Shown piece by piece: positions 1-64,000 of a stretch of DNA of 64,000 nt. Below the pieces are notes generated by a model, which had not been told where the DNA came from, searched no databases, and saw only the letters and a list, made by a program, of their open reading frames with translations. The stretch is taken from positions 62,001-126,000 of IMG/VR virus record IMGVR_UViG_3300028666_000022, one strand, 5' to 3'. How positions within the stretch are numbered: position 1 is the first letter of the stretch; each line of letters begins with the position of its first letter. A program made the translations under genes and the position numbers. The DNA is from a virus.

Positions 1-234
1 GAAACATATAGATTTAATATGTTTGATACAATTGCTGTTTTAGTTAGATATTTTAAAGAAAATAAACCAAAGGGCAAAAGAACATGGAAAATTGTAGCAT
101 TTTGGGATACATATAATACTAGAGAATCTAAAATTGAAGAACCTGAGTTATCAGAATCAATTAGAAACGAAGCTTTAAATGAATTGTTTAAACTTTGTCA
201 AGTAAAGACATGGGCAGAATGGAAATCTAAATAA
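1..234 (+). CDS. Partial or complete small hypothetical protein
   Basis: The frame is open to the left edge; the first ATG is at 19 but the codons before it are also open, so this may be the C-terminal end of a longer gene. The visible product is charged, ends with WAEWKSK and has no motif I recognise. It is the first of a run of plus-strand small genes. Confidence 0.55.
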   Translation, partial: ETYRFNMFDTIAVLVRYFKENKPKGKRTWKIVAFWDTYNTRESKIEEPELSESIRNEALNELFKLCQVKTWAEWKSK

Positions 235-243
235 AGATATTAT

Positions 244-423
244 ATGATTAATGATTATATTAGTTTAAATTATTGTTATAAAATTGATGGTGAAATTTAT
301 AGAAAATTAGATTTTGAACTAGAATTTTCGTTAAATGTTTATTTAACAAATTCGTTAATTAATCAATTGCGCATTGAATTTGATAATGATTTAACTTCTG
401 CTTTAATTAATGTAATGGAATAA
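244..423 (+). CDS. Small hypothetical protein, 59 aa
   Basis: An ATG frame of 59 codons fills the gap between its neighbours and stops 2 bases before the next ATG. The product (MINDYISLNYCYKIDGEIY...) is acidic with no recognised motif. Its call rests on the tight packing. Confidence 0.6.
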   Translation: MINDYISLNYCYKIDGEIYRKLDFELEFSLNVYLTNSLINQLRIEFDNDLTSALINVME

Positions 424-425
424 TT

Positions 426-953
426 ATGAAAACATTAATCAATTTTTTTAAAAATATTTTTTGTGACATTGTTATTTTCATTCCTGCTCCAAAACAAATT
501 TATTTTAAAATAAATACATTAAAAGATGTTCAACGGTATTTAAATAGTATTATATTCATCAACTCTGGTGGTTGTGGTATTGCTGCATTAGCAATGTTTA
601 AGTGGCTTAAGAAAAACAATTTGATTGAAGAAAATACAACTAATTTTGTATTTCTATATAAATCTGACGATGGAACAGACTATTTAAACAATTCCTCTGT
701 TTTAAAACAAAAATCAGGAATACCAGTAGCTCCAGCACATGTTATTTTATTTCATAAAGGTAATTATATTGATTCTGAAGGCATTGTTGAAGTTAACGAA
801 TATCATTGGTTGCAAAATGTTAATGAAGAAAACTTTGTTGTAAGAGCTAATAATAATTTATTCACATGGTGCGGTTTCTTTGATAGAAACAATATTAAAG
901 ATATTGAGAAAATGTTAGAAATTGATATGGACGATATTTTGATATTAAACTAA
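426..953 (+). CDS. Putative papain-like/NlpC-like cysteine peptidase
   Basis: The 175 aa product has an N-terminal hydrophobic stretch (about residues 5-20). It then has a Cys in a G-G-C-G-I-A-A-L context near residue 50, starting a helix, and later A-H-V-I-L-F-H followed by Y-I-D-S-E-G. Cys at a helix start, then His, then Asp is the order expected for papain-fold peptidases or amidases. The family was not identified and the reading is inference. The hydrophobic N-terminus could anchor or export it. It ends just before an ECF-type promoter at 958. Confidence 0.6.
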   Translation: MKTLINFFKNIFCDIVIFIPAPKQIYFKINTLKDVQRYLNSIIFINSGGCGIAALAMFKWLKKNNLIEENTTNFVFLYKSDDGTDYLNNSSVLKQKSGIPVAPAHVILFHKGNYIDSEGIVEVNEYHWLQNVNEENFVVRANNNLFTWCGFFDRNNIKDIEKMLEIDMDDILILN

Positions 954-957
954 GAAT

Positions 958-988
958 GTAACAAAATAAAATTATTTTCGTATAATAT
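958..988 (+). promoter_or_regulatory. Class B (ECF-sigma-like) promoter
   Basis: GTAAC at 958-962, exactly 16 bases, then CGTA at 979-982 followed by TAATAT. One of nine sites of this form. It lies 29 bases before the first of six tightly packed genes (1011-2280). Confidence 0.75.
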
Positions 989-1010
989 TTAAACGATAAA
1001 AATAATCAAT

Positions 1011-1169
1011 ATGAAAATAGTATTAAATAAATGTATGAATATCAACGAAATGGTTAATACTGTTAGTTCTTTTTCTAATATTGATACTGCTTTAGATATT
1101 ATTAATAAATTTAAACTGAATGAAAAAGTTGTTTTAATTTGGCATAATAATAAACTTATATTAAAATAA
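1011..1169 (+). CDS. Small hypothetical protein, 52 aa
   Basis: An ATG frame begins 29 bases after the class B promoter and ends 3 bases before the next gene. The product starts MKIVLNKCMNINEMV. No motif is recognised. Confidence 0.6.
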   Translation: MKIVLNKCMNINEMVNTVSSFSNIDTALDIINKFKLNEKVVLIWHNNKLILK

Positions 1170-1172
1170 ATC

Positions 1173-1400
1173 ATGGAAAAATTAACTGAATCTCAAGAAA
1201 ATAATCTTAAATGGTTAGAAGATTTTAGTGGAGCTGAAAAAGAAGTTACTTTTTCAGATGTTTCTAATATTAGTGATGCAATGAATAATATGTTTTTAAA
1301 CGCTTATCTATATTTTTCAAGCGAATTAGATTCTGAAGATAGAATTAATGAACTAATCGAAATATATAAATCAGGTTATAAATTAATTTTAAATGATTAA
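1173..1400 (+). CDS. Hypothetical acidic protein, 75 aa
   Basis: Second gene of the 1011-2280 unit. The product is acidic, rich in Glu, Asp and Asn, and predicted helical. No family is recognised. Confidence 0.7.
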   Translation: MEKLTESQENNLKWLEDFSGAEKEVTFSDVSNISDAMNNMFLNAYLYFSSELDSEDRINELIEIYKSGYKLILND

Positions 1401-1403
1401 ATT

Positions 1404-1652
1404 ATGAAAGCTATATTGAAAATCGGTGATACTATAAAAATATCAAATAAAAACAAAAATCATTCAGATAATGATGTTTGTGCCTATGCAAATATGTGTG
1501 GTGTTGTAACCAATATTTGGGAAGATAATTCCTTTGCTTTATGTTGTGGAAATTCAACATTAATTGTACCAATGCGAAATGCGTTTAAGAAAAAAATAAA
1601 GGGTATTTGGATATATTTAAATGAAGAATTATTATTTCATAAAAGCAAATAA
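1404..1652 (+). CDS. Hypothetical protein, 82 aa, Cys-containing
   Basis: It starts 3 bases after the previous stop. The opening (MKAILKIGDTIKI) and a G-V-V-T-N-I-W sequence suggest a small beta-barrel. Four Cys residues lie in the middle. The function is unknown. Confidence 0.7.
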   Translation: MKAILKIGDTIKISNKNKNHSDNDVCAYANMCGVVTNIWEDNSFALCCGNSTLIVPMRNAFKKKIKGIWIYLNEELLFHKSK

Positions 1653-1657
1653 ATTAT

Positions 1658-1876
1658 ATGCAAGAATATATTACCACACATAAAAAAGAAAATAAAAACA
1701 AATATATTTATTTTACACAAAAAGTAGAATTAGGTATTGAGAATGAAATTGGTTATGAATTAATGTGGAGTGGTAAAGTTAGTAAAGAAGAATGGAATTG
1801 GTCACAAGAAATTGCTAATGAACAACCAAATAGAGTAATAATAAATGAAAATAATGTTATTTGTATAAAAAATTAA
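1658..1876 (+). CDS. Hypothetical protein, 72 aa
   Basis: Same operon, 5 bases after the previous gene. It is charged and Trp-containing, with no recognised motif. Confidence 0.65.
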   Translation: MQEYITTHKKENKNKYIYFTQKVELGIENEIGYELMWSGKVSKEEWNWSQEIANEQPNRVIINENNVICIKN

Positions 1877-1878
1877 AC

Positions 1879-2115
1879 ATGACTGATTTACAAAATAAGA
1901 TATTAGAATTAATGAAATCTCAAGATGAATATGAAAAATGGGGATTTTGTTGTATGGGATATAGAGAAATTTCAAATATATTAAAACTAGAAGCTATATC
2001 AGTATCTAATTCAATGCGAACAATGTACAAAAAGGGTATATTAACTAATTATTATTGTAAAGATCAATATGATGATACCCATTATGAATTAAGAAACCCT
2101 AATTTTAAAAAATGA
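1879..2115 (+). CDS. Small winged-helix-like DNA-binding protein
   Basis: A 78 aa product read from the ATG at 1879. An in-frame TTG at 1861 would overlap the previous gene and is less likely. The pattern, helix / YREISNILKLEAISVSNSM / MYKKGILTNYY, resembles a helix-turn-helix followed by a wing, as in small phage regulators. Family not identified; the fold is inference. Confidence 0.65.
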   Translation: MTDLQNKILELMKSQDEYEKWGFCCMGYREISNILKLEAISVSNSMRTMYKKGILTNYYCKDQYDDTHYELRNPNFKK

Positions 2116-2118
2116 TTT

Positions 2119-2280
2119 ATGAAAACAAAAGAAGAAATTTATAAACAAATTGATAAGGCTATGGAAGCCATTAATGAAGGTGGAAAATTTAATGGAATGT
2201 CTTATGAAGATGGCGTAAAATATGCATTAGAATGGGTATGTGGTGATTCGGATGAAGAACCAATGCCAGAAGAAAATTAA
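2119..2280 (+). CDS. Small hypothetical protein, 53 aa
   Basis: An ATG frame directly after the winged-helix gene. It is acidic (ends EEPMPEEN) with a predicted helical N-terminus. Last gene before a degenerate class B promoter. Confidence 0.6.
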   Translation: MKTKEEIYKQIDKAMEAINEGGKFNGMSYEDGVKYALEWVCGDSDEEPMPEEN

Positions 2281-2296
2281 TGATAAAATAATTTTA

Positions 2297-2310
2297 TTTT
2301 CGTATATTAT
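2297..2310 (+). promoter_or_regulatory. Possible class B promoter, -10 region only
   Basis: TTTTCGTATATTAT matches the -10 half of the class B sites. The GTAAC box expected 16 bases upstream is not present, so this may be a weak or degenerate copy. It lies just before the ATG at 2324. Confidence 0.35.
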
Positions 2311-2323
2311 TAAAAACATTATT

Positions 2324-2794
2324 ATGAAAAATACCGAAAAAGCAATTGAATGGTGGAATAGTTTAGGTAATTTATATAAAAGAAAATTAACCACAGAACA
2401 TTTTGTTGGGAGAAGAGTTAATACATTATGTGATTCTGAAATTGAAGTAATTTATAATGACTTTAATAATTTTGATTTACCTGAAGATTGTACATCATTC
2501 AATGATATAATGTATGATTACAATAAAACAATTAAAATGAAAAAATATAATATTAATAATTATATAATAATTTACCCAAATGAAAGTGGTTGGAGGAAAA
2601 TTATTGAATTAACCCAATCACATTATGAATTAACTCAAGAAAAAGCAAATGATTGGGTTAATATTAGAAAAGAAAATGGTGGTTTTAAAGAACAATTATG
2701 GGTGTTAATTTCAATTTATTATGAAATGTTTTTCAATGGAGAAAAATATTTTAATACTGCAATAATTGATTTATGTGGTGAAGTTATTGAATAA
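2324..2794 (+). CDS. Hypothetical protein, 156 aa
   Basis: I chose the ATG at 2324 (MKNTEKAIEWWNSL) because a longer in-frame extension to 2240 would overlap both the previous gene and the promoter-like site. The product begins with a helical segment resembling openings of other Bacteroidota phage small proteins. No function is assigned. Confidence 0.7.
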   Translation: MKNTEKAIEWWNSLGNLYKRKLTTEHFVGRRVNTLCDSEIEVIYNDFNNFDLPEDCTSFNDIMYDYNKTIKMKKYNINNYIIIYPNESGWRKIIELTQSHYELTQEKANDWVNIRKENGGFKEQLWVLISIYYEMFFNGEKYFNTAIIDLCGEVIE

Positions 2795-2838
2795 TAATAT
2801 ACAAAAATAAATAATATGAGCTTAGAGTATGAAAATAA

Positions 2839-3060
2839 TTAAATTTTCTTTATTGATCTTATGTCAATCGGCTGTACTCCTACAACCTCTACCTTATCTT
2901 ACCTAAGTATTTTAAGGTTACATTTATTAGCTATTATTTTTGATTCAATACTTTCGTATTGTCTTGCTAATTTGTTATTAACTTTTATGATTTTACATTA
3001 CCAAAGTATTAATTTAGGTAATAACCACAATATATCAAAGAACGTAAAGATAAATACTGG
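2839..3060. mobile_element. Deletion remnant of a TnpB element (remnant A)
   Basis: On the minus strand, 2839-2885 encodes a TnpB-like C-terminus (VEVVGVQPIDIRSIKKI then stop). This is followed, after a large internal deletion, by a block of which 2978-3058 is identical to 35945-36025. That block contains an imperfect hairpin (ATTACC ... GGTAAT, 2997-3022) typical of IS200/IS605-family ends. The rest of the element is missing. A plus-strand frame across it (2861-3082) has no support as a gene. Confidence 0.6.
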
Positions 3061-3082
3061 AAATTATGAAAAAAGTAAATAA

Positions 3083-3181
3083 AAAGAAGCAGAATTTATT
3101 GCCAATATTAGAGCTGCAATACAAAATGAATTAGGCGAGGATGAGTTTAACATATTAATAAAACATAATTTAAAATATTAA
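3083..3181 (+). pseudogene. 3' fragment of a gene, next to remnant A
   Basis: Directly right of the remnant, an open frame without a start codon encodes 32 residues beginning KEAEFIANIRAAIQNELGED and ending in a stop. It reads like the C-terminus of a small helical protein whose 5' part was lost with the insertion. Parent gene unknown. Confidence 0.45.
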
Positions 3182-3185
3182 TACT

Positions 3186-3662
3186 ATGACACAACAAGAA
3201 CTAGATGTTTTAAAAACTTACTTATCTTATGATGAAATCAAAGAGATATGTATTGAAGAATGCAGAAGATTAGTAAGAGAAGGTGTGAATAGTATCAAAC
3301 CAGATAAAAGAATTGACAATTATGAAAGAATTATTTCAAATGCTGTTCACTACTATCTTGAAACTGAAATAGATCAAATACTTGATGTTAATACAAAAGA
3401 ATTAATCAAATCAAATGTATTAAATATTTTAACAAAACCAGAATTTACAAAATATTCTATTTTTAGAACTAAAAATTCTTGGGATAATGAGGATTCTATT
3501 GGAACTAAATATCTTAAAGAAGCAGTTACAGAAAATAAAAATTATATAAAAGAAAAAGTTAAATCCGTAATTGAAGAAATTGATTTTAATAATCTTAAAG
3601 AAGATATTAAAGAATATATTCTTGAAGTTATTGATGAAAAATTTAGTAAATCACTAAAATAA
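3186..3662 (+). CDS. Hypothetical helical protein, 158 aa
   Basis: Highly charged (Lys, Glu, Ile, Asn), predicted all-helical, with no Cys/His cluster and no membrane segment. It starts with MTQQELDVLKTYLSY. The next gene follows after 8 bases. Confidence 0.75.
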   Translation: MTQQELDVLKTYLSYDEIKEICIEECRRLVREGVNSIKPDKRIDNYERIISNAVHYYLETEIDQILDVNTKELIKSNVLNILTKPEFTKYSIFRTKNSWDNEDSIGTKYLKEAVTENKNYIKEKVKSVIEEIDFNNLKEDIKEYILEVIDEKFSKSLK

Positions 3663-3670
3663 ACAACATT

Positions 3671-3892
3671 ATGATTGGTATTGAATTTACATTTAATGAT
3701 GGAACAAAGGACAATTATGATCCCATTAATTTTCCTGATGATTTCGAAGAAACTAATAAAGAATATATTTTACATATGGTGTATGATTATGTAATTGAGA
3801 AATCAATAGTAAAAAGTATTCGACATTATGAATTATGCCCTATTTGTGGTCATGAATTGTATGAAGACGGTTGTCACAATTATCATGAATAA
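3671..3892 (+). CDS. Small zinc-ribbon-like protein, 73 aa
   Basis: The C-terminus holds C-P-I-C-G-H, then Cys and His (DGCHNYHE), a half zinc-ribbon arrangement. The N-terminal part is acidic and unrecognised. Function unknown. Confidence 0.65.
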   Translation: MIGIEFTFNDGTKDNYDPINFPDDFEETNKEYILHMVYDYVIEKSIVKSIRHYELCPICGHELYEDGCHNYHE

Positions 3893-3982
3893 AAAATTTT
3901 TCTAATTTATGTGGTTTATTTAAATAGTTTTAATATATTTACAAAATTTATTTTAACCTAAATAATAGAAAGGAAATTTGTG

Positions 3983-4080
3983 ATGGAAGAAAATATTTGG
4001 AGTGAACTAAGATACGAAGAAACTGCTGAAAATATTGTTAATATTTTTGCTTGACTAACAGGTGAACTCGATGAAATTGG
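3983..4080 (+). pseudogene. Truncated, nonsense-mutated copy of the 6261-6479 gene
   Basis: From about 3925 the leader and codons match the gene at 6261 closely: the same AATAGAAAGGAAA leader and near-identical residues EENIWSELRYEET. The codon for the Trp of the W-L-T-G-E motif has become TGA at 4052, and homology stops at the IS607-like element's end near 4081. It is therefore both nonsense-mutated and truncated. Confidence 0.75.
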
Positions 4081-4105
4081 AACAGTACAAAATAATATAA
4101 TAATA

Positions 4106-5440
4106 TTACTTCTTTATGATCGAAACCATTGGCGATACTGCAATCACCTCTATCCCATTATCAAACTCGATGTTTGGAATTGCTTTTCTTAATATATTTA
4201 AACTCCCGTTTAAATCTGCATTTATCAATTTCTTTGATTTTGATCTATATAAACCCCTATAAATTCTTCTACCACTAAATTTATGTTTATTAATATCATT
4301 GTCTTCAATACCAATATTATTATTTTCACATTTTTTATCTTTCTTTTTATACACTGGTATCTCATCTTCATCTATAAAACTAGCCTTACTCGTATAACTT
4401 TCTTCCTGTATTAAGACATTTATACCAAGTAATTTAGCCTTATATTCTAACATCCATATAAACCTACTGTGTGGTATGCCTACAAATTTTTGATTACTCT
4501 CCTTGCCCATATTTATCTCTTGCTTCCACTCCTTATTATTACCAATTATTAAGGTATTAATATTGTTGTCAACTAAATGATTAATAATATATCGACTTGC
4601 TTTATGCAAATAATCATCAACTTTGTTATTCCTTTTATTTGTTAAATTCTTAATTCTATTGCTTGTCCCATATTGTTGTTTTTCTCCTTTCTTATTTATA
4701 TAATGATTTAAATCTGATTTGTAATGAGCTAAATTTTTATTATAATATTGATTAATACTTTTTAATGGTTTACCATTAATAATTATTGATTTAATTACAT
4801 TACTACCTATTGTTGCTAAATTATTTAAACCCAAATCAATACTAGCATACCTATTATTATTTGGCTTTAACTCAACTTCTTTTACTTCATATAATACTTC
4901 AATTACATAATGATTACCTTTTGGTATTACTCTACATTGCTTAATATTTTTAGAATTTATTTTAGTTTTAACCCTAATATTAGTTCTCGATAATTTAACT
5001 ATATTATTTTTTAATTCTTTTTTCGATATAGCATCTAATGTATAAATCAACATAAATCTACCATTTATCTTATCTTTATAATTGGGTAATTCAGGCTTAC
5101 CTTTATATTTAGATTTATTTTTATTATAATCCTTAATAGAAGCAAAGAAAGATTTCCAATTTTTATCTAATTGCATTAGGGTTTGATTTGATATTTTTCT
5201 AGGTAATTGTATATAATCAATATCATTAGAATCAATCATTAATCTATTAATATCATAATAATTTAAATAATTAGCATGATCAACTAAACCTAATTTTTTC
5301 TCATTACTTGTTTTAATAAATTCTTGTCTGATTATATAATTAGCTTTATTGTAAAGGTTTTTACTAAGAAAACATAGTTTATCAATTTCAATAAAATATT
5401 GATTAGATTTTTTAATTATATGTTTTTCTGTTAAAATCAC
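4106..5440 (-). CDS. tnpB: TnpB, RNA-guided nuclease of the IS607-linked type
   Basis: 444 aa. The RuvC-I Asp is in ASIDLGLNNLAT (D202) and the RuvC-III Asp in INADLNGSLNILRK (D409). The usual RuvC-II 'ExL' segment reads TLIIGNNKEWKQE, without the normal Glu. Downstream, a conserved Glu pair stands in IQEESYTSKASF (346-347). The Cys4 zinc finger between RuvC-II and -III is absent. This combination fits the TnpB clade with a relocated catalytic Glu that is related to Fanzor proteins and travels with IS607; that link is from family knowledge. TnpB cuts DNA next to a short target motif, guided by an RNA from the element's end, which would lie within or just past the gene's 3' end here. Confidence 0.9.
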   Translation of the reverse strand: MILTEKHIIKKSNQYFIEIDKLCFLSKNLYNKANYIIRQEFIKTSNEKKLGLVDHANYLNYYDINRLMIDSNDIDYIQLPRKISNQTLMQLDKNWKSFFASIKDYNKNKSKYKGKPELPNYKDKINGRFMLIYTLDAISKKELKNNIVKLSRTNIRVKTKINSKNIKQCRVIPKGNHYVIEVLYEVKEVELKPNNNRYASIDLGLNNLATIGSNVIKSIIINGKPLKSINQYYNKNLAHYKSDLNHYINKKGEKQQYGTSNRIKNLTNKRNNKVDDYLHKASRYIINHLVDNNINTLIIGNNKEWKQEINMGKESNQKFVGIPHSRFIWMLEYKAKLLGINVLIQEESYTSKASFIDEDEIPVYKKKDKKCENNNIGIEDNDINKHKFSGRRIYRGLYRSKSKKLINADLNGSLNILRKAIPNIEFDNGIEVIAVSPMVSIIKK

Positions 5441-5479
5441 TTTAAATTATTAATGTTATTAAATTATATTTTACTTATT

Positions 5480-6058
5480 TTAGTTTTCAATGAATTGTTT
5501 TATTTCTTCCTTATTCTTCTTTCTCCTTAAGCCATATATCCTTTCTGAAAATGAATAAAATATACTAATTAAATCATTTAGTAAATCTTCTTTATCTTCA
5601 TTTACTTGATTTATTACTAATATTTGTTTTCCTTTTAACTTAAGTAATAATTCAATATAATTAAAACCAAATCTTGTTAATCTATCTTTATTTTCAACAA
5701 TAATCATATTCCAATCATCTCTAACCAATATTTTATTTAATTTAGGACGATTATCATTCATACCTGAAGCAATTTCTTTAATTTCATCAATAATGATATA
5801 CGCATTTTTTGTTGCAAAATCACGTATTCTATTTAATTGATTATCCAATTCTAATTTCTTGTCATTATTAGAAACTCTAGCATATAAAATTACATTGGTT
5901 TGATTATTAATTTCAGGAAATAAGGGTATTTTAACATGGTTGGTTTCATCTAAGAAAGCACCTTTAATTTTACCAGCAACAAATCTATTCCAAGCTGTTT
6001 TATAAGTAACTGAATTTTCTCTTGCATATTCGGATAATTTTTTATATATTTGTTTCAT
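5480..6058 (-). CDS. tnpA: IS607-family serine recombinase TnpA
   Basis: 192 aa. The N-terminal 45 residues form a small HTH-like DNA-binding domain (YARENSVTYKTAWNRFVAGK). The catalytic domain opens with ILYARVSNNDKK, in which Ser63 is the expected nucleophile. It continues with the ENKDRLTRFGF block characteristic of IS607 resolvases. It should catalyse excision and integration of the element. It stands 39 bases upstream of tnpB. Confidence 0.9.
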   Translation of the reverse strand: MKQIYKKLSEYARENSVTYKTAWNRFVAGKIKGAFLDETNHVKIPLFPEINNQTNVILYARVSNNDKKLELDNQLNRIRDFATKNAYIIIDEIKEIASGMNDNRPKLNKILVRDDWNMIIVENKDRLTRFGFNYIELLLKLKGKQILVINQVNEDKEDLLNDLISIFYSFSERIYGLRRKKNKEEIKQFIEN

Positions 6059-6079
6059 GAATAAAATGTTTTATATTTG
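6049..6079 (+). promoter_or_regulatory. Possible outward class A promoter at the element edge
   Basis: TTTG (6049-6052), 19 bases, TATATTTG (6072-6079) on the plus strand is a perfect Bacteroidota housekeeping match. It overlaps the tnpA start codon on the other strand and points out of the element at the gene at 6261. It could be coincidental in such AT-rich DNA. Confidence 0.4.
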
Positions 6080-6260
6080 TATATATAAATACTATTAATG
6101 TAGAAAAAGTTTATATAAATTTCAATAATTTTACATATTAATTATAATTAGTTTAAAATATGTAATGAATAAAATTTATAATTAATGTGTTTTAATTTAA
6201 AAATTTTTAATATATTTACAAAAATTATTTTAATTTAAACAATAGAAAGGAAAGTGAGTC

Positions 6261-6479
6261 ATGGATGAGAATATTTGGTCAGAATTACGTTATGAAGAAA
6301 CTGGTGAAAATATTATTAATATTTTTGGTTGGTTAACAGGCGAACTAGATGAAACAGGAATTGCTATTATTGAAATCAATGTTTTAACTGGTTTTGTAAC
6401 TTATCTTGATGAAAGAGCTAAAGACGATTTATACGCTCAGGAAGCAGTTCAAGAAGTTTTTGATATTTACGGTTTATAA
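6261..6479 (+). CDS. Hypothetical acidic protein, 72 aa (intact paralogue)
   Basis: Complete copy of the gene whose truncated version lies at 3983. The leader is conserved between the two copies, including AATAGAAAGG, so its AGAAAGG may act as a ribosome site. The product is acidic with an ITEINVLTGFVTYLDERAKDD-like middle. Function unknown. Confidence 0.75.
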   Translation: MDENIWSELRYEETGENIINIFGWLTGELDETGIAIIEINVLTGFVTYLDERAKDDLYAQEAVQEVFDIYGL

Positions 6480-6491
6480 TAATATCTATTT

Positions 6492-6680
6492 ATGAAAAAT
6501 TTAATTAATTTTATTTTCTTTAGATGGAGTAAGTGGGAAGTGTATATACCTAACATTACTGAAACAGTTGGATTATTTCCCGAAAAAAAAGTTGTTGTTG
6601 ATATTTACGTAAAAACAAATATCTATACAGGATTAAAAAAATATAAAAGAGTTGTTAAATATCGAATTAGGCCAGAATGA
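6492..6680 (+). CDS. Hypothetical protein, 62 aa
   Basis: Short basic protein beginning MKNLINFIFFRWSKW, predicted mostly beta. Its stop overlaps the next start (ATGA), so it is translated with the acetyltransferase gene that follows. Confidence 0.65.
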   Translation: MKNLINFIFFRWSKWEVYIPNITETVGLFPEKKVVVDIYVKTNIYTGLKKYKRVVKYRIRPE

Positions 6681-7030
6681 AATCCCTTACTCAAGAAATT
6701 CTTAATGAATTTGTTCTTGATTTAAAGAAGAATCGATTCAAAGATATTATCAAAGATCTTAAAATAGATTTGTCTTCTAATGAAGACAATACAGAATACA
6801 TTTATCTAGGTTTAATCATTCTTAGGAAAAAAGAAAGACATAAGGGATATGGTTCATTAATCATGAAAGAAATTATATCTTTAGCAAACGAATATAATCT
6901 TCCAATTAAGTTATACTCAACAGCAGCTTATGGTTCAAAGATTGATAAACTAAATGAATTTTATAATAAACATGGTTTTGTTTTAGATAATTTAATGTTG
7001 TGTTATTTTCCAAAAATTGTAACAAAATAA
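6677..7030 (+). CDS. GNAT-family acetyltransferase
   Basis: 117 aa with a recognisable acetyl-CoA site: L-I-I-L-R-K-K-E-R-H-K-G-Y-G (motif A, R/Q-x-x-G-x-G/A type). It is followed by a helix SLIMKEIISLANEYN and a motif B-like FYNKHGFVLDN. The substrate is unknown. Overlaps the previous gene by 4 bases. A class B promoter overlaps its last codons. Confidence 0.8.
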   Translation: MKSLTQEILNEFVLDLKKNRFKDIIKDLKIDLSSNEDNTEYIYLGLIILRKKERHKGYGSLIMKEIISLANEYNLPIKLYSTAAYGSKIDKLNEFYNKHGFVLDNLMLCYFPKIVTK

Positions 7031-7048
7031 ATTAATTTTCGTATAATT
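7019..7048 (+). promoter_or_regulatory. Class B (ECF-sigma-like) promoter
   Basis: GTAAC 7019-7023, 16 bases, CGTA 7040-7043 followed by TAAT. Overlaps the 3' end of the acetyltransferase gene and precedes the gene at 7068. Confidence 0.75.
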
Positions 7049-7067
7049 TTTAATTTAAAATTAATAA

Positions 7068-7394
7068 ATGAATAATATAAAATATATTGAACCCAATAAA
7101 AGCTTAATGGGGCGAATATTTAGATTTTTTGGTATTGAATTAAACACTAAATTCAATGATGGATATTTTCATACATTTGGTTATTCTGGAAAACAAAAAA
7201 ATAATAAAAGAGATATTATCATAATAGAAAAATTAGATGGAAATGTCATTAGTATACCTAACAATAAAAAATATTATACGTTTCAGAATAATTTTATTTA
7301 TAGTGGACACATTAAAAATATTGAAAAGACTATAGATAATAAACATAACACATTATTTTTAAATGAAAAAATAAGTGTTAATTGGGACGCATAA
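7068..7394 (+). CDS. Hypothetical protein, 108 aa
   Basis: Lies directly behind a class B promoter and before another, so it is probably a single-gene unit. Predicted beta-rich, basic, no membrane segment. Not recognised. Confidence 0.7.
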   Translation: MNNIKYIEPNKSLMGRIFRFFGIELNTKFNDGYFHTFGYSGKQKNNKRDIIIIEKLDGNVISIPNNKKYYTFQNNFIYSGHIKNIEKTIDNKHNTLFLNEKISVNWDA

Positions 7395-7412
7395 ATTATT
7401 TTTAAAGAATTA

Positions 7413-7442
7413 GTAACAAATTAGATTAATTTTCGTAATATA
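7413..7442 (+). promoter_or_regulatory. Class B (ECF-sigma-like) promoter
   Basis: GTAAC 7413-7417, 16 bases, CGTA 7434-7437 followed by ATAT. Drives the unit 7471-8353. Confidence 0.75.
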
Positions 7443-7470
7443 AACTATAATCAACAAAACAATAAAATTT

Positions 7471-7614
7471 ATGAAAAAAGAACAACAATGTAAAATATGT
7501 AATAATAAAAAACTAATTGAAGTATTGGTTATGGGAACGGATGTTGATTGGGTGGAATGCCCATATTGTTCGAATAAATCAGAATATATTAAATTTCAAA
7601 ACTCAGTTAATTAA
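7471..7614 (+). CDS. Small Cys4 zinc-ribbon protein, 47 aa
   Basis: Two CxxC knuckles (QCKICNNKK and ECPYCSNKS) separated by about 23 residues make a complete minimal zinc ribbon. Small phage proteins of this kind often bind nucleic acid or host enzymes; no specific role can be assigned. First gene after a class B promoter. Confidence 0.7.
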   Translation: MKKEQQCKICNNKKLIEVLVMGTDVDWVECPYCSNKSEYIKFQNSVN

Positions 7615-7621
7615 TAATCTT

Positions 7622-7828
7622 ATGAAAGAATTAGAAATATCAATTAAGATCCTAAAGGAAGATAAAACAGAATTAGAATGTAAACTTTATTATTTCTTTA
7701 GAAATGGAAGAGTTCCAGATGATAATGAATATTATGAAATGATGGAATTATTAGAAAATTGGTCAATAATAAAATCAAATATTAAGTGTGTCGAAGATAT
7801 TCAAAAAACAATTATTAATAATATTTAG
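7622..7828 (+). CDS. Hypothetical coiled-coil protein, 68 aa
   Basis: The start is set at the ATG at 7622 (MKELEISIKILKEDK); the longer frame from 7517 would run through the zinc-ribbon gene. Entirely helical and charged, likely a short coiled coil. Function unknown. Confidence 0.65.
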   Translation: MKELEISIKILKEDKTELECKLYYFFRNGRVPDDNEYYEMMELLENWSIIKSNIKCVEDIQKTIINNI

Positions 7829-7831
7829 AAT

Positions 7832-7984
7832 ATGATAATTTACACTGAAGCAACAATCAACTACATGGCTAACTTGGGTTTAAACAACGAAATTCAAGTT
7901 ATTTTAGCTAATAGTGTGGTAAAAGAAACTGAAAAATTAAAGGTTAAATATGTTGTAATGAATGAAATTCCCGAAACAATTTAG
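7832..7984 (+). CDS. Small hypothetical protein, 50 aa
   Basis: An ATG frame ending in TAG (rare here; most genes use TAA), packed between its neighbours. Begins MIIYTEATINYMANLG. No motif recognised. Confidence 0.6.
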   Translation: MIIYTEATINYMANLGLNNEIQVILANSVVKETEKLKVKYVVMNEIPETI

Positions 7985-7993
7985 TTTGAAATC

Positions 7994-8353
7994 ATGTCAA
8001 ATACGGTTTATTATATTAACACCAATATTGTTGCTAAATATCGAGAATTTAATAGAGAATCTAATCCATTTCCTATTTGGTTGGGTTTACCACTTAAAGA
8101 TGTTAAATCTTTAGAAAATGATATTAAAATAAACGGCATTGTAAACCCTTTAGAAATAATGGTTTATAAAGGTAAAACATTACTAGTTGAAGGAAATCAT
8201 AGATTATCAATTGCATTAAAACTAAAATTTAAAAAAGTCCCAATTAAATTTACTACTCCAACAAGTGATTATGATTTAAATTATTTTCAAGAAAGAAAAG
8301 AAAAATACGTTAAATTAGATAATGATTTAATAAAAATATTGGAGGTTTTATAA
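7994..8353 (+). CDS. ParB/Srx-fold domain protein
   Basis: 119 aa with the signature of the ParB N-terminal fold: SLENDIKINGIVNPLEI, then GKTLLVEGNHRLSIALKL, in which GNHRL is the conserved nucleotide-binding box. Only this domain is present; there is no HTH or dimer domain. It is thus a stand-alone ParB-like CTPase/nuclease-fold protein, as seen in many phages, rather than a partition protein. The second box of the next class B promoter overlaps its stop. Confidence 0.75.
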   Translation: MSNTVYYINTNIVAKYREFNRESNPFPIWLGLPLKDVKSLENDIKINGIVNPLEIMVYKGKTLLVEGNHRLSIALKLKFKKVPIKFTTPTSDYDLNYFQERKEKYVKLDNDLIKILEVL

Positions 8354-8380
8354 CAAAAATAATTATTTTTCGTACTATAT
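8350..8380 (+). promoter_or_regulatory. Class B (ECF-sigma-like) promoter, variant -35
   Basis: ATAAC 8350-8354, 16 bases, CGTA 8371-8374 followed by CTATAT. The spacer is exact although the first base of the -35 box differs. Precedes 8408. Confidence 0.65.
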
Positions 8381-8407
8381 TAAATTTAAACAAATAAAAA
8401 TATTTCC

Positions 8408-8683
8408 ATGAAAATGCAAGAAGCACTTAATATTATTGAAACCAAAGAAAGTGGTTTCATGGTACATTTTGAAAAACGTGAGGGTGGAATGTTATCTTCA
8501 GATTATTTTCCTGACAAACATGCAGGAGAAGAATTAATATCAACATTAAATGAAGCATGGGAACTAGCAGAAAGATTTGCAAAAGCAACTAATGATACAT
8601 ATGTTAATATCTATGTTATAGATCATGATTTTTATCCTGTTGAAGCATATGAAATGAGTATACTTAAAAGATTATTAAAATGA
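8408..8683 (+). CDS. Hypothetical protein, 91 aa
   Basis: Alpha/beta product (MKMQEALNIIETKESGFMV..., helix EAWELAERFAKAT). Its stop overlaps the next ATG. Not assigned. Confidence 0.7.
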   Translation: MKMQEALNIIETKESGFMVHFEKREGGMLSSDYFPDKHAGEELISTLNEAWELAERFAKATNDTYVNIYVIDHDFYPVEAYEMSILKRLLK

Positions 8684-8832
8684 TATTAGATAAAAACAAT
8701 ACTAAATGTCCTAAATGTGGTGGTAGCTTTATCGGTGACATTGGTTACGATAACTACACTTGTTATAATTGTGAAAATTGTTGGAGACAAAAATCAAAAA
8801 CAGGATTAGAATCTAATTTAAACTCAGAATAA
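8680..8832 (+). CDS. Small zinc-ribbon protein, 50 aa
   Basis: Starts inside the previous stop (ATGA). CPKCGG near the N-terminus and CYNCENCW about 20 residues later provide the four ligands of a zinc ribbon. Role unknown. Confidence 0.65.
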   Translation: MILDKNNTKCPKCGGSFIGDIGYDNYTCYNCENCWRQKSKTGLESNLNSE

Positions 8833-8842
8833 AATACTAATT

Positions 8843-9592
8843 ATGAAAAAATTACAGAAAATTGTAGCAATACCAATCGAAAAGCAACCTGAAGTTGGTG
8901 ATATTTATAAGTGTGATGCTGGTGAGGGGTATTTTCTCATAACAGAAAAGAAACTAAATTGGACAAAAAATAAAGGGAGCGTATATCAATTATTGTTACT
9001 TTCTGATGATGAAATAAAAGAAAATACAAATACCTTTAAAGAGGGTATTAATGGTGATTGGTATTATAATAGTTTATATCAATTTATTGCTAATACTGGA
9101 GACATAACACCATATGATTTCAAAGTAATTGCATCTTATCCACAATTAAAAACATTTGATGGTTATGAAGAGGTTTCTTCAATGCCAATATATTCTAATT
9201 TACCTACATTTCAATTAGATTTTATTAGTGAATGGTGTAAAAATCCTGTTGATGAAGTTGAGGTAGAATTTGAAACAATTGACGATACTTATGATATTAC
9301 AACAAGTTTAAAACTAACGCCATATAAAGAAGTAATTTGTAATATTCCACAACATTTACATAATATTAATTGTGATTGTGAGGAATGTGAAACAGAAGAA
9401 AATAAGAGAATTTTAGAACAAGCTAAGAAAAAAGCTGAAATTAATAATTCAATATATTCTGCAGCAGAAGAATTCTTTCCTATATATGAAAGTACTTCAG
9501 AAGAAAATAGAGAATTTATGATGCAACAAAGAAGAGCATTTGAAAAAGGTGCTTGCTGGATGAAAGAATATGTAATAAGTAAAATATTATGA
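8843..9592 (+). CDS. Hypothetical protein, 249 aa, with acidic centre and Cys pairs
   Basis: The N-terminal half is beta-rich. A CDCEEC cluster near residues 178-183 could bind metal. The C-terminal helix carries RRAFEKGACWMKEYV, a pattern seen at the ends of phage-conserved proteins of unknown function. Overlaps the next gene by ATGA. Confidence 0.75.
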   Translation: MKKLQKIVAIPIEKQPEVGDIYKCDAGEGYFLITEKKLNWTKNKGSVYQLLLLSDDEIKENTNTFKEGINGDWYYNSLYQFIANTGDITPYDFKVIASYPQLKTFDGYEEVSSMPIYSNLPTFQLDFISEWCKNPVDEVEVEFETIDDTYDITTSLKLTPYKEVICNIPQHLHNINCDCEECETEENKRILEQAKKKAEINNSIYSAAEEFFPIYESTSEENREFMMQQRRAFEKGACWMKEYVISKIL

Positions 9593-9813
9593 TAACCGAC
9601 AAAGATTTAAAATTAATGTATCATTCAGATACTGGTAAAAACAACACAAACAGATATATTATTAGTTGTTGTGATGGAAGTGAAGATAGTGTTTGTGATG
9701 CTACAATTACAAATGAAGATACGCGGATAACCGATACTGAAATTACTACATATTCCGATGAGTATGTTTTATTTTTAGAAAACAAATTACTTGAATACTT
9801 AAATAAAGATTAA
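9589..9813 (+). CDS. Hypothetical protein, 74 aa (paralogue pair, first copy)
   Basis: Begins MITDKDLKLMYHSDTG and ends with YVLFLENKLLEYLNK. The gene immediately downstream has the same beginning and end but lacks the middle, indicating a tandem duplication. Function unknown. Confidence 0.7.
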   Translation: MITDKDLKLMYHSDTGKNNTNRYIISCCDGSEDSVCDATITNEDTRITDTEITTYSDEYVLFLENKLLEYLNKD

Positions 9814-9814
9814 T

Positions 9815-9964
9815 ATGTTAACTGAAAGAGACTTACATAGAGAATTTAAACGAGATACCGGAATTGGTGATGTTATTGCAGTATTTTATGATAATACAGA
9901 TAAAATATATAATAGTAATTATGTTAAGTATCTTGAAAATAGATTACTTGAGTTATTAAAATAA
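9815..9964 (+). CDS. Small hypothetical protein, 49 aa (paralogue pair, second copy)
   Basis: MLTERDLHREFKRDTGIGD ... YVKYLENRLLELLK aligns with both ends of the preceding 74 aa protein, about 25 residues shorter. A simple tandem duplication with an internal deletion explains the pair. Confidence 0.65.
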   Translation: MLTERDLHREFKRDTGIGDVIAVFYDNTDKIYNSNYVKYLENRLLELLK

Positions 9965-10067
9965 TAATTTTTCAAATCAAGAACATAATTGTGATTATTA
10001 CACATATTCTGAAGATGGGAATCGAAGATGGTGTACTGATTGTGGAAAAGAAGATATTGGTTTTTAA
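9960..10067 (+). pseudogene. Orphan zinc-finger fragment without a start codon
   Basis: An open frame with no ATG/GTG/TTG start, overlapping the preceding stop. It encodes a Cys-containing tail (HNCDYYTYSEDGNRRWCTDCG) with the W-C-x-x-C-G of a zinc ribbon. Either the start was lost or it needs a ribosomal shift from the upstream gene. Confidence 0.4.
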
Positions 10068-10091
10068 TGTTAAATTAAAAAATTTATAATA

Positions 10092-10271
10092 ATGGGATTA
10101 CACTGGTTTTACTTAAAATATACATATAGATTCAATAATAAAATATTTTTTGTTAGTAAAAGATTAAGAATATTTACTGCTGGTGGTAATCCTACTTTTA
10201 GGTGGATACCTAACATTTGTTATGGTTATTATAAACATTGGGGGTTAACTAACTGTTACGAAAATCTTTAA
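10092..10271 (+). CDS. Small hypothetical protein, 59 aa
   Basis: ATG frame, basic and aromatic-rich (MGLHWFYLKYTYRFNNKIFF). Begins 24 bases after the fragment above. No domain recognised. Confidence 0.6.
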   Translation: MGLHWFYLKYTYRFNNKIFFVSKRLRIFTAGGNPTFRWIPNICYGYYKHWGLTNCYENL

Positions 10272-10351
10272 CAATCTTACACCAGATTTAACAATAATTA
10301 ACATAAATTTAACATAAAAAGTGAGTTTTTTATAAAAATAAAACTATATAT

Positions 10352-10570
10352 ATGAAAAAGAAGTTTAATAAAATTATGGAAGATTTAAAAAATAAAAATC
10401 TAATTGTTGTTCGAGTTAATAAAATAGAATTTGAATTAGATAATGGAGATATTTATCCTATCCCATTCGAATTAGATGTTGATGAAAATATTACTCTCGA
10501 AGAATTTCAAAAAATATTAAATGATTCAAAAGATGATATTATAAAAATACTTGATAAATATAATGAGTAA
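10352..10570 (+). CDS. Hypothetical acidic protein, 72 aa
   Basis: Ends inside the tnpA start (8-base overlap), so the two are co-translated. The product has a beta-strand pair then an acidic helix (ENITLEEFQKILND). It may belong to the mobile element or to the phage; the overlap suggests the former. Confidence 0.65.
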   Translation: MKKKFNKIMEDLKNKNLIVVRVNKIEFELDNGDIYPIPFELDVDENITLEEFQKILNDSKDDIIKILDKYNE

Positions 10571-11189
10571 ACTATTATCATTACAAAAAGTATCAGAAAT
10601 ATTGGGTGTAACTAAGAAAACATTAAGAATATGGGATAATGATGGTAAATTAGTTAGTATTAAAACTATTGGTGGTCATAGAAGATATAAAGAAGATGAT
10701 GTTAATAAATACATCGGTGAATATGTTGAAGTTAATATTAATAATGTTTTAACATATAGTAGAGTAAGTAGTCATGAACAAAAAACCAAAGGAGATTTAG
10801 ATAGACAATCACAAAGAATAAGTGAATATTGTGCTAAGAAAAAATACAAAGTAGAATATATTATTAAAGATGTTGGTTCAGGACTATCAGATACAAGAAG
10901 TGGATTTGTTAAAATGGTTGATTTGGTAATTAAGAGAAAAATTAATAAAGTAATCATTGAAAATAAAGATAGATTAACCAGATTTCAATTTAATTTAATT
11001 AAAGTATTTTTTAATAGTTATGATGTGGAAATTGAATGTATTGAAAATACGAATATATCAAATGAAGAAGAATTTGTAAATGATATAATGATGTTAATGG
11101 CAAGTTTTTCTGGTAAATTATATGGTAAGAGAAGTGTGAAACGTAAAAAAGAATTAAAAGAACAAAAATTAAAAGATAAAAATTTTTAA
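10563..11189 (+). CDS. tnpA: IS607-family serine recombinase TnpA with MerR-like HTH
   Basis: 208 aa from the ATG at 10563; a TTG at 10551 is possible. Residues 1-50 are a MerR/excisionase-type HTH (SLQKVSEILGVTKKTLRIW ... GGHRRYKEDDV). The resolvase domain has TYSRVSS (Ser69 nucleophile), QSQRISEYC and ENKDRLTRFQF. It should mobilise the element. Confidence 0.9.
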   Translation: MSKLLSLQKVSEILGVTKKTLRIWDNDGKLVSIKTIGGHRRYKEDDVNKYIGEYVEVNINNVLTYSRVSSHEQKTKGDLDRQSQRISEYCAKKKYKVEYIIKDVGSGLSDTRSGFVKMVDLVIKRKINKVIIENKDRLTRFQFNLIKVFFNSYDVEIECIENTNISNEEEFVNDIMMLMASFSGKLYGKRSVKRKKELKEQKLKDKNF

Positions 11190-11205
11190 AACGATACTAA
11201 TTATT

Positions 11206-12003
11206 ATGAAATTAATTCAGAAATATTTAAAAACCGATGATGAGATTGAATTATTAAGAGAGAGTAATTTATTAGTATCAAAAACACTTGCAGAAATTGC
11301 TAAAAATATAAAAGTTGGCGTTTCTACACTTTATCTTGATAAAATTGCTGAAGAGTTTATTATGGATAATAATGCAATACCTGCTTTTAAAGGATATAAT
11401 GGATTTCCAAATACATTATGTACATCAGTAAATGATGAAATAATTCATGGAATTCCATCTGATTATATTTTGAATGAAGGTGATATAATATCGGTTGATT
11501 GTGGTGTGATATTAAATGGATGGTATGGAGATAGTGCTTATACGTTTCCTGTTGGTAAAATTTCAAAGGAAATACTGCAATTATTGGTATATACTAAAGA
11601 ATCTCTTAAAGAAGGAATAAAAAAAGCAATCATAGGAAATAGAATTGGTGATATTTCTTATGCAGTTCAAACTAAAGTAGAAAGTGGTGGATATAGTGTT
11701 GTAAGAGAAATGGTTGGTCACGGTATTGGAAGAAATCTTCATGAAGAACCTAATATTCCAAATTATGGTAAGCAAGGAACGGGAATAAAACTTGAAAAGG
11801 GACTTGTAATATGTATTGAACCAATGATAAATCTTGGAAAAAGAGAAATGTTGTTAATGAAGGATGGATGGACAATAAAAACTGCTGATGGAAAACCTTC
11901 AGCACATTTCGAAAAAGCAATTGTGATTCACAAAGAAAAAGCAGATATATTAACAAATTTTGATTTTATTGAAAAAATTTTAGATAATAATGAAAATAAT
12001 TAG
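11206..12003 (+). CDS. map: Methionine aminopeptidase, type I
   Basis: 265 aa, normal length for type Ia enzymes. All five metal ligands are present: D98 (SVDCG), D109 (YGDSA), H172 (VGHGIG), E205 (CIEPM) and E236 (AHFEKA); the substrate His is H81 (IIHGIP). It removes the initiator Met from new proteins in the cytoplasm. The sequence is close to Bacteroidota chromosomal forms. It sits between tnpA (16-base gap) and tnpB (14-base overlap), so it is transcribed and probably translated with both. Such an enzyme is rare in phages; deformylases are much commoner. Confidence 0.95.
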   Translation: MKLIQKYLKTDDEIELLRESNLLVSKTLAEIAKNIKVGVSTLYLDKIAEEFIMDNNAIPAFKGYNGFPNTLCTSVNDEIIHGIPSDYILNEGDIISVDCGVILNGWYGDSAYTFPVGKISKEILQLLVYTKESLKEGIKKAIIGNRIGDISYAVQTKVESGGYSVVREMVGHGIGRNLHEEPNIPNYGKQGTGIKLEKGLVICIEPMINLGKREMLLMKDGWTIKTADGKPSAHFEKAIVIHKEKADILTNFDFIEKILDNNENN

Positions 12004-13126
12004 GTCAACTAAATGTAGTTTGAAGTTTTCTACTAAAAAGAAAATAAATGATTTGTCAACTATATTAGCAGAATATGCTAAAGTGGTTAATATTTTCATA
12101 AATTATTTTTGGTTAAATCCTGACAATACAAATAAAAATAAATTATTAAAAGAAATAGTTGATTTACCTTCAGAAACATGGTTGAGTGCAAGATTAAGAA
12201 AAGTGGCAGCAAGAGAAGCGATTGATATGATAAATGCATCTAAATTAAGATGGAAAAATAAAGCAGTAATTCCTGTTCATAAAGGAAATAGGATGTATGT
12301 TAGTTGTACCATTGCTGACTTAGTTCCTACTAAAAACACTAATTATAAAACTGAAGAAAGTCTTAGATTCGATGCTTGGTTGCATATACAATCAATTGGA
12401 AATAAAATGATAATGGATTTACCAATTAAATATCATAAACATTTTAATAAGTATAATAATATAGGTAAAAGATTAAACTCATACATAATAACAAAGAATT
12501 ACGTTCAGTTTAGTTTTGAAATTAATACACAACCTAAGAAAGAAGGTAAGAAATGTATTGGTATAGATACTGGTATTAACGCACTTGCTAGTTTGAATAA
12601 TGGTAATCAATATGGAAAAGATATTAAGGAATGTATTGAAAGAGTAAAAAGATGTCAACAAAAATCAAAAGGATGGTATGTTGCTAAAAGAGCATTAAAA
12701 CAGCGTATTGATGAAGTAGTAAAAGAATTAATGATAAAAGAGAATCCTGATTTAATAGTTGTGGAACGACTAAAGAATATGGGAGTTAAATCAAAAGCCA
12801 AACGTTTATTGGCTAAAAATATTAGACGTTCTATTGGAACATGGAACTGGAAGTATTGGTTAAAAAGGTTAGAAGGATATTGCGAAATTAACCGTGTTAG
12901 TTTTCGTTCGGTATTACCTTATTATACCAGTACAACTTGTCCTGTATGTGGTCATTCTGATAGGGGAAACCGAAATGGAAAGATATTCTTATGTCTTAAA
13001 TGTGAACACAAAGACAATGCTGATATAAATGCAGGAAAGAATATTTTAAATCGGTTTCTTATGGGACTCTACGGTGTCCATTACAAAGAATGTGAAGATG
13101 TACAATTTTGTGCAACTTTAGTTTAA
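11990..13126 (+). CDS. tnpB: TnpB, RNA-guided nuclease with complete RuvC and zinc finger
   Basis: 378 aa. RuvC-I CIGIDTGINALA (D193), RuvC-II LIVVERLKNMG (E259), RuvC-III KDNADINAGKNIL (D345) and a Cys4 finger (C317, C320, C335, C338) are all present, so it should be active. It starts inside the aminopeptidase gene. It is of a different subgroup from the 4106 protein. The guide RNA scaffold probably overlaps the 3' end of the gene, where GGACTCTACGGTGTCC (13064-13079) can form a hairpin. Confidence 0.9.
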   Translation: MKIIRSTKCSLKFSTKKKINDLSTILAEYAKVVNIFINYFWLNPDNTNKNKLLKEIVDLPSETWLSARLRKVAAREAIDMINASKLRWKNKAVIPVHKGNRMYVSCTIADLVPTKNTNYKTEESLRFDAWLHIQSIGNKMIMDLPIKYHKHFNKYNNIGKRLNSYIITKNYVQFSFEINTQPKKEGKKCIGIDTGINALASLNNGNQYGKDIKECIERVKRCQQKSKGWYVAKRALKQRIDEVVKELMIKENPDLIVVERLKNMGVKSKAKRLLAKNIRRSIGTWNWKYWLKRLEGYCEINRVSFRSVLPYYTSTTCPVCGHSDRGNRNGKIFLCLKCEHKDNADINAGKNILNRFLMGLYGVHYKECEDVQFCATLV

Positions 13127-13151
13127 CGGTCATTCACTTTAAGATAATAAA

Positions 13152-13526
13152 ATGAAAAAGAATAGAATTATACCTTATGTTCCTCCAAAAGATAGATGTG
13201 TAATATCTGAAGGAAATAATAAAAAATTATCATATAAATATATTATGAACGAAAAACACATAATGATTGAAGATACTGGATGCTGGGTATACAAACTACC
13301 TAATTTCATTAGTAAATATTTTGTTAAAACATACACTATTCAAGGTGCTGTTTATGTTAAGAAACATGGAATTGATGAGAAACCCGTATTTTATTCAGAT
13401 ACAATAAAAGGACTAGAAATACTTAAAATTATATCAACTTCTGAAAAAAGAGCAGATAAACTATCGTTTGAATATTACAATAAAAAATATCCACAATATG
13501 GTGAATTTATTAAATTCATAAAATGA
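13152..13526 (+). CDS. Hypothetical protein, 124 aa
   Basis: Basic alpha/beta product with no recognised motif. Overlaps the next gene by four bases. Confidence 0.7.
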
Positions 13527-14275
13527 ATTATATGAACTACAAAATAATCTGTGATGAGCAAAAACTAATTGATTTTATCAATTGGTTACCAGAACTTCAA
13601 AATGGTGAATGTTATTATGTTTGTTTATTTTGTAGATCCAAATATGTTAAGGGTTTACCATTTACGCATATTAAGTCAGATAAACAACAATTAAAAAGAT
13701 TCACTTCAACTAAAGAATTTCTTTTTGAAAAAATTAAACAACTTGAAATTGAAGTGGGTTGTTATTATCAGAAACACACACCAATACCTCAAGAAGCACT
13801 TGCTGTTTACATTAATCCAAATCCTCGTAGTTATGAAAAAGCTGCTAAAGAAGGTCTTAAAAAGCTTGCTGAACTAATAACAAAACCATATAACGGTTAT
13901 AATCCGCATCAGGAATTAATGTCTGAAATTCAAAAAGCTTGTAGTAGAAAAATATTTTTTGATATTGACTTTGATAATGTTGAAATAGAAACAATAAGAA
14001 GAGAAGTATTGGGTTTAATTAATCCAGAATGTTTAAACTTCTTACAAACACGTGGTGGTTTTCATCTACTTATTGAGTTAGAGAAAATCGATAAATTATT
14101 TCAAAAAACTTGGTACAAAAATATTACCAGTCTTGCAGGTGCAGATATTAAAGGAGATATGGTTTTGCCTATACCGGGCACATATCAAGGTGGGTTCGTG
14201 CCTCATTTTTATGAAAAAGAAGAAAATAATATAGTAATTGATTTTGATGTTAATAACTTTTTTAATATAATATGA
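13523..14275 (+). CDS. Putative archaeo-eukaryotic primase-fold protein
   Basis: 250 aa. The middle contains [11 protein letters not shown], the D-x-D expected of the metal site of AEP primases. About 30 residues later comes [13 protein letters not shown], matching the s-G-x-G-x-H motif II. Then P-I-P-G-T-Y-Q-G-G. No helicase or zinc domain is fused. The function (primase, repair polymerase or nuclease) is inference from these motifs. A separate DnaG-type primase exists at 56185. Confidence 0.6.
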
Positions 14276-14598
14276 TGACATCCGAAGAAATAAAAAAAAT
14301 AATGATTGATGGTGGTTATGAATTACATAGTCATTCTGGTGATGATAAATTATTTACTTTTATAAAACATTTTAATAATAGAGGACAACATGAGCCAGAT
14401 GTTTTAAAATCAACGCATTTTATTTATTGTGAAGTTAATACTTCTAATGAATTTAGATTTACTGCAATTACAAATAGAATGTCATATTTTTTAGATTCTG
14501 GTTGGATGGGTTCTGTTGATAATGATCAACATTTCGTAACTAACGAATGTAATTTTGCTTATTATGCACGACTGATTCAAATTAATAATCCGTTTTAA
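14272..14598 (+). CDS. Hypothetical protein, 108 aa
   Basis: Overlaps the previous gene by four bases. Contains several His residues ([12 protein letters not shown]) but no clear metal motif. Not recognised. Confidence 0.65.
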
Positions 14599-14664
14599 AA
14601 TATATCATTAAATAAACATACTTTATATATTTTATTATTCACAGCAATTTAAAACTTAAAAAAC

Positions 14665-15072
14665 ATGGTAGCAGAGGACAGACTAACAACAGAATTTAAC
14701 TTACCTACACACGAGAATGAAATTTTTAAAGCAGAAGAGGTGCTTGAAAAGATTAGAACCAAATTTTATAAGGTTCAGTTATTAAAGAGTATTGATAATG
14801 AAACACACGAAAAACTGTATGAAGAAGCAATGAGAGTATTATATTATGTTGGCAGTTTATCAATGCCAGCATTTAATATTAGAGAAGAATTAGAAACAAA
14901 ATATACATTATTATACATAAAATCACCACAATTAGGAAAGAAGTTATTTTTAGATGATTATGAAAAGATACATTATAATTATAATATCTTAAAAGCAAGA
15001 TGCTATAGATTGCTCGATGATATTGATAAAGAATTCTTTAAAAGACACAAGAAAAGGCCAAGGAATTGGTAA
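14665..15072 (+). CDS. Hypothetical helical protein, 135 aa
   Basis: All-helical, Glu/Lys/Tyr-rich protein with a basic tail (FFKRHKKRPRNW). Followed by a terminator-like hairpin. No family assigned. Confidence 0.75.
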   Translation: MVAEDRLTTEFNLPTHENEIFKAEEVLEKIRTKFYKVQLLKSIDNETHEKLYEEAMRVLYYVGSLSMPAFNIREELETKYTLLYIKSPQLGKKLFLDDYEKIHYNYNILKARCYRLLDDIDKEFFKRHKKRPRNW

Positions 15073-15086
15073 TAAAATATATTATT

Positions 15087-15115
15087 AGCATCTGTATTAT
15101 CGGATGCTTAAATTT
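15087..15115 (+). terminator. Likely Rho-independent terminator
   Basis: AGCATC (15087-15092) pairs with GATGCT (15103-15108), followed by TAAATTTTCT. Lies after the 14665-15072 gene. Confidence 0.5.
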
Positions 15116-15140
15116 TCTAATAATTTAAAATCATTTAATT

Positions 15141-15452
15141 ATGAGTTATGATATTTACGGAAATAATTTAGCTCGTGGTCATTGCGAGGTTCATCCTTGG
15201 GTTGGTGAAGAATACCCTTGTTCATTATGTTATGAAGAAAACGATAAACATAATAAACAAAATAAGATATATAATCAACAAGAAAAAGATTATTACGATG
15301 CAATGGAACGAGAACATTATGATGAAATAATTAAGAAAAATTATTTTAAATATAGAATATTATGTTTCATTGTATTAATTTTACAGAATTCATTAAATCG
15401 ATTGAAAATCAAATTAGAAATGATTTATCAAAAAGAAAAACGAAAATATTAA
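15141..15452 (+). CDS. Hypothetical protein, 103 aa, N-terminal Cys/His cluster
   Basis: GHCEVHPWVGEEYPCSLCYEE near the N-terminus offers C-x2-H and C-x2-C ligands, resembling a B-box-type half finger. The rest is a long charged helix with one hydrophobic stretch. Function unknown. Confidence 0.7.
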   Translation: MSYDIYGNNLARGHCEVHPWVGEEYPCSLCYEENDKHNKQNKIYNQQEKDYYDAMEREHYDEIIKKNYFKYRILCFIVLILQNSLNRLKIKLEMIYQKEKRKY

Positions 15453-15456
15453 CATC

Positions 15457-15777
15457 ATGATCCTCAAAAATAATAAAATTTTCGAGTCAATCTCTTCTGA
15501 ATTGGCTCTATTTTTAGTAAATAAAACACGTTATAAGATTTACTACGTTTTTCATTTAAATGATAATCAGCCAATGATTCTACTAACAAAAGAAAACATT
15601 GATAAATATACTGAATTACATGATGATGCTATAAATAGAAGAGTTGCTGACAATGGAATATTTCAATGTTTAGGAGAACTACCAACTTTAGTAATTAAAA
15701 CATTTTCGAATAATAAATATCCGATGCAAATCGAAAGTTTTTATGATGATTATCAGTGGCTTAATTGGTCTGAATAA
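15457..15777 (+). CDS. Hypothetical protein, 106 aa
   Basis: Alpha/beta, unrecognised. Its stop overlaps the start of the truncated acetyltransferase that follows (TAATG). Confidence 0.65.
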   Translation: MILKNNKIFESISSELALFLVNKTRYKIYYVFHLNDNQPMILLTKENIDKYTELHDDAINRRVADNGIFQCLGELPTLVIKTFSNNKYPMQIESFYDDYQWLNWSE

Positions 15778-16028
15778 TGAATATTAATTTAATTCCAATT
15801 ATATTAAAAGATCTAAGAAAACTATATCTTCTTGATAAGAAAATATTTAATAAGAATGATTACTATTCTTTAGATATTTGGAGAGATGTTTTAGATGAAC
15901 ATTTAAACGACATATTTTATGTTAAATATAATACTCAAATTGTTGGTACAATAATATCTTATGTTCTTGATGTTTATTATATAGATTCAATTGGTATTTT
16001 ATCTGAGTTTAGAAACAAAGGCATTTGT
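15777..16028 (+). pseudogene. Truncated GNAT acetyltransferase, cut by a TnpB element
   Basis: Encodes the first 84 residues of a protein homologous to the intact gene at 17454 (same MNINLxPI start, DSIGILxEFRNKG). Homology stops inside acetyl-CoA motif A after the Cys codon at 16026-16028, where the end of the TnpB element begins. A few element-derived codons extend the frame to 16055. The 3' half of this copy is not found on the far side of the element. Confidence 0.8.
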
Positions 16029-16133
16029 GAACTACCAAATAAATCGGCTTCTTAACTAATGTTAAGAATTTTAAACGTTTCATAGATTGTGCCTATTGTT
16101 ATAGGTCTTATTTTATCTCCACGTCTGTTATCG
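16029..16133 (-). ncRNA. Candidate omega RNA scaffold / right end of TnpB element
   Basis: Read on the minus strand from the tnpB stop: a CCTAT...ATAGG hairpin, then a perfect 8-bp hairpin TTCTTAAC/GTTAAGAA, then GAAGCCG...TGGTAGTTC ending exactly at the insertion point. GAAGCC...GTAGTTCA is the usual 3' terminus of IS605-group guide RNAs as I know them. The guide would then be read from the adjoining target DNA (the truncated acetyltransferase gene). Confidence 0.55.
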
Positions 16134-17354
16134 TTAGTCCCTAACGATTGTAATATTATCTTTGGTATTAATAGTTTGATTTTCATTAATTAAATCATTA
16201 TTAATACCACTCTCTTTTACTTTTCTTCCTTCTTTTAAAATATTTAAGGCTGCATTTAGATCCCTGTCATGTTTCATCCCACATTTAGGACAAATCCACT
16301 CTCTTACCTTAAGAGTCAAGTTCTGGTTAATATACCCACATTCATTACATGCCTTACTTGAAGGATAAAAACGGTTTATTTTAGTGATAGTTTTATCACT
16401 CCAATTAGCTTTATATTCAAGCATGTTAATGAATTTGCCCCATGAGGCATCTGATATTGACTTATTTAATCCTGACTTAGCTGACTGACCATTAGGTAGG
16501 TATTTACCATTATCATCCTGTTTTGGTTTACAAGATTTTAACATACCTTTAATATTCAAGTCTTCTAAATAAATTTGATCATATTTTTTTATTAAATCTG
16601 TACTGATCTTATGTAAATTATCTACACGAGAATTGGTTATCTTCTTATGTATTCTCGCTACCTTTAATCTTTGTTTTTCATATCTATTACTTCCTTTAGT
16701 TTTTCTACTTAAATGTTGCTGTCCCCTTTTTAGCTTTTTCGCATATGTCTTTGTATATTTATTGTTTTTATATTTATAACCATCTGATGTAATAATTAGA
16801 TCCTTAATTCCCAAATCAATACCAACCTCTTTACCAGTTTTAGGTAACTTAACATGAGATGTTTCAACCAAAATAGAAACAAAATATTCATTAGTTGGTG
16901 TTTTAGAAACAGTGCATTGATGTATTTCACCTTTAAATTTTCTGTCAATTATAATTGGTATTCCTTCTTTAAATTTAGGTATATGTAATTTATTTTTTAT
17001 TAACTTTGTAAATTGTGGCACACAAAAACTATTTCTATCATGCTTACTCTTAAATCTTGGAAACCTTGTTCTTCCCTTAAAGAAACCATTATAAGCTCCA
17101 TCTAAACATTTAAGAGATTGTTGCATGGATTGAGAATTAGTTTCATTTAACCAAGTAAAATCATTATTTTGTTTTAGTGTGGTGAGAGATTTACAATTAT
17201 CAACATAACTTAAACCTTGTTTATTTGTTTTGTATTCTTCAATCCTTTCGTTTAAATAATAGTTATAAACAAACCTAATACACCCAAAATGTTTATTTAA
17301 TAAGATCATTTGGTTATTATCAGGTTTTAGTTTATATTTGTAAGCTTTTAACAT
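16134..17354 (-). CDS. tnpB: TnpB, RNA-guided nuclease
   Basis: 406 aa. N-terminal WED-type start MLKAYKYKLKP. Catalytic triad visible as VGIDLGIKDL (D180), IYLEDLNIKGM (E264) and HDRDLNAALNIL (D365). Cys4 finger at C336, C339, C355 and C358. All key residues are intact, so it should be an active nuclease. It is inserted within a GNAT gene that has an intact paralogue right next door. Confidence 0.92.
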   Translation of the reverse strand: MLKAYKYKLKPDNNQMILLNKHFGCIRFVYNYYLNERIEEYKTNKQGLSYVDNCKSLTTLKQNNDFTWLNETNSQSMQQSLKCLDGAYNGFFKGRTRFPRFKSKHDRNSFCVPQFTKLIKNKLHIPKFKEGIPIIIDRKFKGEIHQCTVSKTPTNEYFVSILVETSHVKLPKTGKEVGIDLGIKDLIITSDGYKYKNNKYTKTYAKKLKRGQQHLSRKTKGSNRYEKQRLKVARIHKKITNSRVDNLHKISTDLIKKYDQIYLEDLNIKGMLKSCKPKQDDNGKYLPNGQSAKSGLNKSISDASWGKFINMLEYKANWSDKTITKINRFYPSSKACNECGYINQNLTLKVREWICPKCGMKHDRDLNAALNILKEGRKVKESGINNDLINENQTINTKDNITIVRD

Positions 17355-17453
17355 TTATTCTATTCTGTTACTTTAGAATAAATACTAAAATATTTTAAAA
17401 AAGTCAAGAATGTTTAATTTATTTTAATTATATTTGTAGTAAATGATTATATT

Positions 17454-17897
17454 ATGAACATTAATTTACTTCCAATTACTTCTAAAAATCTCTTTAATGT
17501 AACACTCATTGAAGATCATTTATTTGATGTGAATGAACGTTATGATTTAGAAACATTTAAATCAATATTAATTGATTATCCAAACAATATATTTTTCATT
17601 AAATTAGATAATATAGTTGGTATATTAATATCGTATGTTCTTGATGAGTATTACTATCTTGATTCAATTGGAATATTACCCGAATTTAGAAATAAGGGAA
17701 TGTGCAAACAATTATTTAACGATTATCTTATTCCAGAAGCTAAGAGATTATCTTGTGATGAAATTAGATTACACGTAAATAAAGATAATACTGCAGCAAT
17801 TGGATTATATATGAAATTAGGGTTTGAAACTATTGAAGTAATTGAGAATTATTATGGAGATAATAGAAATGGATATTATATGAAAAAGAAAATATAA
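17454..17897 (+). CDS. GNAT-family N-acetyltransferase
   Basis: 147 aa, full length for a minimal GNAT. Motif A DSIGILPEFRNKGMCKQLF binds acetyl-CoA. Then VNKDNTAAIGLYMKLGFE (motif B with the conserved Tyr), close to the RimI/Rim-like consensus. Substrate unknown. It is the intact paralogue of the copy truncated at 15777. A -7 box TATATTTG lies at 17429. Confidence 0.88.
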   Translation: MNINLLPITSKNLFNVTLIEDHLFDVNERYDLETFKSILIDYPNNIFFIKLDNIVGILISYVLDEYYYLDSIGILPEFRNKGMCKQLFNDYLIPEAKRLSCDEIRLHVNKDNTAAIGLYMKLGFETIEVIENYYGDNRNGYYMKKKI

Positions 17898-17925
17898 CCT
17901 TGTGGGGTTATATTTATTAATTATA
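17894..17925. terminator. Possible terminator between convergent genes
   Basis: ATAACC (17894-17899) pairs with GGTTAT (17906-17911) and is followed by a T/A-rich run. It overlaps the stop of the acetyltransferase gene and faces the minus-strand gene ending at 17945. Confidence 0.4.
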
Positions 17926-17944
17926 TATCTGCAGGGTTATATTT

Positions 17945-18487
17945 TTATATAATTCTAAATGTTTTGGTTTCCATCTCAGGCCACCAATATTTACCATTAT
18001 TAAAACCTTCGTCTTCGGGAAATTTTTTTAAATAGAAGTTTCTATCTTTTTCAATTAACCTTGCTCTCATAGCTCTGTGAAAATCTTCGTTTCCAAGCCA
18101 AAAAGGTTGTTCAATTAAATTACCATTATCATCTAATCCATCTTCCCAAATCATTAAAATATTGTGATTAGTAAATGCTGGATAAGAATATGCACAAGTA
18201 ATATATTCTAATTTTGTGTTAATTTTATGAAAATCTAAACAATATTTAAGAAAAATATTATAATAATGTTTCAATAAATCATCATAATCCTTCCACATTT
18301 TTACTGCGGGGTGATTTTTATACTTTTGATTAATATAATCCTTTGAATTTTGCCATTCGATTGGAAGATTTTCTGTTCTCAAATTACATAACATTTGCTT
18401 TGCTTCAACAACTTGCTTCCAACATCTTCTTTTATCCAAAGAGACTGCACATTCAGTAAAAAACGGAGAACTAAGAAACGTTTGCAT
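17945..18487 (-). CDS. Pyrimidine-dimer DNA glycosylase-like protein
   Basis: 180 aa. The opening MQTFLSSPFFTECAVSLDKRR, then KQVVEAKQML and NHPAVKMWKDY, are characteristic of the T4 endonuclease V-like (Pyr_excise) phage/bacterial family with the MQTFLP-type start. The catalytic Thr2 of T4 EndoV is not present, so activity is uncertain. It would act on UV-damaged or modified DNA. Confidence 0.65.
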   Translation of the reverse strand: MQTFLSSPFFTECAVSLDKRRCWKQVVEAKQMLCNLRTENLPIEWQNSKDYINQKYKNHPAVKMWKDYDDLLKHYYNIFLKYCLDFHKINTKLEYITCAYSYPAFTNHNILMIWEDGLDDNGNLIEQPFWLGNEDFHRAMRARLIEKDRNFYLKKFPEDEGFNNGKYWWPEMETKTFRII

Positions 18488-18492
18488 GTTAT

Positions 18493-18780
18493 TTATTTTA
18501 AATTTTGTTTAATTCTGTGCCAAGTTCTATTACTAACTCCAATATATATCGATTGTTCATTTACACTATCAAATAGTAATTCAGCTAATTCAATCTTAAA
18601 TGCATCATCTTTCATTAGACTTAACAACAATTTACTATCGTGCGAAACCTTAATTAGGTTTTTATAATCTAGCTTAGTTAGTTTAGATTTGTTAAGTAAA
18701 TCAAAACCATGTGATTGTTGTAAATCATTGGGTAATACAAATAATGAATTAAGATCCTTATTTACATAAATGTATTTCAT
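18493..18780 (-). CDS. Hypothetical protein, 95 aa
   Basis: Helical protein with no recognised motif. It begins inside the last codons of the upstream gene (18777-18959) and ends 5 bases before the glycosylase-like gene, so the three form one operon. Confidence 0.65.
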   Translation of the reverse strand: MKYIYVNKDLNSLFVLPNDLQQSHGFDLLNKSKLTKLDYKNLIKVSHDSKLLLSLMKDDAFKIELAELLFDSVNEQSIYIGVSNRTWHRIKQNLK

Positions 18781-18959
18781 GATATTTTATTTTTAAATAA
18801 ATCACAAATATTTCCTTCACCAACCATTTCGCATGATTTTTTATCACAAGTTCCACAATAATCTGGTTCTAATGGATCTTCATATATTAATTCATATGAA
18901 TAAAAATGTATACAATCACAACAATCTGGCTTAATTTCTATTTCTCGAAAATTATTCAT
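18777..18959 (-). CDS. Small Cys-rich protein, 60 aa
   Basis: Eight Cys residues (DCCDCIHFY, YCGTCDKKSC, ICDLF) suggest one or two bound metals. The CxxC spacing resembles rubredoxin/zinc-knuckle proteins, but no family is recognised. First gene behind a class A promoter. Confidence 0.65.
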   Translation of the reverse strand: MNNFREIEIKPDCCDCIHFYSYELIYEDPLEPDYCGTCDKKSCEMVGEGNICDLFKNKIS

Positions 18960-18977
18960 AATAAAATATTTAGATCA

Positions 18978-19008
18978 CAAATATAATTAAAATTTAATGA
19001 ATTTACAA
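18978..19008 (-). promoter_or_regulatory. Class A (Bacteroidota housekeeping) promoter
   Basis: Minus strand: TTGT (19008-19005), 19 bases, TATATTTG (18985-18978). Nineteen bases before the start of the Cys-rich gene. Confidence 0.7.
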
Positions 19009-19015
19009 CAATAAT

Positions 19016-20026
19016 TTAAATTATTTCTTCATACTTAATTTTGGGCATACTACCAGAAAGAATTGCATTGCCACATGTAATTAAACCCAAGTCCTCATCA
19101 TAACTTGGAACAAAAACAATTACATCAAACCCAACTGCTTTTAATTCTGCCTCTGGTTTCTGATATGGGGTGAAGCATTCATAACCACCAGTTGTTTTAA
19201 TATTATTCTCATCACAAGTCTGGGTTTGGTGCATTGGTGTAATCTTCACCATAAACTTATTAGGATTAAATAGTTTAGCCAATCTTTTTGCATTTACTTT
19301 ATATTCATCAGCAAGTGCAAAATTTAGTGCAAATTTTCTTCCTTTAGGATCTGGAAGCATTACTCCAATTTCAGAAATTTCTTCTAATGTTAAAGAATTA
19401 TTACTAAACATTAATTTTCTTTGTTTATTATCGGTAGAATTAATTGAGAACTGTAGACCAGCATCTCCACGATATGTTTCATTTTTGATATCACACCATT
19501 CATTTAAAAATTCCATCAATTTCTTATTTGCTTTAGGTAGCATAGTTGAAATAACTGGATGAATCATTGAATTTCCAATATAAGGCTTAACTATCTTATG
19601 TAATAATTTAGCGTGTTCTAATATTTTAAAATTAAACGTAGGTTCTCCCATCCTTGCATAGTGAAGATTTAATCTCTTAGTGCTTGTTATTTCAGGATGA
19701 AGTTTCAATCCTTCAATCAATTGATTACTTAAATCATTTAATGTTGCATTAACACCTAATCCAACTTTAGGAACATTACAGAATTTACAATTCATTGAAC
19801 AACCATATTGAGTAGAAATAGTAATTACCCATTTTTCACTTAATGACATTATTTCTCCATTAGGAACTCCATTTAATTCTCTTGTTATCCCAAGAAAATC
19901 TGCTTTAATATTAGAATTTTTACCATAATCACCAATAGAAAGAAATTCAATTTTGCCTTTCTCTCCTTCCATTACACAAATATTTCCAGTAGGAACTTTT
20001 ATGTTTCTAAGTATTGTTGATATCAT
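19016..20026 (-). CDS. RlmN/Cfr-like radical SAM methyltransferase
   Basis: 336 aa. The 4Fe-4S motif is YGCSMNCKFC (C76, C80, C83), followed by HYARMGEPTFNF, the M-G-E-P of the RlmN/Cfr family. A C-terminal Cys (C318 in LITCGNAILSG) is in the position of the Cys that forms the methyl-RNA adduct. Family members methylate C2 or C8 of adenines in 23S rRNA or tRNA. The N-terminal domain is shorter than in RlmN (about 370 aa). A phage copy could alter host ribosomes or tRNAs; the target is unknown. Confidence 0.85.
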   Translation of the reverse strand: MISTILRNIKVPTGNICVMEGEKGKIEFLSIGDYGKNSNIKADFLGITRELNGVPNGEIMSLSEKWVITISTQYGCSMNCKFCNVPKVGLGVNATLNDLSNQLIEGLKLHPEITSTKRLNLHYARMGEPTFNFKILEHAKLLHKIVKPYIGNSMIHPVISTMLPKANKKLMEFLNEWCDIKNETYRGDAGLQFSINSTDNKQRKLMFSNNSLTLEEISEIGVMLPDPKGRKFALNFALADEYKVNAKRLAKLFNPNKFMVKITPMHQTQTCDENNIKTTGGYECFTPYQKPEAELKAVGFDVIVFVPSYDEDLGLITCGNAILSGSMPKIKYEEII

Positions 20027-20035
20027 TATTTATTT

Positions 20036-20296
20036 TTAATTAATAATTTCATCATTTGGAATAAATATAAATTTCGGTACAAAAATATTCAATTCCATTA
20101 TTCTCACATAAACGGCATTACACATTTCCATTAGTATAAAACCATTATTTTTAGTTAATTCATAACCAGTTCCAACTTGTGTATATTCAACCATTAGTTT
20201 TTTACCTGTTTTATTATCAATAACATAATCTAAAATACCTTTTTTATTGTATTCTAAAATTAATTCACTATCACAATAATTTAAATTTATTTTCAT
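20036..20296 (-). CDS. Hypothetical protein, 86 aa
   Basis: Small beta-rich product (MKINLNYCDSELILEYNKKG). Ends 9 bases before the radical SAM gene. No motif recognised. Confidence 0.7.
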   Translation of the reverse strand: MKINLNYCDSELILEYNKKGILDYVIDNKTGKKLMVEYTQVGTGYELTKNNGFILMEMCNAVYVRIMELNIFVPKFIFIPNDEIIN

Positions 20297-20307
20297 GATT
20301 TACTGTT

Positions 20308-21084
20308 TTAATTTTTATTATTTAATTCATTTAATTTGTTTTGTGCTTCTTCTAATTTATTTGTCCATTCTTTAATTTCCTTATTTTCTTTATTTTTAAT
20401 AAAATCATTTTTCTTTTTTACTAATTGAGGTGTTAATAATTCATCGCCAACTCCAACTAAATAATATTCATTAAAATAATCAAGAGGTTTTGAATTAATT
20501 CTCTTTTTTGTTATTTCGTTTAGTTCTTCATCTGTTATATCAATTAATAAACCATACTCAGGATCGATATAATTACTATAACCATTCCAACTATCACCAT
20601 CGTTTAATTCATAAGTCCAAATGCTCATTTTACCTTCAAAAATAGAAAAACTCAACGAAAATTTCATACTATTTTTAGCTTTATCTGACACTGTTTGTGG
20701 TAAAAGTGTTCTGTCATTAAAAAACGATATTCTTTTAGCATTTTTAATTTCAGACTTATTAAAAATAAGTTTATTTAAATTTGTTTTTTGAGCTTTAATG
20801 TTTTCTAATTCATATTTTTCTTGATATAATTTTTGATTCAATTCTTTAAGCTCGTTTTCTTTTTCAATAACCTTATCATTAATTTTCTTATATTCGTCAG
20901 AAATTTTTTCAATTGGACAACTAGTAAATATTTCATTAACAACAATATTATTACCACTTGGTTCAATACTTTCATTTCCATCATGATCTTGATAAATCAT
21001 AAGAGTTTCAACAAGATAACCATCTTCACCTAGTTCTTTTTTTAATAAAACTTCCTGTCCGTTTTTTAAAAATACTGTTTTCAT
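20308..21084 (-). CDS. Hypothetical coiled-coil protein, 258 aa
   Basis: A beta-rich N-terminus (residues 1-60), a coiled coil at about 65-105 rich in E/K/L, then a globular part with WTYELNDGDSWNGYSNYID and a second coiled coil at the C-terminus. No enzymatic motif seen. Confidence 0.72.
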   Translation of the reverse strand: MKTVFLKNGQEVLLKKELGEDGYLVETLMIYQDHDGNESIEPSGNNIVVNEIFTSCPIEKISDEYKKINDKVIEKENELKELNQKLYQEKYELENIKAQKTNLNKLIFNKSEIKNAKRISFFNDRTLLPQTVSDKAKNSMKFSLSFSIFEGKMSIWTYELNDGDSWNGYSNYIDPEYGLLIDITDEELNEITKKRINSKPLDYFNEYYLVGVGDELLTPQLVKKKNDFIKNKENKEIKEWTNKLEEAQNKLNELNNKN

Positions 21085-21101
21085 ATTATTTTTCTTTTAG
21101 T

Positions 21102-21539
21102 TTAACAATTATAAGAAACTTTAAAAAATTTATCATTTTTCAATTCAAATAATAAATATCCAAAATAAGAATCACCTTCAAGACTAGTGGTAGTTTGCCA
21201 AACATAACAATCATTAATATTTTTCACTTCATTAAAATTTCTTTTAATGTATAAAAGTTTTTCATTATCTCCAACAATTCTACAACATTGATTTGGATAA
21301 CCATTTTGTTTTTCATTAGTTAATTCAATTTCAACAATATCTTCGGGCATCCAATTATCTTGAGTATTATTAAGCCAGTAATATAAACCATTTACATTTA
21401 TTTGCCCTTTAAGTTTTTTTCTATATTCAGAATTTAATTTTTTTTGTTTAATTGCTAATTTTTTAATTTCTTTAGCATACTCATTCCACATTTTATCTTC
21501 TTTTTCATTTAAAAGGAAAAGATTATTTATTTCTTCCAT
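21102..21539 (-). CDS. Hypothetical protein, 145 aa
   Basis: Charged helical N-terminus followed by a beta-rich part (INVNGLYYWLNNTQDNW). Overlaps the preceding gene by 17 bases. Unknown. Confidence 0.7.
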   Translation of the reverse strand: MEEINNLFLLNEKEDKMWNEYAKEIKKLAIKQKKLNSEYRKKLKGQINVNGLYYWLNNTQDNWMPEDIVEIELTNEKQNGYPNQCCRIVGDNEKLLYIKRNFNEVKNINDCYVWQTTTSLEGDSYFGYLLFELKNDKFFKVSYNC

Positions 21540-21777
21540 ATCTATTAATATTTAATGTTTCAAAAAATTCTTTTCTTGTTTCTTCACCAGAAACTTCACC
21601 ATCCCACATAAAACAATCTCCCCATCCTTCTTGATATATAAATTTCATACATTTTTCAAATATCTCAATAGTAATTGGATGTCCTGCTTTAATTTCTGCA
21701 ATAGTTTCTCTCAAATAAATTAAATTCCCTTTATATTCATTTTGAATCCTTTGACATCGAGGAATATTTTCTTTCAT
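21523..21777 (-). CDS. Hypothetical protein, 84 aa
   Basis: Overlaps both neighbours (17 and 41 bases) as in other dense phage operons. Helical N-terminus, IYQEGWGDCFMWDG centre. No family recognised. Confidence 0.62.
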   Translation of the reverse strand: MKENIPRCQRIQNEYKGNLIYLRETIAEIKAGHPITIEIFEKCMKFIYQEGWGDCFMWDGEVSGEETRKEFFETLNINRYGRNK

Positions 21778-21967
21778 TTAATTTTTCTTTAAAATTATTA
21801 TTTGTTAGTTTATCTTTATGAATCTCTAACCATTCATCATAACTTATTTTACTTAATCTTTCTGCTTCTGGTAATAATTTAATACGTTCTTTTGTGCTTT
21901 TAATCCAAACATCGATATTTAGTTGAAATTTTAAAAATTCTTTTTCAAAAGTAGGTTTAGTTGCCAT
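21737..21967 (-). CDS. Hypothetical protein, 76 aa
   Basis: Basic helical product with a long 41-base overlap with the following gene. A perfect 11-bp inverted repeat lies just upstream (21979-22010). Confidence 0.6.
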   Translation of the reverse strand: MATKPTFEKEFLKFQLNIDVWIKSTKERIKLLPEAERLSKISYDEWLEIHKDKLTNNNFKEKLNERKYSSMSKDSK

Positions 21968-21978
21968 ATTACATAAGA

Positions 21979-22010
21979 TTTATGTGAAATTCGGTTATTT
22001 TTCACATAAA
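21979..22010. repeat. Perfect inverted repeat, 11-bp arms
   Basis: TTTATGTGAAA and TTTCACATAAA with a 10-base spacer, between a tiny membrane peptide gene and the gene at 21967. There is no T-run in the gene direction, so a processing hairpin or an operator is as likely as a terminator. Confidence 0.55.
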
Positions 22011-22031
22011 TAGTATAGTAAATGTTATGGT

Positions 22032-22118
22032 TTATTTAATACATATTAAAACAATCACAGTTATTATTAAAATCAAATAAGCAAGTAAAGTTAATATGAT
22101 TTTGCTTTTAGTACACAT
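22032..22118 (-). CDS. Tiny membrane peptide, 28 aa
   Basis: ATG frame of 28 codons: MCTKSKIILTLLAYLILII then TVIVLICIK. It is a basic start followed by one unbroken hydrophobic helix. It occupies the otherwise empty gap between 22124 and 21967 in the operon direction. Small phage single-helix peptides can be toxins, holin-like or regulators of membrane proteases; no family is recognised. Confidence 0.5.
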   Translation of the reverse strand: MCTKSKIILTLLAYLILIITVIVLICIK

Positions 22119-22123
22119 AATTT

Positions 22124-22357
22124 TTATTTAACCTTAAACAAATATTCATTAATTAATTTTTTAAATTTTTCAGTACATTCACCACATAAATCTAATGACA
22201 TATTTGGAAATGCATTATGATCATTTTCCGAAACATAACCACCCAATAATTTTATGTTAATTTTAATTTCACTACTATCAAAATAATGATATTTGGGTGA
22301 CTCAAAATCATTTTGTGGTTTTCCACAAAAATCACATGAAATTTTAATTGTTTTCAT
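22124..22357 (-). CDS. Small zinc-binding protein, 77 aa
   Basis: CDFCGKPQ near the N-terminus and LCGECTEKF about 48 residues later give two CxxC pairs. This arrangement is known in many phage and plasmid small proteins of unknown function. Overlaps the next upstream gene by ATGA. Confidence 0.7.
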   Translation of the reverse strand: MKTIKISCDFCGKPQNDFESPKYHYFDSSEIKINIKLLGGYVSENDHNAFPNMSLDLCGECTEKFKKLINEYLFKVK

Positions 22358-22626
22358 TTTCTTTCAATAAAATTATGAACAAGACTAAATATTAATGTAG
22401 CATTTTGAAGATTAGGTTCTTTCTTTGCAGAATTAAACTCTTCTTTAGTTACTTGTCCAAATTCAATACTATTTCCATAAAAATAATAGGTATTAGTATC
22501 TTTGTGATATATCCAATAGCCACCACCAATAGTATTGCTTTTAATCCTATCTTTCACTAAATCTTCATGAAATTCAACTTCACCTAATATTAGAATATTG
22601 TCATTAATTACAAACTTTTGTGCCAT
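22354..22626 (-). CDS. Hypothetical protein, 90 aa
   Basis: The ATG at 22626 (MAQKFVINDNILILG) is chosen over 22665, whose extension would abut the upstream stop and adds 13 unrelated residues. Beta-rich N-terminus. Unknown. Confidence 0.68.
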   Translation of the reverse strand: MAQKFVINDNILILGEVEFHEDLVKDRIKSNTIGGGYWIYHKDTNTYYFYGNSIEFGQVTKEEFNSAKKEPNLQNATLIFSLVHNFIERK

Positions 22627-22665
22627 TACAATAATTTTAGTTAAACAATAGTAAATATATTTCAA

Positions 22666-23187
22666 TTAATTATCAAACCAAAAAACAATACGTACATCAT
22701 CTAGTTCGCCTAATTGATTCAATTCTTCAAGATGTTTAAAAAACGACTCACCTAAGTGTTCTCTATATGTGATCATTTTTCCTTCACCTTCATTTGCTAA
22801 TGCCGCACCATTAAAACAATTTGGTGATTCTTCTCTTGTTATCCTTCTGTCCCAAAGAATTTGATTATAATCAAATTCAATTAATTCACGTAATGTTAAA
22901 TATGAAGCAGAGTGAGCATCTGAATCCCATCTCTCATATTCTTCTTTTATTTCTTCGCAAACATCTTCTGGAATTCCTTTTGACTCAGAAATTGGTTCAC
23001 AACAACTATAGTTTCTAACACCAGCTAGAAATCCAAACATACTATATGATCTCCAATCAAAAGGATTGTCACCCTTTTCTTTATTATAATACTTACGATT
23101 AAATTCATCTAATGAAAAATGTTCTTTAACTATTTCCCATTTATTATTTCTTCTTACTTCAGCAAAAGAATGAATATCACATCCCAT
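22666..23187 (-). CDS. Conserved phage protein with MGCDIH start, 173 aa
   Basis: Proteins opening MGCDIH and carrying an R-x-Y-x-M-F-G-F-L-A-G-V-R-N stretch are widespread in phages and have no known role. All these parts are present. It lies 31 bases behind a class B promoter. Confidence 0.82.
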   Translation of the reverse strand: MGCDIHSFAEVRRNNKWEIVKEHFSLDEFNRKYYNKEKGDNPFDWRSYSMFGFLAGVRNYSCCEPISESKGIPEDVCEEIKEEYERWDSDAHSASYLTLRELIEFDYNQILWDRRITREESPNCFNGAALANEGEGKMITYREHLGESFFKHLEELNQLGELDDVRIVFWFDN

Positions 23188-23212
23188 ATTATTAATATTA
23201 TTAAGTTAAATA

Positions 23213-23242
23213 TATTATACGTAATTAATTTTATTTTGTTAC
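23213..23242 (-). promoter_or_regulatory. Class B (ECF-sigma-like) promoter
   Basis: Minus strand: GTAAC (23242-23238), 16 bases, CGTA (23221-23218), then TAATAT. It sits inside the last codons of the upstream peptidase gene and serves 23187. Confidence 0.75.
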
Positions 23243-23926
23243 AACTAGTTTACATTTTATTAAAAATCTTAAAAAATTTAAATAAGCAAATAATCTTCTA
23301 AATCCTTTTAAATTTGATTTTATTTTGTAAGTGAAATACAATTCATAAATTAATTGAAAATAATTAGGTAATCTTGTTTGAATTAAATCCCATGCCATTG
23401 CATCAGCACCTTCTTCACTATTATCATTATTAAGTTTTATTGAGAAATGATGTCCTATTTCATGGAAAAATGTTCCATAATAATATTTAATATTATAAAA
23501 TCTATCTTCAATTGAACATAATAATATTTTGGGATAGTGAAGTTCTTCTTTTATTATATTACTTTCATAATTTGCTAATTTACAAATTTCTTCATATGTT
23601 TTATGGTATTTCTTTTCAAGATCATTTATTTGTTTCAATGTTTTATTTAATGAATTTAAATATTCGACATCTGTAACATAAATATATTTTCCCAATGCTT
23701 TATTATCTTCATTAGAAATATTAATATTTAATTCATCGTATGTTTTAATAAAAACAGAAATATTTTCTTTTTTACAAATATTTATTGCAGTTTTTTCTAA
23801 TACCTCGATTAATGAAGGATATTTTTTAAAATCAAATAACAATATAAATATATTAAATTGTATTATATATAAAAATATTAGAGAAATTAGTAACAAAACA
23901 AATAATGTAATCATTGTTAGTATCAT
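23231..23926 (-). CDS. Membrane-anchored HExxH metallopeptidase
   Basis: 231 aa. Residues 2-32 form one strong membrane helix. The zinc motif is FFHEIGHHFS (H155, E156, H159) with EEGADAMAWD about 12 residues on providing the third ligand, as in ImmA/IrrE-type gluzincins. No HTH domain is present. ImmA-like peptidases cleave repressors or signalling proteins; with its membrane anchor this one probably works at the inner face. Preceded by a class B promoter. Confidence 0.75.
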   Translation of the reverse strand: MILTMITLFVLLLISLIFLYIIQFNIFILLFDFKKYPSLIEVLEKTAINICKKENISVFIKTYDELNINISNEDNKALGKYIYVTDVEYLNSLNKTLKQINDLEKKYHKTYEEICKLANYESNIIKEELHYPKILLCSIEDRFYNIKYYYGTFFHEIGHHFSIKLNNDNSEEGADAMAWDLIQTRLPNYFQLIYELYFTYKIKSNLKGFRRLFAYLNFLRFLIKCKLVVTK

Positions 23927-23957
23927 AATTTTAATGTTAAATTGTTTATACTATCTG

Positions 23958-23987
23958 TAATATACGTAAATAGATTTATTTTGTTAC
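23958..23987 (-). promoter_or_regulatory. Class B (ECF-sigma-like) promoter
   Basis: Minus strand: GTAAC (23987-23983), 16 bases, CGTA (23966-23963). Overlaps the stop codon of the nuclease gene and precedes the peptidase gene start at 23926. Confidence 0.75.
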
Positions 23988-24502
23988 AATTTTTTAATTA
24001 ACTTTTCTTTTAATTTCCATATTCGTAAACATCCTAATGTAGCAACTTTTAATTTTTCTTCAGTAGTTAATTTCCTACACTCTTTAATTCTACTTGCTTC
24101 TTTATCTATTCTAGCAAAACATCTACCATTTTCATATTTACTACATGTTATTATTCCAGCATCTTCTGGAATAAATTCAATACTTTTCTCTAATAGTTCA
24201 ATAGGTATTGCATAGTATAACTTGCTTATTCTATTTTGTTTATCTTTGTGGTTGTGTCGTTTTTTAAAATCTGCCTTAAGATCAGAAATACTTCTTTTAA
24301 TTTCTACTTCAATAGCGAAACCAGATTTCATAATTATAAAAAGATCGGTTTCATGCATTCCTACTAGTCCCCATGAAATATTTGGTACTATTATATGAGT
24401 TCTTATTCCAAACAGTTTAGAAATAGCTACCTCCATTTCAATTAATGAAATGGTTTTAGATTTAATGATATTTGATTTTCTTTTTATTCCCATTTCACTC
24501 AT
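23984..24502 (-). CDS. PD-(D/E)XK-type nuclease-like protein (MmcB-like)
   Basis: About 172 aa. HETDLFIIMKSGFAIEVEIKRS gives the E...D...E-x-K metal site of the PD-(D/E)XK fold, in the form seen in MmcB-like repair nucleases. ATG starts at 24502 and 24493 are both possible. From 24493 the first 20 residues (MGIKRKSNIIKSKTISLIEM) closely match the first 20 of the helicase encoded just upstream, which favours that start. Its gene overlaps or abuts the helicase stop, so the two are co-translated. Confidence 0.75.
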   Translation of the reverse strand: MSEMGIKRKSNIIKSKTISLIEMEVAISKLFGIRTHIIVPNISWGLVGMHETDLFIIMKSGFAIEVEIKRSISDLKADFKKRHNHKDKQNRISKLYYAIPIELLEKSIEFIPEDAGIITCSKYENGRCFARIDKEASRIKECRKLTTEEKLKVATLGCLRIWKLKEKLIKKL

Positions 24503-25988
24503 CAATTTTTGAAGTTAATACAGTTGCTGAAATACTTGGTCTTGTTAAACTAACATATTTTAATTGATTACGTTCTTTAACTAACCAATTATCATTCATA
24601 TCAGTTTCTAATACCATTACATGTGAATATGTGCTTCCCTGTGCTTTATGTGCTGTTATACAATAACCATAATCTAAATCCTTAACAATAACATCACTAT
24701 TATCGCGATGCGTTCCGTTTCGATGTTTATTTATTGTTATCATAATTAAATTATTACGCCTAAATTCATAATATTGAGGCCATAATTTCTTATTTGATTT
24801 TCCAAGATCTCTATAATAGTCATGCTTTTCCGCATATTTATGTAAATTATCATGATCATTTGAATCTACAACAAATACATCTTCATAATTAAATAATCCT
24901 TGACCTAAACTTTCTTTTAATTTAACTCTAAATCCTTTAATATTATATTTATTTTCTTCAAGATTTGATTTATATATTACATTATAGTCTGCAGAATTTT
25001 CAATAATATTACGTCTATTATTATTTGTAGTAATTGACCTATATCCCATAATAATATCATCCTTTTCAATAACATCCACATTATCACCAATTAATGCGGT
25101 TCTAATTATTTTATTACTTTGCATGACAGTAATATTTTTCCATGCAATTACTTTAATAAAATCACTATCGGTTTTAAATTCATTTGATTTAAATTTTTCA
25201 ATTATTTTATTTCTAAATTCTTCTTTGTTTATAGTAAAAATAACTCCTTCCCCCAAATTATTAACATTTGTTTTTCTTTCGAATCCGCCATCAATAACAT
25301 TTAAATTATTTCTAAGTGCATCATAAATAAATGCTAATGGATTTGTATCATTTTGCCTCTCTACTTTAGTTAATTGATGAAATTCATTTGTTTCTTGATT
25401 AAACACAACACTCTCCTTTTCTCCAACAGGAGGTATTTGAGCAGGATCACCCATGAAAAGTACTTTGGTTCGATTATTTTTTATTTTACTTAGTGTTAGC
25501 TTAATTAAATCATATAATGATTGATTTATCATACTTGCTTCATCAATAACACATATATTATAATCAGAAATTCTAGGTATTGCTATTGGATTAAATTGAG
25601 GTCGATTCGGATCAAACTGATCTAAATCAAGATCTGGTCTTAAACCAAGAAGAGCATGAAGTGTTTCGGCTTGTTTACCAGTTGTATTTTTAATGACTTT
25701 TTTTGCTTTATGAGTTGGAGCACTAACAACAATTCCACCATGATATTCATCTAATATTTTTTTAATACACGTACTTTTACCAGTTCCAGCATATCCTGAA
25801 AGGGTAAAAAACGTTTTATCACTTTTTAGCCATGTACGAATTTTATTAATTCCATCATATTGTTCATCATTAAATGTAATTAATTTACCATTAGGTAATA
25901 ATAGTTGATTATCAGGTAATTTATTATCCATTTCAAATAAAGATATTGTTTTAATTCTAGTGATATTTAATTTACTTTTTATTGCCAT
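24495..25988 (-). CDS. RecD/Dda-like superfamily 1 DNA helicase
   Basis: 497 aa. Walker A at 65-73 (GYAGTGKST), Walker B NICVIDEASMIN, then FMGDPAQIPPVG and the C-terminal YCITAHKAQGSTY that marks RecD/Dda helicases. It should unwind DNA 5'-3' in replication or recombination, like T4 Dda. The N-terminal 20 residues are shared with the neighbouring nuclease. Head of the gene pair; 3 bases separate it from the upstream gene. Confidence 0.93.
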   Translation of the reverse strand: MAIKSKLNITRIKTISLFEMDNKLPDNQLLLPNGKLITFNDEQYDGINKIRTWLKSDKTFFTLSGYAGTGKSTCIKKILDEYHGGIVVSAPTHKAKKVIKNTTGKQAETLHALLGLRPDLDLDQFDPNRPQFNPIAIPRISDYNICVIDEASMINQSLYDLIKLTLSKIKNNRTKVLFMGDPAQIPPVGEKESVVFNQETNEFHQLTKVERQNDTNPLAFIYDALRNNLNVIDGGFERKTNVNNLGEGVIFTINKEEFRNKIIEKFKSNEFKTDSDFIKVIAWKNITVMQSNKIIRTALIGDNVDVIEKDDIIMGYRSITTNNNRRNIIENSADYNVIYKSNLEENKYNIKGFRVKLKESLGQGLFNYEDVFVVDSNDHDNLHKYAEKHDYYRDLGKSNKKLWPQYYEFRRNNLIMITINKHRNGTHRDNSDVIVKDLDYGYCITAHKAQGSTYSHVMVLETDMNDNWLVKERNQLKYVSLTRPSISATVLTSKIDE

Positions 25989-25991
25989 ATT

Positions 25992-26318
25992 TTAATTACC
26001 TTTTCTTTTTTTCTTGGGTTCTTTAATCTCTTTTAGTTCTTCTTTTTTTAATCTAAAAGATTTCCCTTCTTTACGTAATTTTTTCTTCAGGTCTTCTTTT
26101 AGTTCTAAACCAATTTCTTCTGCAGCAAATAATGCATTAACATAATGATTTAGATCTTTTTTATCATAAAAAGAACCATTTAGAAATGCAATTCCTCTGT
26201 AAATGTTTTCATGGGACTTGAAATATTCATTATTCCGTTTTAATTCTACTTCGACACGTAAAGTTTCGGTGTTATTATCTATAGAATATTCAAGAATGTA
26301 AATTGCTTTTAAAATCAT
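25992..26318 (-). CDS. Hypothetical protein, 108 aa
   Basis: Alpha/beta protein ending in a very basic tail (KEPKKKRKGN). Overlaps the deoxyribosyltransferase stop by ATGA. Possibly nucleic-acid binding, by charge only. Confidence 0.7.
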   Translation of the reverse strand: MILKAIYILEYSIDNNTETLRVEVELKRNNEYFKSHENIYRGIAFLNGSFYDKKDLNHYVNALFAAEEIGLELKEDLKKKLRKEGKSFRLKKEELKEIKEPKKKRKGN

Positions 26319-26845
26319 AAGTTATAATTTTCTTTTAAATCAATTAAACAATCTTCGAAAGATTTTAATATCTTTCCTCCAGATAGTTCAATCGATTCCT
26401 GTATCATTAAATTTACACAATTTCCTTCAAATGATTCAATTATTGGAAATTCAGATTGTTTTAAATCAGAACCTTCTGTAATATCAAAATAAAATTGTAT
26501 GATTTCATTCATTGTCATATTACAATACTCGCTATAACCATACATTAGCTTTTCTTTAGCAAAGCCCAAACCAATTTCAAAAGCAGTGCCATCATCTATG
26601 CAAACACCTCTAAATGGAACTAAATTAGCTATGATTATATCACAATTATTAATTTGTTTTATATTACCAAGAAAAATATGACAACTATGTTTCTTTGAAA
26701 GCAATTCACCATCAAAATTAACATCGTTGTCAAAAGGTGAAAGTCCTTCAAAACCATATTTATTACATAATGTTTTAAGCATTTCAAAATGTTTCAATGC
26801 ATTTGCACGAAACACATCGGGTCCAGCTAAATAGATTTTTTTCAT
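26315..26845 (-). CDS. Nucleoside 2-deoxyribosyltransferase-like protein
   Basis: 176 aa. MKKIYLAGPDVF (nucleotide-binding start), NCDIIIANLVPFRG and DDGTAFEIGLGFA, with the catalytic Glu in the last, are the three blocks of the N-deoxyribosyltransferase family. It transfers deoxyribose between bases, a salvage step; here it may adjust phage dNTP pools. Start overlaps the preceding small membrane gene. Confidence 0.88.
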   Translation of the reverse strand: MKKIYLAGPDVFRANALKHFEMLKTLCNKYGFEGLSPFDNDVNFDGELLSKKHSCHIFLGNIKQINNCDIIIANLVPFRGVCIDDGTAFEIGLGFAKEKLMYGYSEYCNMTMNEIIQFYFDITEGSDLKQSEFPIIESFEGNCVNLMIQESIELSGGKILKSFEDCLIDLKENYNL

Positions 26846-27012
26846 ACTGCTAAATTATCATTAGATTCATCACTAGCTTTAATTACCCAAATAAAAAATA
26901 TACAAATTCCAGTTATCCACCATTGGTAATGATTTGTAAATCCACCAATAAATGTTACAATAACTACAACTAATAGTAGTGTAACTAATTTGTTTTTTAA
27001 AAACCATTTCAT
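26842..27012 (-). CDS. Small two-helix membrane protein, 56 aa
   Basis: ATG frame with a basic start (MKWFLKNK) and two hydrophobic helices separated by TNHYQWW, ending DESNDNLAV. Its TGA overlaps the ATG of the deoxyribosyltransferase gene. Function unknown. Confidence 0.65.
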   Translation of the reverse strand: MKWFLKNKLVTLLLVVVIVTFIGGFTNHYQWWITGICIFFIWVIKASDESNDNLAV

Positions 27013-27034
27013 AATAATATGTTTTATATTAATA

Positions 27035-27334
27035 CTATTCTTTATTTAACCAATGAACTACTGGCTCATGTCCTTCTTCAACACCAAATTCTTTTAAATA
27101 ATTATTATATGTTTGATCCCATTCATCGATGCTATACCACCATCCTTCAGGTAAAAACATTTTAGCTGCAGCATCTGCTTCTTCATGTGTTTGGAATACA
27201 AAGGTTTCTTCGCACATCAATACTGTAATTAAAAGTGGTTTAAAACCTGCTTGGATTATTTCTTTTAGAAGATCACTTTTTGGTGTGCCATAAGTATATT
27301 CTTCTTGTTCATTAATTGGAAAATTATTTTCCAT
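27035..27334 (-). CDS. Hypothetical protein, 99 aa
   Basis: Start set at the ATG at 27334 (MENNFPINEQEEY); ATGs at 27349/27346 would lengthen it by up to five residues. Acidic, with a TFVFQTHEEADAAAKMF helix. Overlaps the upstream gene's end. Confidence 0.68.
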   Translation of the reverse strand: MENNFPINEQEEYTYGTPKSDLLKEIIQAGFKPLLITVLMCEETFVFQTHEEADAAAKMFLPEGWWYSIDEWDQTYNNYLKEFGVEEGHEPVVHWLNKE

Positions 27335-27647
27335 AATACAACTCATCATTAAGTAGTTGAAAATTTCTCTCTGCTGTTTTTAATTTAAACATAAGATTAT
27401 TTATTTCATCTTCAAGCCTAGAATATTCATTTATTATAATTTTCTTAAATTCAGGATCTGTCGATTTAATCACCTTTGTTTCAAAATCACCATCTTCTTT
27501 CATCCATTTTGGTATTTCAAAATGAATTGCATCACCGATGTTTGATGAATAAGTAGCAGCAGAATTAGCCTGTTTATATGAATTATAACCACTATCTTTA
27601 ATTAGATATCTTATGGAATATTTCTGATATTTTTCTTGATTTGTCAT
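27324..27647 (-). CDS. Hypothetical protein, 107 aa
   Basis: Charged protein with a C-terminal coiled coil. First gene behind the class B promoter at 27671. No family recognised. Confidence 0.7.
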   Translation of the reverse strand: MTNQEKYQKYSIRYLIKDSGYNSYKQANSAATYSSNIGDAIHFEIPKWMKEDGDFETKVIKSTDPEFKKIIINEYSRLEDEINNLMFKLKTAERNFQLLNDELYYGK

Positions 27648-27670
27648 AAAACTAATTTATTTAAAATAAT

Positions 27671-27700
27671 AATAATACGAACAATAATTCATTTTGTTAC
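27671..27700 (-). promoter_or_regulatory. Class B (ECF-sigma-like) promoter
   Basis: Minus strand: GTAAC (27700-27696), 16 bases, CGTA (27679-27676), then TTATTA. Precedes 27647 and so the 27647-24000 run. Confidence 0.75.
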
Positions 27701-27718
27701 AAAATTGAATTTATATTT

Positions 27719-27997
27719 TCATGTCCATCGGTCTAAATTTAACTCTTCCAAACCAGCACAACATCTCATAGCATTTACTATCTCAAGCCATTCTGATTGT
27801 AAACCTTTACTAACCAATATTTCTTTTACAATTTTAAGATCATTTAATGATTTCTTAAAATTTATCTGATTTTCAACATTAAGCCAATCCACTCCTTTAG
27901 AAAAACAATAAATAGGTGTTTTTTCTGTCAGAGGTTCTCCACAAATTTCATCTTCATATAGAAGTTTTGCTGCATTTAATACTTTTTCTGAAGTCAT
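27719..27997 (-). CDS. Hypothetical protein, 92 aa
   Basis: Helical protein with a CC pair (AMRCCAGLEELNLDRW). A housekeeping-type promoter lies 49 bases upstream. Unrecognised. Confidence 0.7.
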   Translation of the reverse strand: MTSEKVLNAAKLLYEDEICGEPLTEKTPIYCFSKGVDWLNVENQINFKKSLNDLKIVKEILVSKGLQSEWLEIVNAMRCCAGLEELNLDRWT

Positions 27998-28045
27998 AAT
28001 TAATTATTTTAAATATTATATAAACAATTTTTTTCTAACAAATTA

Positions 28046-28076
28046 CAAATGTAAGCAAAAATAACCAAATTTACAA
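28046..28076 (-). promoter_or_regulatory. Class A (Bacteroidota housekeeping) promoter
   Basis: Minus strand: TTGT (28076-28073), 19 bases, TACATTTG (28053-28046). Serves 27997. It is back to back with a plus-strand site at 28103. Confidence 0.65.
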
Positions 28077-28102
28077 GTATTTATAAAAAAATATCTAAAT
28101 AC

Positions 28103-28133
28103 TTGCAAATTTCAAAAATTATTCAGATCTTTG
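28103..28133 (+). promoter_or_regulatory. Class A-like promoter, one mismatch
   Basis: TTGC (28103-28106), 19 bases, GATCTTTG (28126-28133), differing from TAnnTTTG at the first base. It is followed by a CATATCATATAAACGTATGATAT near-palindrome and the gene at 28196. Confidence 0.5.
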
Positions 28134-28195
28134 CAAAAACATATCATATAAACGTATGATATTTCTCATAAAAATAACCTAATAAAAAAAATCTT

Positions 28196-28837
28196 ATGAA
28201 ATTAAAAAAATTAATAATTTATAAAATAATTATGCTTTGTATTACTTTTATTATATCTACTGATGTAATCAATAATGGTATAATAGCAAGTCCATTAACT
28301 AAAACGACAGGTAATAATAGCTTAAAACATACATATAATAATGTTATTACTCCTAGAATTATTTTAATGTATGAAAACATTTGGGGAACAATATATAATC
28401 CAGTAGCAAGTCAATGTGATGGTGATCCATCAAAAACTGGTGATGGTTCACGTATTAATATAAAAAAAGCAAGTAGACATCGTTGGATTGCAATAAGTCA
28501 AGATTTATTAAATGATACATATAGAAAAAATATAATTAATGATTCAACAGATAAACGTTTTGTTGGTAAGTTAAAGTATGGTGATACCATTTGGATTAGT
28601 AGTCCATATAAAAAAATTAATGGTTGGTGGGTTATTCATGATACGAAAAATTCTAGGTTTTCTAATAGTATTGATTTCCTTCAAACAGAAGGAGATTATA
28701 ATTTAATTAATGATTTTTATATAAAAAAAAATAAACGTAATCTATGGCCGGGTAAATGGAATAATATAAGAATTTATAAAATTAAAAACTTTGATTATGT
28801 TTCTTTTCAAAAAATATCTAATCGTATTTTATTATAA
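28196..28837 (+). CDS. Exported 3D/RlpA-like double-psi beta-barrel protein
   Basis: 213 aa. Hydrophobic N-terminus (about residues 8-24) consistent with a signal peptide or anchor. The domain has GTIYNPVASQCDGDPSKTGDG, RWIAISQDLL, KLKYGDTIWIS and WWVIHDTKNSRFSNSIDFL. This order, with two conserved Asp, matches the 3D/RlpA-like fold of peptidoglycan-cleaving proteins. It is probably a cell-wall enzyme used at entry or lysis. Confidence 0.78.
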   Translation: MKLKKLIIYKIIMLCITFIISTDVINNGIIASPLTKTTGNNSLKHTYNNVITPRIILMYENIWGTIYNPVASQCDGDPSKTGDGSRINIKKASRHRWIAISQDLLNDTYRKNIINDSTDKRFVGKLKYGDTIWISSPYKKINGWWVIHDTKNSRFSNSIDFLQTEGDYNLINDFYIKKNKRNLWPGKWNNIRIYKIKNFDYVSFQKISNRILL

Positions 28838-28935
28838 AATAGATTATTATATTAATATTTAAAAATTTTCATATTTATTTTTATTTTAACATAATAAAAT
28901 GAAAAACTTTTCATAATATTACAAAATGAATTAAC

Positions 28936-29094
28936 ATGATTTCTTTAAAACTAAGAAAAATGGATGCTGAATGGATTTTCTTGTGCGGAATGGTGGGATT
29001 TATTGTACTCATCTTTGTTTGTTTAAATTTACAAATGAATGGGACTTTTTATAGATTAAATGAAAAGATAAAGAAATGGAAAAAGAAAAATTAA
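28936..29094 (+). CDS. Small single-span membrane protein, 52 aa
   Basis: ATG frame; about 18 hydrophobic residues (WIFLCGMVGFIVLIFVCL) followed by a very basic tail (KIKKWKKKN). Topology like small holins or spanin-like i-subunits. Sits between the 3D-domain gene and another membrane gene. Confidence 0.6.
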   Translation: MISLKLRKMDAEWIFLCGMVGFIVLIFVCLNLQMNGTFYRLNEKIKKWKKKN

Positions 29095-29109
29095 CTAAAA
29101 ATAATATTC

Positions 29110-29358
29110 ATGAATAATTTCAAAAATTTCTTTCACATTATTCCAATAATTTTTTATTATTTATTGGAATCTGCTTTCTTAGCATTAATCGTTAATATTA
29201 TTTGGAGACTAATGTTTCAAAGTAGATGTAATATTATATTATCCTATGGTGATTTTGTTGCAATCATATGGGTGATAAAAATGTTATTATTTGATGTATT
29301 TAAAATTAGCAACACTTTTGGAAATAATCAAGAAATAAATAAAGAAAACAATAATTAA
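29110..29358 (+). CDS. Small membrane protein, 82 aa
   Basis: Two hydrophobic stretches (about 10-32 and 47-65) and an Asn/Glu-rich tail. With 28936 it may form a holin-like pair next to the cell-wall enzyme gene; that role is inferred only from topology and position. Confidence 0.68.
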   Translation: MNNFKNFFHIIPIIFYYLLESAFLALIVNIIWRLMFQSRCNIILSYGDFVAIIWVIKMLLFDVFKISNTFGNNQEINKENNN

Positions 29359-29360
29359 TC

Positions 29361-29582
29361 ATGAGTAGATATAAAAAAGAAACGTCAAGACTGACACTTA
29401 AATACATTAATGCAGATACTGAAGAACTTCTTTTTGAGGTGAGAGACAAAAATCATCTTGATATAGGATCATTTTTAAGCGATGGGGTAGTATCACAATT
29501 GTTACAAAATGAACTTAAGGGTAAAATTTTACCTGAAAATGTTATGGTTTTGGTTGTTGGTGAATTTAAATTAGTAGAATAA
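29361..29582 (+). CDS. Hypothetical protein, 73 aa
   Basis: Small alpha/beta protein (KETSRLTLKYINADTEELLF...). Last gene of the unit, followed at once by a strong terminator. Function unknown. Confidence 0.72.
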   Translation: MSRYKKETSRLTLKYINADTEELLFEVRDKNHLDIGSFLSDGVVSQLLQNELKGKILPENVMVLVVGEFKLVE

Positions 29583-29600
29583 AAAATTTAAATATATTTT

Positions 29601-29638
29601 AGTAAAGTATGAATTAATATTCATACTTTACTTTTTTA
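29601..29638 (+). terminator. Strong Rho-independent terminator
   Basis: AGTAAAGTATGAAT and ATTCATACTTTACT (14-bp arms with a 4-base loop) followed by TTTTT at 29633-29637. Confidence 0.85.
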
Positions 29639-29663
29639 TAACTAATTAAAATCTACTAAAATA

Positions 29664-29690
29664 CGTTAGTTGTTTTTTGTTTAACTAACA
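29664..29690. repeat. Palindrome in the 29.6-29.87 kb intergenic region
   Basis: GTTAGTT (29665-29671) and AACTAAC (29683-29689) around an 11-base spacer. It lies between the terminator and the promoter of the DUF3494 gene, so an operator or a leader hairpin is possible. The rest of this 288-base gap holds only the class C motif. Confidence 0.4.
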
Positions 29691-29822
29691 AACATAATGT
29701 TTTATCACAATCAAACATTTAATTTACATAATTCCCACCCAGTTTTTATTATAATATGTTGATTTACAAATGATTATAAAATAAATTAGTAATCAAATTT
29801 TGCCATTGTCTTAATTTTCAGG

Positions 29823-29838
29823 TATTTATAGTTAAATA
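29823..29838 (+). promoter_or_regulatory. Class C (candidate late) promoter
   Basis: GGTATTTATAGTTAAATAA 40 bases before the ATG at 29871. Matches the recurrent GTATTTATAATAAAT motif found before virion and lysis genes. Confidence 0.5.
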
Positions 29839-29870
29839 AGAAACATTATAAATAATAAAAAATTAAAACA

Positions 29871-31154
29871 ATGGCACAATTTATTAAAGTCGAATGGCAA
29901 GCAAGTCCATCACCAATTTCTGGGTATAACATATATCGTGGTAATTCTGATGGCAATGTATCTAATACACCCCTTAACAATTTTCCAATTTTAACGTCAT
30001 TTTATGAGGACTACACAATATTTCCCGGTCAAACATATTGTTATGTAGTTACTGCTGTGTTAAATGGAGTGGAAAGTACTAGTTCATTACAAATATTTAC
30101 TGAACCAATTGCATTTATTAACTCACCATCACCTTTAGCATTAAATGCTTTTGGAGGATTTGGGTTATTAGCTGCTTCTACAATCACTAATGTTCCGGGA
30201 ACAGAATCAAGTGTTACAGGTGATGTTGGTGTATATCCGGGTTCATCTATTACTGGATTTGAAAATGTAAGAGTTTCGGGTTCATTTCACTTAGCTGATT
30301 ATGTTGCTGGTTATGCACAAAATTCATTAACAAACGCATTTAATGTTGGTATGGGTATTACTGGTGCAACAACAATACCAGCAGAATTAGGTGGACTTAG
30401 ATTAACTCCGGGTGTTTATTCAAATGTCACTTCAGTTCAAATTACTGGTACGTTAGTATTAGATGGTCAAGGAAATCCTAATGCAGCTTGGGTTTTTCAA
30501 ATAGGTTCAACATTAACAACTGCAGCAGGAAATAGTCATGTAGTTCTAGTTGGTGGTGCTCAAGCCACAAACGTAACTTGGTTAGTTGGTTCTTCTGCAA
30601 CATTAGACGTTGATACATTTTTTGCTGGTAATATTATTGCATATGCATCAATAACTGTTAATACCAACGCTTGTGTTAATGGTAGATTAGGTGCAAGAAC
30701 AGGTGCAATTACATTGGATGATAATGCTGTTATTGTTTATGGTGCATGTCATGAGGCTTTACCAGCATCACCTCCAAATACACCTCCATCACCACCTTCT
30801 GCACCAACAGGTATTATTATTGTTGATAGAAATGCTGATGGTGTTAATAACAATGGACCAGTACTACCAATTGTATTTACATCTGAAATTACTGATATTA
30901 CATCTACTAGTGCTAATGGTGGTGGAAACGTAACATTTGATGGTTACACACCAATTGTTTCACGTGGTGTAGCATTTGCTACTTCACCAAGTCCAACTGT
31001 ATTAAGTACAAACAATGGTATTGGTGCAGGTATTTTCGGTAGTTCTATTACTGAATTATTGTCAGATACAAGATATTATGTGAGAGCATATGCGATAAAC
31101 TCTGTTGGAATTTCTTATGGAGATAATGTAAGTTTCGTAACATTGCCAGCATAA
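29871..31154 (+). CDS. FN3 + DUF3494 (ice-binding-like fold) + FN3-like protein
   Basis: 427 aa in three parts. Residues 1-80 resemble an FN3 domain (WQASPSPISGYNIYRGNSDG, TYCYVVTAVLNGVES). Residues 90-290 carry the DUF3494 blocks in order: FGLLAASTITNV, VTGDVGVYPGSSITGF, LTPGVY, GTLVLDGQGNPNAAWVFQIG, LVGGAQATNVTWLVG and VNGRLGARTGAITLDDNAVI. A Pro-rich linker (PASPPNTPPSPPSAP) leads to a second FN3-like domain ending VSFVTLPA. There is no signal peptide. On a phage it is probably an exposed virion decoration or adhesin. Its own class C promoter and terminator isolate it. Confidence 0.9.
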   Translation: MAQFIKVEWQASPSPISGYNIYRGNSDGNVSNTPLNNFPILTSFYEDYTIFPGQTYCYVVTAVLNGVESTSSLQIFTEPIAFINSPSPLALNAFGGFGLLAASTITNVPGTESSVTGDVGVYPGSSITGFENVRVSGSFHLADYVAGYAQNSLTNAFNVGMGITGATTIPAELGGLRLTPGVYSNVTSVQITGTLVLDGQGNPNAAWVFQIGSTLTTAAGNSHVVLVGGAQATNVTWLVGSSATLDVDTFFAGNIIAYASITVNTNACVNGRLGARTGAITLDDNAVIVYGACHEALPASPPNTPPSPPSAPTGIIIVDRNADGVNNNGPVLPIVFTSEITDITSTSANGGGNVTFDGYTPIVSRGVAFATSPSPTVLSTNNGIGAGIFGSSITELLSDTRYYVRAYAINSVGISYGDNVSFVTLPA

Positions 31155-31163
31155 TAAAATTTG

Positions 31164-31204
31164 AACCATCAAAACTAAATAATTAATAATAGTTTTGATG
31201 GTTT
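31164..31204 (+). terminator. Rho-independent terminator
   Basis: AACCATCAAAACTA (31164-31177) pairs perfectly with TAGTTTTGATGGTT (31190-31203), followed by TATATAT. Ends the DUF3494 gene transcript. Confidence 0.75.
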
Positions 31205-31242
31205 ATATATAAAAATAAAATTAAATAAAAATAAATAAAATT

Positions 31243-32322
31243 ATGAGTTCAATATTTAGAAAATTAAAAATAGCAAATAATGCAACTGTCACAGCTACAT
31301 TATTTAATAAACTAATGGATGCATTTGACAATGGTGTAGATGGTGTTTTTTTCACAACTCCTATTCGTTATTCTACTAATTATGGTATAACATCTCATTC
31401 AAGTGGTGGTCAAACACTAGCAACAATATTAACATCAGAAATAAATAATGTAAGTCTTGTTAGAGCAAATGGTGATAGTGTAAAATTAGTATCAGCAAGA
31501 CCGGGTTATTCTATTACAGTAAAAAATAATGGTCAACATAATCTATTGGTTTATCCATATGAATTAGATTTTATTGATGATGGATTAGTAAATGTGCCAA
31601 TAACAATGTTACCTGAAGAAACGAGAGTATTTAGATCAATTAGTGATTCGCGTTGGGAAAGTATGTCTGATAAAATTCAAAATAGTATATCTACACCATC
31701 GGCATATAATTTACATTTTGCTTCAACATTTGCGGTTCTTACTAACGGTACAATTACAATTAGTAATCCAAAATTAATAATACCTGATGGGGATTCAGGT
31801 GAAACTACGTTAACACCATTAACAGGTATAAAATTTATAAATGGTTCTAACAAAGGATTAAGTACAAGTGCAGTAACTAGTGCAAATAATTTATATAATG
31901 AATTAGTTACTTTAAGTGGTCATACTTTCGGTGCAGTAAATTTAGAAACTGTAAATGTTGGTTATGGTACAGGGAGATTTGTACCCGGTGTTTATATTGG
32001 CTCAACAGGTATAGTAACATCTGCTTCACAAACAATTACATTGGTTGGTGATGGAGATTATGTATTCATAAGTCAAGGTGCAATGACATTTGGTGCAACA
32101 AACACAATTTTATTAACACATGGTGCTCAAGCAAATAGAGTATTTTGGGTATCTGTTGGTGCAATCACCACTGGTGCAGTAAATGTTGTTAAAGGAAACT
32201 TTATAACCACTGCAGCAATTAATATTGGTGCAACAAATGATATAGAAGGAAGACTTTTATCAACAATGACAGCAGCAATCACATTTGATGGTACAGCGAC
32301 TAACCTTTATTTATCAAAATAA
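31243..32322 (+). CDS. Second DUF3494-like (ice-binding fold) virion protein
   Basis: 359 aa. Residues 1-150 have a different, beta-rich head that begins MSSIFRKLKIANNATVTATL. From about 165 onward the DUF3494 pattern reappears in diverged form: VGYGTGRFVPGVYIGSTG, ITLVGDGDYVFISQGAM, LLTHGAQANRVFWVSVGAI, then INIGATNDIEGRLLSTMTAA. No FN3 modules. Its head may attach to the virion and the DUF3494 part be displayed. Confidence 0.75.
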   Translation: MSSIFRKLKIANNATVTATLFNKLMDAFDNGVDGVFFTTPIRYSTNYGITSHSSGGQTLATILTSEINNVSLVRANGDSVKLVSARPGYSITVKNNGQHNLLVYPYELDFIDDGLVNVPITMLPEETRVFRSISDSRWESMSDKIQNSISTPSAYNLHFASTFAVLTNGTITISNPKLIIPDGDSGETTLTPLTGIKFINGSNKGLSTSAVTSANNLYNELVTLSGHTFGAVNLETVNVGYGTGRFVPGVYIGSTGIVTSASQTITLVGDGDYVFISQGAMTFGATNTILLTHGAQANRVFWVSVGAITTGAVNVVKGNFITTAAINIGATNDIEGRLLSTMTAAITFDGTATNLYLSK

Positions 32323-32354
32323 CAATTTATTAATGTTTTTTATCATGTAATAAT

Positions 32355-32621
32355 ATGAAAAATAGTAAACCCTTAAAAATAAAAGACCAGAACGATATTA
32401 TACTCTGGTCTTTTATTACAAAACGTAAAAAATTAGAAATACTAAATGATTCAATAGAATTAATTCGAAAAATTGGTAAAAATAAACCTAAAGATTTGAA
32501 TTTAATAAAAAAAATAATAAATCTTCATAATGAATATAGATTTCCATTGGTTCAACTTATGGACACTACACAAAAAAGTATTGATATTGCATATCAATTT
32601 TTAGTTTTTTTAACTAAATGA
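32355..32621 (+). CDS. Hypothetical protein, 88 aa (hairpin inside its 5' end)
   Basis: A charged helical product. Codons 10-20 are part of a perfect 10-bp terminator-like hairpin (32381-32414), so either it is expressed only when the hairpin fails, or it is not a real gene. The next gene starts 65 bases on behind a class C motif. Confidence 0.5.
   Translation: MKNSKPLKIKDQNDIILWSFITKRKKLEILNDSIELIRKIGKNKPKDLNLIKKIINLHNEYRFPLVQLMDTTQKSIDIAYQFLVFLTK
32381..32414 (+). terminator. Terminator-like hairpin within a coding frame
   Basis: AAAAGACCAG and CTGGTCTTTT with a 14-base loop, the T-run forming part of the stem. It lies 59 bases after the second DUF3494 stop and is the natural terminator for that gene, yet it is 27 bases into the next frame. 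Could act as an attenuator. Confidence 0.65.
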
Positions 32622-32636
32622 AAATTAATCAATAGA

Positions 32637-32652
32637 TATTTATAAGTAATTA
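32637..32652 (+). promoter_or_regulatory. Class C (candidate late) promoter
   Basis: AGATATTTATAAGTAATTA, 42 bases before the tail-fibre-like gene at 32686. Confidence 0.45.
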
Positions 32653-32685
32653 TTAATATCATATCTACTATAATAAACTACTAAA

Positions 32686-34125
32686 ATGAATGATATTATA
32701 ATTGATTATAAGAAACAACTTAACATTAGTCTATCTAGTAATATTACAACAAAAACATTATCGTGTGTTTGTACATGGACTACTATTGGCTCAACAGTAC
32801 TGACTATTTTTCGTACAACATTATCTAATGATATTCCAAAGGTAATTATACCAACTCCAATCATAAATAACGATAGACAATTAAATTATTTAAAAGTCAC
32901 TAATTATGATAGTGTTAGTGCAATGGTTTTAATTAACGTAGGTAATGTTGATACCATAGGTTATAATATGAATATTATTAGTGTTTTATTATCACCCAAT
33001 GAGATATTATCTTATAATATCAAAGATGGCTTTTATATTATAGATTATAGGGGTAAAATAAAAAATATTCAAAATACCATTGAGATAACTTCTATACCAA
33101 TAAATACTGGAACTACAACCAATTCTATATTAGATTATTATACTAAGCCACAAACAAATTCATTGTTACTTCAAAAATCTAATACAGGTCATACACATTC
33201 TCAATATTTAACAGGATTAACAATTAATTACTCACTAATTAATCTATCTGGTATTACACATGTATTAAGTGGATATACACGTGGTTGGGTTACTGGATTA
33301 GATGCGTTTGGTCGTTCACAACAAAATTTTCGAGGTCAAAATTCGATATTAACTCTTGGTGGTTGGCAAGCTGATGGTAGTTCAACAATTTCAAGTGAAG
33401 GTGCTGTTTTTTATGGAGTAAACGCTAAAGGTATTCTAAGTGATGCTGAAGGTGGTTATGCTAGAATTAAACCAAACCGTTTTGGATTGGGTAATATTAT
33501 TACGGGTATCGATGGTTCAAACTTATTTTATTATTTTAGAGTGGATGATATTGAATTATATTTAAAAGATAATAATAATATTAAAACCTTTGCTGTAGAT
33601 AGAGCCAGTGGTGTAGTATCAGCTAATATGTTTCGAGGTGATATTGATTGGAATTACGTTACAACAAAACCTGATTTTTTGAGTAGTTATGGTTCATTAT
33701 ATGAACATAATTCAACTGGAACTACAATTACTGTATCAAATACTGAAACCAAAGGATGGATAACAGCATCAAGTTCTAGCAATCATTTAACTACCTTAAC
33801 AAAAAATATTACTTCTGATAGAATATCTATTTTAAGCGGTGGTTCTGGTACATATCAGATAAATGTTAATATAAATAACAGTTATTCAAATAATACTCCA
33901 CTTTATTGGATGGGTATATATAAAAATAATAATTTAATAACACAATTACAAACTTATTTGAGTGCAACAAACACAAATGATAGGTATAATTCGAGTATTA
34001 ATTCAATTATTTCTAGTGTTTCAGTAGGTGATTTTTTTGACATAAGATTTAATAGTAATAATCCCACGCCAAGTAATATTATCATATATAATATATCATT
34101 TAATATGAATCGGATAGGTACTTAA
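32686..34125 (+). CDS. Tail-fibre/receptor-binding-like protein
   Basis: 479 aa, Ser/Thr/Asn-rich. The N-terminal beta domain (1-120) is followed by DYYTKPQTNSLL and NTGHTHSQYLTG, motifs frequent in tail-fibre stalks (His-rich repeats bind ions along trimer axes). A glycine-rich middle (GGWQADGSSTISSEGAVFYG) comes next. The last 130 residues (WITASSSSNHLTTL ... FDIRFNSN) resemble a C1q/TNF-like head. It is probably trimeric and binds the host surface; no chaperone gene is seen next to it. Confidence 0.75.
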   Translation: MNDIIIDYKKQLNISLSSNITTKTLSCVCTWTTIGSTVLTIFRTTLSNDIPKVIIPTPIINNDRQLNYLKVTNYDSVSAMVLINVGNVDTIGYNMNIISVLLSPNEILSYNIKDGFYIIDYRGKIKNIQNTIEITSIPINTGTTTNSILDYYTKPQTNSLLLQKSNTGHTHSQYLTGLTINYSLINLSGITHVLSGYTRGWVTGLDAFGRSQQNFRGQNSILTLGGWQADGSSTISSEGAVFYGVNAKGILSDAEGGYARIKPNRFGLGNIITGIDGSNLFYYFRVDDIELYLKDNNNIKTFAVDRASGVVSANMFRGDIDWNYVTTKPDFLSSYGSLYEHNSTGTTITVSNTETKGWITASSSSNHLTTLTKNITSDRISILSGGSGTYQINVNINNSYSNNTPLYWMGIYKNNNLITQLQTYLSATNTNDRYNSSINSIISSVSVGDFFDIRFNSNNPTPSNIIIYNISFNMNRIGT

Positions 34126-34167
34126 AAAATAATTTATGATATTTTTAGATAAAAAAATTTTCAATAT

Positions 34168-34707
34168 ATGATATTAGCAATAAGAAATATGAAAGGAACT
34201 GCATGTATTATGTATGTGAAAAATGTTTTTAAAAAATTACATTTACACTATATCTCGATTGAACTTGGTAAAATTGAAACTATTGAAGATTTAGACGATA
34301 AAACATTATATAAGTTAAATGCCCTTCTAAAAGAAGGTGAACTTGAAATAATAGATAATAAAGAAATAACTATAGTAAAACAAATAAAATTAATCATATT
34401 TAATTTGATACAAAATAATAGATCATTAAACAATACTATATCTGTTTTAATTAGTAAAAAACTAAATAAAAAATATAGATATTTATCCAAAATATTTACA
34501 ATACAATGCGGTATTAATATTAACGAATATATTAAACAAGTAAAAGTAGAGAAAATAAAAGAATATCTTAAAGAAGATAAGTTAAAGATTTCTGAAATTT
34601 CTACTAAAATGCATTTTAGTAGTTCATCACAATTATCACATATTTTTAAAAAAACAACAAATATAACCCCCACACAATTTAAGAAATTATATTTCAATAA
34701 AAAATAA
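34168..34707 (+). CDS. AraC-family transcriptional regulator with HMA-like N-terminus
   Basis: 179 aa. The C-terminal 85 residues contain two HTHs: YLSKIFTIQCGININEYIKQ and ISEISTKMHFSSSSQLSHIF, ending ITPTQFKKLYF, the AraC signature. The N-terminal 70 residues match the pattern of Bacteroidota AraC proteins that begin with a ferredoxin-like (HMA-type) fold, but the CxxC metal site is degraded (KGTAC). Likely acquired from a host. It may sense a ligand or act constitutively. Its gene follows the fibre gene and precedes a class B promoter. Confidence 0.85.
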   Translation: MILAIRNMKGTACIMYVKNVFKKLHLHYISIELGKIETIEDLDDKTLYKLNALLKEGELEIIDNKEITIVKQIKLIIFNLIQNNRSLNNTISVLISKKLNKKYRYLSKIFTIQCGININEYIKQVKVEKIKEYLKEDKLKISEISTKMHFSSSSQLSHIFKKTTNITPTQFKKLYFNKK

Positions 34708-34720
34708 ATTTCATTATTTT

Positions 34721-34749
34721 GTAACAAATTCAAATCTTTTGCGTAATAT
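34721..34749 (+). promoter_or_regulatory. Class B (ECF-sigma-like) promoter
   Basis: GTAAC 34721-34725, 16 bases, CGTA 34742-34745 followed by ATAT. The only class B site in the virion/lysis region; drives the secreted protein at 34772. Confidence 0.72.
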
Positions 34750-34771
34750 ATCATAACTTAAAAATATTGTC

Positions 34772-35770
34772 ATGAAAAAGATTTTAATTATATTATCAGT
34801 TCTTTTGTTTACATTTACTGGATTTTCACAATCAAGTATATTTCTAAACAAAATTTCTGATACTGAATTATCCCAAGCATATACAACAACCTTTTATGAA
34901 GGTCATCAAAGAAAATATAATAAAACCATTGAAGATTTTATTCAAGAATTTATTCAAGAATATGGTAAAGATGAATTAAATCTAGTTCTTTCTAAAATAG
35001 AAGATAATACACTTGACGATTATCTTAAATCTATTGATGATAAAGAATTAAATTTTGAAATAATTGCACTTAATTACGTTCTATTGAATAAACTTTCATT
35101 TGTTTCAAATGGTAAAATTTTTGTACTTACTTATGAACCAATAAAAAGTAGAAAATCATTTGATAGGGACTTAGATATTATTAGTGAAAAAAATTTATAT
35201 CTTTATCGTAGAGATGATGATGGTTGGAAAAAAGCATCTGATTTAATTAGAGTTGATTTCTTTTCTGATGTTTCGAGTAGAGAAGTAGATTATCATACTA
35301 CACATTTCAATGATGGTGAAGAAGTATTTTCTCCATATAGGTTGGGTTTCGGTATTGTTAAAAAGACTTCAAATAATTGGGTTTACATTACTTTTAAAAC
35401 AATATCTTGGCATTCTAATGTTGGTTATCAGAATTATAATTCAATATTAGTTTTAGTTCCCAAAGATAATAAAGAATATAATATATCTTTATTTGAACCA
35501 GAAAATAAGATTGGTAAAATAATTAAAAGATATCCTCTAAAGGTTTATAATTATAGTAATCAAATTTGGAATGAATATTTAAAAGACATAAATCTACCAG
35601 TATTATATGGTTTAAGTAAAATAGAATATGTTGAAATAGATAATGGTTTAACAATAAATTATTTCGATGGTAATAAAAATAAACCAATTACTGCGGGAAC
35701 ATTAAAATTCGAAAAGATTGATAATCAGATTATTTGTAGTGGTACAATTAAAATGAATAAAATTAAATAA
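34772..35770 (+). CDS. Secreted protein of unknown function, 332 aa
   Basis: Clear signal peptide (MKKILIILSVLLFTFTGFSQ) with the FSQ end typical of Bacteroidota type I-cleaved proteins. The mature part is beta-rich with KIFVLTYEPIKSRKSF and WVYITFKTISWHS; no enzymatic motif recognised. An exported phage protein under a class B promoter could act during infection, for example on the host surface or in superinfection exclusion, but that is only inference. Confidence 0.8.
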   Translation: MKKILIILSVLLFTFTGFSQSSIFLNKISDTELSQAYTTTFYEGHQRKYNKTIEDFIQEFIQEYGKDELNLVLSKIEDNTLDDYLKSIDDKELNFEIIALNYVLLNKLSFVSNGKIFVLTYEPIKSRKSFDRDLDIISEKNLYLYRRDDDGWKKASDLIRVDFFSDVSSREVDYHTTHFNDGEEVFSPYRLGFGIVKKTSNNWVYITFKTISWHSNVGYQNYNSILVLVPKDNKEYNISLFEPENKIGKIIKRYPLKVYNYSNQIWNEYLKDINLPVLYGLSKIEYVEIDNGLTINYFDGNKNKPITAGTLKFEKIDNQIICSGTIKMNKIK

Positions 35771-35781
35771 ATCTCACACAT

Positions 35782-36040
35782 GGACAGTACGTAATAACAT
35801 ATAATTTATATTAACTCTTTATGGTCGAAACCATTGGCGATACTGCAATCACCTCTATTCCATTATCAAACCGATGTTTGGAATTGCTTTTATTAGCTAT
35901 TATTTTTAATTCAACATCTAAAAGATATTGTCTTGCTAAATTGTTTAACTTTTATGATTTTACATTACCAAAGTATTAATTTAGGTAATAACCACAATAT
36001 ATCAAAGAACGTAAAGATAAATACTATAAATTTTGAAAAT
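35782..36040. mobile_element. Deletion remnant of an IS607/TnpB element (remnant B)
   Basis: Begins GG/ACAGTAC exactly as the intact element's end at 4079. Then follows the last 25 or so codons of the same tnpB (35814-35890, minus strand, with a one-base deletion), then the block shared with remnant A, including the identical 81 bases 35945-36025. The interior of the element is gone. It fills the 304-base gap between 35770 and 36075; nothing else is seen there. Confidence 0.7.
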
Positions 36041-36074
36041 TTTAAATAAATTTATATAAAAATTATAATAAGTT

Positions 36075-36800
36075 ATGAACAGCATTTTATTAAATAACAT
36101 AGTTTTTAAAACGCAATCATTTAGAAAAAATTTTGATTTAATTCTTAAAAATGAAAATATTATAACTGAATGCGAAGGTACTATATCAGAATTGAGAATA
36201 TCTGAACGTAAATTACCTTTAGTTATTGGTGAATATGGTTTCTCTGTTTGGAATATATCATTAGCTAAATTATTAAATATAGATTTAATTAAATTAATTA
36301 AATCACATGAATTAGAAAATAGTTATGATGAATTAATTAAACTTATCGAAAATAATAAATTTAGCATATTTAATTATGACAAAATAGTTATAATACATAC
36401 TTTATTAATTCATCCTGATTATCGAAAATCAGAAATAACTGAAGAATTTATTGAATGTATATATAGAGAGTATCATTCAAATAATACTGCAATAATTGCA
36501 TTAGTTAAACCCATACAAGATAATATCATCGATTCTGATTTTTATTTTAATCATAAAACAATTTCAATAAAAAATAAAATTGGAAACACTAATGAATGTA
36601 ATTTAATTCCAACTATTGAATATTATTCTTTAAAAGATCTAATGAAAAATAAAGACAAAGAATTAAATGAATATAAATTATTTGCTGTTGCGAATAGATG
36701 TGGATTACAGAGAATAGAAGATTCATATTTATTTTTATTTTCTCCCGAAAAGACTGTTAAACGAATTAAAGAGAAAAATAATATAAAAGTTAAGTTTTGA
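36075..36800 (+). CDS. Hypothetical protein, possibly GNAT-like, 241 aa
   Basis: VIIHTLLIHPDYRKSEITEEF resembles the motif A region of acetyltransferases (HPDYR...), but the G-x-G loop is not conserved, so the match is weak. The C-terminus reads NRCGLQRIEDSYLFLF. Its stop overlaps the TTG start of the M23 gene. Confidence 0.65.
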   Translation: MNSILLNNIVFKTQSFRKNFDLILKNENIITECEGTISELRISERKLPLVIGEYGFSVWNISLAKLLNIDLIKLIKSHELENSYDELIKLIENNKFSIFNYDKIVIIHTLLIHPDYRKSEITEEFIECIYREYHSNNTAIIALVKPIQDNIIDSDFYFNHKTISIKNKIGNTNECNLIPTIEYYSLKDLMKNKDKELNEYKLFAVANRCGLQRIEDSYLFLFSPEKTVKRIKEKNNIKVKF

Positions 36801-37693
36801 AAAAACAAATAAATATATCAATATTATATTTTCCAATTATTTTAAAAAGAATTGTTGTAATATTACTATTGTTTTTATTATCACCATTGAATTCTAAAAC
36901 TATTGATATTAAACCCATTCATAATAGAATTAGTTTAGAAAACGAAAATCTGGAATTAAGAAAACATTTGAAATTAATGGAAGATAAATTAACTAATTTA
37001 GAAAAAGATATCAATGTAATAATTGAGTATGATAAACATGTTTATGCTAAATTATTAGATATTAGTGATGATACAATTAGTTTTTCAAAATATTATAACG
37101 ATACTATTAATTTAAATAAAGATAGATTTGATTCAATCATTATTAATCTTAATTATAAAAGTAAATATGTTTCTCAATTAATTGCTTTTCAATTAAAAAA
37201 ATTTATTAAAGAATCTAAATTAATTCAGAAAAATAAAAAAATTTTAACATATTACCCAACAATAGCCCCAATTAAAACAAAAGATTTTATTTGTATAACA
37301 ACAGGCTTTGGTTGGACTATTCATCCAATATATAAGATGCCAATATTTCATGAAGGAGTAGATATTTCAGCAAAAATAAATACACAAGTATTTGCTTCTG
37401 CTAATGGTATTATAGATGATGTCTTATATAGTAAATATGGTTATGGAAATCATATTGTAATTAGACATTTATATGGTTTTGAAACACTTTATGCACATCT
37501 TAATTCGATCTATATTAAAAAGGGACAATATGTTAAAAGAGGGCAGTTGATTGGAACTGTTGGTGATACTGGTATGTCAACAGGTCCACATTTACATTAT
37601 GAGATACATAAAAACGATAAATCTGTTGATCCTCTTGGTTATTTTTATACTTATATTACTGAAGAATTAATTAACAAAAAGAAAAATAAATAA
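36797..37693 (+). CDS. M23-family (LytM-like) metallopeptidase, membrane-anchored
   Basis: 298 aa. No ATG fits; the start is a TTG at 36797 overlapping the previous TGA (ATG-less coupling), and the N-terminal 35 residues form a membrane helix. A coiled coil spans about 45-150. The C-terminal catalytic domain shows FHEGVDISAK (His/Asp ligands), ETLYAHLN and GPHLHYEIH, with GDTGMSTGPHLH the diagnostic end. It cleaves peptidoglycan cross-links. Likely a virion-associated or lysis endopeptidase. Confidence 0.88.
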   Translation: MKKQINISILYFPIILKRIVVILLLFLLSPLNSKTIDIKPIHNRISLENENLELRKHLKLMEDKLTNLEKDINVIIEYDKHVYAKLLDISDDTISFSKYYNDTINLNKDRFDSIIINLNYKSKYVSQLIAFQLKKFIKESKLIQKNKKILTYYPTIAPIKTKDFICITTGFGWTIHPIYKMPIFHEGVDISAKINTQVFASANGIIDDVLYSKYGYGNHIVIRHLYGFETLYAHLNSIYIKKGQYVKRGQLIGTVGDTGMSTGPHLHYEIHKNDKSVDPLGYFYTYITEELINKKKNK

Positions 37694-37707
37694 TAAAACT
37701 TAAATTT

Positions 37708-37932
37708 ATGAAAAAAAATAATTTTACTGGTTACTTTGATGATAATAATGAACCGATTTTTGTTGGTGATAAATTAAAAAGTGAATGGAATTACGAAATT
37801 ATTGTTGTAAAAGATAGTGATAATAGTTATTACGGAAAATTAATTTGTAATGATAATCACAGTTGTAAAAACATTCCATATGCTCTTAATAATGGAAGTG
37901 GATATTGTAAAATTAACCTAATTGACAATTAA
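37708..37932 (+). CDS. Hypothetical YopX-like small protein, 74 aa
   Basis: The pattern NFTGYFDDNNEPIFVGDKLKS resembles the start of YopX-type beta-barrel phage proteins (D-x-x-G-x-x-I-F-x-G-D). Cys-His-Cys follow. Function unknown. Confidence 0.68.
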   Translation: MKKNNFTGYFDDNNEPIFVGDKLKSEWNYEIIVVKDSDNSYYGKLICNDNHSCKNIPYALNNGSGYCKINLIDN

Positions 37933-37947
37933 TAAATTTAACATAAT

Positions 37948-38232
37948 ATGATAACTTATCTAAAAACAATTCACGAAGAAACCTATAGTGATAATAGTAG
38001 AACTCTTGGAGTTTTATTAAATTATAATGATGATGAATCATTTAAAGAAAGTTTTGTTTATATTTATCGTGATAAGACATACATTTTCTTTGAAACAATA
38101 ATTAACATGATCGATTATCTAATGTATGGAGAAGTTAAAATGAAACGAGCATATATGGAAGAATCTGAATTTGATTTATTGTTGGATGCAGAGAATATTG
38201 ATGGTAAATTTAGTAAAAAATTAAAATGGTGA
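37948..38232 (+). CDS. Hypothetical protein, 94 aa
   Basis: Alpha/beta protein with no motif. Short gaps to both neighbours place it in the same operon. Confidence 0.68.
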   Translation: MITYLKTIHEETYSDNSRTLGVLLNYNDDESFKESFVYIYRDKTYIFFETIINMIDYLMYGEVKMKRAYMEESEFDLLLDAENIDGKFSKKLKW

Positions 38233-38238
38233 AATAAG

Positions 38239-38454
38239 ATGGCTACACATGTAAGAATTAAAACTGATTCGGATTATCTGGTGCACATAGATACACACAA
38301 AAATAACTATACTTTATGTGGACTTGAAATTGCGGGAGATAAAAGATTCGAAATTATGCCTTCGGAGTTAGTTCCTAATAAGAGAGTTAATTGTCCAATT
38401 TGTATTGAAATAATAGAGTTTTGTAAAGCAATTAATAGATATGAATATATTTAA
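38239..38454 (+). CDS. Small zinc-binding protein, 71 aa
   Basis: H-x-D-T-H ... TLCGLEI ... NCPICIEII gives a His/Cys/Cys/Cys set found in phage proteins that bind zinc. Last plus-strand gene before the strand switch; followed by a two-way terminator. Confidence 0.68.
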   Translation: MATHVRIKTDSDYLVHIDTHKNNYTLCGLEIAGDKRFEIMPSELVPNKRVNCPICIEIIEFCKAINRYEYI

Positions 38455-38460
38455 AAATTA

Positions 38461-38500
38461 ATAATGGTGACTAAAATTAATTTTAATCACCATTATTCTA
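38461..38500. terminator. Bidirectional terminator between convergent operons
   Basis: ATAATGGTGA and TCACCATTAT with further pairing inside (AAAATTAATTTT); T-rich on both outer sides. It separates the plus-strand operon from the minus-strand gene ending at 38522. Confidence 0.75.
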
Positions 38501-38521
38501 CTTCTATTTTACTAGAATATA

Positions 38522-38881
38522 TCATTCTTTATATTTTTTCAGCAAAGAATCTAACATTAAATAATCACCTTCTGTTTTACAGATAGGGTTATTGAAACCA
38601 AAAATATAAACTCTGTAATCATCATTTAATTCTTCTAAATCATTTGTAATTAATTCAATATCATTATACATTTTAACATAATAACAATATTTTTCACCAT
38701 CATCTTCATCATCAAATCTTTCAAAACCATTCTTTAATAAGAAATCTTCTGTAAGCAAATTATTATTTGAAGATAGATTATCTAATATTTTTGCCATTGA
38801 TTTTTCTTTATTGTTACAAGATATAATATCACCCAATAGTGGAAAACCTAATTCTAATCTTTGTTTATTAATTTCTCTCAT
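38522..38881 (-). CDS. Hypothetical protein, 119 aa
   Basis: Acidic alpha/beta protein; starts MREINKQRLELGFPL and contains LLKNGFERFDDEDDGEKYC. No function recognised. A terminator for the upstream gene lies just before it. Confidence 0.68.
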   Translation of the reverse strand: MREINKQRLELGFPLLGDIISCNNKEKSMAKILDNLSSNNNLLTEDFLLKNGFERFDDEDDGEKYCYYVKMYNDIELITNDLEELNDDYRVYIFGFNNPICKTEGDYLMLDSLLKKYKE

Positions 38882-38909
38882 ATTCTTAATTATTTAAATT
38901 CTAAAAACA

Positions 38910-38943
38910 ACCACATCAACTCGTAGGATTGTTAATGTGGTTT
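38910..38943 (-). terminator. Rho-independent terminator of the 38971 gene
   Basis: On the minus strand: AAACCACATTAAC, loop, GTTGATGTGGTTGTTTTTAG; about 10 pairs then a T-run. Confidence 0.7.
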
Positions 38944-38970
38944 AAATGATATATGTGGATCATTTTCGTA

Positions 38971-39759
38971 TCATAATTGCCTTAATTCATTCATTAATTG
39001 AATAACTAAATTTGTTTGTGTTGCTGATTGAAGAGCAACAAATTCTAATGCTTCTTCTGGTTTATCACCAATTGTGTTCCAATAAAATTTAGATAATTCA
39101 GGTAGATCCATTAAATCAACCGTTTTCTTTAAATTAAGAAAATCAGCTACTAACATAAGCGAACAACAATCATTACCATTAAATTTCCAAACATTACAAG
39201 TATCAACCATAATTGACTCCCAAGGTTTGGAGTTTAAACAATTTTTAATGATAAGTGGAAGTTGTTTATTTACTCCAAATTCTTTCTTTTCTTTATTTAT
39301 TAGAAACCTTTTAACTAACATTGGTATATCATAATTAGTTATATTATGTCCACATAGTGTTGGAAAATATTGTGGTGTAGATTTTACCCCTTCACTACTA
39401 AGTTGATGTAATACATCGAAAAATGTGGCTATTACTATTTCTTCTTTTTCGTTAACTATTTTCTTAAAGAATCTTTTTATTGTTCCATTTTCACTATATA
39501 ATGTAGCGTATGTTATTGCTACAATTTTACAAAATTCTGGATGATAAACTGCTTTACTCTGATAAACATCATTTAATGTTTTTGTTTGAGTAAATTCATT
39601 TTGATATTTACTATTAACAATATCATACCATCGTTCATATAAGGCCGAATTTTTCTCTTTTAGTTCATCAAGAGTAGGATATTCCAATACGCCTTTAATA
39701 TTAAAAAATAGCATATTATAAATGCTTGCTTTGTTCAGTACTTCATCAAATAGTTGCAT
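38971..39759 (-). CDS. Degenerate PolB-like 3'-5' exonuclease homologue
   Basis: 262 aa, overall length and block order of the DNA_pol_B_exo2 family: LFFNIKGV at 17-24, PEFCKIVAITY, CGHNITNYDIP at 137-146, VDTCNVWKF and the final ALQSATQT. In working enzymes the first block is D-I-E and the last contains Y-C-x-x-D. Here Asp and Glu have become N20 and K22 and the last Asp is S245; only D144 remains. It is probably a non-catalytic DNA-binding relative. It has its own housekeeping-type promoter and terminator. Confidence 0.75.
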   Translation of the reverse strand: MQLFDEVLNKASIYNMLFFNIKGVLEYPTLDELKEKNSALYERWYDIVNSKYQNEFTQTKTLNDVYQSKAVYHPEFCKIVAITYATLYSENGTIKRFFKKIVNEKEEIVIATFFDVLHQLSSEGVKSTPQYFPTLCGHNITNYDIPMLVKRFLINKEKKEFGVNKQLPLIIKNCLNSKPWESIMVDTCNVWKFNGNDCCSLMLVADFLNLKKTVDLMDLPELSKFYWNTIGDKPEEALEFVALQSATQTNLVIQLMNELRQL

Positions 39760-39804
39760 AGTTTTTATTATTTAAATTGTTATTATTTACATTAATTTTC
39801 ATTA

Positions 39805-39835
39805 CAAATATAAGACTATTTATAATAAATAACAA
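39805..39835 (-). promoter_or_regulatory. Class A (Bacteroidota housekeeping) promoter
   Basis: Minus strand: TTGT (39835-39832), 19 bases, TATATTTG (39812-39805). Serves 39759. It overlaps a plus-strand class C site. Confidence 0.65.
39815..39831 (+). promoter_or_regulatory. Class C (candidate late) promoter
   Basis: ACTATTTATAATAAATAAC, 30 bases before the ATG at 39854, lying inside the spacer of the opposing class A promoter. Confidence 0.5.
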
Positions 39836-39853
39836 TATTTTATAAAAATTTTT

Positions 39854-40237
39854 ATGGAAAATAATAAAGTTCATTTTCATGATATTCGTAGAGTCTTCTA
39901 TGATATTTTACGAGACAACAATTCTGATAAGTATTCCATGACTAAATTTGCAACATTAGCAATTCTAATAGTATTATTATCTACTGTCGGAATAAGTTTA
40001 ACAATCATGTGGCAAAAGAAAGAAATTGATCATGTATTAATTGGTGAATTAATTGGTTTAATCTTAACTCTTCTTGGGTTTAAAAATAATTTTGGTTTTT
40101 CAAGTACCAAAGGTAATCAAACTGCAGATTTAACTGGAAATCCTAATTTAACTCAAAACGATAAACCAATTGTTGATGATCCTGCAAACGCAAAACAATT
40201 ATTAACCGAAGAAATTAAAAACATTGAGAATAAGTAA
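39854..40237 (+). CDS. Two-span membrane protein, holin candidate, 127 aa
   Basis: N-terminal cytoplasmic part (about 35 residues), two hydrophobic segments (about 38-58 and 66-80) separated by a short charged turn, then a long polar tail (KGNQTADLTGNPNLTQNDKP). It is the only plus-strand gene among minus-strand genes. Small two-span proteins near endolysins are often holins; the GH19 gene is 2 kb away. Confidence 0.68.
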   Translation: MENNKVHFHDIRRVFYDILRDNNSDKYSMTKFATLAILIVLLSTVGISLTIMWQKKEIDHVLIGELIGLILTLLGFKNNFGFSSTKGNQTADLTGNPNLTQNDKPIVDDPANAKQLLTEEIKNIENK

Positions 40238-40241
40238 TTCT

Positions 40242-40592
40242 TTATTGAAGATTAAACATAAAATGAAAGAATTTAGATAAAACATTTCTATTATTTTTAA
40301 TTTCATTATGAATATTCCTCACATCACTAATTGAATAACTTTTTAGTTGATATGAGGAATATTTATTTTTAGAATGTTTTAAAATAAAAGTAATTAATTT
40401 ATCTTTCTCAATCTCAATGATTTTCTTTTTTTCCTCAATTTCAGCTAATAAATCATCAGCAATTTGATTAAATTCATTAGCTGTTTTATTTTTATTTCTT
40501 TCTAAATCTTCATTAAGATATTCTGAAAAAGATAAATAATCCTTATCATCGTCATCAAAATCGATTGATAATATTTTTTTATCGAGAGGCAT
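40242..40592 (-). CDS. Hypothetical coiled-coil protein, 116 aa
   Basis: Starts MPLDKKILSIDFDDDDKDY; helical and charged in the middle (EIEEKKKIIEIEKDKLI), ends FFHFMFNLQ. Possibly structural, by company. Confidence 0.68.
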   Translation of the reverse strand: MPLDKKILSIDFDDDDKDYLSFSEYLNEDLERNKNKTANEFNQIADDLLAEIEEKKKIIEIEKDKLITFILKHSKNKYSSYQLKSYSISDVRNIHNEIKNNRNVLSKFFHFMFNLQ

Positions 40593-40600
40593 ATAAATAA

Positions 40601-41098
40601 TTATTCTGTGGATTTATCATCAATTACAACTTCATCTACTTTCTCAATAATTTTACTTTTTGTTTTTTTATCTTTTTTTACTTTGTTGTCTTTAATTTCA
40701 TTAACAAATTCATCATTAAGTTTTTTAAATGAATTTTCTTTTAATTCATCTAATTCCTTATAAAACTCTTTTGTTTGATCTTCAAAACTTTTTTTCCATT
40801 CTTCCATTTTATCTGCAAACTCTTTTTCTTTTGTAGCAATCTTTTTATTGGTATCGATAATATTATTCACAAAAAGAAATAAATCATCAGAAATAATATC
40901 ATTATTTTTTGGAAAAACCTTAATTAACTTACCTTCATCAGTTTCAAGAATTATTTCACATCCAATTTCAGTGTTTTCACTAAAAACCCAATTTTTTGGT
41001 ATACCAATTTCAAGCTCATATATACCTTGCATTGTATTTCGCTTTAAGGTTGCAAAATAACCTTCTAATGGTTCTAATGCTGATTCAATTTCTCCCAT
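40601..41098 (-). CDS. Hypothetical protein with C-terminal coiled coil, 165 aa
   Basis: Beta-rich N-terminal domain (residues 1-75), then a long coiled coil with KEFADKMEEWKKSFEDQTKE and a Lys-rich tail. No enzyme motif. Same operon as its neighbours. Confidence 0.72.
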   Translation of the reverse strand: MGEIESALEPLEGYFATLKRNTMQGIYELEIGIPKNWVFSENTEIGCEIILETDEGKLIKVFPKNNDIISDDLFLFVNNIIDTNKKIATKEKEFADKMEEWKKSFEDQTKEFYKELDELKENSFKKLNDEFVNEIKDNKVKKDKKTKSKIIEKVDEVVIDDKSTE

Positions 41099-41296
41099 TT
41101 ATTTTAAAATATAAGTAAAAAATATTGCTAATGAAATCCATAATACTATTTTTTCTAAATTATTTAGAAAAAACCTAGTATTTTCATTCAATTTAAATCT
41201 CCCATACATTTTTATAATTAAATCACCTAAGATATAAACTATAAAAATAATGGAAGAAATAAACAAAAATTTATATAATTCTATTACTGTATTCAT
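41099..41296 (-). CDS. Small membrane protein, 65 aa
   Basis: Two hydrophobic helices (about 8-28 and 46-64) with a basic loop (KMYGRFKLNENTRFF). Abuts the gene that follows. Possibly holin-like; unproven. Confidence 0.65.
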   Translation of the reverse strand: MNTVIELYKFLFISSIIFIVYILGDLIIKMYGRFKLNENTRFFLNNLEKIVLWISLAIFFTYILK

Positions 41297-41299
41297 GAT

Positions 41300-41566
41300 T
41301 TATTCTCCATGACTTTGACCTTGATGTACTTGTCCTGCTGGTTGTTGAACATTTACTTGTGGTTGGGAAACTGGTTCTTGAAAATATTGTTCAGCTAATA
41401 CTAAATTTGCGTTTATTATTGAAATATTTTTCAATCTAACTACCATATCATTTATTTTATCTTTATAATTTGTATTGGGGTCTTGAGCTAAACGAACTAA
41501 TTCAAGTTCTTCATAATACTTATCATTTTTCAATTTGTTTAATAGATCTAATTTTAAATTTGCCAT
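41300..41566 (-). CDS. Hypothetical protein, 88 aa, Gln/Pro-rich tail
   Basis: Helical residues 1-65, then a disordered tail (PVSQPQVNVQQPAGQVHQ). Common style for small virion or scaffold-related proteins; no homologue recognised. Confidence 0.68.
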   Translation of the reverse strand: MANLKLDLLNKLKNDKYYEELELVRLAQDPNTNYKDKINDMVVRLKNISIINANLVLAEQYFQEPVSQPQVNVQQPAGQVHQGQSHGE

Positions 41567-41599
41567 AATTTTAATTTATTTTTAATAATGTTATTTTTG

Positions 41600-41989
41600 T
41601 TATACTAAAGAATATTTTTCTATTGTTTTATTTGAAAATGCATTACAAAATTCTGCTTCATAATCTTCAGAAATTGGAGTAATATTAAATTTTTCAACTA
41701 AAAACGAATGTTTATTCTCATTATTAGAAAAATCATCATATTCATTCTTACATTTATGAATAATATCAACAAGTTCTTCTTCTGTAATATCAATTTCTCT
41801 AACAATTCTATAAATTGTTGGAAATATCATTGTTTCAAAATCTCCAGTTATAGTGGGTATATGATTTTTCTTATTCTTAAGAAATTTTAACACATATTCC
41901 AATGCATTAGCTACCTTTTCTTTTCGTTCATCAATTATTCCTTCTAGTAATCCAATCTTTTCCCATCTTTCAAGTGGAGATTTTTTCAT
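41600..41989 (-). CDS. Hypothetical helical protein, 129 aa
   Basis: Starts MKKSPLERWEKIGLLEG; all helical. The leader has TTATTTTTAATAATGTTATTTTT-type sequence like the next gene's, suggesting a repeated leader. Role unknown. Confidence 0.7.
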   Translation of the reverse strand: MKKSPLERWEKIGLLEGIIDERKEKVANALEYVLKFLKNKKNHIPTITGDFETMIFPTIYRIVREIDITEEELVDIIHKCKNEYDDFSNNENKHSFLVEKFNITPISEDYEAEFCNAFSNKTIEKYSLV

Positions 41990-42018
41990 TTAATTTGTTT
42001 TTAATAATGTTATTTTTA

Positions 42019-42552
42019 TTATACTTCTGTTATATACAATTTTGTTCTATTATAAAAATCTTTTCTTGAAACCAAACCATTTTGACCACCATTAATAATT
42101 TTAGTTATAGCAACAATATTATCCGCATCAGCTAGTGCATTTAAATTATGTTGATTCCAAAACCAACAAGCAGATTCTACTGCATAATCTGGCTTTTCTA
42201 ATGTTTCTGGATTAGAAAGTAAAATATCATTTCCAAATAATGCTTGTGAACATTTTTCATAATTTGCTCGACCAGTTATTTGAATAAGACCACGACCCTT
42301 AAATTTTATTCCATCACCAGAATTTATATTACCCAAATCTTTACGTTCTTCATATGCACTTCCAGACGCAATTTCAGCTAGATAGTTAAATGAAGCACTC
42401 TCATGAGCAACTTGTGCAATAAAATGTCTTATTCGTAATAACGAATTTATTCCAAGATTAGGCATGTGTTTATTTAATGGATCAACTAAATCTTTTAGTC
42501 TATTATTATCAGCATAGGGACAAATATTTTTTAAAATTTCTACTGTTAACAT
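42019..42552 (-). CDS. GH19-type endolysin (chitinase-like)
   Basis: 177 aa, single catalytic domain. AQVAHESASFNYLAE supplies the two acidic residues (E51 and E60) of the family 19 site. KFKGRGLIQITGRANYEKCSQ and a C-terminal ITKIINGGQNG complete the fold. It cleaves the glycan backbone of peptidoglycan at lysis. No signal peptide, so release probably needs a holin. Immediately downstream of the tRNA. Confidence 0.93.
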   Translation of the reverse strand: MLTVEILKNICPYADNNRLKDLVDPLNKHMPNLGINSLLRIRHFIAQVAHESASFNYLAEIASGSAYEERKDLGNINSGDGIKFKGRGLIQITGRANYEKCSQALFGNDILLSNPETLEKPDYAVESACWFWNQHNLNALADADNIVAITKIINGGQNGLVSRKDFYNRTKLYITEV

Positions 42553-42581
42553 TTAAACACTATTAAATCAAATTATTTTTG

Positions 42582-42654
42582 AGCAGGGAGTTGGATTCGA
42601 ACCAACATCTCAACACTGGAGGTGTAAAGCATTAACCAATTATGCTATCTCTGC
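42582..42654 (-). tRNA. tRNA-Gly (UCC anticodon most likely)
   Basis: On the minus strand a full cloverleaf: acceptor GCAGAGA/TCCCTGC (one A-C mismatch), D stem GCAT/ATGC with TTGGTTA loop, T arm GTTGG-TTCGAAT-CCAAC. The anticodon loop CCTCCAG places UCC at 34-36 with A37, but position 33 is C instead of U; shifting the frame gives Trp (CCA) with poorer stems. CCA is not encoded. The only tRNA seen. Confidence 0.75.
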
Positions 42655-42674
42655 TTGTATAAAAATTAATAAAA

Positions 42675-42705
42675 CAAATGTAATAATAAATATTTTATGT
42701 TGCAA
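42675..42705 (-). promoter_or_regulatory. Class A (Bacteroidota housekeeping) promoter of the tRNA
   Basis: Minus strand: TTGC (42705-42702), 19 bases, TACATTTG (42682-42675), about 20 bases before the first base of the tRNA. It may also serve the endolysin gene downstream. Confidence 0.7.
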
Positions 42706-42711
42706 GAGTTT

Positions 42712-43140
42712 TTAAACAATTTCCAAAATATTTTTTTCTTGATTAATTGATAAATCAAAAACACTATATACTTCAACTAAAATATTAATTATACTTTTAT
42801 TTTTTTGTTTCTCAATATCAAAAATATTTCTCCAAAATTTTTCATGAAGAAGAAATAATGTATTATCATTTTCACCTTCTTTTTTATAAAATTGATTATA
42901 ATAATATTCATAAAAATAATCTCTTAATCCAACATTATTACTGAAATCAATTCCCTCTAATTTAAATTCATCACAAACCTTGTTGTAGCACCAATTATAA
43001 TGATTTCTTATATCAGTATCTTCACTTAATGTTTGTTTATCCAAATAAAAATCTACTATATAGTTAAGTAAATTAATTGTGAAATCCTTATAGATTTCCA
43101 CTCTGTCTTTAATGATAATAAATTTCTGATTTGTAGACAT
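42712..43140 (-). CDS. Hypothetical protein, 142 aa
   Basis: Helical, aromatic-rich (YNWCYNKVCDEF, RDYFYEYYYNQFYKK). A class C motif lies 58 bases before it. Probably a late-expressed gene of unknown role. Confidence 0.7.
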   Translation of the reverse strand: MSTNQKFIIIKDRVEIYKDFTINLLNYIVDFYLDKQTLSEDTDIRNHYNWCYNKVCDEFKLEGIDFSNNVGLRDYFYEYYYNQFYKKEGENDNTLFLLHEKFWRNIFDIEKQKNKSIINILVEVYSVFDLSINQEKNILEIV

Positions 43141-43189
43141 CTCACTGCACCAATTAATAAAATTATTTTTTCTTTATCAAAATAAGTTA

Positions 43190-43205
43190 TAATTTATTAT
43201 AAATA
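43190..43205 (-). promoter_or_regulatory. Class C (candidate late) promoter
   Basis: Minus strand AAAGTATTTATAATAAATTA; identical over 20 bases to the site at 46180-46199. Precedes 43140 and lies right after the terminator of the upstream gene. Confidence 0.6.
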
Positions 43206-43210
43206 CTTTA

Positions 43211-43245
43211 ATGAAAAAAGGCACTGAATTAATTTCAATGCCTTT
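43211..43245 (-). terminator. Rho-independent terminator
   Basis: Minus strand: AAAGGCA ... TGCCTTT with GAAAT/ATTC pairing inside and then TTT. It follows the 43309-43671 gene. Confidence 0.7.
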
Positions 43246-43308
43246 GTAAAGATAGAAAAATAATTTTAAATATCCTCGGAATATTATAAATAATAATAGT
43301 AAATATTT

Positions 43309-43671
43309 TTATTTATAATACATTTTAATAAAATTATCATATTCATTTCTTGTGATATTAAGTTCTTTAGTTATTTTATTAATTCTTTTATTGTTTAAAA
43401 TAATTGCAATTAATATTATTAAAACAATTGAAACTATTATCATTAAATATGTTATTATAACAATATGTATAATTGGTTTTGAAATATTTAAAATAGTACC
43501 AATAAAACCAATAAAAAATAATAACATTAAAATATCATTAATTGCATTACTTAATATTAATCTTCTTTTTTCATTTTCTTTAGAAAAATATTTATAAATA
43601 AATATTATAAACTTGTTTGGTAAATGTTTGTAGTAAATACTATTAAAATAATCTCTAGTTATGTTTTCCAT
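43309..43671 (-). CDS. Two-span membrane protein, 120 aa
   Basis: Two long hydrophobic helices (about 46-64 and 72-92) followed by a basic C-terminus with NKRINKITKELNITRNEYDN, which looks like a small HTH-like or helical end. Unit of one gene between a class C motif and a terminator. Function unknown. Confidence 0.7.
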   Translation of the reverse strand: MENITRDYFNSIYYKHLPNKFIIFIYKYFSKENEKRRLILSNAINDILMLLFFIGFIGTILNISKPIIHIVIITYLMIIVSIVLIILIAIILNNKRINKITKELNITRNEYDNFIKMYYK

Positions 43672-43727
43672 GTTGTTAATTTATTATAAATACTAGCAAA
43701 CTAGCCATTTACAATAAATTAACAACA
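43671..43727. repeat. Large inverted repeat overlapping a start codon and class C motif
   Basis: TGTTGTTAATTTATT (43671-43685) pairs perfectly with 43713-43727; inside are CTAG...CTAG and the TATTTATA motif (43692-43685). It spans from the 3' end of the large gene at 43734 to the start of the next gene, so it could end one transcript and begin another. Confidence 0.6.
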
Positions 43728-43733
43728 TTTTAA

Positions 43734-46172
43734 TTAAAATCCTCTATTTTTCTTTACATTATTAGTGTTAGTGAAAGTATCTGGTTGATAACCCAAAAGA
43801 TGTTTCATTTTATTAAATTCCTCATTAACCACAGGTTTAGTTTTATTATCTGATTCATTTAAGTTTTGAACTTGATTTTTCATTACAAAAACATCCTTGC
43901 CATTAGTATAGAACTTATTTTCATTCATGGCTTTATTTGCACCTTCATTTACTTTTACTTTACTAGTGTAAGTATTTCCAAGGCCTGAAAAATCTAAAGC
44001 AAATAAATTACTATTAACAGCCTTAATTTCTTTAGCTTCATTTAAATTGAAATCAATAAAACATTTCTTATTTAAATCATTGAAATATTTACCAGTAATA
44101 GTAGATTCTTTAATACCTTCTCTTTCATTCCAACCACTCTTTTCTTTATCAAATTGATTCTTTTCAAGACCTTTCTCAGTAGGTTGGCTATCCTTGTTAT
44201 ATAATGGCATTCCAGATCTTGCCTTTAATTTATCTGATCTTTTTTTATACAGCTCTTTACCCATATCCTGCTCCATTCGTTTTTCGAATTTCTCACTAGG
44301 TTTATTATCATAAACATAATCTCCTAATCCCAAACGATAATTATTTACTTCATCTTGTTCACTGGTAGTCATATTACGCTTTGGAATTTTATCACCATCA
44401 TAATTATCATTATCGCCAACGTTCTTTAATGCAGTACCCTTAGTTTTCTTAAGAACATTTTTTTCAATGTCTGCATTTAATTTCTGTGGATCTTCAATTT
44501 CTGTTTGCTGATCTTTATATTCTAAAGAATTTTCAATATCAACAAGATCTTCTATTGAACTATCTTTTAAATCCTTTTTAAAATTCTTTTCGTTTTCAGA
44601 ACCAACCCTATCTCTAAGGATCAATGCTGATGGTTTTCTATCTTCGCTCATTCTTTTTAGTTTATCATGATAAATTTGGAAAGCTTGTAATTCATTATTA
44701 ATTTCTTCTATTAATTTTTCACTTTCATTCATTGAACCAGTTGATCTTGCACCCATATCCATATTAGAGCTTTGATCACCAGTAGGAGTGGCTTTATTTG
44801 ACATTGAAGTACCATTAGATTGTATCATAGTCTGTGAATCTTCATCTACTTTTTCAGGTAGATCTTTATGTTTAGTTCCAGCAAAATCTTCAACATCCTT
44901 TTCTTTCATTGTATCAGCAGCTTTTTTTACTTTATCACCAACTTTGTTTGGTTCTAATTTACCTTTTTGAACAGCATCAACCATTCCCATAAACTTTTGT
45001 TGTTTCTGTGAAACTGCCTTTTCTTCTATATTCTTCTTTTCCATGAGTCCTAAATTTGGATTATCTAATTTTTGTGTTTTAATGTCTTTTTTTATAATAT
45101 TTAAATTATTAGCATTCATGTGATCTAAACTACCATATTCTTCACTGTTTTTTTCAATGAATCCAATGGTCTTATCTTCATCTTCAGTATCTTCTTTAAT
45201 TTTACCTGAAATACCATCATTTTTTAAATTCTTATTCTCTGGATGTGGAAAATATGAATGCTTTTGTGTCATATCATTATGAAGAATGTCTAAGTCCTCA
45301 TCTTCCATATTTGCAGCATCTTGTCCTATATATAAAGTAGTATTCTTTTCTATATTATCTATTTTTTTAGCACGATTTTGACCTTGAGGCAATTCGCTAA
45401 CACCTAAACCATTATTGGTTCCAGTATGTGTTTTATTATATTCATCATTTTTCTCATCATAAAAAGATAAATCTGCTTCGTTTAATTCATTAATATATTT
45501 CTCAAATCCAGCAGGATTAATTAGATAATTTTCTTTTGATTCAGCAATTACTGTTCCACCTTTCCATTGTGGTTTTCTTGCTGCAGGCTTACCGTTCTTA
45601 CTCCAAATAGCAGGACCAGAATATGCACCAGATGAAGCAGCACCTGTTGTTTCTTCTATCTTCTTTTCATATCCCATTGGTGCTGAAAACGCACCTGAAC
45701 CTCCTGCTGCACCAGTGGTTTCTTCGACAGGATTTTCTTCTGTTTTTGCTTTATCTTTATTCATTTTCTCATTACCGATTTTCTTCATTTGGGCTATACC
45801 ACTAGCATCACGGCGAGTCTTTTCTTTAGGAACTGCTTGTTTATATTTTTGTAGATATTTTGGGCTATTCAGGATCATCTCGTTAAAAATTATGTTTAGA
45901 ACAGTCTCATTGTAATGATAACCATATTTTTCAGGACCATTTTCAACCATTTTATCGTATTCTGCAGATAATTTTGGATCTGAAAATACTAATGCTTCCA
46001 TCTTAGGCAAAGAAAATATTTTACGTTTTAATTTATATTCATCTTCTGCTAACATATCATCAAATTCATTTAATTTCACATCACTTTGTTTCATAGTATC
46101 ATTAAATGTTTTTTCAAACTTTTTTGATTGTAAACTTACTGGTTTATTTATCGTTGGTTTAATATTTGCCAT
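43734..46172 (-). CDS. Large low-complexity virion-associated protein candidate, 812 aa
   Basis: Mostly charged and low-complexity (Lys, Glu, Asn, Asp), predicted disordered with helices. The N-terminal 115 residues are more ordered. Two copies of an EETTGAA-SGA(F/Y)S-P motif (about residues 150-190) precede WSKNGKPAARKPQWKGG; Gly-Ala-Ser repeats of this type are familiar from virion proteins of large myoviruses. No catalytic motif. It has its own class C promoter, which fits an abundant late protein. It could be a scaffold, core or DNA-associated internal protein. Confidence 0.78.
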   Translation of the reverse strand: MANIKPTINKPVSLQSKKFEKTFNDTMKQSDVKLNEFDDMLAEDEYKLKRKIFSLPKMEALVFSDPKLSAEYDKMVENGPEKYGYHYNETVLNIIFNEMILNSPKYLQKYKQAVPKEKTRRDASGIAQMKKIGNEKMNKDKAKTEENPVEETTGAAGGSGAFSAPMGYEKKIEETTGAASSGAYSGPAIWSKNGKPAARKPQWKGGTVIAESKENYLINPAGFEKYINELNEADLSFYDEKNDEYNKTHTGTNNGLGVSELPQGQNRAKKIDNIEKNTTLYIGQDAANMEDEDLDILHNDMTQKHSYFPHPENKNLKNDGISGKIKEDTEDEDKTIGFIEKNSEEYGSLDHMNANNLNIIKKDIKTQKLDNPNLGLMEKKNIEEKAVSQKQQKFMGMVDAVQKGKLEPNKVGDKVKKAADTMKEKDVEDFAGTKHKDLPEKVDEDSQTMIQSNGTSMSNKATPTGDQSSNMDMGARSTGSMNESEKLIEEINNELQAFQIYHDKLKRMSEDRKPSALILRDRVGSENEKNFKKDLKDSSIEDLVDIENSLEYKDQQTEIEDPQKLNADIEKNVLKKTKGTALKNVGDNDNYDGDKIPKRNMTTSEQDEVNNYRLGLGDYVYDNKPSEKFEKRMEQDMGKELYKKRSDKLKARSGMPLYNKDSQPTEKGLEKNQFDKEKSGWNEREGIKESTITGKYFNDLNKKCFIDFNLNEAKEIKAVNSNLFALDFSGLGNTYTSKVKVNEGANKAMNENKFYTNGKDVFVMKNQVQNLNESDNKTKPVVNEEFNKMKHLLGYQPDTFTNTNNVKKNRGF

Positions 46173-46179
46173 TTTAATA

Positions 46180-46199
46180 TAATTTATTATAAATACTTT
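46180..46199 (-). promoter_or_regulatory. Class C (candidate late) promoter
   Basis: Minus strand AAAGTATTTATAATAAATTA with TATTTATA at 46195-46188, only 16 bases before the ATG at 46172; a very short leader. Confidence 0.6.
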
Positions 46200-46206
46200 A
46201 ATAAAT

Positions 46207-47124
46207 TCAATTATTTATATTACCACTTTTAATATGTCTATTAGTATATGAACAAAGTGGTTGAAGATTAGTATAATGATTTAATTTAATTATATCTTCT
46301 TCTGTTTTTGCTGTTGATAATGGTATGATATGATCAAGATCCCATGCAGTATTTATTTCTGTTGGATAACCATTCCAATTACCATAATTTGACCAATTCA
46401 TCCAAGGTTGAAATAATTTCTCAATATGATTTTTAAATTCTTCAAAACTACAATCTAAAATTGTTTCAGTTTTTGATGTTTTTGCATAACCCATTCTTTT
46501 TATTGATGTTGATATTAAAGATCTAATGGTAATTGTTAATTTATATTGTATGTCTTCTGATTTTCTTTTCTTTTTATATTCTTTATTATATAATTTTTTC
46601 TTTTCTTTATTTTTTAAATTATATTTTTTTGTGGTATTAATATATTTATTTCTATTCTCTTTAGTTTTTTTACTAATTTTCTCTTTATTATTAAAATAAT
46701 ATTCAGATCGTTGGTTTTTTATTTTTTCTTTGTTTTCTTCATGATATTCTTTCTGATATTCATCAATTTTCTCTTTATTTTTTTCGACATATTTTTTATT
46801 TTTTAAAATAATTTTTTCTTTATTGGTTTCATAATACTCTTTATTTTTTTCAACAATTTCGTCATGATGATCATTATAGCGTTTATTACTACGTTTTTTT
46901 ATTGTTTCTTTGTTTCCAACATAATACTTAGCTAATTTCTTTTTTAATTTTTCTTTGTTTTTTTGAGCATACTCTTTTTTATATTCTGATATTTTTTCTT
47001 TATTCTTCTCACAATATTCTTTATTATATTCTTTTCCTAGTTGTTTCAATTTTTCCTTATTCTTTTCACGATATTTTTTATTATATTCTTTATCGTATTG
47101 TGCTTTTTCTTCTTTTGATTTCAT
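46207..47124 (-). CDS. HNH endonuclease with long charged repeat region
   Basis: 305 aa. Residues 1-190 are about fifteen imperfect repeats of the form NKEKI-x-(E/K)-YxKEY, a long Lys/Glu helix that may bind DNA. The last 90 residues hold the HNH site: WDLDHIIPLSTAKT ... NLQPLCSYTNRHIKSG. A free-standing homing endonuclease lodged between virion-region genes, with no sign of an intron. Confidence 0.88.
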   Translation of the reverse strand: MKSKEEKAQYDKEYNKKYREKNKEKLKQLGKEYNKEYCEKNKEKISEYKKEYAQKNKEKLKKKLAKYYVGNKETIKKRSNKRYNDHHDEIVEKNKEYYETNKEKIILKNKKYVEKNKEKIDEYQKEYHEENKEKIKNQRSEYYFNNKEKISKKTKENRNKYINTTKKYNLKNKEKKKLYNKEYKKKRKSEDIQYKLTITIRSLISTSIKRMGYAKTSKTETILDCSFEEFKNHIEKLFQPWMNWSNYGNWNGYPTEINTAWDLDHIIPLSTAKTEEDIIKLNHYTNLQPLCSYTNRHIKSGNINN

Positions 47125-47145
47125 TTCATAATATTTTCAATAAAA

Positions 47146-47352
47146 TTATTTTATTTGATCACTCCAAAAACCCTTCCTTGACCAAAGTGTTTTAAATACT
47201 GCTTCCATACTATTTTTAATTGTTGAAATAAGTTCATCTCTTGAAGCACTATTTCCTTTATGTAATATTTTACCAATTTCCTTATCTAAAGAATCGTTAA
47301 CAAACTTCTTAATCTCACTATTAACAATTCCTTTAACATCAACTTCTGTCAT
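47146..47352 (-). CDS. Small hypothetical protein, 68 aa
   Basis: Helical (VKGIVNSEIKKFVNDSLDKEIG ...) ending TLWSRKGFWSDQIK. Sits 13 bases behind a class C motif, so probably late. Not identified. Confidence 0.7.
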   Translation of the reverse strand: MTEVDVKGIVNSEIKKFVNDSLDKEIGKILHKGNSASRDELISTIKNSMEAVFKTLWSRKGFWSDQIK

Positions 47353-47359
47353 AATTTAT

Positions 47360-47373
47360 TTCTATATAAATAC
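47360..47373 (-). promoter_or_regulatory. Class C (candidate late) promoter
   Basis: Minus strand AGTATTTATATAGAAATAAA, TATTTATA at 47372-47365, 13 bases before the ATG at 47352. Confidence 0.5.
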
Positions 47374-47392
47374 TAATATCATTATTTTTTAA

Positions 47393-47429
47393 ACAAAAAT
47401 GAACAGACAACTATTACATTATCTGTTCA
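47393..47429 (-). terminator. Rho-independent terminator
   Basis: Minus strand: TGAACAGA (from 47429) pairs with TCTGTTCA (to 47400), then TTTTTGTTT. Follows the 47454-48239 gene. Confidence 0.75.
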
Positions 47430-47453
47430 AAAAACATAAATATATTAACTTTT

Positions 47454-48239
47454 TTATTTATGTAAAAACCACATAGCACCAGCACCTGCTGCACCAGCAA
47501 TACCAATAGTAACTATAAATTTACCATTGCCCGAAATCCAACCAGTAAATTTACCCCAAGCACTAGGATCAACAACTTCTTTTTTTAATTCAGGAATTGC
47601 GTAGCTATTAATATCATAGGTCTTAAAATATTCATTAGAATTACTAACACTAAAAGAGATTGGATAACCAAGTTTTTTAACACCCCAATGAAATTCAATA
47701 AATTGTTTATTAGGTAAAATAAATTTATTGAAATGCAACGTAGGTAATGTATTCATACTAAAAGGTTTGGCGTTACCAATTTCAATATTATATTGAATAT
47801 TCTTAGTTGAATCACTAAAGGTAATACTACTATCTCTGGTGTCAACACTAACCTTTCCTTTTCTTAATGAATCAATAATAACATTAGTTTGAATTAAGGC
47901 TGCAGCAATAGTATAATTACTTTTTTCAATTCCTTTAACTCTATCCATCAATTCTTTTTGGGTTGCATCGAGTTTATTATTGAAATCAGTAACATTTTTA
48001 ATAGTGCCTTGAAGTGTGAGTCTTTCCGCAACTAATTCATTATTTTTGTTCACATAAAAATGTGTGCTATCAACCAAAGCATTTTTTAATTTAACTTCAG
48101 ATTGATATTTATCTTTGAGTGTTGCAATTTTTTTATTTTGAAAATAAACAATTGCAAAAAGAATTAATATTAAAACTACCACGATGGTAATTAATAAATT
48201 ATTCTTTTGTTTTAGAAAACTCCAAATTGTTGTTAACAT
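47454..48239 (-). CDS. Membrane protein with coiled coil and C-terminal span, 261 aa
   Basis: N-terminal helix (NLLITIVVVLILILFAIVYF), a coiled coil from about 33 to 125, a beta-rich part, and a C-terminal Ala/Gly-rich helix (FIVTIGIAGAAGAGAMWF). Two membrane ends around an extracytoplasmic or central coiled coil resembles spanins and some tail-associated proteins; not proven. Confidence 0.72.
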   Translation of the reverse strand: MLTTIWSFLKQKNNLLITIVVVLILILFAIVYFQNKKIATLKDKYQSEVKLKNALVDSTHFYVNKNNELVAERLTLQGTIKNVTDFNNKLDATQKELMDRVKGIEKSNYTIAAALIQTNVIIDSLRKGKVSVDTRDSSITFSDSTKNIQYNIEIGNAKPFSMNTLPTLHFNKFILPNKQFIEFHWGVKKLGYPISFSVSNSNEYFKTYDINSYAIPELKKEVVDPSAWGKFTGWISGNGKFIVTIGIAGAAGAGAMWFLHK

Positions 48240-48383
48240 TTAATTTGTTTTATTTAAATTACATTTATTTTTATATTCTTTTGCTGCTTCAATTAATTTA
48301 GCATTAGGTTCTTTAGGATTTAAAAGAGCATCAAAAAAGACATCCTTATCTTTCTGAGATTTTAAAATTTCCGTGTATTTCAT
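48240..48383 (-). CDS. Small protein resembling the C-terminus of DUF1778 antitoxins, 47 aa
   Basis: From the ATG at 48383, MKYTEILKSQKDKDVFFDAL then LNPKEPNAKLIEAAKEY. This matches the toxin-neutralising end of TacA-type antitoxins (FLDALxNPPxPNxxL...AAKxYK), yet the DNA-binding ribbon-helix-helix half is missing. Could neutralise a host toxin, or be unrelated. Confidence 0.55.
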   Translation of the reverse strand: MKYTEILKSQKDKDVFFDALLNPKEPNAKLIEAAKEYKNKCNLNKTN

Positions 48384-48387
48384 ATCA

Positions 48388-48879
48388 TTATTTTTGTAAA
48401 ACATTATCCCGCCAATATTTATAAAAAGAATCATAATATGATTCAACCTTCTTGACAATCATATCGTTGTCTGGATTATCAGCACTGAAATCTGGTAAAT
48501 AATTAAATTCAACTCCACTTGTTTTTTCATCTGGAGTTACTTTATAAACAAATTGAATAACACCATCAATAGTACCACCCCAAAAAATAAGATCATCAGT
48601 AACTTTTAAGTCAATAAAATCAATATCGACATTCATATCATCAAAGAAATTACGAAACTTTTCTTCTTCTCTATCTTGATCTAAATTAGTTTTTTTGTTT
48701 ACGTTTGGAGTTTCATCATTATCTTCTATATCTTCATTTAACTTACGTGTTATTTTAAGCATATCACGCATGGTTAAATCTTTTTTTGTTTGTTCATTAG
48801 ATTCATCCATTACATAATCATTCTTACGCATTCTATGAATGAGCGTTCTCATTTGGTTTGGCGTTGATTTATTGTTCAT
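48388..48879 (-). CDS. Hypothetical acidic protein, 163 aa
   Basis: Charged N-terminus (residues 1-75) and a C-terminal alpha/beta domain (FIDLKVTDDLIFWGGTIDGV). The pattern is like conserved virion-region proteins of large phages. A class C-like motif (TATTTATTATAAA) lies at 48900-48888. Confidence 0.72.
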   Translation of the reverse strand: MNNKSTPNQMRTLIHRMRKNDYVMDESNEQTKKDLTMRDMLKITRKLNEDIEDNDETPNVNKKTNLDQDREEEKFRNFFDDMNVDIDFIDLKVTDDLIFWGGTIDGVIQFVYKVTPDEKTSGVEFNYLPDFSADNPDNDMIVKKVESYYDSFYKYWRDNVLQK

Positions 48880-48903
48880 TTTATATTTTATAATAAATAC
48901 TTT

Positions 48904-49521
48904 TTATTTATTATGTAACATTTTACTAAAATTATCAATATCAAACAAAGGATTAATATCTGAACTATCCTCAATATAGTTGCTTTTGAAAACAATACCT
49001 TTAAATTTAAGTGTATCTTTATGAAAATAATGAAATTGCATTATTTCTTTTGAAACGTTAAATTCTTCACATAATTTTTTACATAACCATGCAGCACTCT
49101 CAAATTGTTTAATAGGTATTTTTTCCCAATAATCATAACCTAACCATTTTTTTTCAACTACGTTTTTTTTATCGCAAGCTTCATTTAACCAATTAATATA
49201 TTTATCATCAGGATCTTTATATAAAGATCCCATATTTTCTAATATTATTGATATTATTTTTTTATCTGCTTCTTTAATGCCAATATAATCACTATGATAT
49301 TTAGGATCATAATGTTCGTATATTTTGCCTGTTCTTGAAATGGTATAGGTGTTCCATTTTTTTGTTTTACCATAGTCTTTATGTTGTAATCTCAAAATGT
49401 GATTACTTTCTTTTCTTAAACTAGTACCTAAAACAATCTGTGTCTTAGCAATTACTGTTTTATGTCTATTCTCTTCTGAAACAGAATATGTTATACTATC
49501 AATTTTTTTCATATTATTCAT
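48904..49521 (-). CDS. N-acetylmuramoyl-L-alanine amidase-like (PGRP-fold) protein
   Basis: 205 aa. WNTYTISRTGKIYEHYDPKY followed by ISIILENMGSLYKDP and KQFESAAWLCKKLCEEFNV follows the order of amidase_2/PGRP cell-wall amidases, including the E-N-x-G turn. I could not place all zinc His ligands, so activity is uncertain. If active it cuts the peptide from the glycan strand. Overlaps the dCMP deaminase gene by 8 bases. Confidence 0.68.
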   Translation of the reverse strand: MNNMKKIDSITYSVSEENRHKTVIAKTQIVLGTSLRKESNHILRLQHKDYGKTKKWNTYTISRTGKIYEHYDPKYHSDYIGIKEADKKIISIILENMGSLYKDPDDKYINWLNEACDKKNVVEKKWLGYDYWEKIPIKQFESAAWLCKKLCEEFNVSKEIMQFHYFHKDTLKFKGIVFKSNYIEDSSDINPLFDIDNFSKMLHNK

Positions 49522-49963
49522 TTATAAATTCAACCTCAACACCACCTTCATTAAATATTATTTCTGCTATCTTCCAACTATTTCCCCATCTTTCGTGATT
49601 AAAGTCTGGTTTATTTTCACAAACAACTTTACTAATTCCTGCATTAACTATCAAACCAGCACAATTACAACAAGGAAAATATGTTACATACATAACACAA
49701 TCTTTAGTTCTCTGTCCATTTTTAGCAGCATTTATTATCGCATTAGCTTCTGAATGCACAGTAAATGAATATTTTAGCGGTCTTTCTTGTCGTTCGGGTA
49801 TTGTTTCATTTACTTTTGATGGAAATCCGTTAAATCCCATAGATATTGGATTTTTATCAATTGGGTTTACAATTAATGAGCCAACCCTAGTAGATAAATC
49901 TTTCGACCAAGAACTTACATTTTTAGATAATTCTACGAATCTTAAATCCCATTTGTCAATCAT
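49514..49963 (-). CDS. Deoxycytidylate (dCMP) deaminase
   Basis: 149 aa. Zinc site: VHSEANAII (H70, catalytic E72) and FPCCNCAGLI (C98, C101). VGSLIVNPIDKNPISMGFNGFP is the usual start. Makes dUMP from dCMP for thymidylate synthesis, consistent with an AT-rich phage that needs dTTP. Close in length to the T4 enzyme core. Confidence 0.92.
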   Translation of the reverse strand: MIDKWDLRFVELSKNVSSWSKDLSTRVGSLIVNPIDKNPISMGFNGFPSKVNETIPERQERPLKYSFTVHSEANAIINAAKNGQRTKDCVMYVTYFPCCNCAGLIVNAGISKVVCENKPDFNHERWGNSWKIAEIIFNEGGVEVEFINE

Positions 49964-49969
49964 AATATC

Positions 49970-50134
49970 TTAATTTAGTTTCCAATAACGATTCTTTTTT
50001 ATTTTCTTTGATTTCTCAATAAGATCTTCAATCTCATCAACATCTTCTGTAATATCTAAATCACCAAGTTTATCAACAATTGTTAATGCTTCTTTTAATA
50101 ATTTTCCCTTTTCTATTGATTCAAAATCTTTCAT
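49970..50134 (-). CDS. Small hypothetical protein, 54 aa
   Basis: ATG frame filling the gap between 50136 and 49963 on the minus strand. MKDFESIEKGKLLKEALTI, acidic middle, basic end (KKIKKNRYWKLN). Helical; unknown. Confidence 0.65.
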   Translation of the reverse strand: MKDFESIEKGKLLKEALTIVDKLGDLDITEDVDEIEDLIEKSKKIKKNRYWKLN

Positions 50135-50135
50135 A

Positions 50136-51290
50136 TTATTTTAAATTTTCTAATATTCTTAAACTATTATCAAGATTTTTAATTGTTTCTAAAGCTTCTT
50201 GGAATGTCATTGCAATTAATCTTCTTTTTCCTTGTGTAGTAAATACCATAAGCCTATCCATTTCATGTAAAAACTCATCAACCACTTTACTAGGTAATCC
50301 GCTTTTTTCGGTTACTAATTCTTTCAATTCCAAACCACTTATTACTTTATCACCCGGAGATGCTTTACCATCATTATAAATAAATGTTAATAATGCAACA
50401 TATCTATCTCTTTTTTGATAAATTTTTTCATACTTATTCCTATGTAGTTGATATAGAGTGTGTTCGAAGTTTTCTCTAAAAAATACACCCAAAAGAATAA
50501 TAAGTTCACAGACTATAGCAATAATAATGAATAAAATTATGTTACTATTATCTTCATCTTTATTATTTGCTTTAGCAGTATCAAATTTATTTTTTAATTC
50601 TTCAACTCTTTGTTTTAGCTGATCATCTATTTTAGTAACCTCATTTTGATTACCCTCAATAGATTTAATATTTTTATCGATATTAGATTGATAATCATTT
50701 CTAATAACTCTATATTCAATAGGTGTTTGTAATAATTTATCTCTTAGATTATTATTTATTGTTCTTAAAGTATTATTATCTTTCTCATAAACTTCTTTCT
50801 TTTTTTCAAAAAGAATTGAAAGACTATCTTTTTTTGTTGTCATTTCAGTTTCAGCCTGATTATTTTTAAATAAACCAATGGATGCTAAATCTTTTGAACC
50901 CATTAAAGATAAATAAAAACTTAATAAAACAATTCCAATCGAAACTATGAACCAACCAAATACTGCAGGATTAATTTTTTTATTATTAGCAACATAATCA
51001 GAAGAAAAATTTTTAATTAAATATCTTTTAATTATCTCAAATCCAATTAAAAATACATTAGTAAATAAGAATGCTAAAACAGTTCCCCACATTCCATTAA
51101 CCAGATTTATTGAGATTGCTTTCAATAATGATGGATAAACTAGAAAATAGGCGAAAAATATTGAACCAACATTTCCAACAAACGAAAATCTATATAACCA
51201 ACTATCAAGTCCTTTATTATTACCTTCAAAATCTTTTACACTGATTTTTTTTCTTAGTTTATCGTATTCCTTCAAGTCCATTTTATTCAA
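50136..51290 (-). CDS. Multi-span membrane protein with coiled coil, 384 aa
   Basis: Hydrophobic segments at about 33-52, 60-85, 105-127 and 250-270. A Lys/Glu/Asn coiled coil (about 150-235) lies between the third and fourth. The C-terminal 100 residues look like a small winged-helix domain (GLELKELVTEKSGLPSKVVDEF...). It could link the membrane to DNA; function unknown. Confidence 0.75.
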   Translation of the reverse strand: MNKMDLKEYDKLRKKISVKDFEGNNKGLDSWLYRFSFVGNVGSIFFAYFLVYPSLLKAISINLVNGMWGTVLAFLFTNVFLIGFEIIKRYLIKNFSSDYVANNKKINPAVFGWFIVSIGIVLLSFYLSLMGSKDLASIGLFKNNQAETEMTTKKDSLSILFEKKKEVYEKDNNTLRTINNNLRDKLLQTPIEYRVIRNDYQSNIDKNIKSIEGNQNEVTKIDDQLKQRVEELKNKFDTAKANNKDEDNSNIILFIIIAIVCELIILLGVFFRENFEHTLYQLHRNKYEKIYQKRDRYVALLTFIYNDGKASPGDKVISGLELKELVTEKSGLPSKVVDEFLHEMDRLMVFTTQGKRRLIAMTFQEALETIKNLDNSLRILENLK

Positions 51291-51336
51291 TTTTTGTTAT
51301 TAATAAATAGTAAAATATAGTATTTGATATAAAATT

Positions 51337-51690
51337 TTATTGTTTTGGTTTCAATGTAATTATCTCATTTTTTAAAGAATTAATTTTATTTTCATATTTT
51401 TTAAATTTAATATATTCTTTCTTATATTTTTCAATTCGCTTCCTATTTTCTAAAGTATTTTCTGCTAATGACCAAGCATAATTAGTTGTTAATTTTTCAC
51501 CAGTTTCTTTATTAATGAATTCATAACTACCATTAGGTAATTGAATAACATTTGTCATTATTGTTCCAAATCTTATTGATTTATCACCAAGTTGATTTGG
51601 AGTCCAAACCATATTAAACATATAAATATATTCTATGTTAGAATTTGGTTTACCATTATCTTTATCAATTAAAAAATCAAAATATCCCAT
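51337..51690 (-). CDS. Hypothetical protein, 117 aa
   Basis: Beta-rich N-terminus (MGYFDFLIDKDNGKPN) and a C-terminal helix (IEKYKKEYIKFKKYENKI). Directly downstream of the large recombination gene, so same operon. Unrecognised. Confidence 0.7.
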   Translation of the reverse strand: MGYFDFLIDKDNGKPNSNIEYIYMFNMVWTPNQLGDKSIRFGTIMTNVIQLPNGSYEFINKETGEKLTTNYAWSLAENTLENRKRIEKYKKEYIKFKKYENKINSLKNEIITLKPKQ

Positions 51691-51707
51691 GTTTTTAAAT
51701 TTAATTT

Positions 51708-54700
51708 TTATTCTAAAGTTAATGTTGATAAATCGTTTTCATCTAATTGAACATTTATTGTATAATCAGGATTGATATTTACTCTATGTTCAACAACTAA
51801 TATTTTTTTAACATAATTTTTTATTATGTGAATTAAATCACGGAATTCTTCTACACTGTCTTCATCCAGTTTCCCCATTACTTCATCCAATAAAAACATC
51901 ATGGGTTTTGCTTTTACGTTTATTTGATTCAGTGCAAATTTTAAAACAATACTTGAAAATGTTCTTTCTTTTCCACAAGCACTAATACAATCAATTATTG
52001 CATCGGGTCTTTTATAATGCATTAACTTAGGTCTTAAATCATCTGGATCTAACCAAACTTTAAATTTACTATCAGATAATATTGTTTCAAGTGTTGAATT
52101 TATTTTAGGTATAATATAATTACTTAACATTTGAGTAGGAATACCATCTCTATGAACACAAGTTTTATATAAATTTATTACAGAATCTCTATATTCTTGT
52201 TCTTTAAATGTAGTGATTAATTCATTACTAGTTTTTATTTTATTTTGTTTTTCAGAAATTAATGATTTTTTTGTGAACATATCTTCTTTATATCCTTGCT
52301 CTTCTGTTTCTAATGTAGTTAATTTTAACTTAGCTGCAGCTATACCAGTTTCAATTTTTTTATTTTCTTCGATTTGAAGTAAACTATTGTTATAATTATC
52401 TATTTTTTGTTGTAAAATACTAATTTTCAGTTCTTCATTCTGAATCAGAATTGGTGTTTGATTTAATTCGGTTTGAAATTCTTTACGTTTTTCAACATCA
52501 TTTTTATCATTAGTTAATTCACCAATTTGTTTTAAAATTACTTCCATTTTAAGACCAGCAGTCTTAATATTATCTTCAATTTTTTTTATTTCTTTATTTT
52601 GTATATTAATCTTGTCTTGATGATCTTTTTTATCTCTAGTTTCTTTAATTTTAATCTGATCTGCAATTTCAAACATTAATTTTTCTTTCTCTTTTATTAA
52701 ATCATCAACATGACTTTGATGTTCAGGTAGAAGTGGTTGTTTACAAGTAGGACAAGTTTTACTTTCTTTTAGTTCAATAATTTCTGTTCTATATTTACCA
52801 CCATCTTTTTTTAAATTAAAAATTTCGCCATTAATGATTTCAATTCTATGTTCTTCATCTCTAATGATTTGTTCTGCATTTTTAATTAAAATCTTTTGAT
52901 TATATTCATTGGTTTTATGTTCATCTTTTTTTCCAATTAAATCAAGTAATTTTGTTTCATCATAACTTTCTTTAAGTAATTTAATGTTATCGTTTAAAAC
53001 TGTCTCACGTGCCTTAAATTCATCTATGTTTTTATTATGAGTGCTTATGTTCCCATTAGTATTAACTATGTTCAAATTACTTATTTCAGTATCTATTTTA
53101 AATAATTTCTTTGTTAGATCTTCAACATATTTTTTCCCAATTGTTACTTTATTTTGTACTTCAGGAATTGTTACAGTATCAAATACTTTAATATCATTTT
53201 CGAGAGTAGTTATGTTTTGTGTTAACTCATCAATCTGTTGAGTGGTTTTAACAACATCAACAGTAATTCTATTCTTTTCATTAACCTTTTTTTGATATAC
53301 TTTTAATGTTTCTAATTTTTTATCAAAAATATCTAAACCACTATCTCTCAATAATTCGTCAAGAAAGTTGGACATTTGATTGGTTGAAAGTATCTTATTG
53401 AGACTGTCTGATGTTGTCATAACTATCCTCATGAAATTATCATAATCGCCAATAATTCTTTCAATTTTCTTTTGTGTTTTTACTTTTCTGTCTTCATCTA
53501 ATTTTTCTAATGAAGTATTTTCATTCATTTCTTCATCAGGATTAGAAAGTAGATAATAATTTACAGTGGTTGGTGCTCCATTAATAGTACCATCTTTTGC
53601 TTTATTTATTTCTGTTCTTCTCTTAATACCATAATATTCTCCATTAGCATCTAAAACTAAATAAGAGTCACATGAGGTTGCACCATTTCTATTATTCACA
53701 TAACGTAAATCACCATATTTAATTCTGCTTTCAGTTTCTGGAGTTTTATTAAAAAGAGAATATAATATATTTTTATATATTGTTGTTTTACCATTTTCGT
53801 TTTTTCCAACTATCTGATATATACCATCCTGATCTCTCCAATTAATATCAAATTTACCATAAGACATGAAATTGTTACAGCCAAATTTAATAATATTCCA
53901 TTCTATATTTGAAACATCGTCAATAATAATTTTTGAATTAATTTCATCAATATCTAATTTAATTATGTCTTCAATTAATTGTTTCTCTGTACCGATTTTT
54001 TCTAAATATTCTCTAAATATTTTATGTTGAACTGCAGAATTAGTAATGTTTTCTAATGTAATTTTATCTTTTACTTCAATCTTTTCATTTTCAATGAATT
54101 CATTTTTATTTGAAATTGTAATATTTTCATATTTTTTATTGAAATATTGTGTTAATTTATTCTCATTTTCTTTATTACGTGTTTGTGGTAAAGTACCCCA
54201 AATAAAACGTATTTTCATATACTTGGTTGGATTAGATATTTCATAATCCAAATCATCAAAATCAGTATAGGGTGTTATTTTAATATTTTTAAAAGAATAT
54301 TCATTATAAACTGGAATTTCTTTTACTGTTTTATCGACAACATCCCATAACAAATAACCATGAAATGCATCATCTCCTTCAGAAAAATCTTGTGAAATAA
54401 GAGATCCTGAATAAGCTTTTGTTTTATTTTTATCTAAATATTGTTGCAAATGGATGTCACCCGCTAACAAATAATCAGATTTGAAGTCACTTATTTTATA
54501 ATAAGATTTACTGTTCATTTCAAAACCAGTCGTAGATTTACAACCACCAATAGGATCATGAAACAAATCAATATATATTTTATTACTCGTTTGTTTATCT
54601 ATTTCAATTTGCTTACCAGTTTTAGATTTCCAAGGATTATTATTTTTTTCTCCATGATGCCAAACTGCCCATGTTATATTTTCATCGTCATAAAATCCTG

Positions 54701-55043
54701 TTTTATCATAATAAATTATATTAGGATTATTAATCAATGTAACAATTGCTTTTATTGAATCAATCCTCTTTGAATTGTTTGCTAAATAATCATGATTACC
54801 TCTAGTAATTCTAACCGGAGCAATTAATGCTAATGTATTTAATAATTCTGAAGCCAATATTAATTGTTCTCCTTGTAGATTAACATATTCATGAACCAAA
54901 TCACCAACAATCACAATTCGATCTGGTTTTTGTTCGTTAAGAGATTTAATTAAATTTATGAATACAGATTCATACTCTTCATTACGTGTTGGTGATTTAC
55001 GTAAATGTATGTCTGAAAGATGTGCGATTTTAGTTATAGTCAT
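51708..55043 (-). CDS. Fused Mre11-Rad50 (SbcD-SbcC) recombination nuclease
   Basis: 1111 aa in one frame. The N-terminal 380 residues form the Mre11/SbcD phosphodiesterase: HLSDIHLR (D11, H13), VGDLV (D48), GNHDY (N83, H84), LFHDP and GDIH (196-198). Then comes the Rad50 ATPase: Walker A GKNENGKTT at 413-421, two coiled coils, a CPTC zinc hook (C764, C767), a signature SACGKERTFSS and Walker B FLLDEVMGKLDEDS. In T4, SbcCD and eukaryotes these are two proteins. It should process DNA ends for replication and recombination. The gene starts behind a class A promoter. Confidence 0.95.
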   Translation of the reverse strand: MTITKIAHLSDIHLRKSPTRNEEYESVFINLIKSLNEQKPDRIVIVGDLVHEYVNLQGEQLILASELLNTLALIAPVRITRGNHDYLANNSKRIDSIKAIVTLINNPNIIYYDKTGFYDDENITWAVWHHGEKNNNPWKSKTGKQIEIDKQTSNKIYIDLFHDPIGGCKSTTGFEMNSKSYYKISDFKSDYLLAGDIHLQQYLDKNKTKAYSGSLISQDFSEGDDAFHGYLLWDVVDKTVKEIPVYNEYSFKNIKITPYTDFDDLDYEISNPTKYMKIRFIWGTLPQTRNKENENKLTQYFNKKYENITISNKNEFIENEKIEVKDKITLENITNSAVQHKIFREYLEKIGTEKQLIEDIIKLDIDEINSKIIIDDVSNIEWNIIKFGCNNFMSYGKFDINWRDQDGIYQIVGKNENGKTTIYKNILYSLFNKTPETESRIKYGDLRYVNNRNGATSCDSYLVLDANGEYYGIKRRTEINKAKDGTINGAPTTVNYYLLSNPDEEMNENTSLEKLDEDRKVKTQKKIERIIGDYDNFMRIVMTTSDSLNKILSTNQMSNFLDELLRDSGLDIFDKKLETLKVYQKKVNEKNRITVDVVKTTQQIDELTQNITTLENDIKVFDTVTIPEVQNKVTIGKKYVEDLTKKLFKIDTEISNLNIVNTNGNISTHNKNIDEFKARETVLNDNIKLLKESYDETKLLDLIGKKDEHKTNEYNQKILIKNAEQIIRDEEHRIEIINGEIFNLKKDGGKYRTEIIELKESKTCPTCKQPLLPEHQSHVDDLIKEKEKLMFEIADQIKIKETRDKKDHQDKINIQNKEIKKIEDNIKTAGLKMEVILKQIGELTNDKNDVEKRKEFQTELNQTPILIQNEELKISILQQKIDNYNNSLLQIEENKKIETGIAAAKLKLTTLETEEQGYKEDMFTKKSLISEKQNKIKTSNELITTFKEQEYRDSVINLYKTCVHRDGIPTQMLSNYIIPKINSTLETILSDSKFKVWLDPDDLRPKLMHYKRPDAIIDCISACGKERTFSSIVLKFALNQINVKAKPMMFLLDEVMGKLDEDSVEEFRDLIHIIKNYVKKILVVEHRVNINPDYTINVQLDENDLSTLTLE

Positions 55044-55062
55044 TAAATATGTTTTTACTTTA

Positions 55063-55093
55063 CAAATATATTTTATTTGATTATCTTTTGCAA
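55063..55093 (-). promoter_or_regulatory. Class A (Bacteroidota housekeeping) promoter
   Basis: Minus strand: TTGC (55093-55090), 19 bases, TATATTTG (55070-55063), 20 bases before the start of the fused recombination gene. Preceded by TTTATAAACTC, a flank resembling those at 42706 and 62236. Confidence 0.72.
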
Positions 55094-55253
55094 GAGTTTA
55101 TAAAAATAAATATTAAATATATGGTGTCAAATTATCACAATGATATTAAATTAAAATTTATAATCTGTCATATCGTCACTCACTTTCTTTTGGCATAAAT
55201 TCTGATAATATTTTTTATTAAAAATAATATTATTAACTTAAAAATTTAAAACT

Positions 55254-55670
55254 ATGGTAGTATTTAGTTCAAAAAATCGTTATTCTTCAATCTCCGATTT
55301 ATTCTCAACTGTTTTTGATGAAATTATTGAATCATCAAACAAAATTAACAAACGACCTTCTTATGATATTATTGAAAATGATAATGAATATATCATCGAA
55401 GTATCATTAGCAGGAATGAAGAAAGAAAATATTAATATTGAGGTTGATAAAGATAATTTAATTATTAAAGCAAAGCGTGAAGAAAATAAAGAATTAAATT
55501 ATAATCGAAAAGAAACTTATTTTGGAGATTTTGAAAAAACATTTAAATTACCCGATTCAATAGATAATAAAAATATTATATCTTCTTTTATTGATGGTAT
55601 ACTAAAAATTACTATTCCAAAGATTATTAATCCTAATACTAAAAAGAAAATAGAAATAAATCAGTATTAA
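55254..55670 (+). CDS. Small heat-shock protein, Hsp20/alpha-crystallin family
   Basis: 138 aa. RPSYDIIENDNEYIIEVSLA, GMKKENINIEVDKDNLIIKA, then FEKTFKLPDSIDNKNI and DGILKITIPK give the complete alpha-crystallin domain with the G-I-L motif. Forms oligomers that hold unfolding proteins. Similar genes occur in T4-like cyanophages. Isolated on the plus strand between two minus-strand operons. Confidence 0.93.
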   Translation: MVVFSSKNRYSSISDLFSTVFDEIIESSNKINKRPSYDIIENDNEYIIEVSLAGMKKENINIEVDKDNLIIKAKREENKELNYNRKETYFGDFEKTFKLPDSIDNKNIISSFIDGILKITIPKIINPNTKKKIEINQY

Positions 55671-55689
55671 GTTATTGTGCTTAATTAAC

Positions 55690-55724
55690 GGGAGATAATA
55701 TATTAATTATGTTATCTCCTTTTA
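55690..55724 (+). terminator. Rho-independent terminator of the Hsp20 gene
   Basis: GGAGATAA (55691-55698) and TTATCTCC (55712-55719), followed by TTTT. It reaches the last bases of the converging sigma-factor gene. Confidence 0.75.
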
Positions 55725-56270
55725 TCTAAATACCTCTTCACTAATATTCTTTTTTAGTTTGGTTTTAATATAATTAATTTTATTACTCACAGTACTACTA
55801 GTAATTTGCAATTTATCCCCAATTTCACTATAATTATATCCTTGAACATATTTTAAATCCAATAAAGTAAAATCATATGGGGATAATTGTGTTGAAATAT
55901 AATTAATTGCGTTAATATTATCAAAAGCATTTGAAGTTAATGTTGAACAATTATATAATAAATTTGTAAAATCCGAAGAATAAATTATTGTTTTATTTCT
56001 CCACTTATCAACCATATAATTTTTTGTTATAGTAAGAACCCATGATTTAAATTTCGATTTATTGTTATCAAAATCTTTTATATTTAGAAAAACCTTAATT
56101 AATATCTCAGATACATCATCCTCAATATCATTATATGTAGAATATTTATATACAATATAATTTTTTACTATTTTTTTATATTTATTATAAATAATTTTTT
56201 GTGCTGCCTGATTTCCAATCAAAATTTTTTGAATCAGAATCATATCCTCTTCTTTCTCTGCTACTATCAT
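55722..56270 (-). CDS. Phage-encoded ECF-type RNA polymerase sigma factor
   Basis: 182 aa. Region 2: residues 13-90, with DIEDDVSEILIKVFLNI and NKSKFKSWVLTITKNYMVDKWRNK (the -10-binding helix). Region 4: YDFTLLDLKYVQGYNYSEIGDKLQITSSTVSNKI (the -35-binding HTH). No region 1.1 or 3, as in ECF sigmas. Its likely target is the class B sites (GTAAC-N16-CGTA). The start overlaps the primase gene by 86 bases; an internal ATG at 56243 has a better purine-rich leader (GAAAGAAGAGG). It sits downstream of a class B site at 58043, so it may activate itself. Confidence 0.9.
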   Translation of the reverse strand: MIVAEKEEDMILIQKILIGNQAAQKIIYNKYKKIVKNYIVYKYSTYNDIEDDVSEILIKVFLNIKDFDNNKSKFKSWVLTITKNYMVDKWRNKTIIYSSDFTNLLYNCSTLTSNAFDNINAINYISTQLSPYDFTLLDLKYVQGYNYSEIGDKLQITSSTVSNKINYIKTKLKKNISEEVFR

Positions 56271-57267
56271 AAGGTTTTTGTAATTTCTTCATAAAATAAT
56301 CATCAGTAATTAAAGACCTTGCTGTATATAATGCTTTAATTACTTCTTCTTCACCAAAATTTCTCCTTAATTCATCAACATCATCTTTTGTTGGTAATTT
56401 AACTATCTTAACACTATCTTCACAACCAACATATATCGTTTCTAACATATAAAATAAATCAATTGCATTCGCATATGCATCTGGATCAAGTAAAACAATT
56501 ACTTGTGGTTTTAATTCTTTTAATCTTAAAAATAAAGTTGTTGATAATGTCTTGCCTAATAATGGTATTGCATTTGGAACTGAAAACATATCAGTAACAC
56601 CTTCAACTAAACATACTGGAGAATCCCAATTAATATATCCTTCATTAAATATTATTAAATCTTTATTTGATTTTGGATTATCATATTTATTTTTCAATTT
56701 CCTATCATAAGCCCTCGCTACAAAATAATTAATATCACCATTTCTATCATAAGAGGGAAATATTATCCTCTTAGCATATTTTCCTGTTGTACAAAAACCG
56801 ATCCTATATTTTAATATCTTTTCTCTGTTTATTTTTCTGTCATTTATTAAATAATTATATGCCTCAAAATGTTCTGAATTATTTACATCCATTTGTGAAA
56901 ATAATATCATTTCTTGTGGAAGACTGACTTGTACATATTCTTTTTCTTCATCATAATCGTTAGAAGAATAGTTCCCATAAACACTTAAATATGATTTATA
57001 TAAATCATAATCTATTTTCGTTCCATATAATCGAATTAATTTACCTAAAGAACCAGAAAAATTAGGTTCTGAGCAACGCCAACATCTAAAAACTAACCTA
57101 TTCCTATGTGTTGATATTTCTAAATTAAATTTATTATCGGCATATAATAATCCATCTCGTTCTTGACAACGAGGACAACATGTTTGTAGCTGAGAAGAAA
57201 CACCTAATCCTCTTGTATCTGGAAAGATATTTCCAATAATCTGATGAAATTCAATACCATCTATCAT
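56185..57267 (-). CDS. DnaG-like DNA primase (zinc ribbon + Toprim)
   Basis: 360 aa from the ATG at 57267; an upstream ATG at 57303 adds 12 hydrophobic residues and looks unlikely. N-terminal zinc ribbon CPRC ... CWRC (C31, C34, C62, C65). Toprim-type core CLVEGVTDMFSV (Glu) and VIVLLDPDAYANAI (D-x-D). No helicase domain is fused. Should make RNA primers for lagging-strand synthesis. Overlaps the sigma-factor gene. Confidence 0.88.
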   Translation of the reverse strand: MIDGIEFHQIIGNIFPDTRGLGVSSQLQTCCPRCQERDGLLYADNKFNLEISTHRNRLVFRCWRCSEPNFSGSLGKLIRLYGTKIDYDLYKSYLSVYGNYSSNDYDEEKEYVQVSLPQEMILFSQMDVNNSEHFEAYNYLINDRKINREKILKYRIGFCTTGKYAKRIIFPSYDRNGDINYFVARAYDRKLKNKYDNPKSNKDLIIFNEGYINWDSPVCLVEGVTDMFSVPNAIPLLGKTLSTTLFLRLKELKPQVIVLLDPDAYANAIDLFYMLETIYVGCEDSVKIVKLPTKDDVDELRRNFGEEEVIKALYTARSLITDDYFMKKLQKPYDSSRERRGYDSDSKNFDWKSGSTKNYL

Positions 57268-57339
57268 AGTAGCAAATATAAACAAAAAATTGCTATAAAA
57301 CAAGAGAGTTATAGCAATTTTTAAAAATAAGATAATTAA

Positions 57340-57567
57340 TTACCGATTTTCTTCATTCTTTTTGTTTTTTAAAAAATCATCTTCGTTTTCACTACCAATG
57401 CTCTTCCTTTTATCATAGTCATTTTTTGCCATGCTGGCAAGGTCTACACTATTATTTACAATAAAACATAACTGCGAACTAGTATTCGTATTCAGCGTAT
57501 TATAGTAATAATTCGTATTGTAAAAACTGAAACAAGAAAATACTAATGTGAGGCAATAGTGTACAAT
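57340..57567 (-). pseudogene. Decayed 3' copy of the 57580-58017 gene
   Basis: An open frame without a start whose middle (SCFSFYNTNYYYNTLNTNTSS) follows the C-terminal part of the neighbouring gene (SCFGFFNAGYYYDALGANTGS). The frame then continues into an unrelated charged tail. It sits directly downstream of the intact gene, a product of partial tandem duplication. The 276-base stretch between 57303 and 57580 holds nothing else. Confidence 0.6.
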
Positions 57568-57579
57568 CTATAATCTATT

Positions 57580-58017
57580 TTACATTAAATATTCTTCATA
57601 TAATTTTGTAAATGTCTTTCCACAATATTCTGCCTTTTCCTGACTTTCAAGGCAAAACCGCGAACCAGTATTCGCACCCAGCGCATCATAGTAATAACCC
57701 GCATTGAAAAAACCGAAACAAGAATCAGCATTAAAATAAGGATACCATTTCTTTTGATTATTATTAGTGTAATCAGGTTTCCAATCTTGATTTATTACAT
57801 AGATTATATGTTCCAATTTTAATTGAGCAACAATATGTTTTTTATTAATGTTAAGATAATCATTTGGAACTGGTAATACTCTACAAGCATCATCATATGA
57901 CTTAATGTCTCTCCAGTTATAAAAATTAACTAGCTTAAATACAATATTAGTTCTAGTTGATTTTTCATTATCAACTACATAACCCTCTGGAGCACAAATT
58001 CTAATTTCTTTTTCCAT
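57580..58017 (-). CDS. Conserved phage/bacterial protein of unknown function, 145 aa
   Basis: KKWYPYFNADSCFGFFNAGY and SRFCLESQEKAEYCGKTFTKLY match the end of a family common in phages and prophages (ends with S-R-L/F-C-F-K-S-x-E-x-A-E-Y). Role unknown. First gene after a class B promoter. Confidence 0.78.
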   Translation of the reverse strand: MEKEIRICAPEGYVVDNEKSTRTNIVFKLVNFYNWRDIKSYDDACRVLPVPNDYLNINKKHIVAQLKLEHIIYVINQDWKPDYTNNNQKKWYPYFNADSCFGFFNAGYYYDALGANTGSRFCLESQEKAEYCGKTFTKLYEEYLM

Positions 58018-58042
58018 CTTATTTTAAATTTAATTATTTACT

Positions 58043-58072
58043 TAATATACGTAAACATATCTTATTTGTTAC
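58043..58072 (-). promoter_or_regulatory. Class B (ECF-sigma-like) promoter
   Basis: Minus strand: GTAAC (58072-58068), 16 bases, CGTA (58051-58048), then TATTAA. It is upstream of 57580-58017, the primase and the sigma factor, with no obvious terminator in between. Confidence 0.75.
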
Positions 58073-58080
58073 AAATTATT

Positions 58081-58389
58081 TTAATATAATCCCAACGATT
58101 TAAACCAATTATTAATCCAATCAATTCTGTATCCCCATTTACCCGAAATAATATATTTAATTGGCATTCCAATAAGTAAGATTAACATAAAAATCAATGC
58201 AAATGGTAATGTAAATCTAATTATTAATGGTGTTTCAATCTTTTCTTTTTTATAAAATTCTAAATCAGAACCACGTAAACGATCGACAATATCATCGGCA
58301 TTACATTTCTTTAATTCAGGTATTCTATTTTGTAATTCAAATGCAACTGAATTATAATCTATTCTTCTTTGTTTAAAATAAAATGACAT
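58081..58389 (-). CDS. Membrane protein, 102 aa
   Basis: One strong hydrophobic helix (LIIRFTLPFALIFMLILLIG, about 56-76) with short basic ends. Same operon as the next two genes; function unknown. Confidence 0.7.
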   Translation of the reverse strand: MSFYFKQRRIDYNSVAFELQNRIPELKKCNADDIVDRLRGSDLEFYKKEKIETPLIIRFTLPFALIFMLILLIGMPIKYIISGKWGYRIDWINNWFKSLGLY

Positions 58390-58393
58390 AATA

Positions 58394-58609
58394 TTATTTA
58401 TTTAATAATTCTATTGAACAATCATTATACCCTAATTTATATGCATAATCTAATGAAATTTTAAATGTTTCAATAAATTCATTTGAAAAATCTTCACCAA
58501 TACTCAAACGATATTTACCTATATCAAAAACATATTTCCCATCAGCTATAGTAAGTTTAATTGGTGTTTCAACAATTATTACACCTTGTAAAATTTCATT
58601 TTCTTTCAT
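58394..58609 (-). CDS. Hypothetical protein, 71 aa
   Basis: Beta-rich (MKENEILQGVIIVETPIKLT) with a helical end (KISLDYAYKLGYNDCSIELL). Five bases separate it from the membrane protein gene. Confidence 0.68.
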   Translation of the reverse strand: MKENEILQGVIIVETPIKLTIADGKYVFDIGKYRLSIGEDFSNEFIETFKISLDYAYKLGYNDCSIELLNK

Positions 58610-58633
58610 AATATTAAATTTAAATAATTATCA

Positions 58634-59185
58634 TTAAAACTTCTTTTCTCCTTCTAAGAAAGGAAAAAACATAATCAACCTATTCATAAATGCAGGTGGA
58701 ACTATTACAAAATTTCTTCCTAGTTTTAGGTGTTGCTGTTGTAATTCGTTGAAAATCCTAACAACAGTTTGTTTTAATGCACTATCATCAACTACATTAG
58801 AATCCATAACATCTGAACTATTTGAACCATTTTTTAACCTTTGATTTTCAGCAAAAATTTTAGCATAATTTTCTTTTGCTTCACCTAATTCAGTCCTCAA
58901 TAATTCCATTTCTGAAGATAATGCTTCTACCTGTTCTTGTAACCAAGAATTATCATTTAATTGAGTACTTGAAGCCACTTCAGATTTTTCCTGTTCCTTA
59001 ACCTTTTCATTTGGATTCAATGGTATGTCCTCCAATAATTTTGCTACTGTTTCTTTAGCTTTTAAATCACGTTCTTCTTCAGGAGTAGTTTTTTTCACTA
59101 CCTTCTTTACTTCTACTTTTTTAACTACTGGAACAACGGCTTTTTTAGCACCTTTGGCTAAACTCATTAATTTGTTTTCTTTCAT
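58634..59185 (-). CDS. Hypothetical coiled-coil protein, 183 aa
   Basis: Lys/Val-rich basic N-terminus (AKKAVVPVVKKVEVKKVVKK), a coiled coil at about 85-120, and a helical C-terminus with FVIVPPAFMNRLIMFFPF. No motif recognised. Overlaps the nuclease gene upstream by ATGA. Confidence 0.72.
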   Translation of the reverse strand: MKENKLMSLAKGAKKAVVPVVKKVEVKKVVKKTTPEEERDLKAKETVAKLLEDIPLNPNEKVKEQEKSEVASSTQLNDNSWLQEQVEALSSEMELLRTELGEAKENYAKIFAENQRLKNGSNSSDVMDSNVVDDSALKQTVVRIFNELQQQHLKLGRNFVIVPPAFMNRLIMFFPFLEGEKKF

Positions 59186-60468
59186 AATATAATTATTTTT
59201 AATTCTTTTAATTTATTTTCTAAATACTCTTCAATATTTTTTACTTTATATGATATTCTAATTAATCTTATATTTTTCTTTTTACAATAATCATTTTTTA
59301 TTTTATCATTAGCTTGTCTTAATTTTAACCCTTTTTCTCCACCAAAAAAATTTATAGCCATAAAATGTTGTCTACCATCAAATTCAATTAATACGTTATA
59401 ATTATTAAGATAAAAATCAAATGATAATTTTTGTTTATTTTTACAATCGTCAAATTTTTTTTGTTGTTCAAAATTAAAATTATTTTTAGCTAAAAAATTT
59501 TTTATTGTTAACTCACCCCTAGAACTACTACAAATTGAACATCCATTACCACTTAAATGACTGTGTGGTGTTTGTAAAAATTCTCCATGAATAGGACAAA
59601 TAATTTTTAATTTTTTATTTGATGATATATATTCTGTTTTAGAATAATCATATTTATTATTATGTATAATATTTGCTTTTTCAATAAAAAAATTAATGTT
59701 TGTTTTTGATCCAGAACATAATGAACATCCATTAGTTCTTAAATGAGAATTTGGTATTTGTTCAAATATTCCATGAATCGGACATTTAATTTTTACTTTA
59801 ATATTTGCACTAATATAATTAGTTTCCGAATAATCATATTTATTATTATGAACAATATTTGCTTTGTTTATGAAAATTTCAGTGGTTTTTTTAATTTTAT
59901 CACTACATTTTGAACATCCATATCCAGTTAAATGACCAGATGGTAATTGTTCAAATATTCCATGAATTGGGCATTTAATTTTTACTTTGATGTTTGCACC
60001 AATATAATTTATCTCTGAATAATCAAATTTATTGTTATGAATAATATTTGCTTTTTTAATAAATTCACTAGTATTAGATTTTTCTGTACCACCACATTTT
60101 GGACATCCATCTCCTATTAAATGATCATTTGGTCTTTGAATAAACTCTCCGTGTGTTGGGCAAATAATTTTTACTTTAGTTTTATTTTGTTTATATTCAA
60201 CTAATGAATAATCATACTTATTTTTATGAATAATTTTTGCTTTTTCAATAAATTCATTAGAATTAGATTTTATATTACCCGCACATTTTGGACATCCTCT
60301 ACCATCTAAATGATCGTTTGGTGTTTGTTCAAAAACATCATGTTTTAAACAAATAATTTTAACTTTAGTAGAACTATTAACATAATTAACAAAAGTATAT
60401 TCATATTTATTTTTATGAATATACTTTGCTTTTTTTATAAACTCTTTTGTTGTTAATTTTTTACCCAT
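59182..60468 (-). CDS. Five-repeat zinc-finger endonuclease (DUF723/Vsr-like)
   Basis: 428 aa. Five tandem units of about 62 residues, each FI-KA-IH-NKYDYS-Y-x-KVKI-CP-HG-F-Q-P-HL-GCxxC, probably zinc-binding DNA-contact modules. They are followed by a C-terminal domain (about 325-428) with FDFYLNNYNVLIEFDGRQH, an EDxHD/Vsr-like nuclease site (D-x, E-F-D-G-x-Q-H). It is inserted in an otherwise conserved operon, as homing nucleases are. Confidence 0.85.
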   Translation of the reverse strand: MGKKLTTKEFIKKAKYIHKNKYEYTFVNYVNSSTKVKIICLKHDVFEQTPNDHLDGRGCPKCAGNIKSNSNEFIEKAKIIHKNKYDYSLVEYKQNKTKVKIICPTHGEFIQRPNDHLIGDGCPKCGGTEKSNTSEFIKKANIIHNNKFDYSEINYIGANIKVKIKCPIHGIFEQLPSGHLTGYGCSKCSDKIKKTTEIFINKANIVHNNKYDYSETNYISANIKVKIKCPIHGIFEQIPNSHLRTNGCSLCSGSKTNINFFIEKANIIHNNKYDYSKTEYISSNKKLKIICPIHGEFLQTPHSHLSGNGCSICSSSRGELTIKNFLAKNNFNFEQQKKFDDCKNKQKLSFDFYLNNYNVLIEFDGRQHFMAINFFGGEKGLKLRQANDKIKNDYCKKKNIRLIRISYKVKNIEEYLENKLKELKIIIL

Positions 60469-62166
60469 TTATTCAATAACTAAATTTGAATTCAAATGAG
60501 CAACAAGACCGTTATCAAAATTCCAAATAAATGCATCTGCCGCTTTTATTTGACCAATAAATCCTTTAGTATGATGCCAATTATCAGTACCGCTTAAAGA
60601 ACTCAAATATCTAACAGTTACACCCAAATCTTCATTAAGTAATTTTGATTTAGTGTCAATAATATCATATTTAATATTTCTTTTACGATGTATGTGTCCT
60701 AAATGCCACTCGTGATAGGTAGTTTCACTCCAAAATGGTTTTGATTCAATATCACTTGCCATTAATAAAGGTAATGAACTTTCCTTTTCTTCGCTACCAT
60801 GTGTAAATCCAAGTAAAACTTTACCAAATCTATAATATTTTCTTGGCGAAGCACCATTATTTATATTAACCATTGGATCATTATTAAACCATGCTTCTAA
60901 AAAAGATCCAATGTAGTAGCTTCTTGAAAAATCATGATTACCACTCACAACAAGGACTTCAACGTTTACTCCTGTTTGTTTTAATAAATTAATTCCATCA
61001 ACAAGTAATTTTGTACCAATTTGAAAAGTCTTTTGCCATCTTTCGTCTTCACTTTGGGGGGTTCCGTGACTTGTGCAATTTTCAATATTATCTGAGTTAA
61101 AAAAATCATTACCAACAGGAAATAATATTCTATTATATTGAAAACCACTTGCTCTTTTTAATAAAGTTTTTATTGCATCTAAAAACCTTTTGCTTGCAAT
61201 TTTAAGATCATAATTTTCTCCTGTTTCGCCAGCCCAGCAAAGCTTTCCGAGGTGCAAATCCGCAACCGTTATTTCTAGTAAATTATTTTCTTCGTGATTA
61301 AAATTTGCTGGTTCAATATCTAAAATTGTTGGTTTATAATTTTTAACCATATCAACAAATATTTCTGCAGCATTTTTGCATTTAAAAAGTTCTTCAATTC
61401 TTTCTAATCTTGCTTTAACCTGAAAATTTTGTCTTGTATTAGCTTCACCATTTCTTGAAGTAGAAGTAGTGTCCCATTTATTAATAACATAATCTTTTAC
61501 TTTCCAGACATCTAAATCAACATTTCCTGCAGCTAGTAATTGATCAACAGTTCTTATATGATCTTTTGGATAACTAGAACCACCAACCCATTCATATTCG
61601 GCATTACCACCATTTTGTTTAAATGTTGATTTTTCACCCTGAACATTTGGTAAAACATTTGTTTCTTTATTTGGTATTAAAATTTCCTTTTTATTTGATT
61701 CTACACCTCTATTTTTTTCGTAATTCTTATATGCTTCATTAAACAATGAAAAAGATTCACTATCTAAAGTACCATTTTCATGTTTTTCTAAAATAATTGT
61801 TTTATTATTTGAAACATAAGTACTTGCATAACCAGATTTAACAGATGCTTCACTTAACGAAATATTATTGTTTATAGCATAATTAATAATTTCAATAATT
61901 TTATTAATCTTAATATTAATATCCTTTTCTTTAAATTTAAAGAGATTGGTATTGTTACTTACATATTCATTATATAATGAACTGAATTTAGTAAATATTT
62001 CATCATCAACAATACCGTTTTCATATTCCTTAAATAAATCATCTTTTACATTACTAGCATATTTACTAGCATATCCAAATTTAATTGAACCTTCACTAAG
62101 ACTAATATTAGTCTTGATCGCATAATTGATGATTTCAATTGCTTTATCTATTCTTTCACTTGTCAT
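60469..62166 (-). CDS. Calcineurin-like phosphoesterase with duplicated N-terminal HTH-like repeat
   Basis: 565 aa. Residues 1-75 and 85-155 are two related units (IEIINYAI-x2-N-ISLSE-S-GYAS). Then a linker, then a metallophosphoesterase: TVADLHLGKL, GNDFFNSDN, VSGNHDFSRS, GFTHGSEEK and WHLGHIHRKR are the metal motifs. It is a nuclease or phosphatase related to SbcD-like proteins; substrate unknown. First gene after a class A promoter. Confidence 0.87.
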   Translation of the reverse strand: MTSERIDKAIEIINYAIKTNISLSEGSIKFGYASKYASNVKDDLFKEYENGIVDDEIFTKFSSLYNEYVSNNTNLFKFKEKDINIKINKIIEIINYAINNNISLSEASVKSGYASTYVSNNKTIILEKHENGTLDSESFSLFNEAYKNYEKNRGVESNKKEILIPNKETNVLPNVQGEKSTFKQNGGNAEYEWVGGSSYPKDHIRTVDQLLAAGNVDLDVWKVKDYVINKWDTTSTSRNGEANTRQNFQVKARLERIEELFKCKNAAEIFVDMVKNYKPTILDIEPANFNHEENNLLEITVADLHLGKLCWAGETGENYDLKIASKRFLDAIKTLLKRASGFQYNRILFPVGNDFFNSDNIENCTSHGTPQSEDERWQKTFQIGTKLLVDGINLLKQTGVNVEVLVVSGNHDFSRSYYIGSFLEAWFNNDPMVNINNGASPRKYYRFGKVLLGFTHGSEEKESSLPLLMASDIESKPFWSETTYHEWHLGHIHRKRNIKYDIIDTKSKLLNEDLGVTVRYLSSLSGTDNWHHTKGFIGQIKAADAFIWNFDNGLVAHLNSNLVIE

Positions 62167-62204
62167 AAATATTGTTTTTAATTAATGTTATTAAATATTT
62201 TCAA

Positions 62205-62235
62205 CAAACTTATTATAAATTATAATTAGTTGCAA
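62205..62235 (-). promoter_or_regulatory. Class A (Bacteroidota housekeeping) promoter
   Basis: Minus strand: TTGC (62235-62232), 19 bases, TAAGTTTG (62212-62205). Serves 62166. Confidence 0.72.
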
Positions 62236-62262
62236 GGGTTTTAAAAAATATATTGAATTTTT

Positions 62263-62571
62263 CTAAATAAAAACATTACCATTTTCTTTCAAAAACTTAA
62301 TACTTTCTTCAATTTTTTTACATTCTTCTTTAAAACTAGCCTCATTTTCAAGGCTTAAGTTAAACCATTCACCTTCTTTTCTAAGATGAGTATATCTCCG
62401 ATGTAATGTTCTTTCTACTTTATCTGCAAAATCACATTCATATACCTCAATAAATTTTAATTCTGATGAATTTCCGGTCTGAAGTTGTTTCAGCCTTTTT
62501 TTAGGATTAGTAGAAACACCAATTTTATAGTAACCATCTTCTTGGGATTGAATCAAATAAACGAATTTCAT
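62263..62571 (-). CDS. T5orf172/GIY-YIG-like nuclease domain protein, 102 aa
   Basis: VYLIQSQEDGYYKIGVSTNPKKRLKQLQTG holds the Y-K-I-G and R of the T5orf172 branch of the GIY-YIG fold, and HRRYTHLRKEGEWFNL the later His and Trp. A small, single-domain protein; role unknown, often in phage defence or homing contexts. Overlaps the next upstream gene by ATGA. Confidence 0.85.
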   Translation of the reverse strand: MKFVYLIQSQEDGYYKIGVSTNPKKRLKQLQTGNSSELKFIEVYECDFADKVERTLHRRYTHLRKEGEWFNLSLENEASFKEECKKIEESIKFLKENGNVFI

Positions 62572-62948
62572 TTCTTTTTAATCCAAATTTTACCATAAAA
62601 TAATTGAAATGTTAGGGTAAAACATAGAAATAAGATTAATGGATCAATATATAGATTATATATTGGTTTATAAAATATAGCACCGAGACAAAGACATACT
62701 ATCATCATAGTTTTGCTGAAATGCCATAAATTAGTTAACCAACAAAAAATAGTAGATGATCCTAAGAATTTTTCACCTTGTTTATAATCACCATTTTTCC
62801 ACATATTTTGCCAAGAAAATGGATTAATACATTTAATTATTTTGGGGTTTTTAATTTTACTAAAAACAGAAACATTCCATCTGGAATTAATAATATCCAT
62901 AATAGAATTAAAAAATCCCGCTAAAACAAATAGTATTGCTGTTATCAT
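62568..62948 (-). CDS. Conserved membrane protein, 126 aa
   Basis: Three or four hydrophobic segments; FFNSIMDIINSRWNVS, NPFSWQNMWKNGDY and TNLWHFSKTMM are conserved features of small phage and plasmid membrane proteins. Function unknown. Confidence 0.75.
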   Translation of the reverse strand: MITAILFVLAGFFNSIMDIINSRWNVSVFSKIKNPKIIKCINPFSWQNMWKNGDYKQGEKFLGSSTIFCWLTNLWHFSKTMMIVCLCLGAIFYKPIYNLYIDPLILFLCFTLTFQLFYGKIWIKKK

Positions 62949-63178
62949 TTCTTTTTAAATTTATTGATTAAGAATTTTGTTGGTATAATTATCCAAGCAT
63001 ATATAAGACTTACTAAACCAAACATTATTAAATAAGCAAGAAAGGGTGTTGATAACCAGAAGAATAAATCATTATCTGTTACTGCACATATTAAAAATAG
63101 TATAATACAAGCAAATAACGAAATAATTATTTTAAGTCCACCATCTTTTTCAAAAAGAAAATTAATTATATTTTTCAT
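62945..63178 (-). CDS. Small membrane protein, 77 aa
   Basis: Two hydrophobic helices (about 14-30 and 38-62) and a basic end (FLINKFKKK). Overlaps the previous gene by ATGA and follows the resolvase gene. Unknown. Confidence 0.68.
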   Translation of the reverse strand: MKNIINFLFEKDGGLKIIISLFACIILFLICAVTDNDLFFWLSTPFLAYLIMFGLVSLIYAWIIIPTKFLINKFKKK

Positions 63179-63186
63179 TTTATTTA

Positions 63187-63804
63187 TTATTTTAGAATTC
63201 CTAATATTTTTAAATATGCGTAACCTGTTGTGTAACTGTCACTTAAATCGTAGTTAATATCTTTAGGTTCTTTAGTATCTTTTTTATAAAACCATTCAAT
63301 TTGTGGTTCGAGTTTAGCAACTTTTTCCCAAATGTATCTTTTTTTGTCTTTTCTATATTTTTCAGGAAAACTAAGTGTTTCTATTTTCTCACCCTTTTTG
63401 TTATATGATGTTTTAACCAATTCAGTTAGAAAAAGTTTTCTTCCTTCATATATTCCAAGTTTATATGGAAATAAACCAAACACTTCATGAAGCACATATC
63501 TTGCCATTCCATTAAAACCAAGTAATAATGCAGTAGTATTAATGTTTACTGGAGTATTTTGTAATGGTGCTTCAACAACAATGTGAATTATTTCACCATT
63601 TAATTCATTTTCAATTCTATTTTTAAAATCAATACAATAGTTTTTAAATACATCGCATTTGTGAAGATCTCTGCAGTCCGTGGATATATTATCATCATTT
63701 TTTAAAGCCAGATGTTTAAGTTCAATAAGTTTACCTTTGTCATTCCATAAAGCACAACCTACATTAGTAGTAGAAATATCTAGTGACCAAATATATTTTT
63801 CCAT
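63187..63804 (-). CDS. RuvC-like Holliday junction resolvase (RNase H fold)
   Basis: 205 aa. WSLDISTTNVGCALW (D9), HIVVEAPLQ (E78) and the C-terminal YDLSDSYTTGYAY (two Asp) make up the acidic set of the RuvC/poxvirus-type resolvases. Likely resolves branched DNA during recombination or packaging. Confidence 0.82.
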   Translation of the reverse strand: MEKYIWSLDISTTNVGCALWNDKGKLIELKHLALKNDDNISTDCRDLHKCDVFKNYCIDFKNRIENELNGEIIHIVVEAPLQNTPVNINTTALLLGFNGMARYVLHEVFGLFPYKLGIYEGRKLFLTELVKTSYNKKGEKIETLSFPEKYRKDKKRYIWEKVAKLEPQIEWFYKKDTKEPKDINYDLSDSYTTGYAYLKILGILK

Positions 63805-63814
63805 AAATCAAATT

Positions 63815-63973
63815 TTAACATAAATCTTCAACATAATTTTTAATTTCTTCCATTGTTGCACCAGCTTCAATCATTTCTAAAATATCTGATTTAACTATAT
63901 CATAATATTCTTCACTTTTAGCTGAATCAATTTCAGAACAAATAGTTTCAATATTATAATTAGTGTAACTCAT
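63815..63973 (-). CDS. Small hypothetical protein, 52 aa (possibly partial)
   Basis: The frame from the ATG at 63973 (MSYTNYNIETICSEIDSAKS) is open further to the right edge without a stop, so a longer gene is possible. Acidic, helical; no family recognised. Confidence 0.55.
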   Translation of the reverse strand: MSYTNYNIETICSEIDSAKSEEYYDIVKSDILEMIEAGATMEEIKNYVEDLC

Positions 63974-64000
63974 TCTACTATTGGTGGCGTGACAAAGTAC

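Follow-up and report, generated by a model that had tools for sequence, protein, structure and literature searches.

The closest described relatives of the locus reported here are the DUF3494 ice-binding proteins, among them AnpIBP (7bwx), EFcIBP (6eio), and FfIBP (4nu2), with which it shares a Pfam match, a beta-solenoid accompanied by a helix, and a Ser/Thr/Ala B-face. The two proteins described here, P1 and P2, differ from these in being encoded by a phage, in lacking secretion, in being joined to FN3 or tail-associated domains, and in that any ice binding by them would be putative. A second comparison is offered by the Ig-like decoration and adhesin domains of phages, which bind epithelia when displayed (PMC13370021). 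Like these, DUF3494 in phages is promiscuous (sheath, baseplate, and fibre), occurs as an optional insertion, and has a proposed role in surface adhesion; however, its fold is a beta-solenoid, and it has no match in PHROGs or, by tblastn with three queries and a low-complexity filter that may hide some matches, in 50,697 deposited phage records. Phage contigs carrying PF11999 were also reported among Central Arctic vOTUs, where the genes were taken to be auxiliary and to cryoprotect the host (PMC11515562), whereas the relatives described here include fusions to virion proteins and lack a secretion signal. A single antifreeze protein has also been recorded from viruses of the Southern Ocean (PMC8407431). 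The only confident BFVD matches to the DUF3494 fold came from Hyperionvirus, which shares the viral occurrence of the fold but is a eukaryotic giant virus without a link to tail proteins. Within the literature collection that was searched, no paper combined DUF3494 and phage. Neither P1 nor P2 matched a PHROGs family or a known virion family. The missing PHROGs family, the lack of matches in deposited phage records, and the restriction to Hyperionvirus in BFVD may explain why a virion role of the domain has escaped notice.

P1 and P2 lie next to each other in the window, the whole 64,000-nucleotide stretch of viral DNA that was analyzed (Table 1). A first-pass annotation had proposed two adjacent DUF3494 proteins at 29871-32322; both genes are real, and both score above the Pfam cut-off of 28.7 bits for PF11999, P1 with 176.5 bits (E 7.4e-52) and P2 with 54.3 bits (E 1.9e-14), and no further PF11999 match was found in the virus record of 339,898 bases. 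Of the FN3-type domains that had been described as flanking the P1 domain, the N-terminal one is a Pfam fn3 match of 25.3 bits against a cut-off of 25; the C-terminal ~95 residues have no match in Pfam, recur in uncultured phage records at 44-48% identity, and were predicted as a beta-sandwich at low confidence. In P2, no FN3 domain was found by Pfam, and alignments place the true start of its DUF3494 domain near residue 156, ahead of the Pfam boundary at 205. The N-terminal domain of P2 has no match of its own in the window version; the version in L011, a viral contig carrying the same pair, is 35% identical (E 8e-4) to a gene of siphovirus MW202657 that lies directly 3' of an annotated tail-fibre gene.

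Table 1. Positions of the P1-P2 genes, their domains, and neighboring features in the window
Feature	Position	Strand	Description or basis
Terminator-like hairpin upstream of P1, 14 pairs and T-run	29601..29632	+	
5' hairpin pairing the P1 start codon	29795..29882	+	dG -25.6 kcal/mol, z -8.4
P1 gene	29871..31154	+	427 aa: FN3, DUF3494, Pro-rich linker, FN3-like; no signal peptide
fn3 domain, P1 residues 5-76	29883..30098	+	Pfam PF00041; beta-sandwich in model
DUF3494/PF11999 domain, P1 residues 100-287	30168..30731	+	Pfam; sequence and fold matches to ice-binding proteins in PDB
C-terminal FN3-like repeat domain, P1 residues 330-424	30858..31142	+	Identity in relatives; model
Hairpin between P1 and P2	31159..31208	+	z -6.3
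P2 gene	31243..32322	+	359 aa: tail-associated N-terminal domain, DUF3494; no signal peptide
N-terminal beta-domain, P2 residues ~54-140	31402..31662	+	Match of the L011 version in MW202657
DUF3494 domain, P2 residues ~156-357 (Pfam 205-351)	31708..32313	+	Pfam, profile, fold
88-aa ORF between P2 and the fibre-like gene	32355..32621	+	Conserved; counterparts of 92 aa (L004) and 99 aa (L010) at the corresponding position
Tail-fibre-like gene, 479 aa	32686..34125	+	Mosaic alignment

AlphaFold models built on shallow alignments of the window proteins and their viral relatives predicted a beta-solenoid with a long helix for both DUF3494 domains, with pLDDT mostly 66-96 in P1 and 70-92 in P2; the N-terminal part of P2 was modeled at low confidence. 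The P1 model matched AnpIBP with a target-normalized TM of 0.94 and a Foldseek E of 1.7e-16, while the P2 model matched FfIBP (E 6.7e-10), its best PDB match by both profile and fold, and AnpIBP (TM 0.85); the Foldseek matches of the two models included 7bwy, 6eio, and 7ehk. The first-pass annotation had staked its reading on this fold appearing in structure predictions, and since Foldseek returned solved ice-binding proteins for both proteins, that part of it stands.

The pair was found, with its order kept, in three other viral contigs: L004 (66 kb; 77% identity for P1 and 80% for P2), L010 (362 kb; 71% and 73%), and L011. The order P1, P2, ~90-aa ORF, and fibre-like gene is common to the window, L004, and L010, while L011 has P1 and P2 alone. 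The C-terminal domain of P1 follows the same division, being present in L004 and L010 and absent from L011 and other P1 relatives, so that among members of the pair only those of large phages carry it. With dN/dS (NG86, against L004 and L010) of ~0.3 for P1 and ~0.25 for P2 (range about 0.22-0.36), both genes are, by this estimate, under purifying selection; the fibre-like gene diverges faster (~0.65). The two DUF3494 domains are indeed diverged copies, as had been suggested: they are 29% identical and fall in separate clades of the tree, which rules out a recent tandem duplication, although the placement of P2 is unsure owing to long branches.

As in the first-pass annotation, the neighboring 479-aa gene looks fibre-like by its anatomy, with ~135 conserved N-terminal residues, a variable middle, a GHTHSQY motif, and a C-terminal region common to L004; no match to it was found in Pfam, PHROGs, or PDB. 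Directly 3' of it lies an AraC-type helix-turn-helix gene (phrog_7620; 34168-34707), which is kept in L004 (175 aa). In the large phages, the pair is set among mixed late and accessory genes, with glycosyltransferase-like genes (L004) and AraC-like ones nearby. Searches of this phage (G000) for a tail sheath (PF04984, phrog_2839) and for Baseplate_J found neither, and no tail gene was recognized by which P1 and P2 could be placed. Elsewhere in the window, TnpB-like genes are present at 4106-6058, 10551-13126, and 16134-17354, two of them adjoining serine-recombinase-like genes (IS607-like by eye).

The first-pass annotation had also assigned each gene its own transcription signals, of which the hairpins were confirmed, before P1 and between P1 and P2, and the promoters were not, as sigma-70-type matches were as frequent as expected by chance (25 versus 24.3). 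The leader hairpin of P1 is the strongest among 82 gene starts in the window; an analogue of different sequence is found in L004 (z -5.3) and is absent in L010. The hairpin between the two genes recurs at the same place, with differing sequence, in both L004 (z -7.9) and L010 (z -5.8). The motif TATAAATA lies at 29847-29854 within the 3' half of the leader hairpin; as a late-promoter code it was rejected, with 30 occurrences seen against 35.5 expected. Rfam gave no match within 26-40 kb. Late genes of T4 are hairpin-gated. By analogy, the leader hairpin would silence read-through early transcripts, and a late start inside it would permit translation of P1. A 120-aa gene on the minus strand (43309-43671) ranks second in the window for the strength of its leader structure (z -7.2). 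At 32378-32417, a perfect 14-bp hairpin falls in the opening codons of the 88-aa ORF; it may serve P2 as a terminator or processing site that overlaps the next gene.

To place the pair among related genes, alignment-based scans of IMG/VR were used, yielding 41, 71, and 66 loci and, after removal of redundancy, 113 ORFs, all from metagenomic contigs; PF11999 was present in 44/44 of the longest. In the tree, the phage domains mostly form clades of their own. DUF3494 was found in one reading frame with Baseplate_J (phrog_6 baseplate wedge) in four members, with tail sheaths of two families in L045 (phrog_2839) and L049 (T4 gp18-like, E 1.2e-33), while L195, L246, and L247 combine it with domains of tail fibres and minor tail proteins. 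Ig-type He_PIG repeats occur in two members, and K1-lyase_C was recorded as a weak match. The sheath of L045 (on contig G035) is ~71% identical to those of two other contigs, G022 and G028, over residues 1-274 and 87-88% identical over the C-terminal ~946 residues (504-1447), and the intervening DUF3494 segment of ~220 residues is missing from both. Near-identical sheaths with and without the domain are direct sequence evidence that it is an optional insertion in a virion protein. The viral contig G028, 223 kb long, itself has five genes (L038, L048, and L145) that together contain six DUF3494 domains, and it has a Baseplate_J gene in addition to its sheath without DUF3494.

The position of the pair in L011 points in the same direction. 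There, tape-measure-like (phrog_1538) and head-protease-like genes (phrog_34096; phrog_15223 protease) and a putative capsid gene, taken as such from its position, are followed by P1 and P2, with a portal gene (phrog_33693, E 5.6e-28) on their 3' side. Another DUF3494 gene, in L018, adjoins terminase and portal genes. DUF3494 thus occurs in several unrelated virion proteins, the mark of the virion-decoration class, and its role as a promiscuous virion-decoration domain in phages in general is well supported by these comparisons. For P1 and P2 of this phage, membership in the same class is likely. Points that weigh against it are that neither protein matches a known virion family, that the fibre-like neighbor is absent from the databases, that the surroundings of the pair in large phages are mixed, and that a signal-peptide form occurs in L221. 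The earlier suggestion that they are virion surface proteins is strongly favored by the fusions of their relatives and by the head, portal, and tape-measure module of L011; for the two proteins themselves, we infer their presence in the virion, their tail position, their ligand, and the benefit they bring.

Secretion signals distinguish the phage genes from their bacterial relatives. Scored by the same rule, a hydropathy heuristic rather than a trained predictor, a signal-like N-terminus was found in 68/82 bacterial relatives versus 4/109 phage ORFs (2/42 in an earlier set). The sequences of P1 and P2 contain no signal-like stretch at their N-termini, as the first-pass annotation had stated, and their close homologues score low. 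Secreted microbial ice-binding proteins are recognized by an N-terminal signal peptide, which P1 and P2 lack; a host-protecting auxiliary gene would encode a secretable host-type protein outside virion modules, and the L011 pair lies in a structural module. Among the four signal-like phage ORFs, L221 alone resembles a true signal peptide by eye: this viral-contig DUF3494 gene (6485-7606) begins with a plain signal peptide (MKKILLTFAISLLLFGKAFAQ) and could represent a true secreted, host-type form.

As virion-decoration proteins, P1 and P2 would belong to the late particle proteins of a large tailed phage and probably sit at its tail tip or fibre, with the DUF3494 beta-solenoid serving as an exposed binding module, as phages use Ig-like domains. 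P2 would couple it with a small domain of a type found beside tail fibres. The flat Ser/Thr/Ala/Gly face of the solenoid may make many weak contacts with an ordered surface, most likely a host or matrix glycan, and such contacts could keep the particle near its host ahead of engagement of the true receptor.

The alternative that survives best is that the ordered surface is ice. DUF3494 on the particle would then concentrate the phage at ice or brine channels with ice-associated hosts, or protect particles on freezing. The B-face strands, defined after the AnpIBP paper (PMC7277481) and read from the alignment, are TSVQIT, STLTTA, SSATLD, ASITVN, and GAITLD in P1 and TGIVTS, GAMTFG, GAITTG, AAINIG, and AAITFD in P2. 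At the outward positions (1, 2, and 4 of strands 3-6), A, G, S, T, or N occupies 12/12 sites in each protein, and by this alignment neither has lost the canonical ice-binding face. S153 and T156 of AnpIBP (PMC7277481) correspond to Ser and Thr in SSATLD of P1, and the regular A-x-T/N ladder of P2 (GAMT/GAIT/AAIN/AAIT) resembles the T-A/G-x-T/N motif of FfIBP, its best profile match in PDB. However, conservation of the B-face is 0.97 in the phage domains versus 0.96 in the bacterial relatives, which are mostly Streptomyces and other soil bacteria. As the face is equally intact in soil Streptomyces, it is not diagnostic and implies no ice binding and no cold habitat; the cold or sea-ice habitat hinted at in the first-pass annotation is not supported, since mesophilic soil actinomycetes have equally similar DUF3494 domains with an identical type of B-face. 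Ice binding by P1 and P2 is possible, without being indicated by their sequences, and an ice-adhesive virion is unlikely. Rather improbable, too, is the broader proposal that phages carry working ice-binding domains on their sheath, baseplate, and tail proteins, by which virions would stick to ice and encounter hosts bound there.

Less probable still, and doubtful in our view, is a purely structural role, in which the solenoids, without any ligand, merely lend stiffness to virion parts or hold them apart. In favor of such a role, phage spikes often contain beta-solenoids, and the domain is internal, with >60 residues on either side, in 72/113 ORFs. Against it, the precise gain or loss in near-identical sheaths argues that the domain is an optional, exposed addition, and the small, flat residues of the B-face show strong conservation. 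That P1 and P2 are made in the infected cell or freed at lysis to guard host or particles from freezing is very unlikely: this reading can draw on the published AMG annotation of phage PF11999 (PMC11515562), on the signal peptide of L221, and on some bacterial ice-binding proteins that likewise lack signal peptides (PMC9957290), but the absence of signal peptides in P1, P2, and ~96% of phage members, the fusions to sheath and baseplate, and the virion-module position of the L011 pair argue against host cryoprotection.

Collectively, the comparisons indicate that phage DUF3494 is a surface-display module of the particle, and not a host frost-protection gene. The fold of an antifreeze protein would be a new addition to the domains that decorate phage particles, and the published host-cryoprotection reading of phage PF11999 genes is called into question. 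Near-identical tail sheaths with and without DUF3494 provide a ready comparison. If ice binding were true, it would be a first mechanism for enrichment of phages at ice surfaces; if glycan binding were true, the DUF3494 of mesophiles might more generally serve to bind surfaces.
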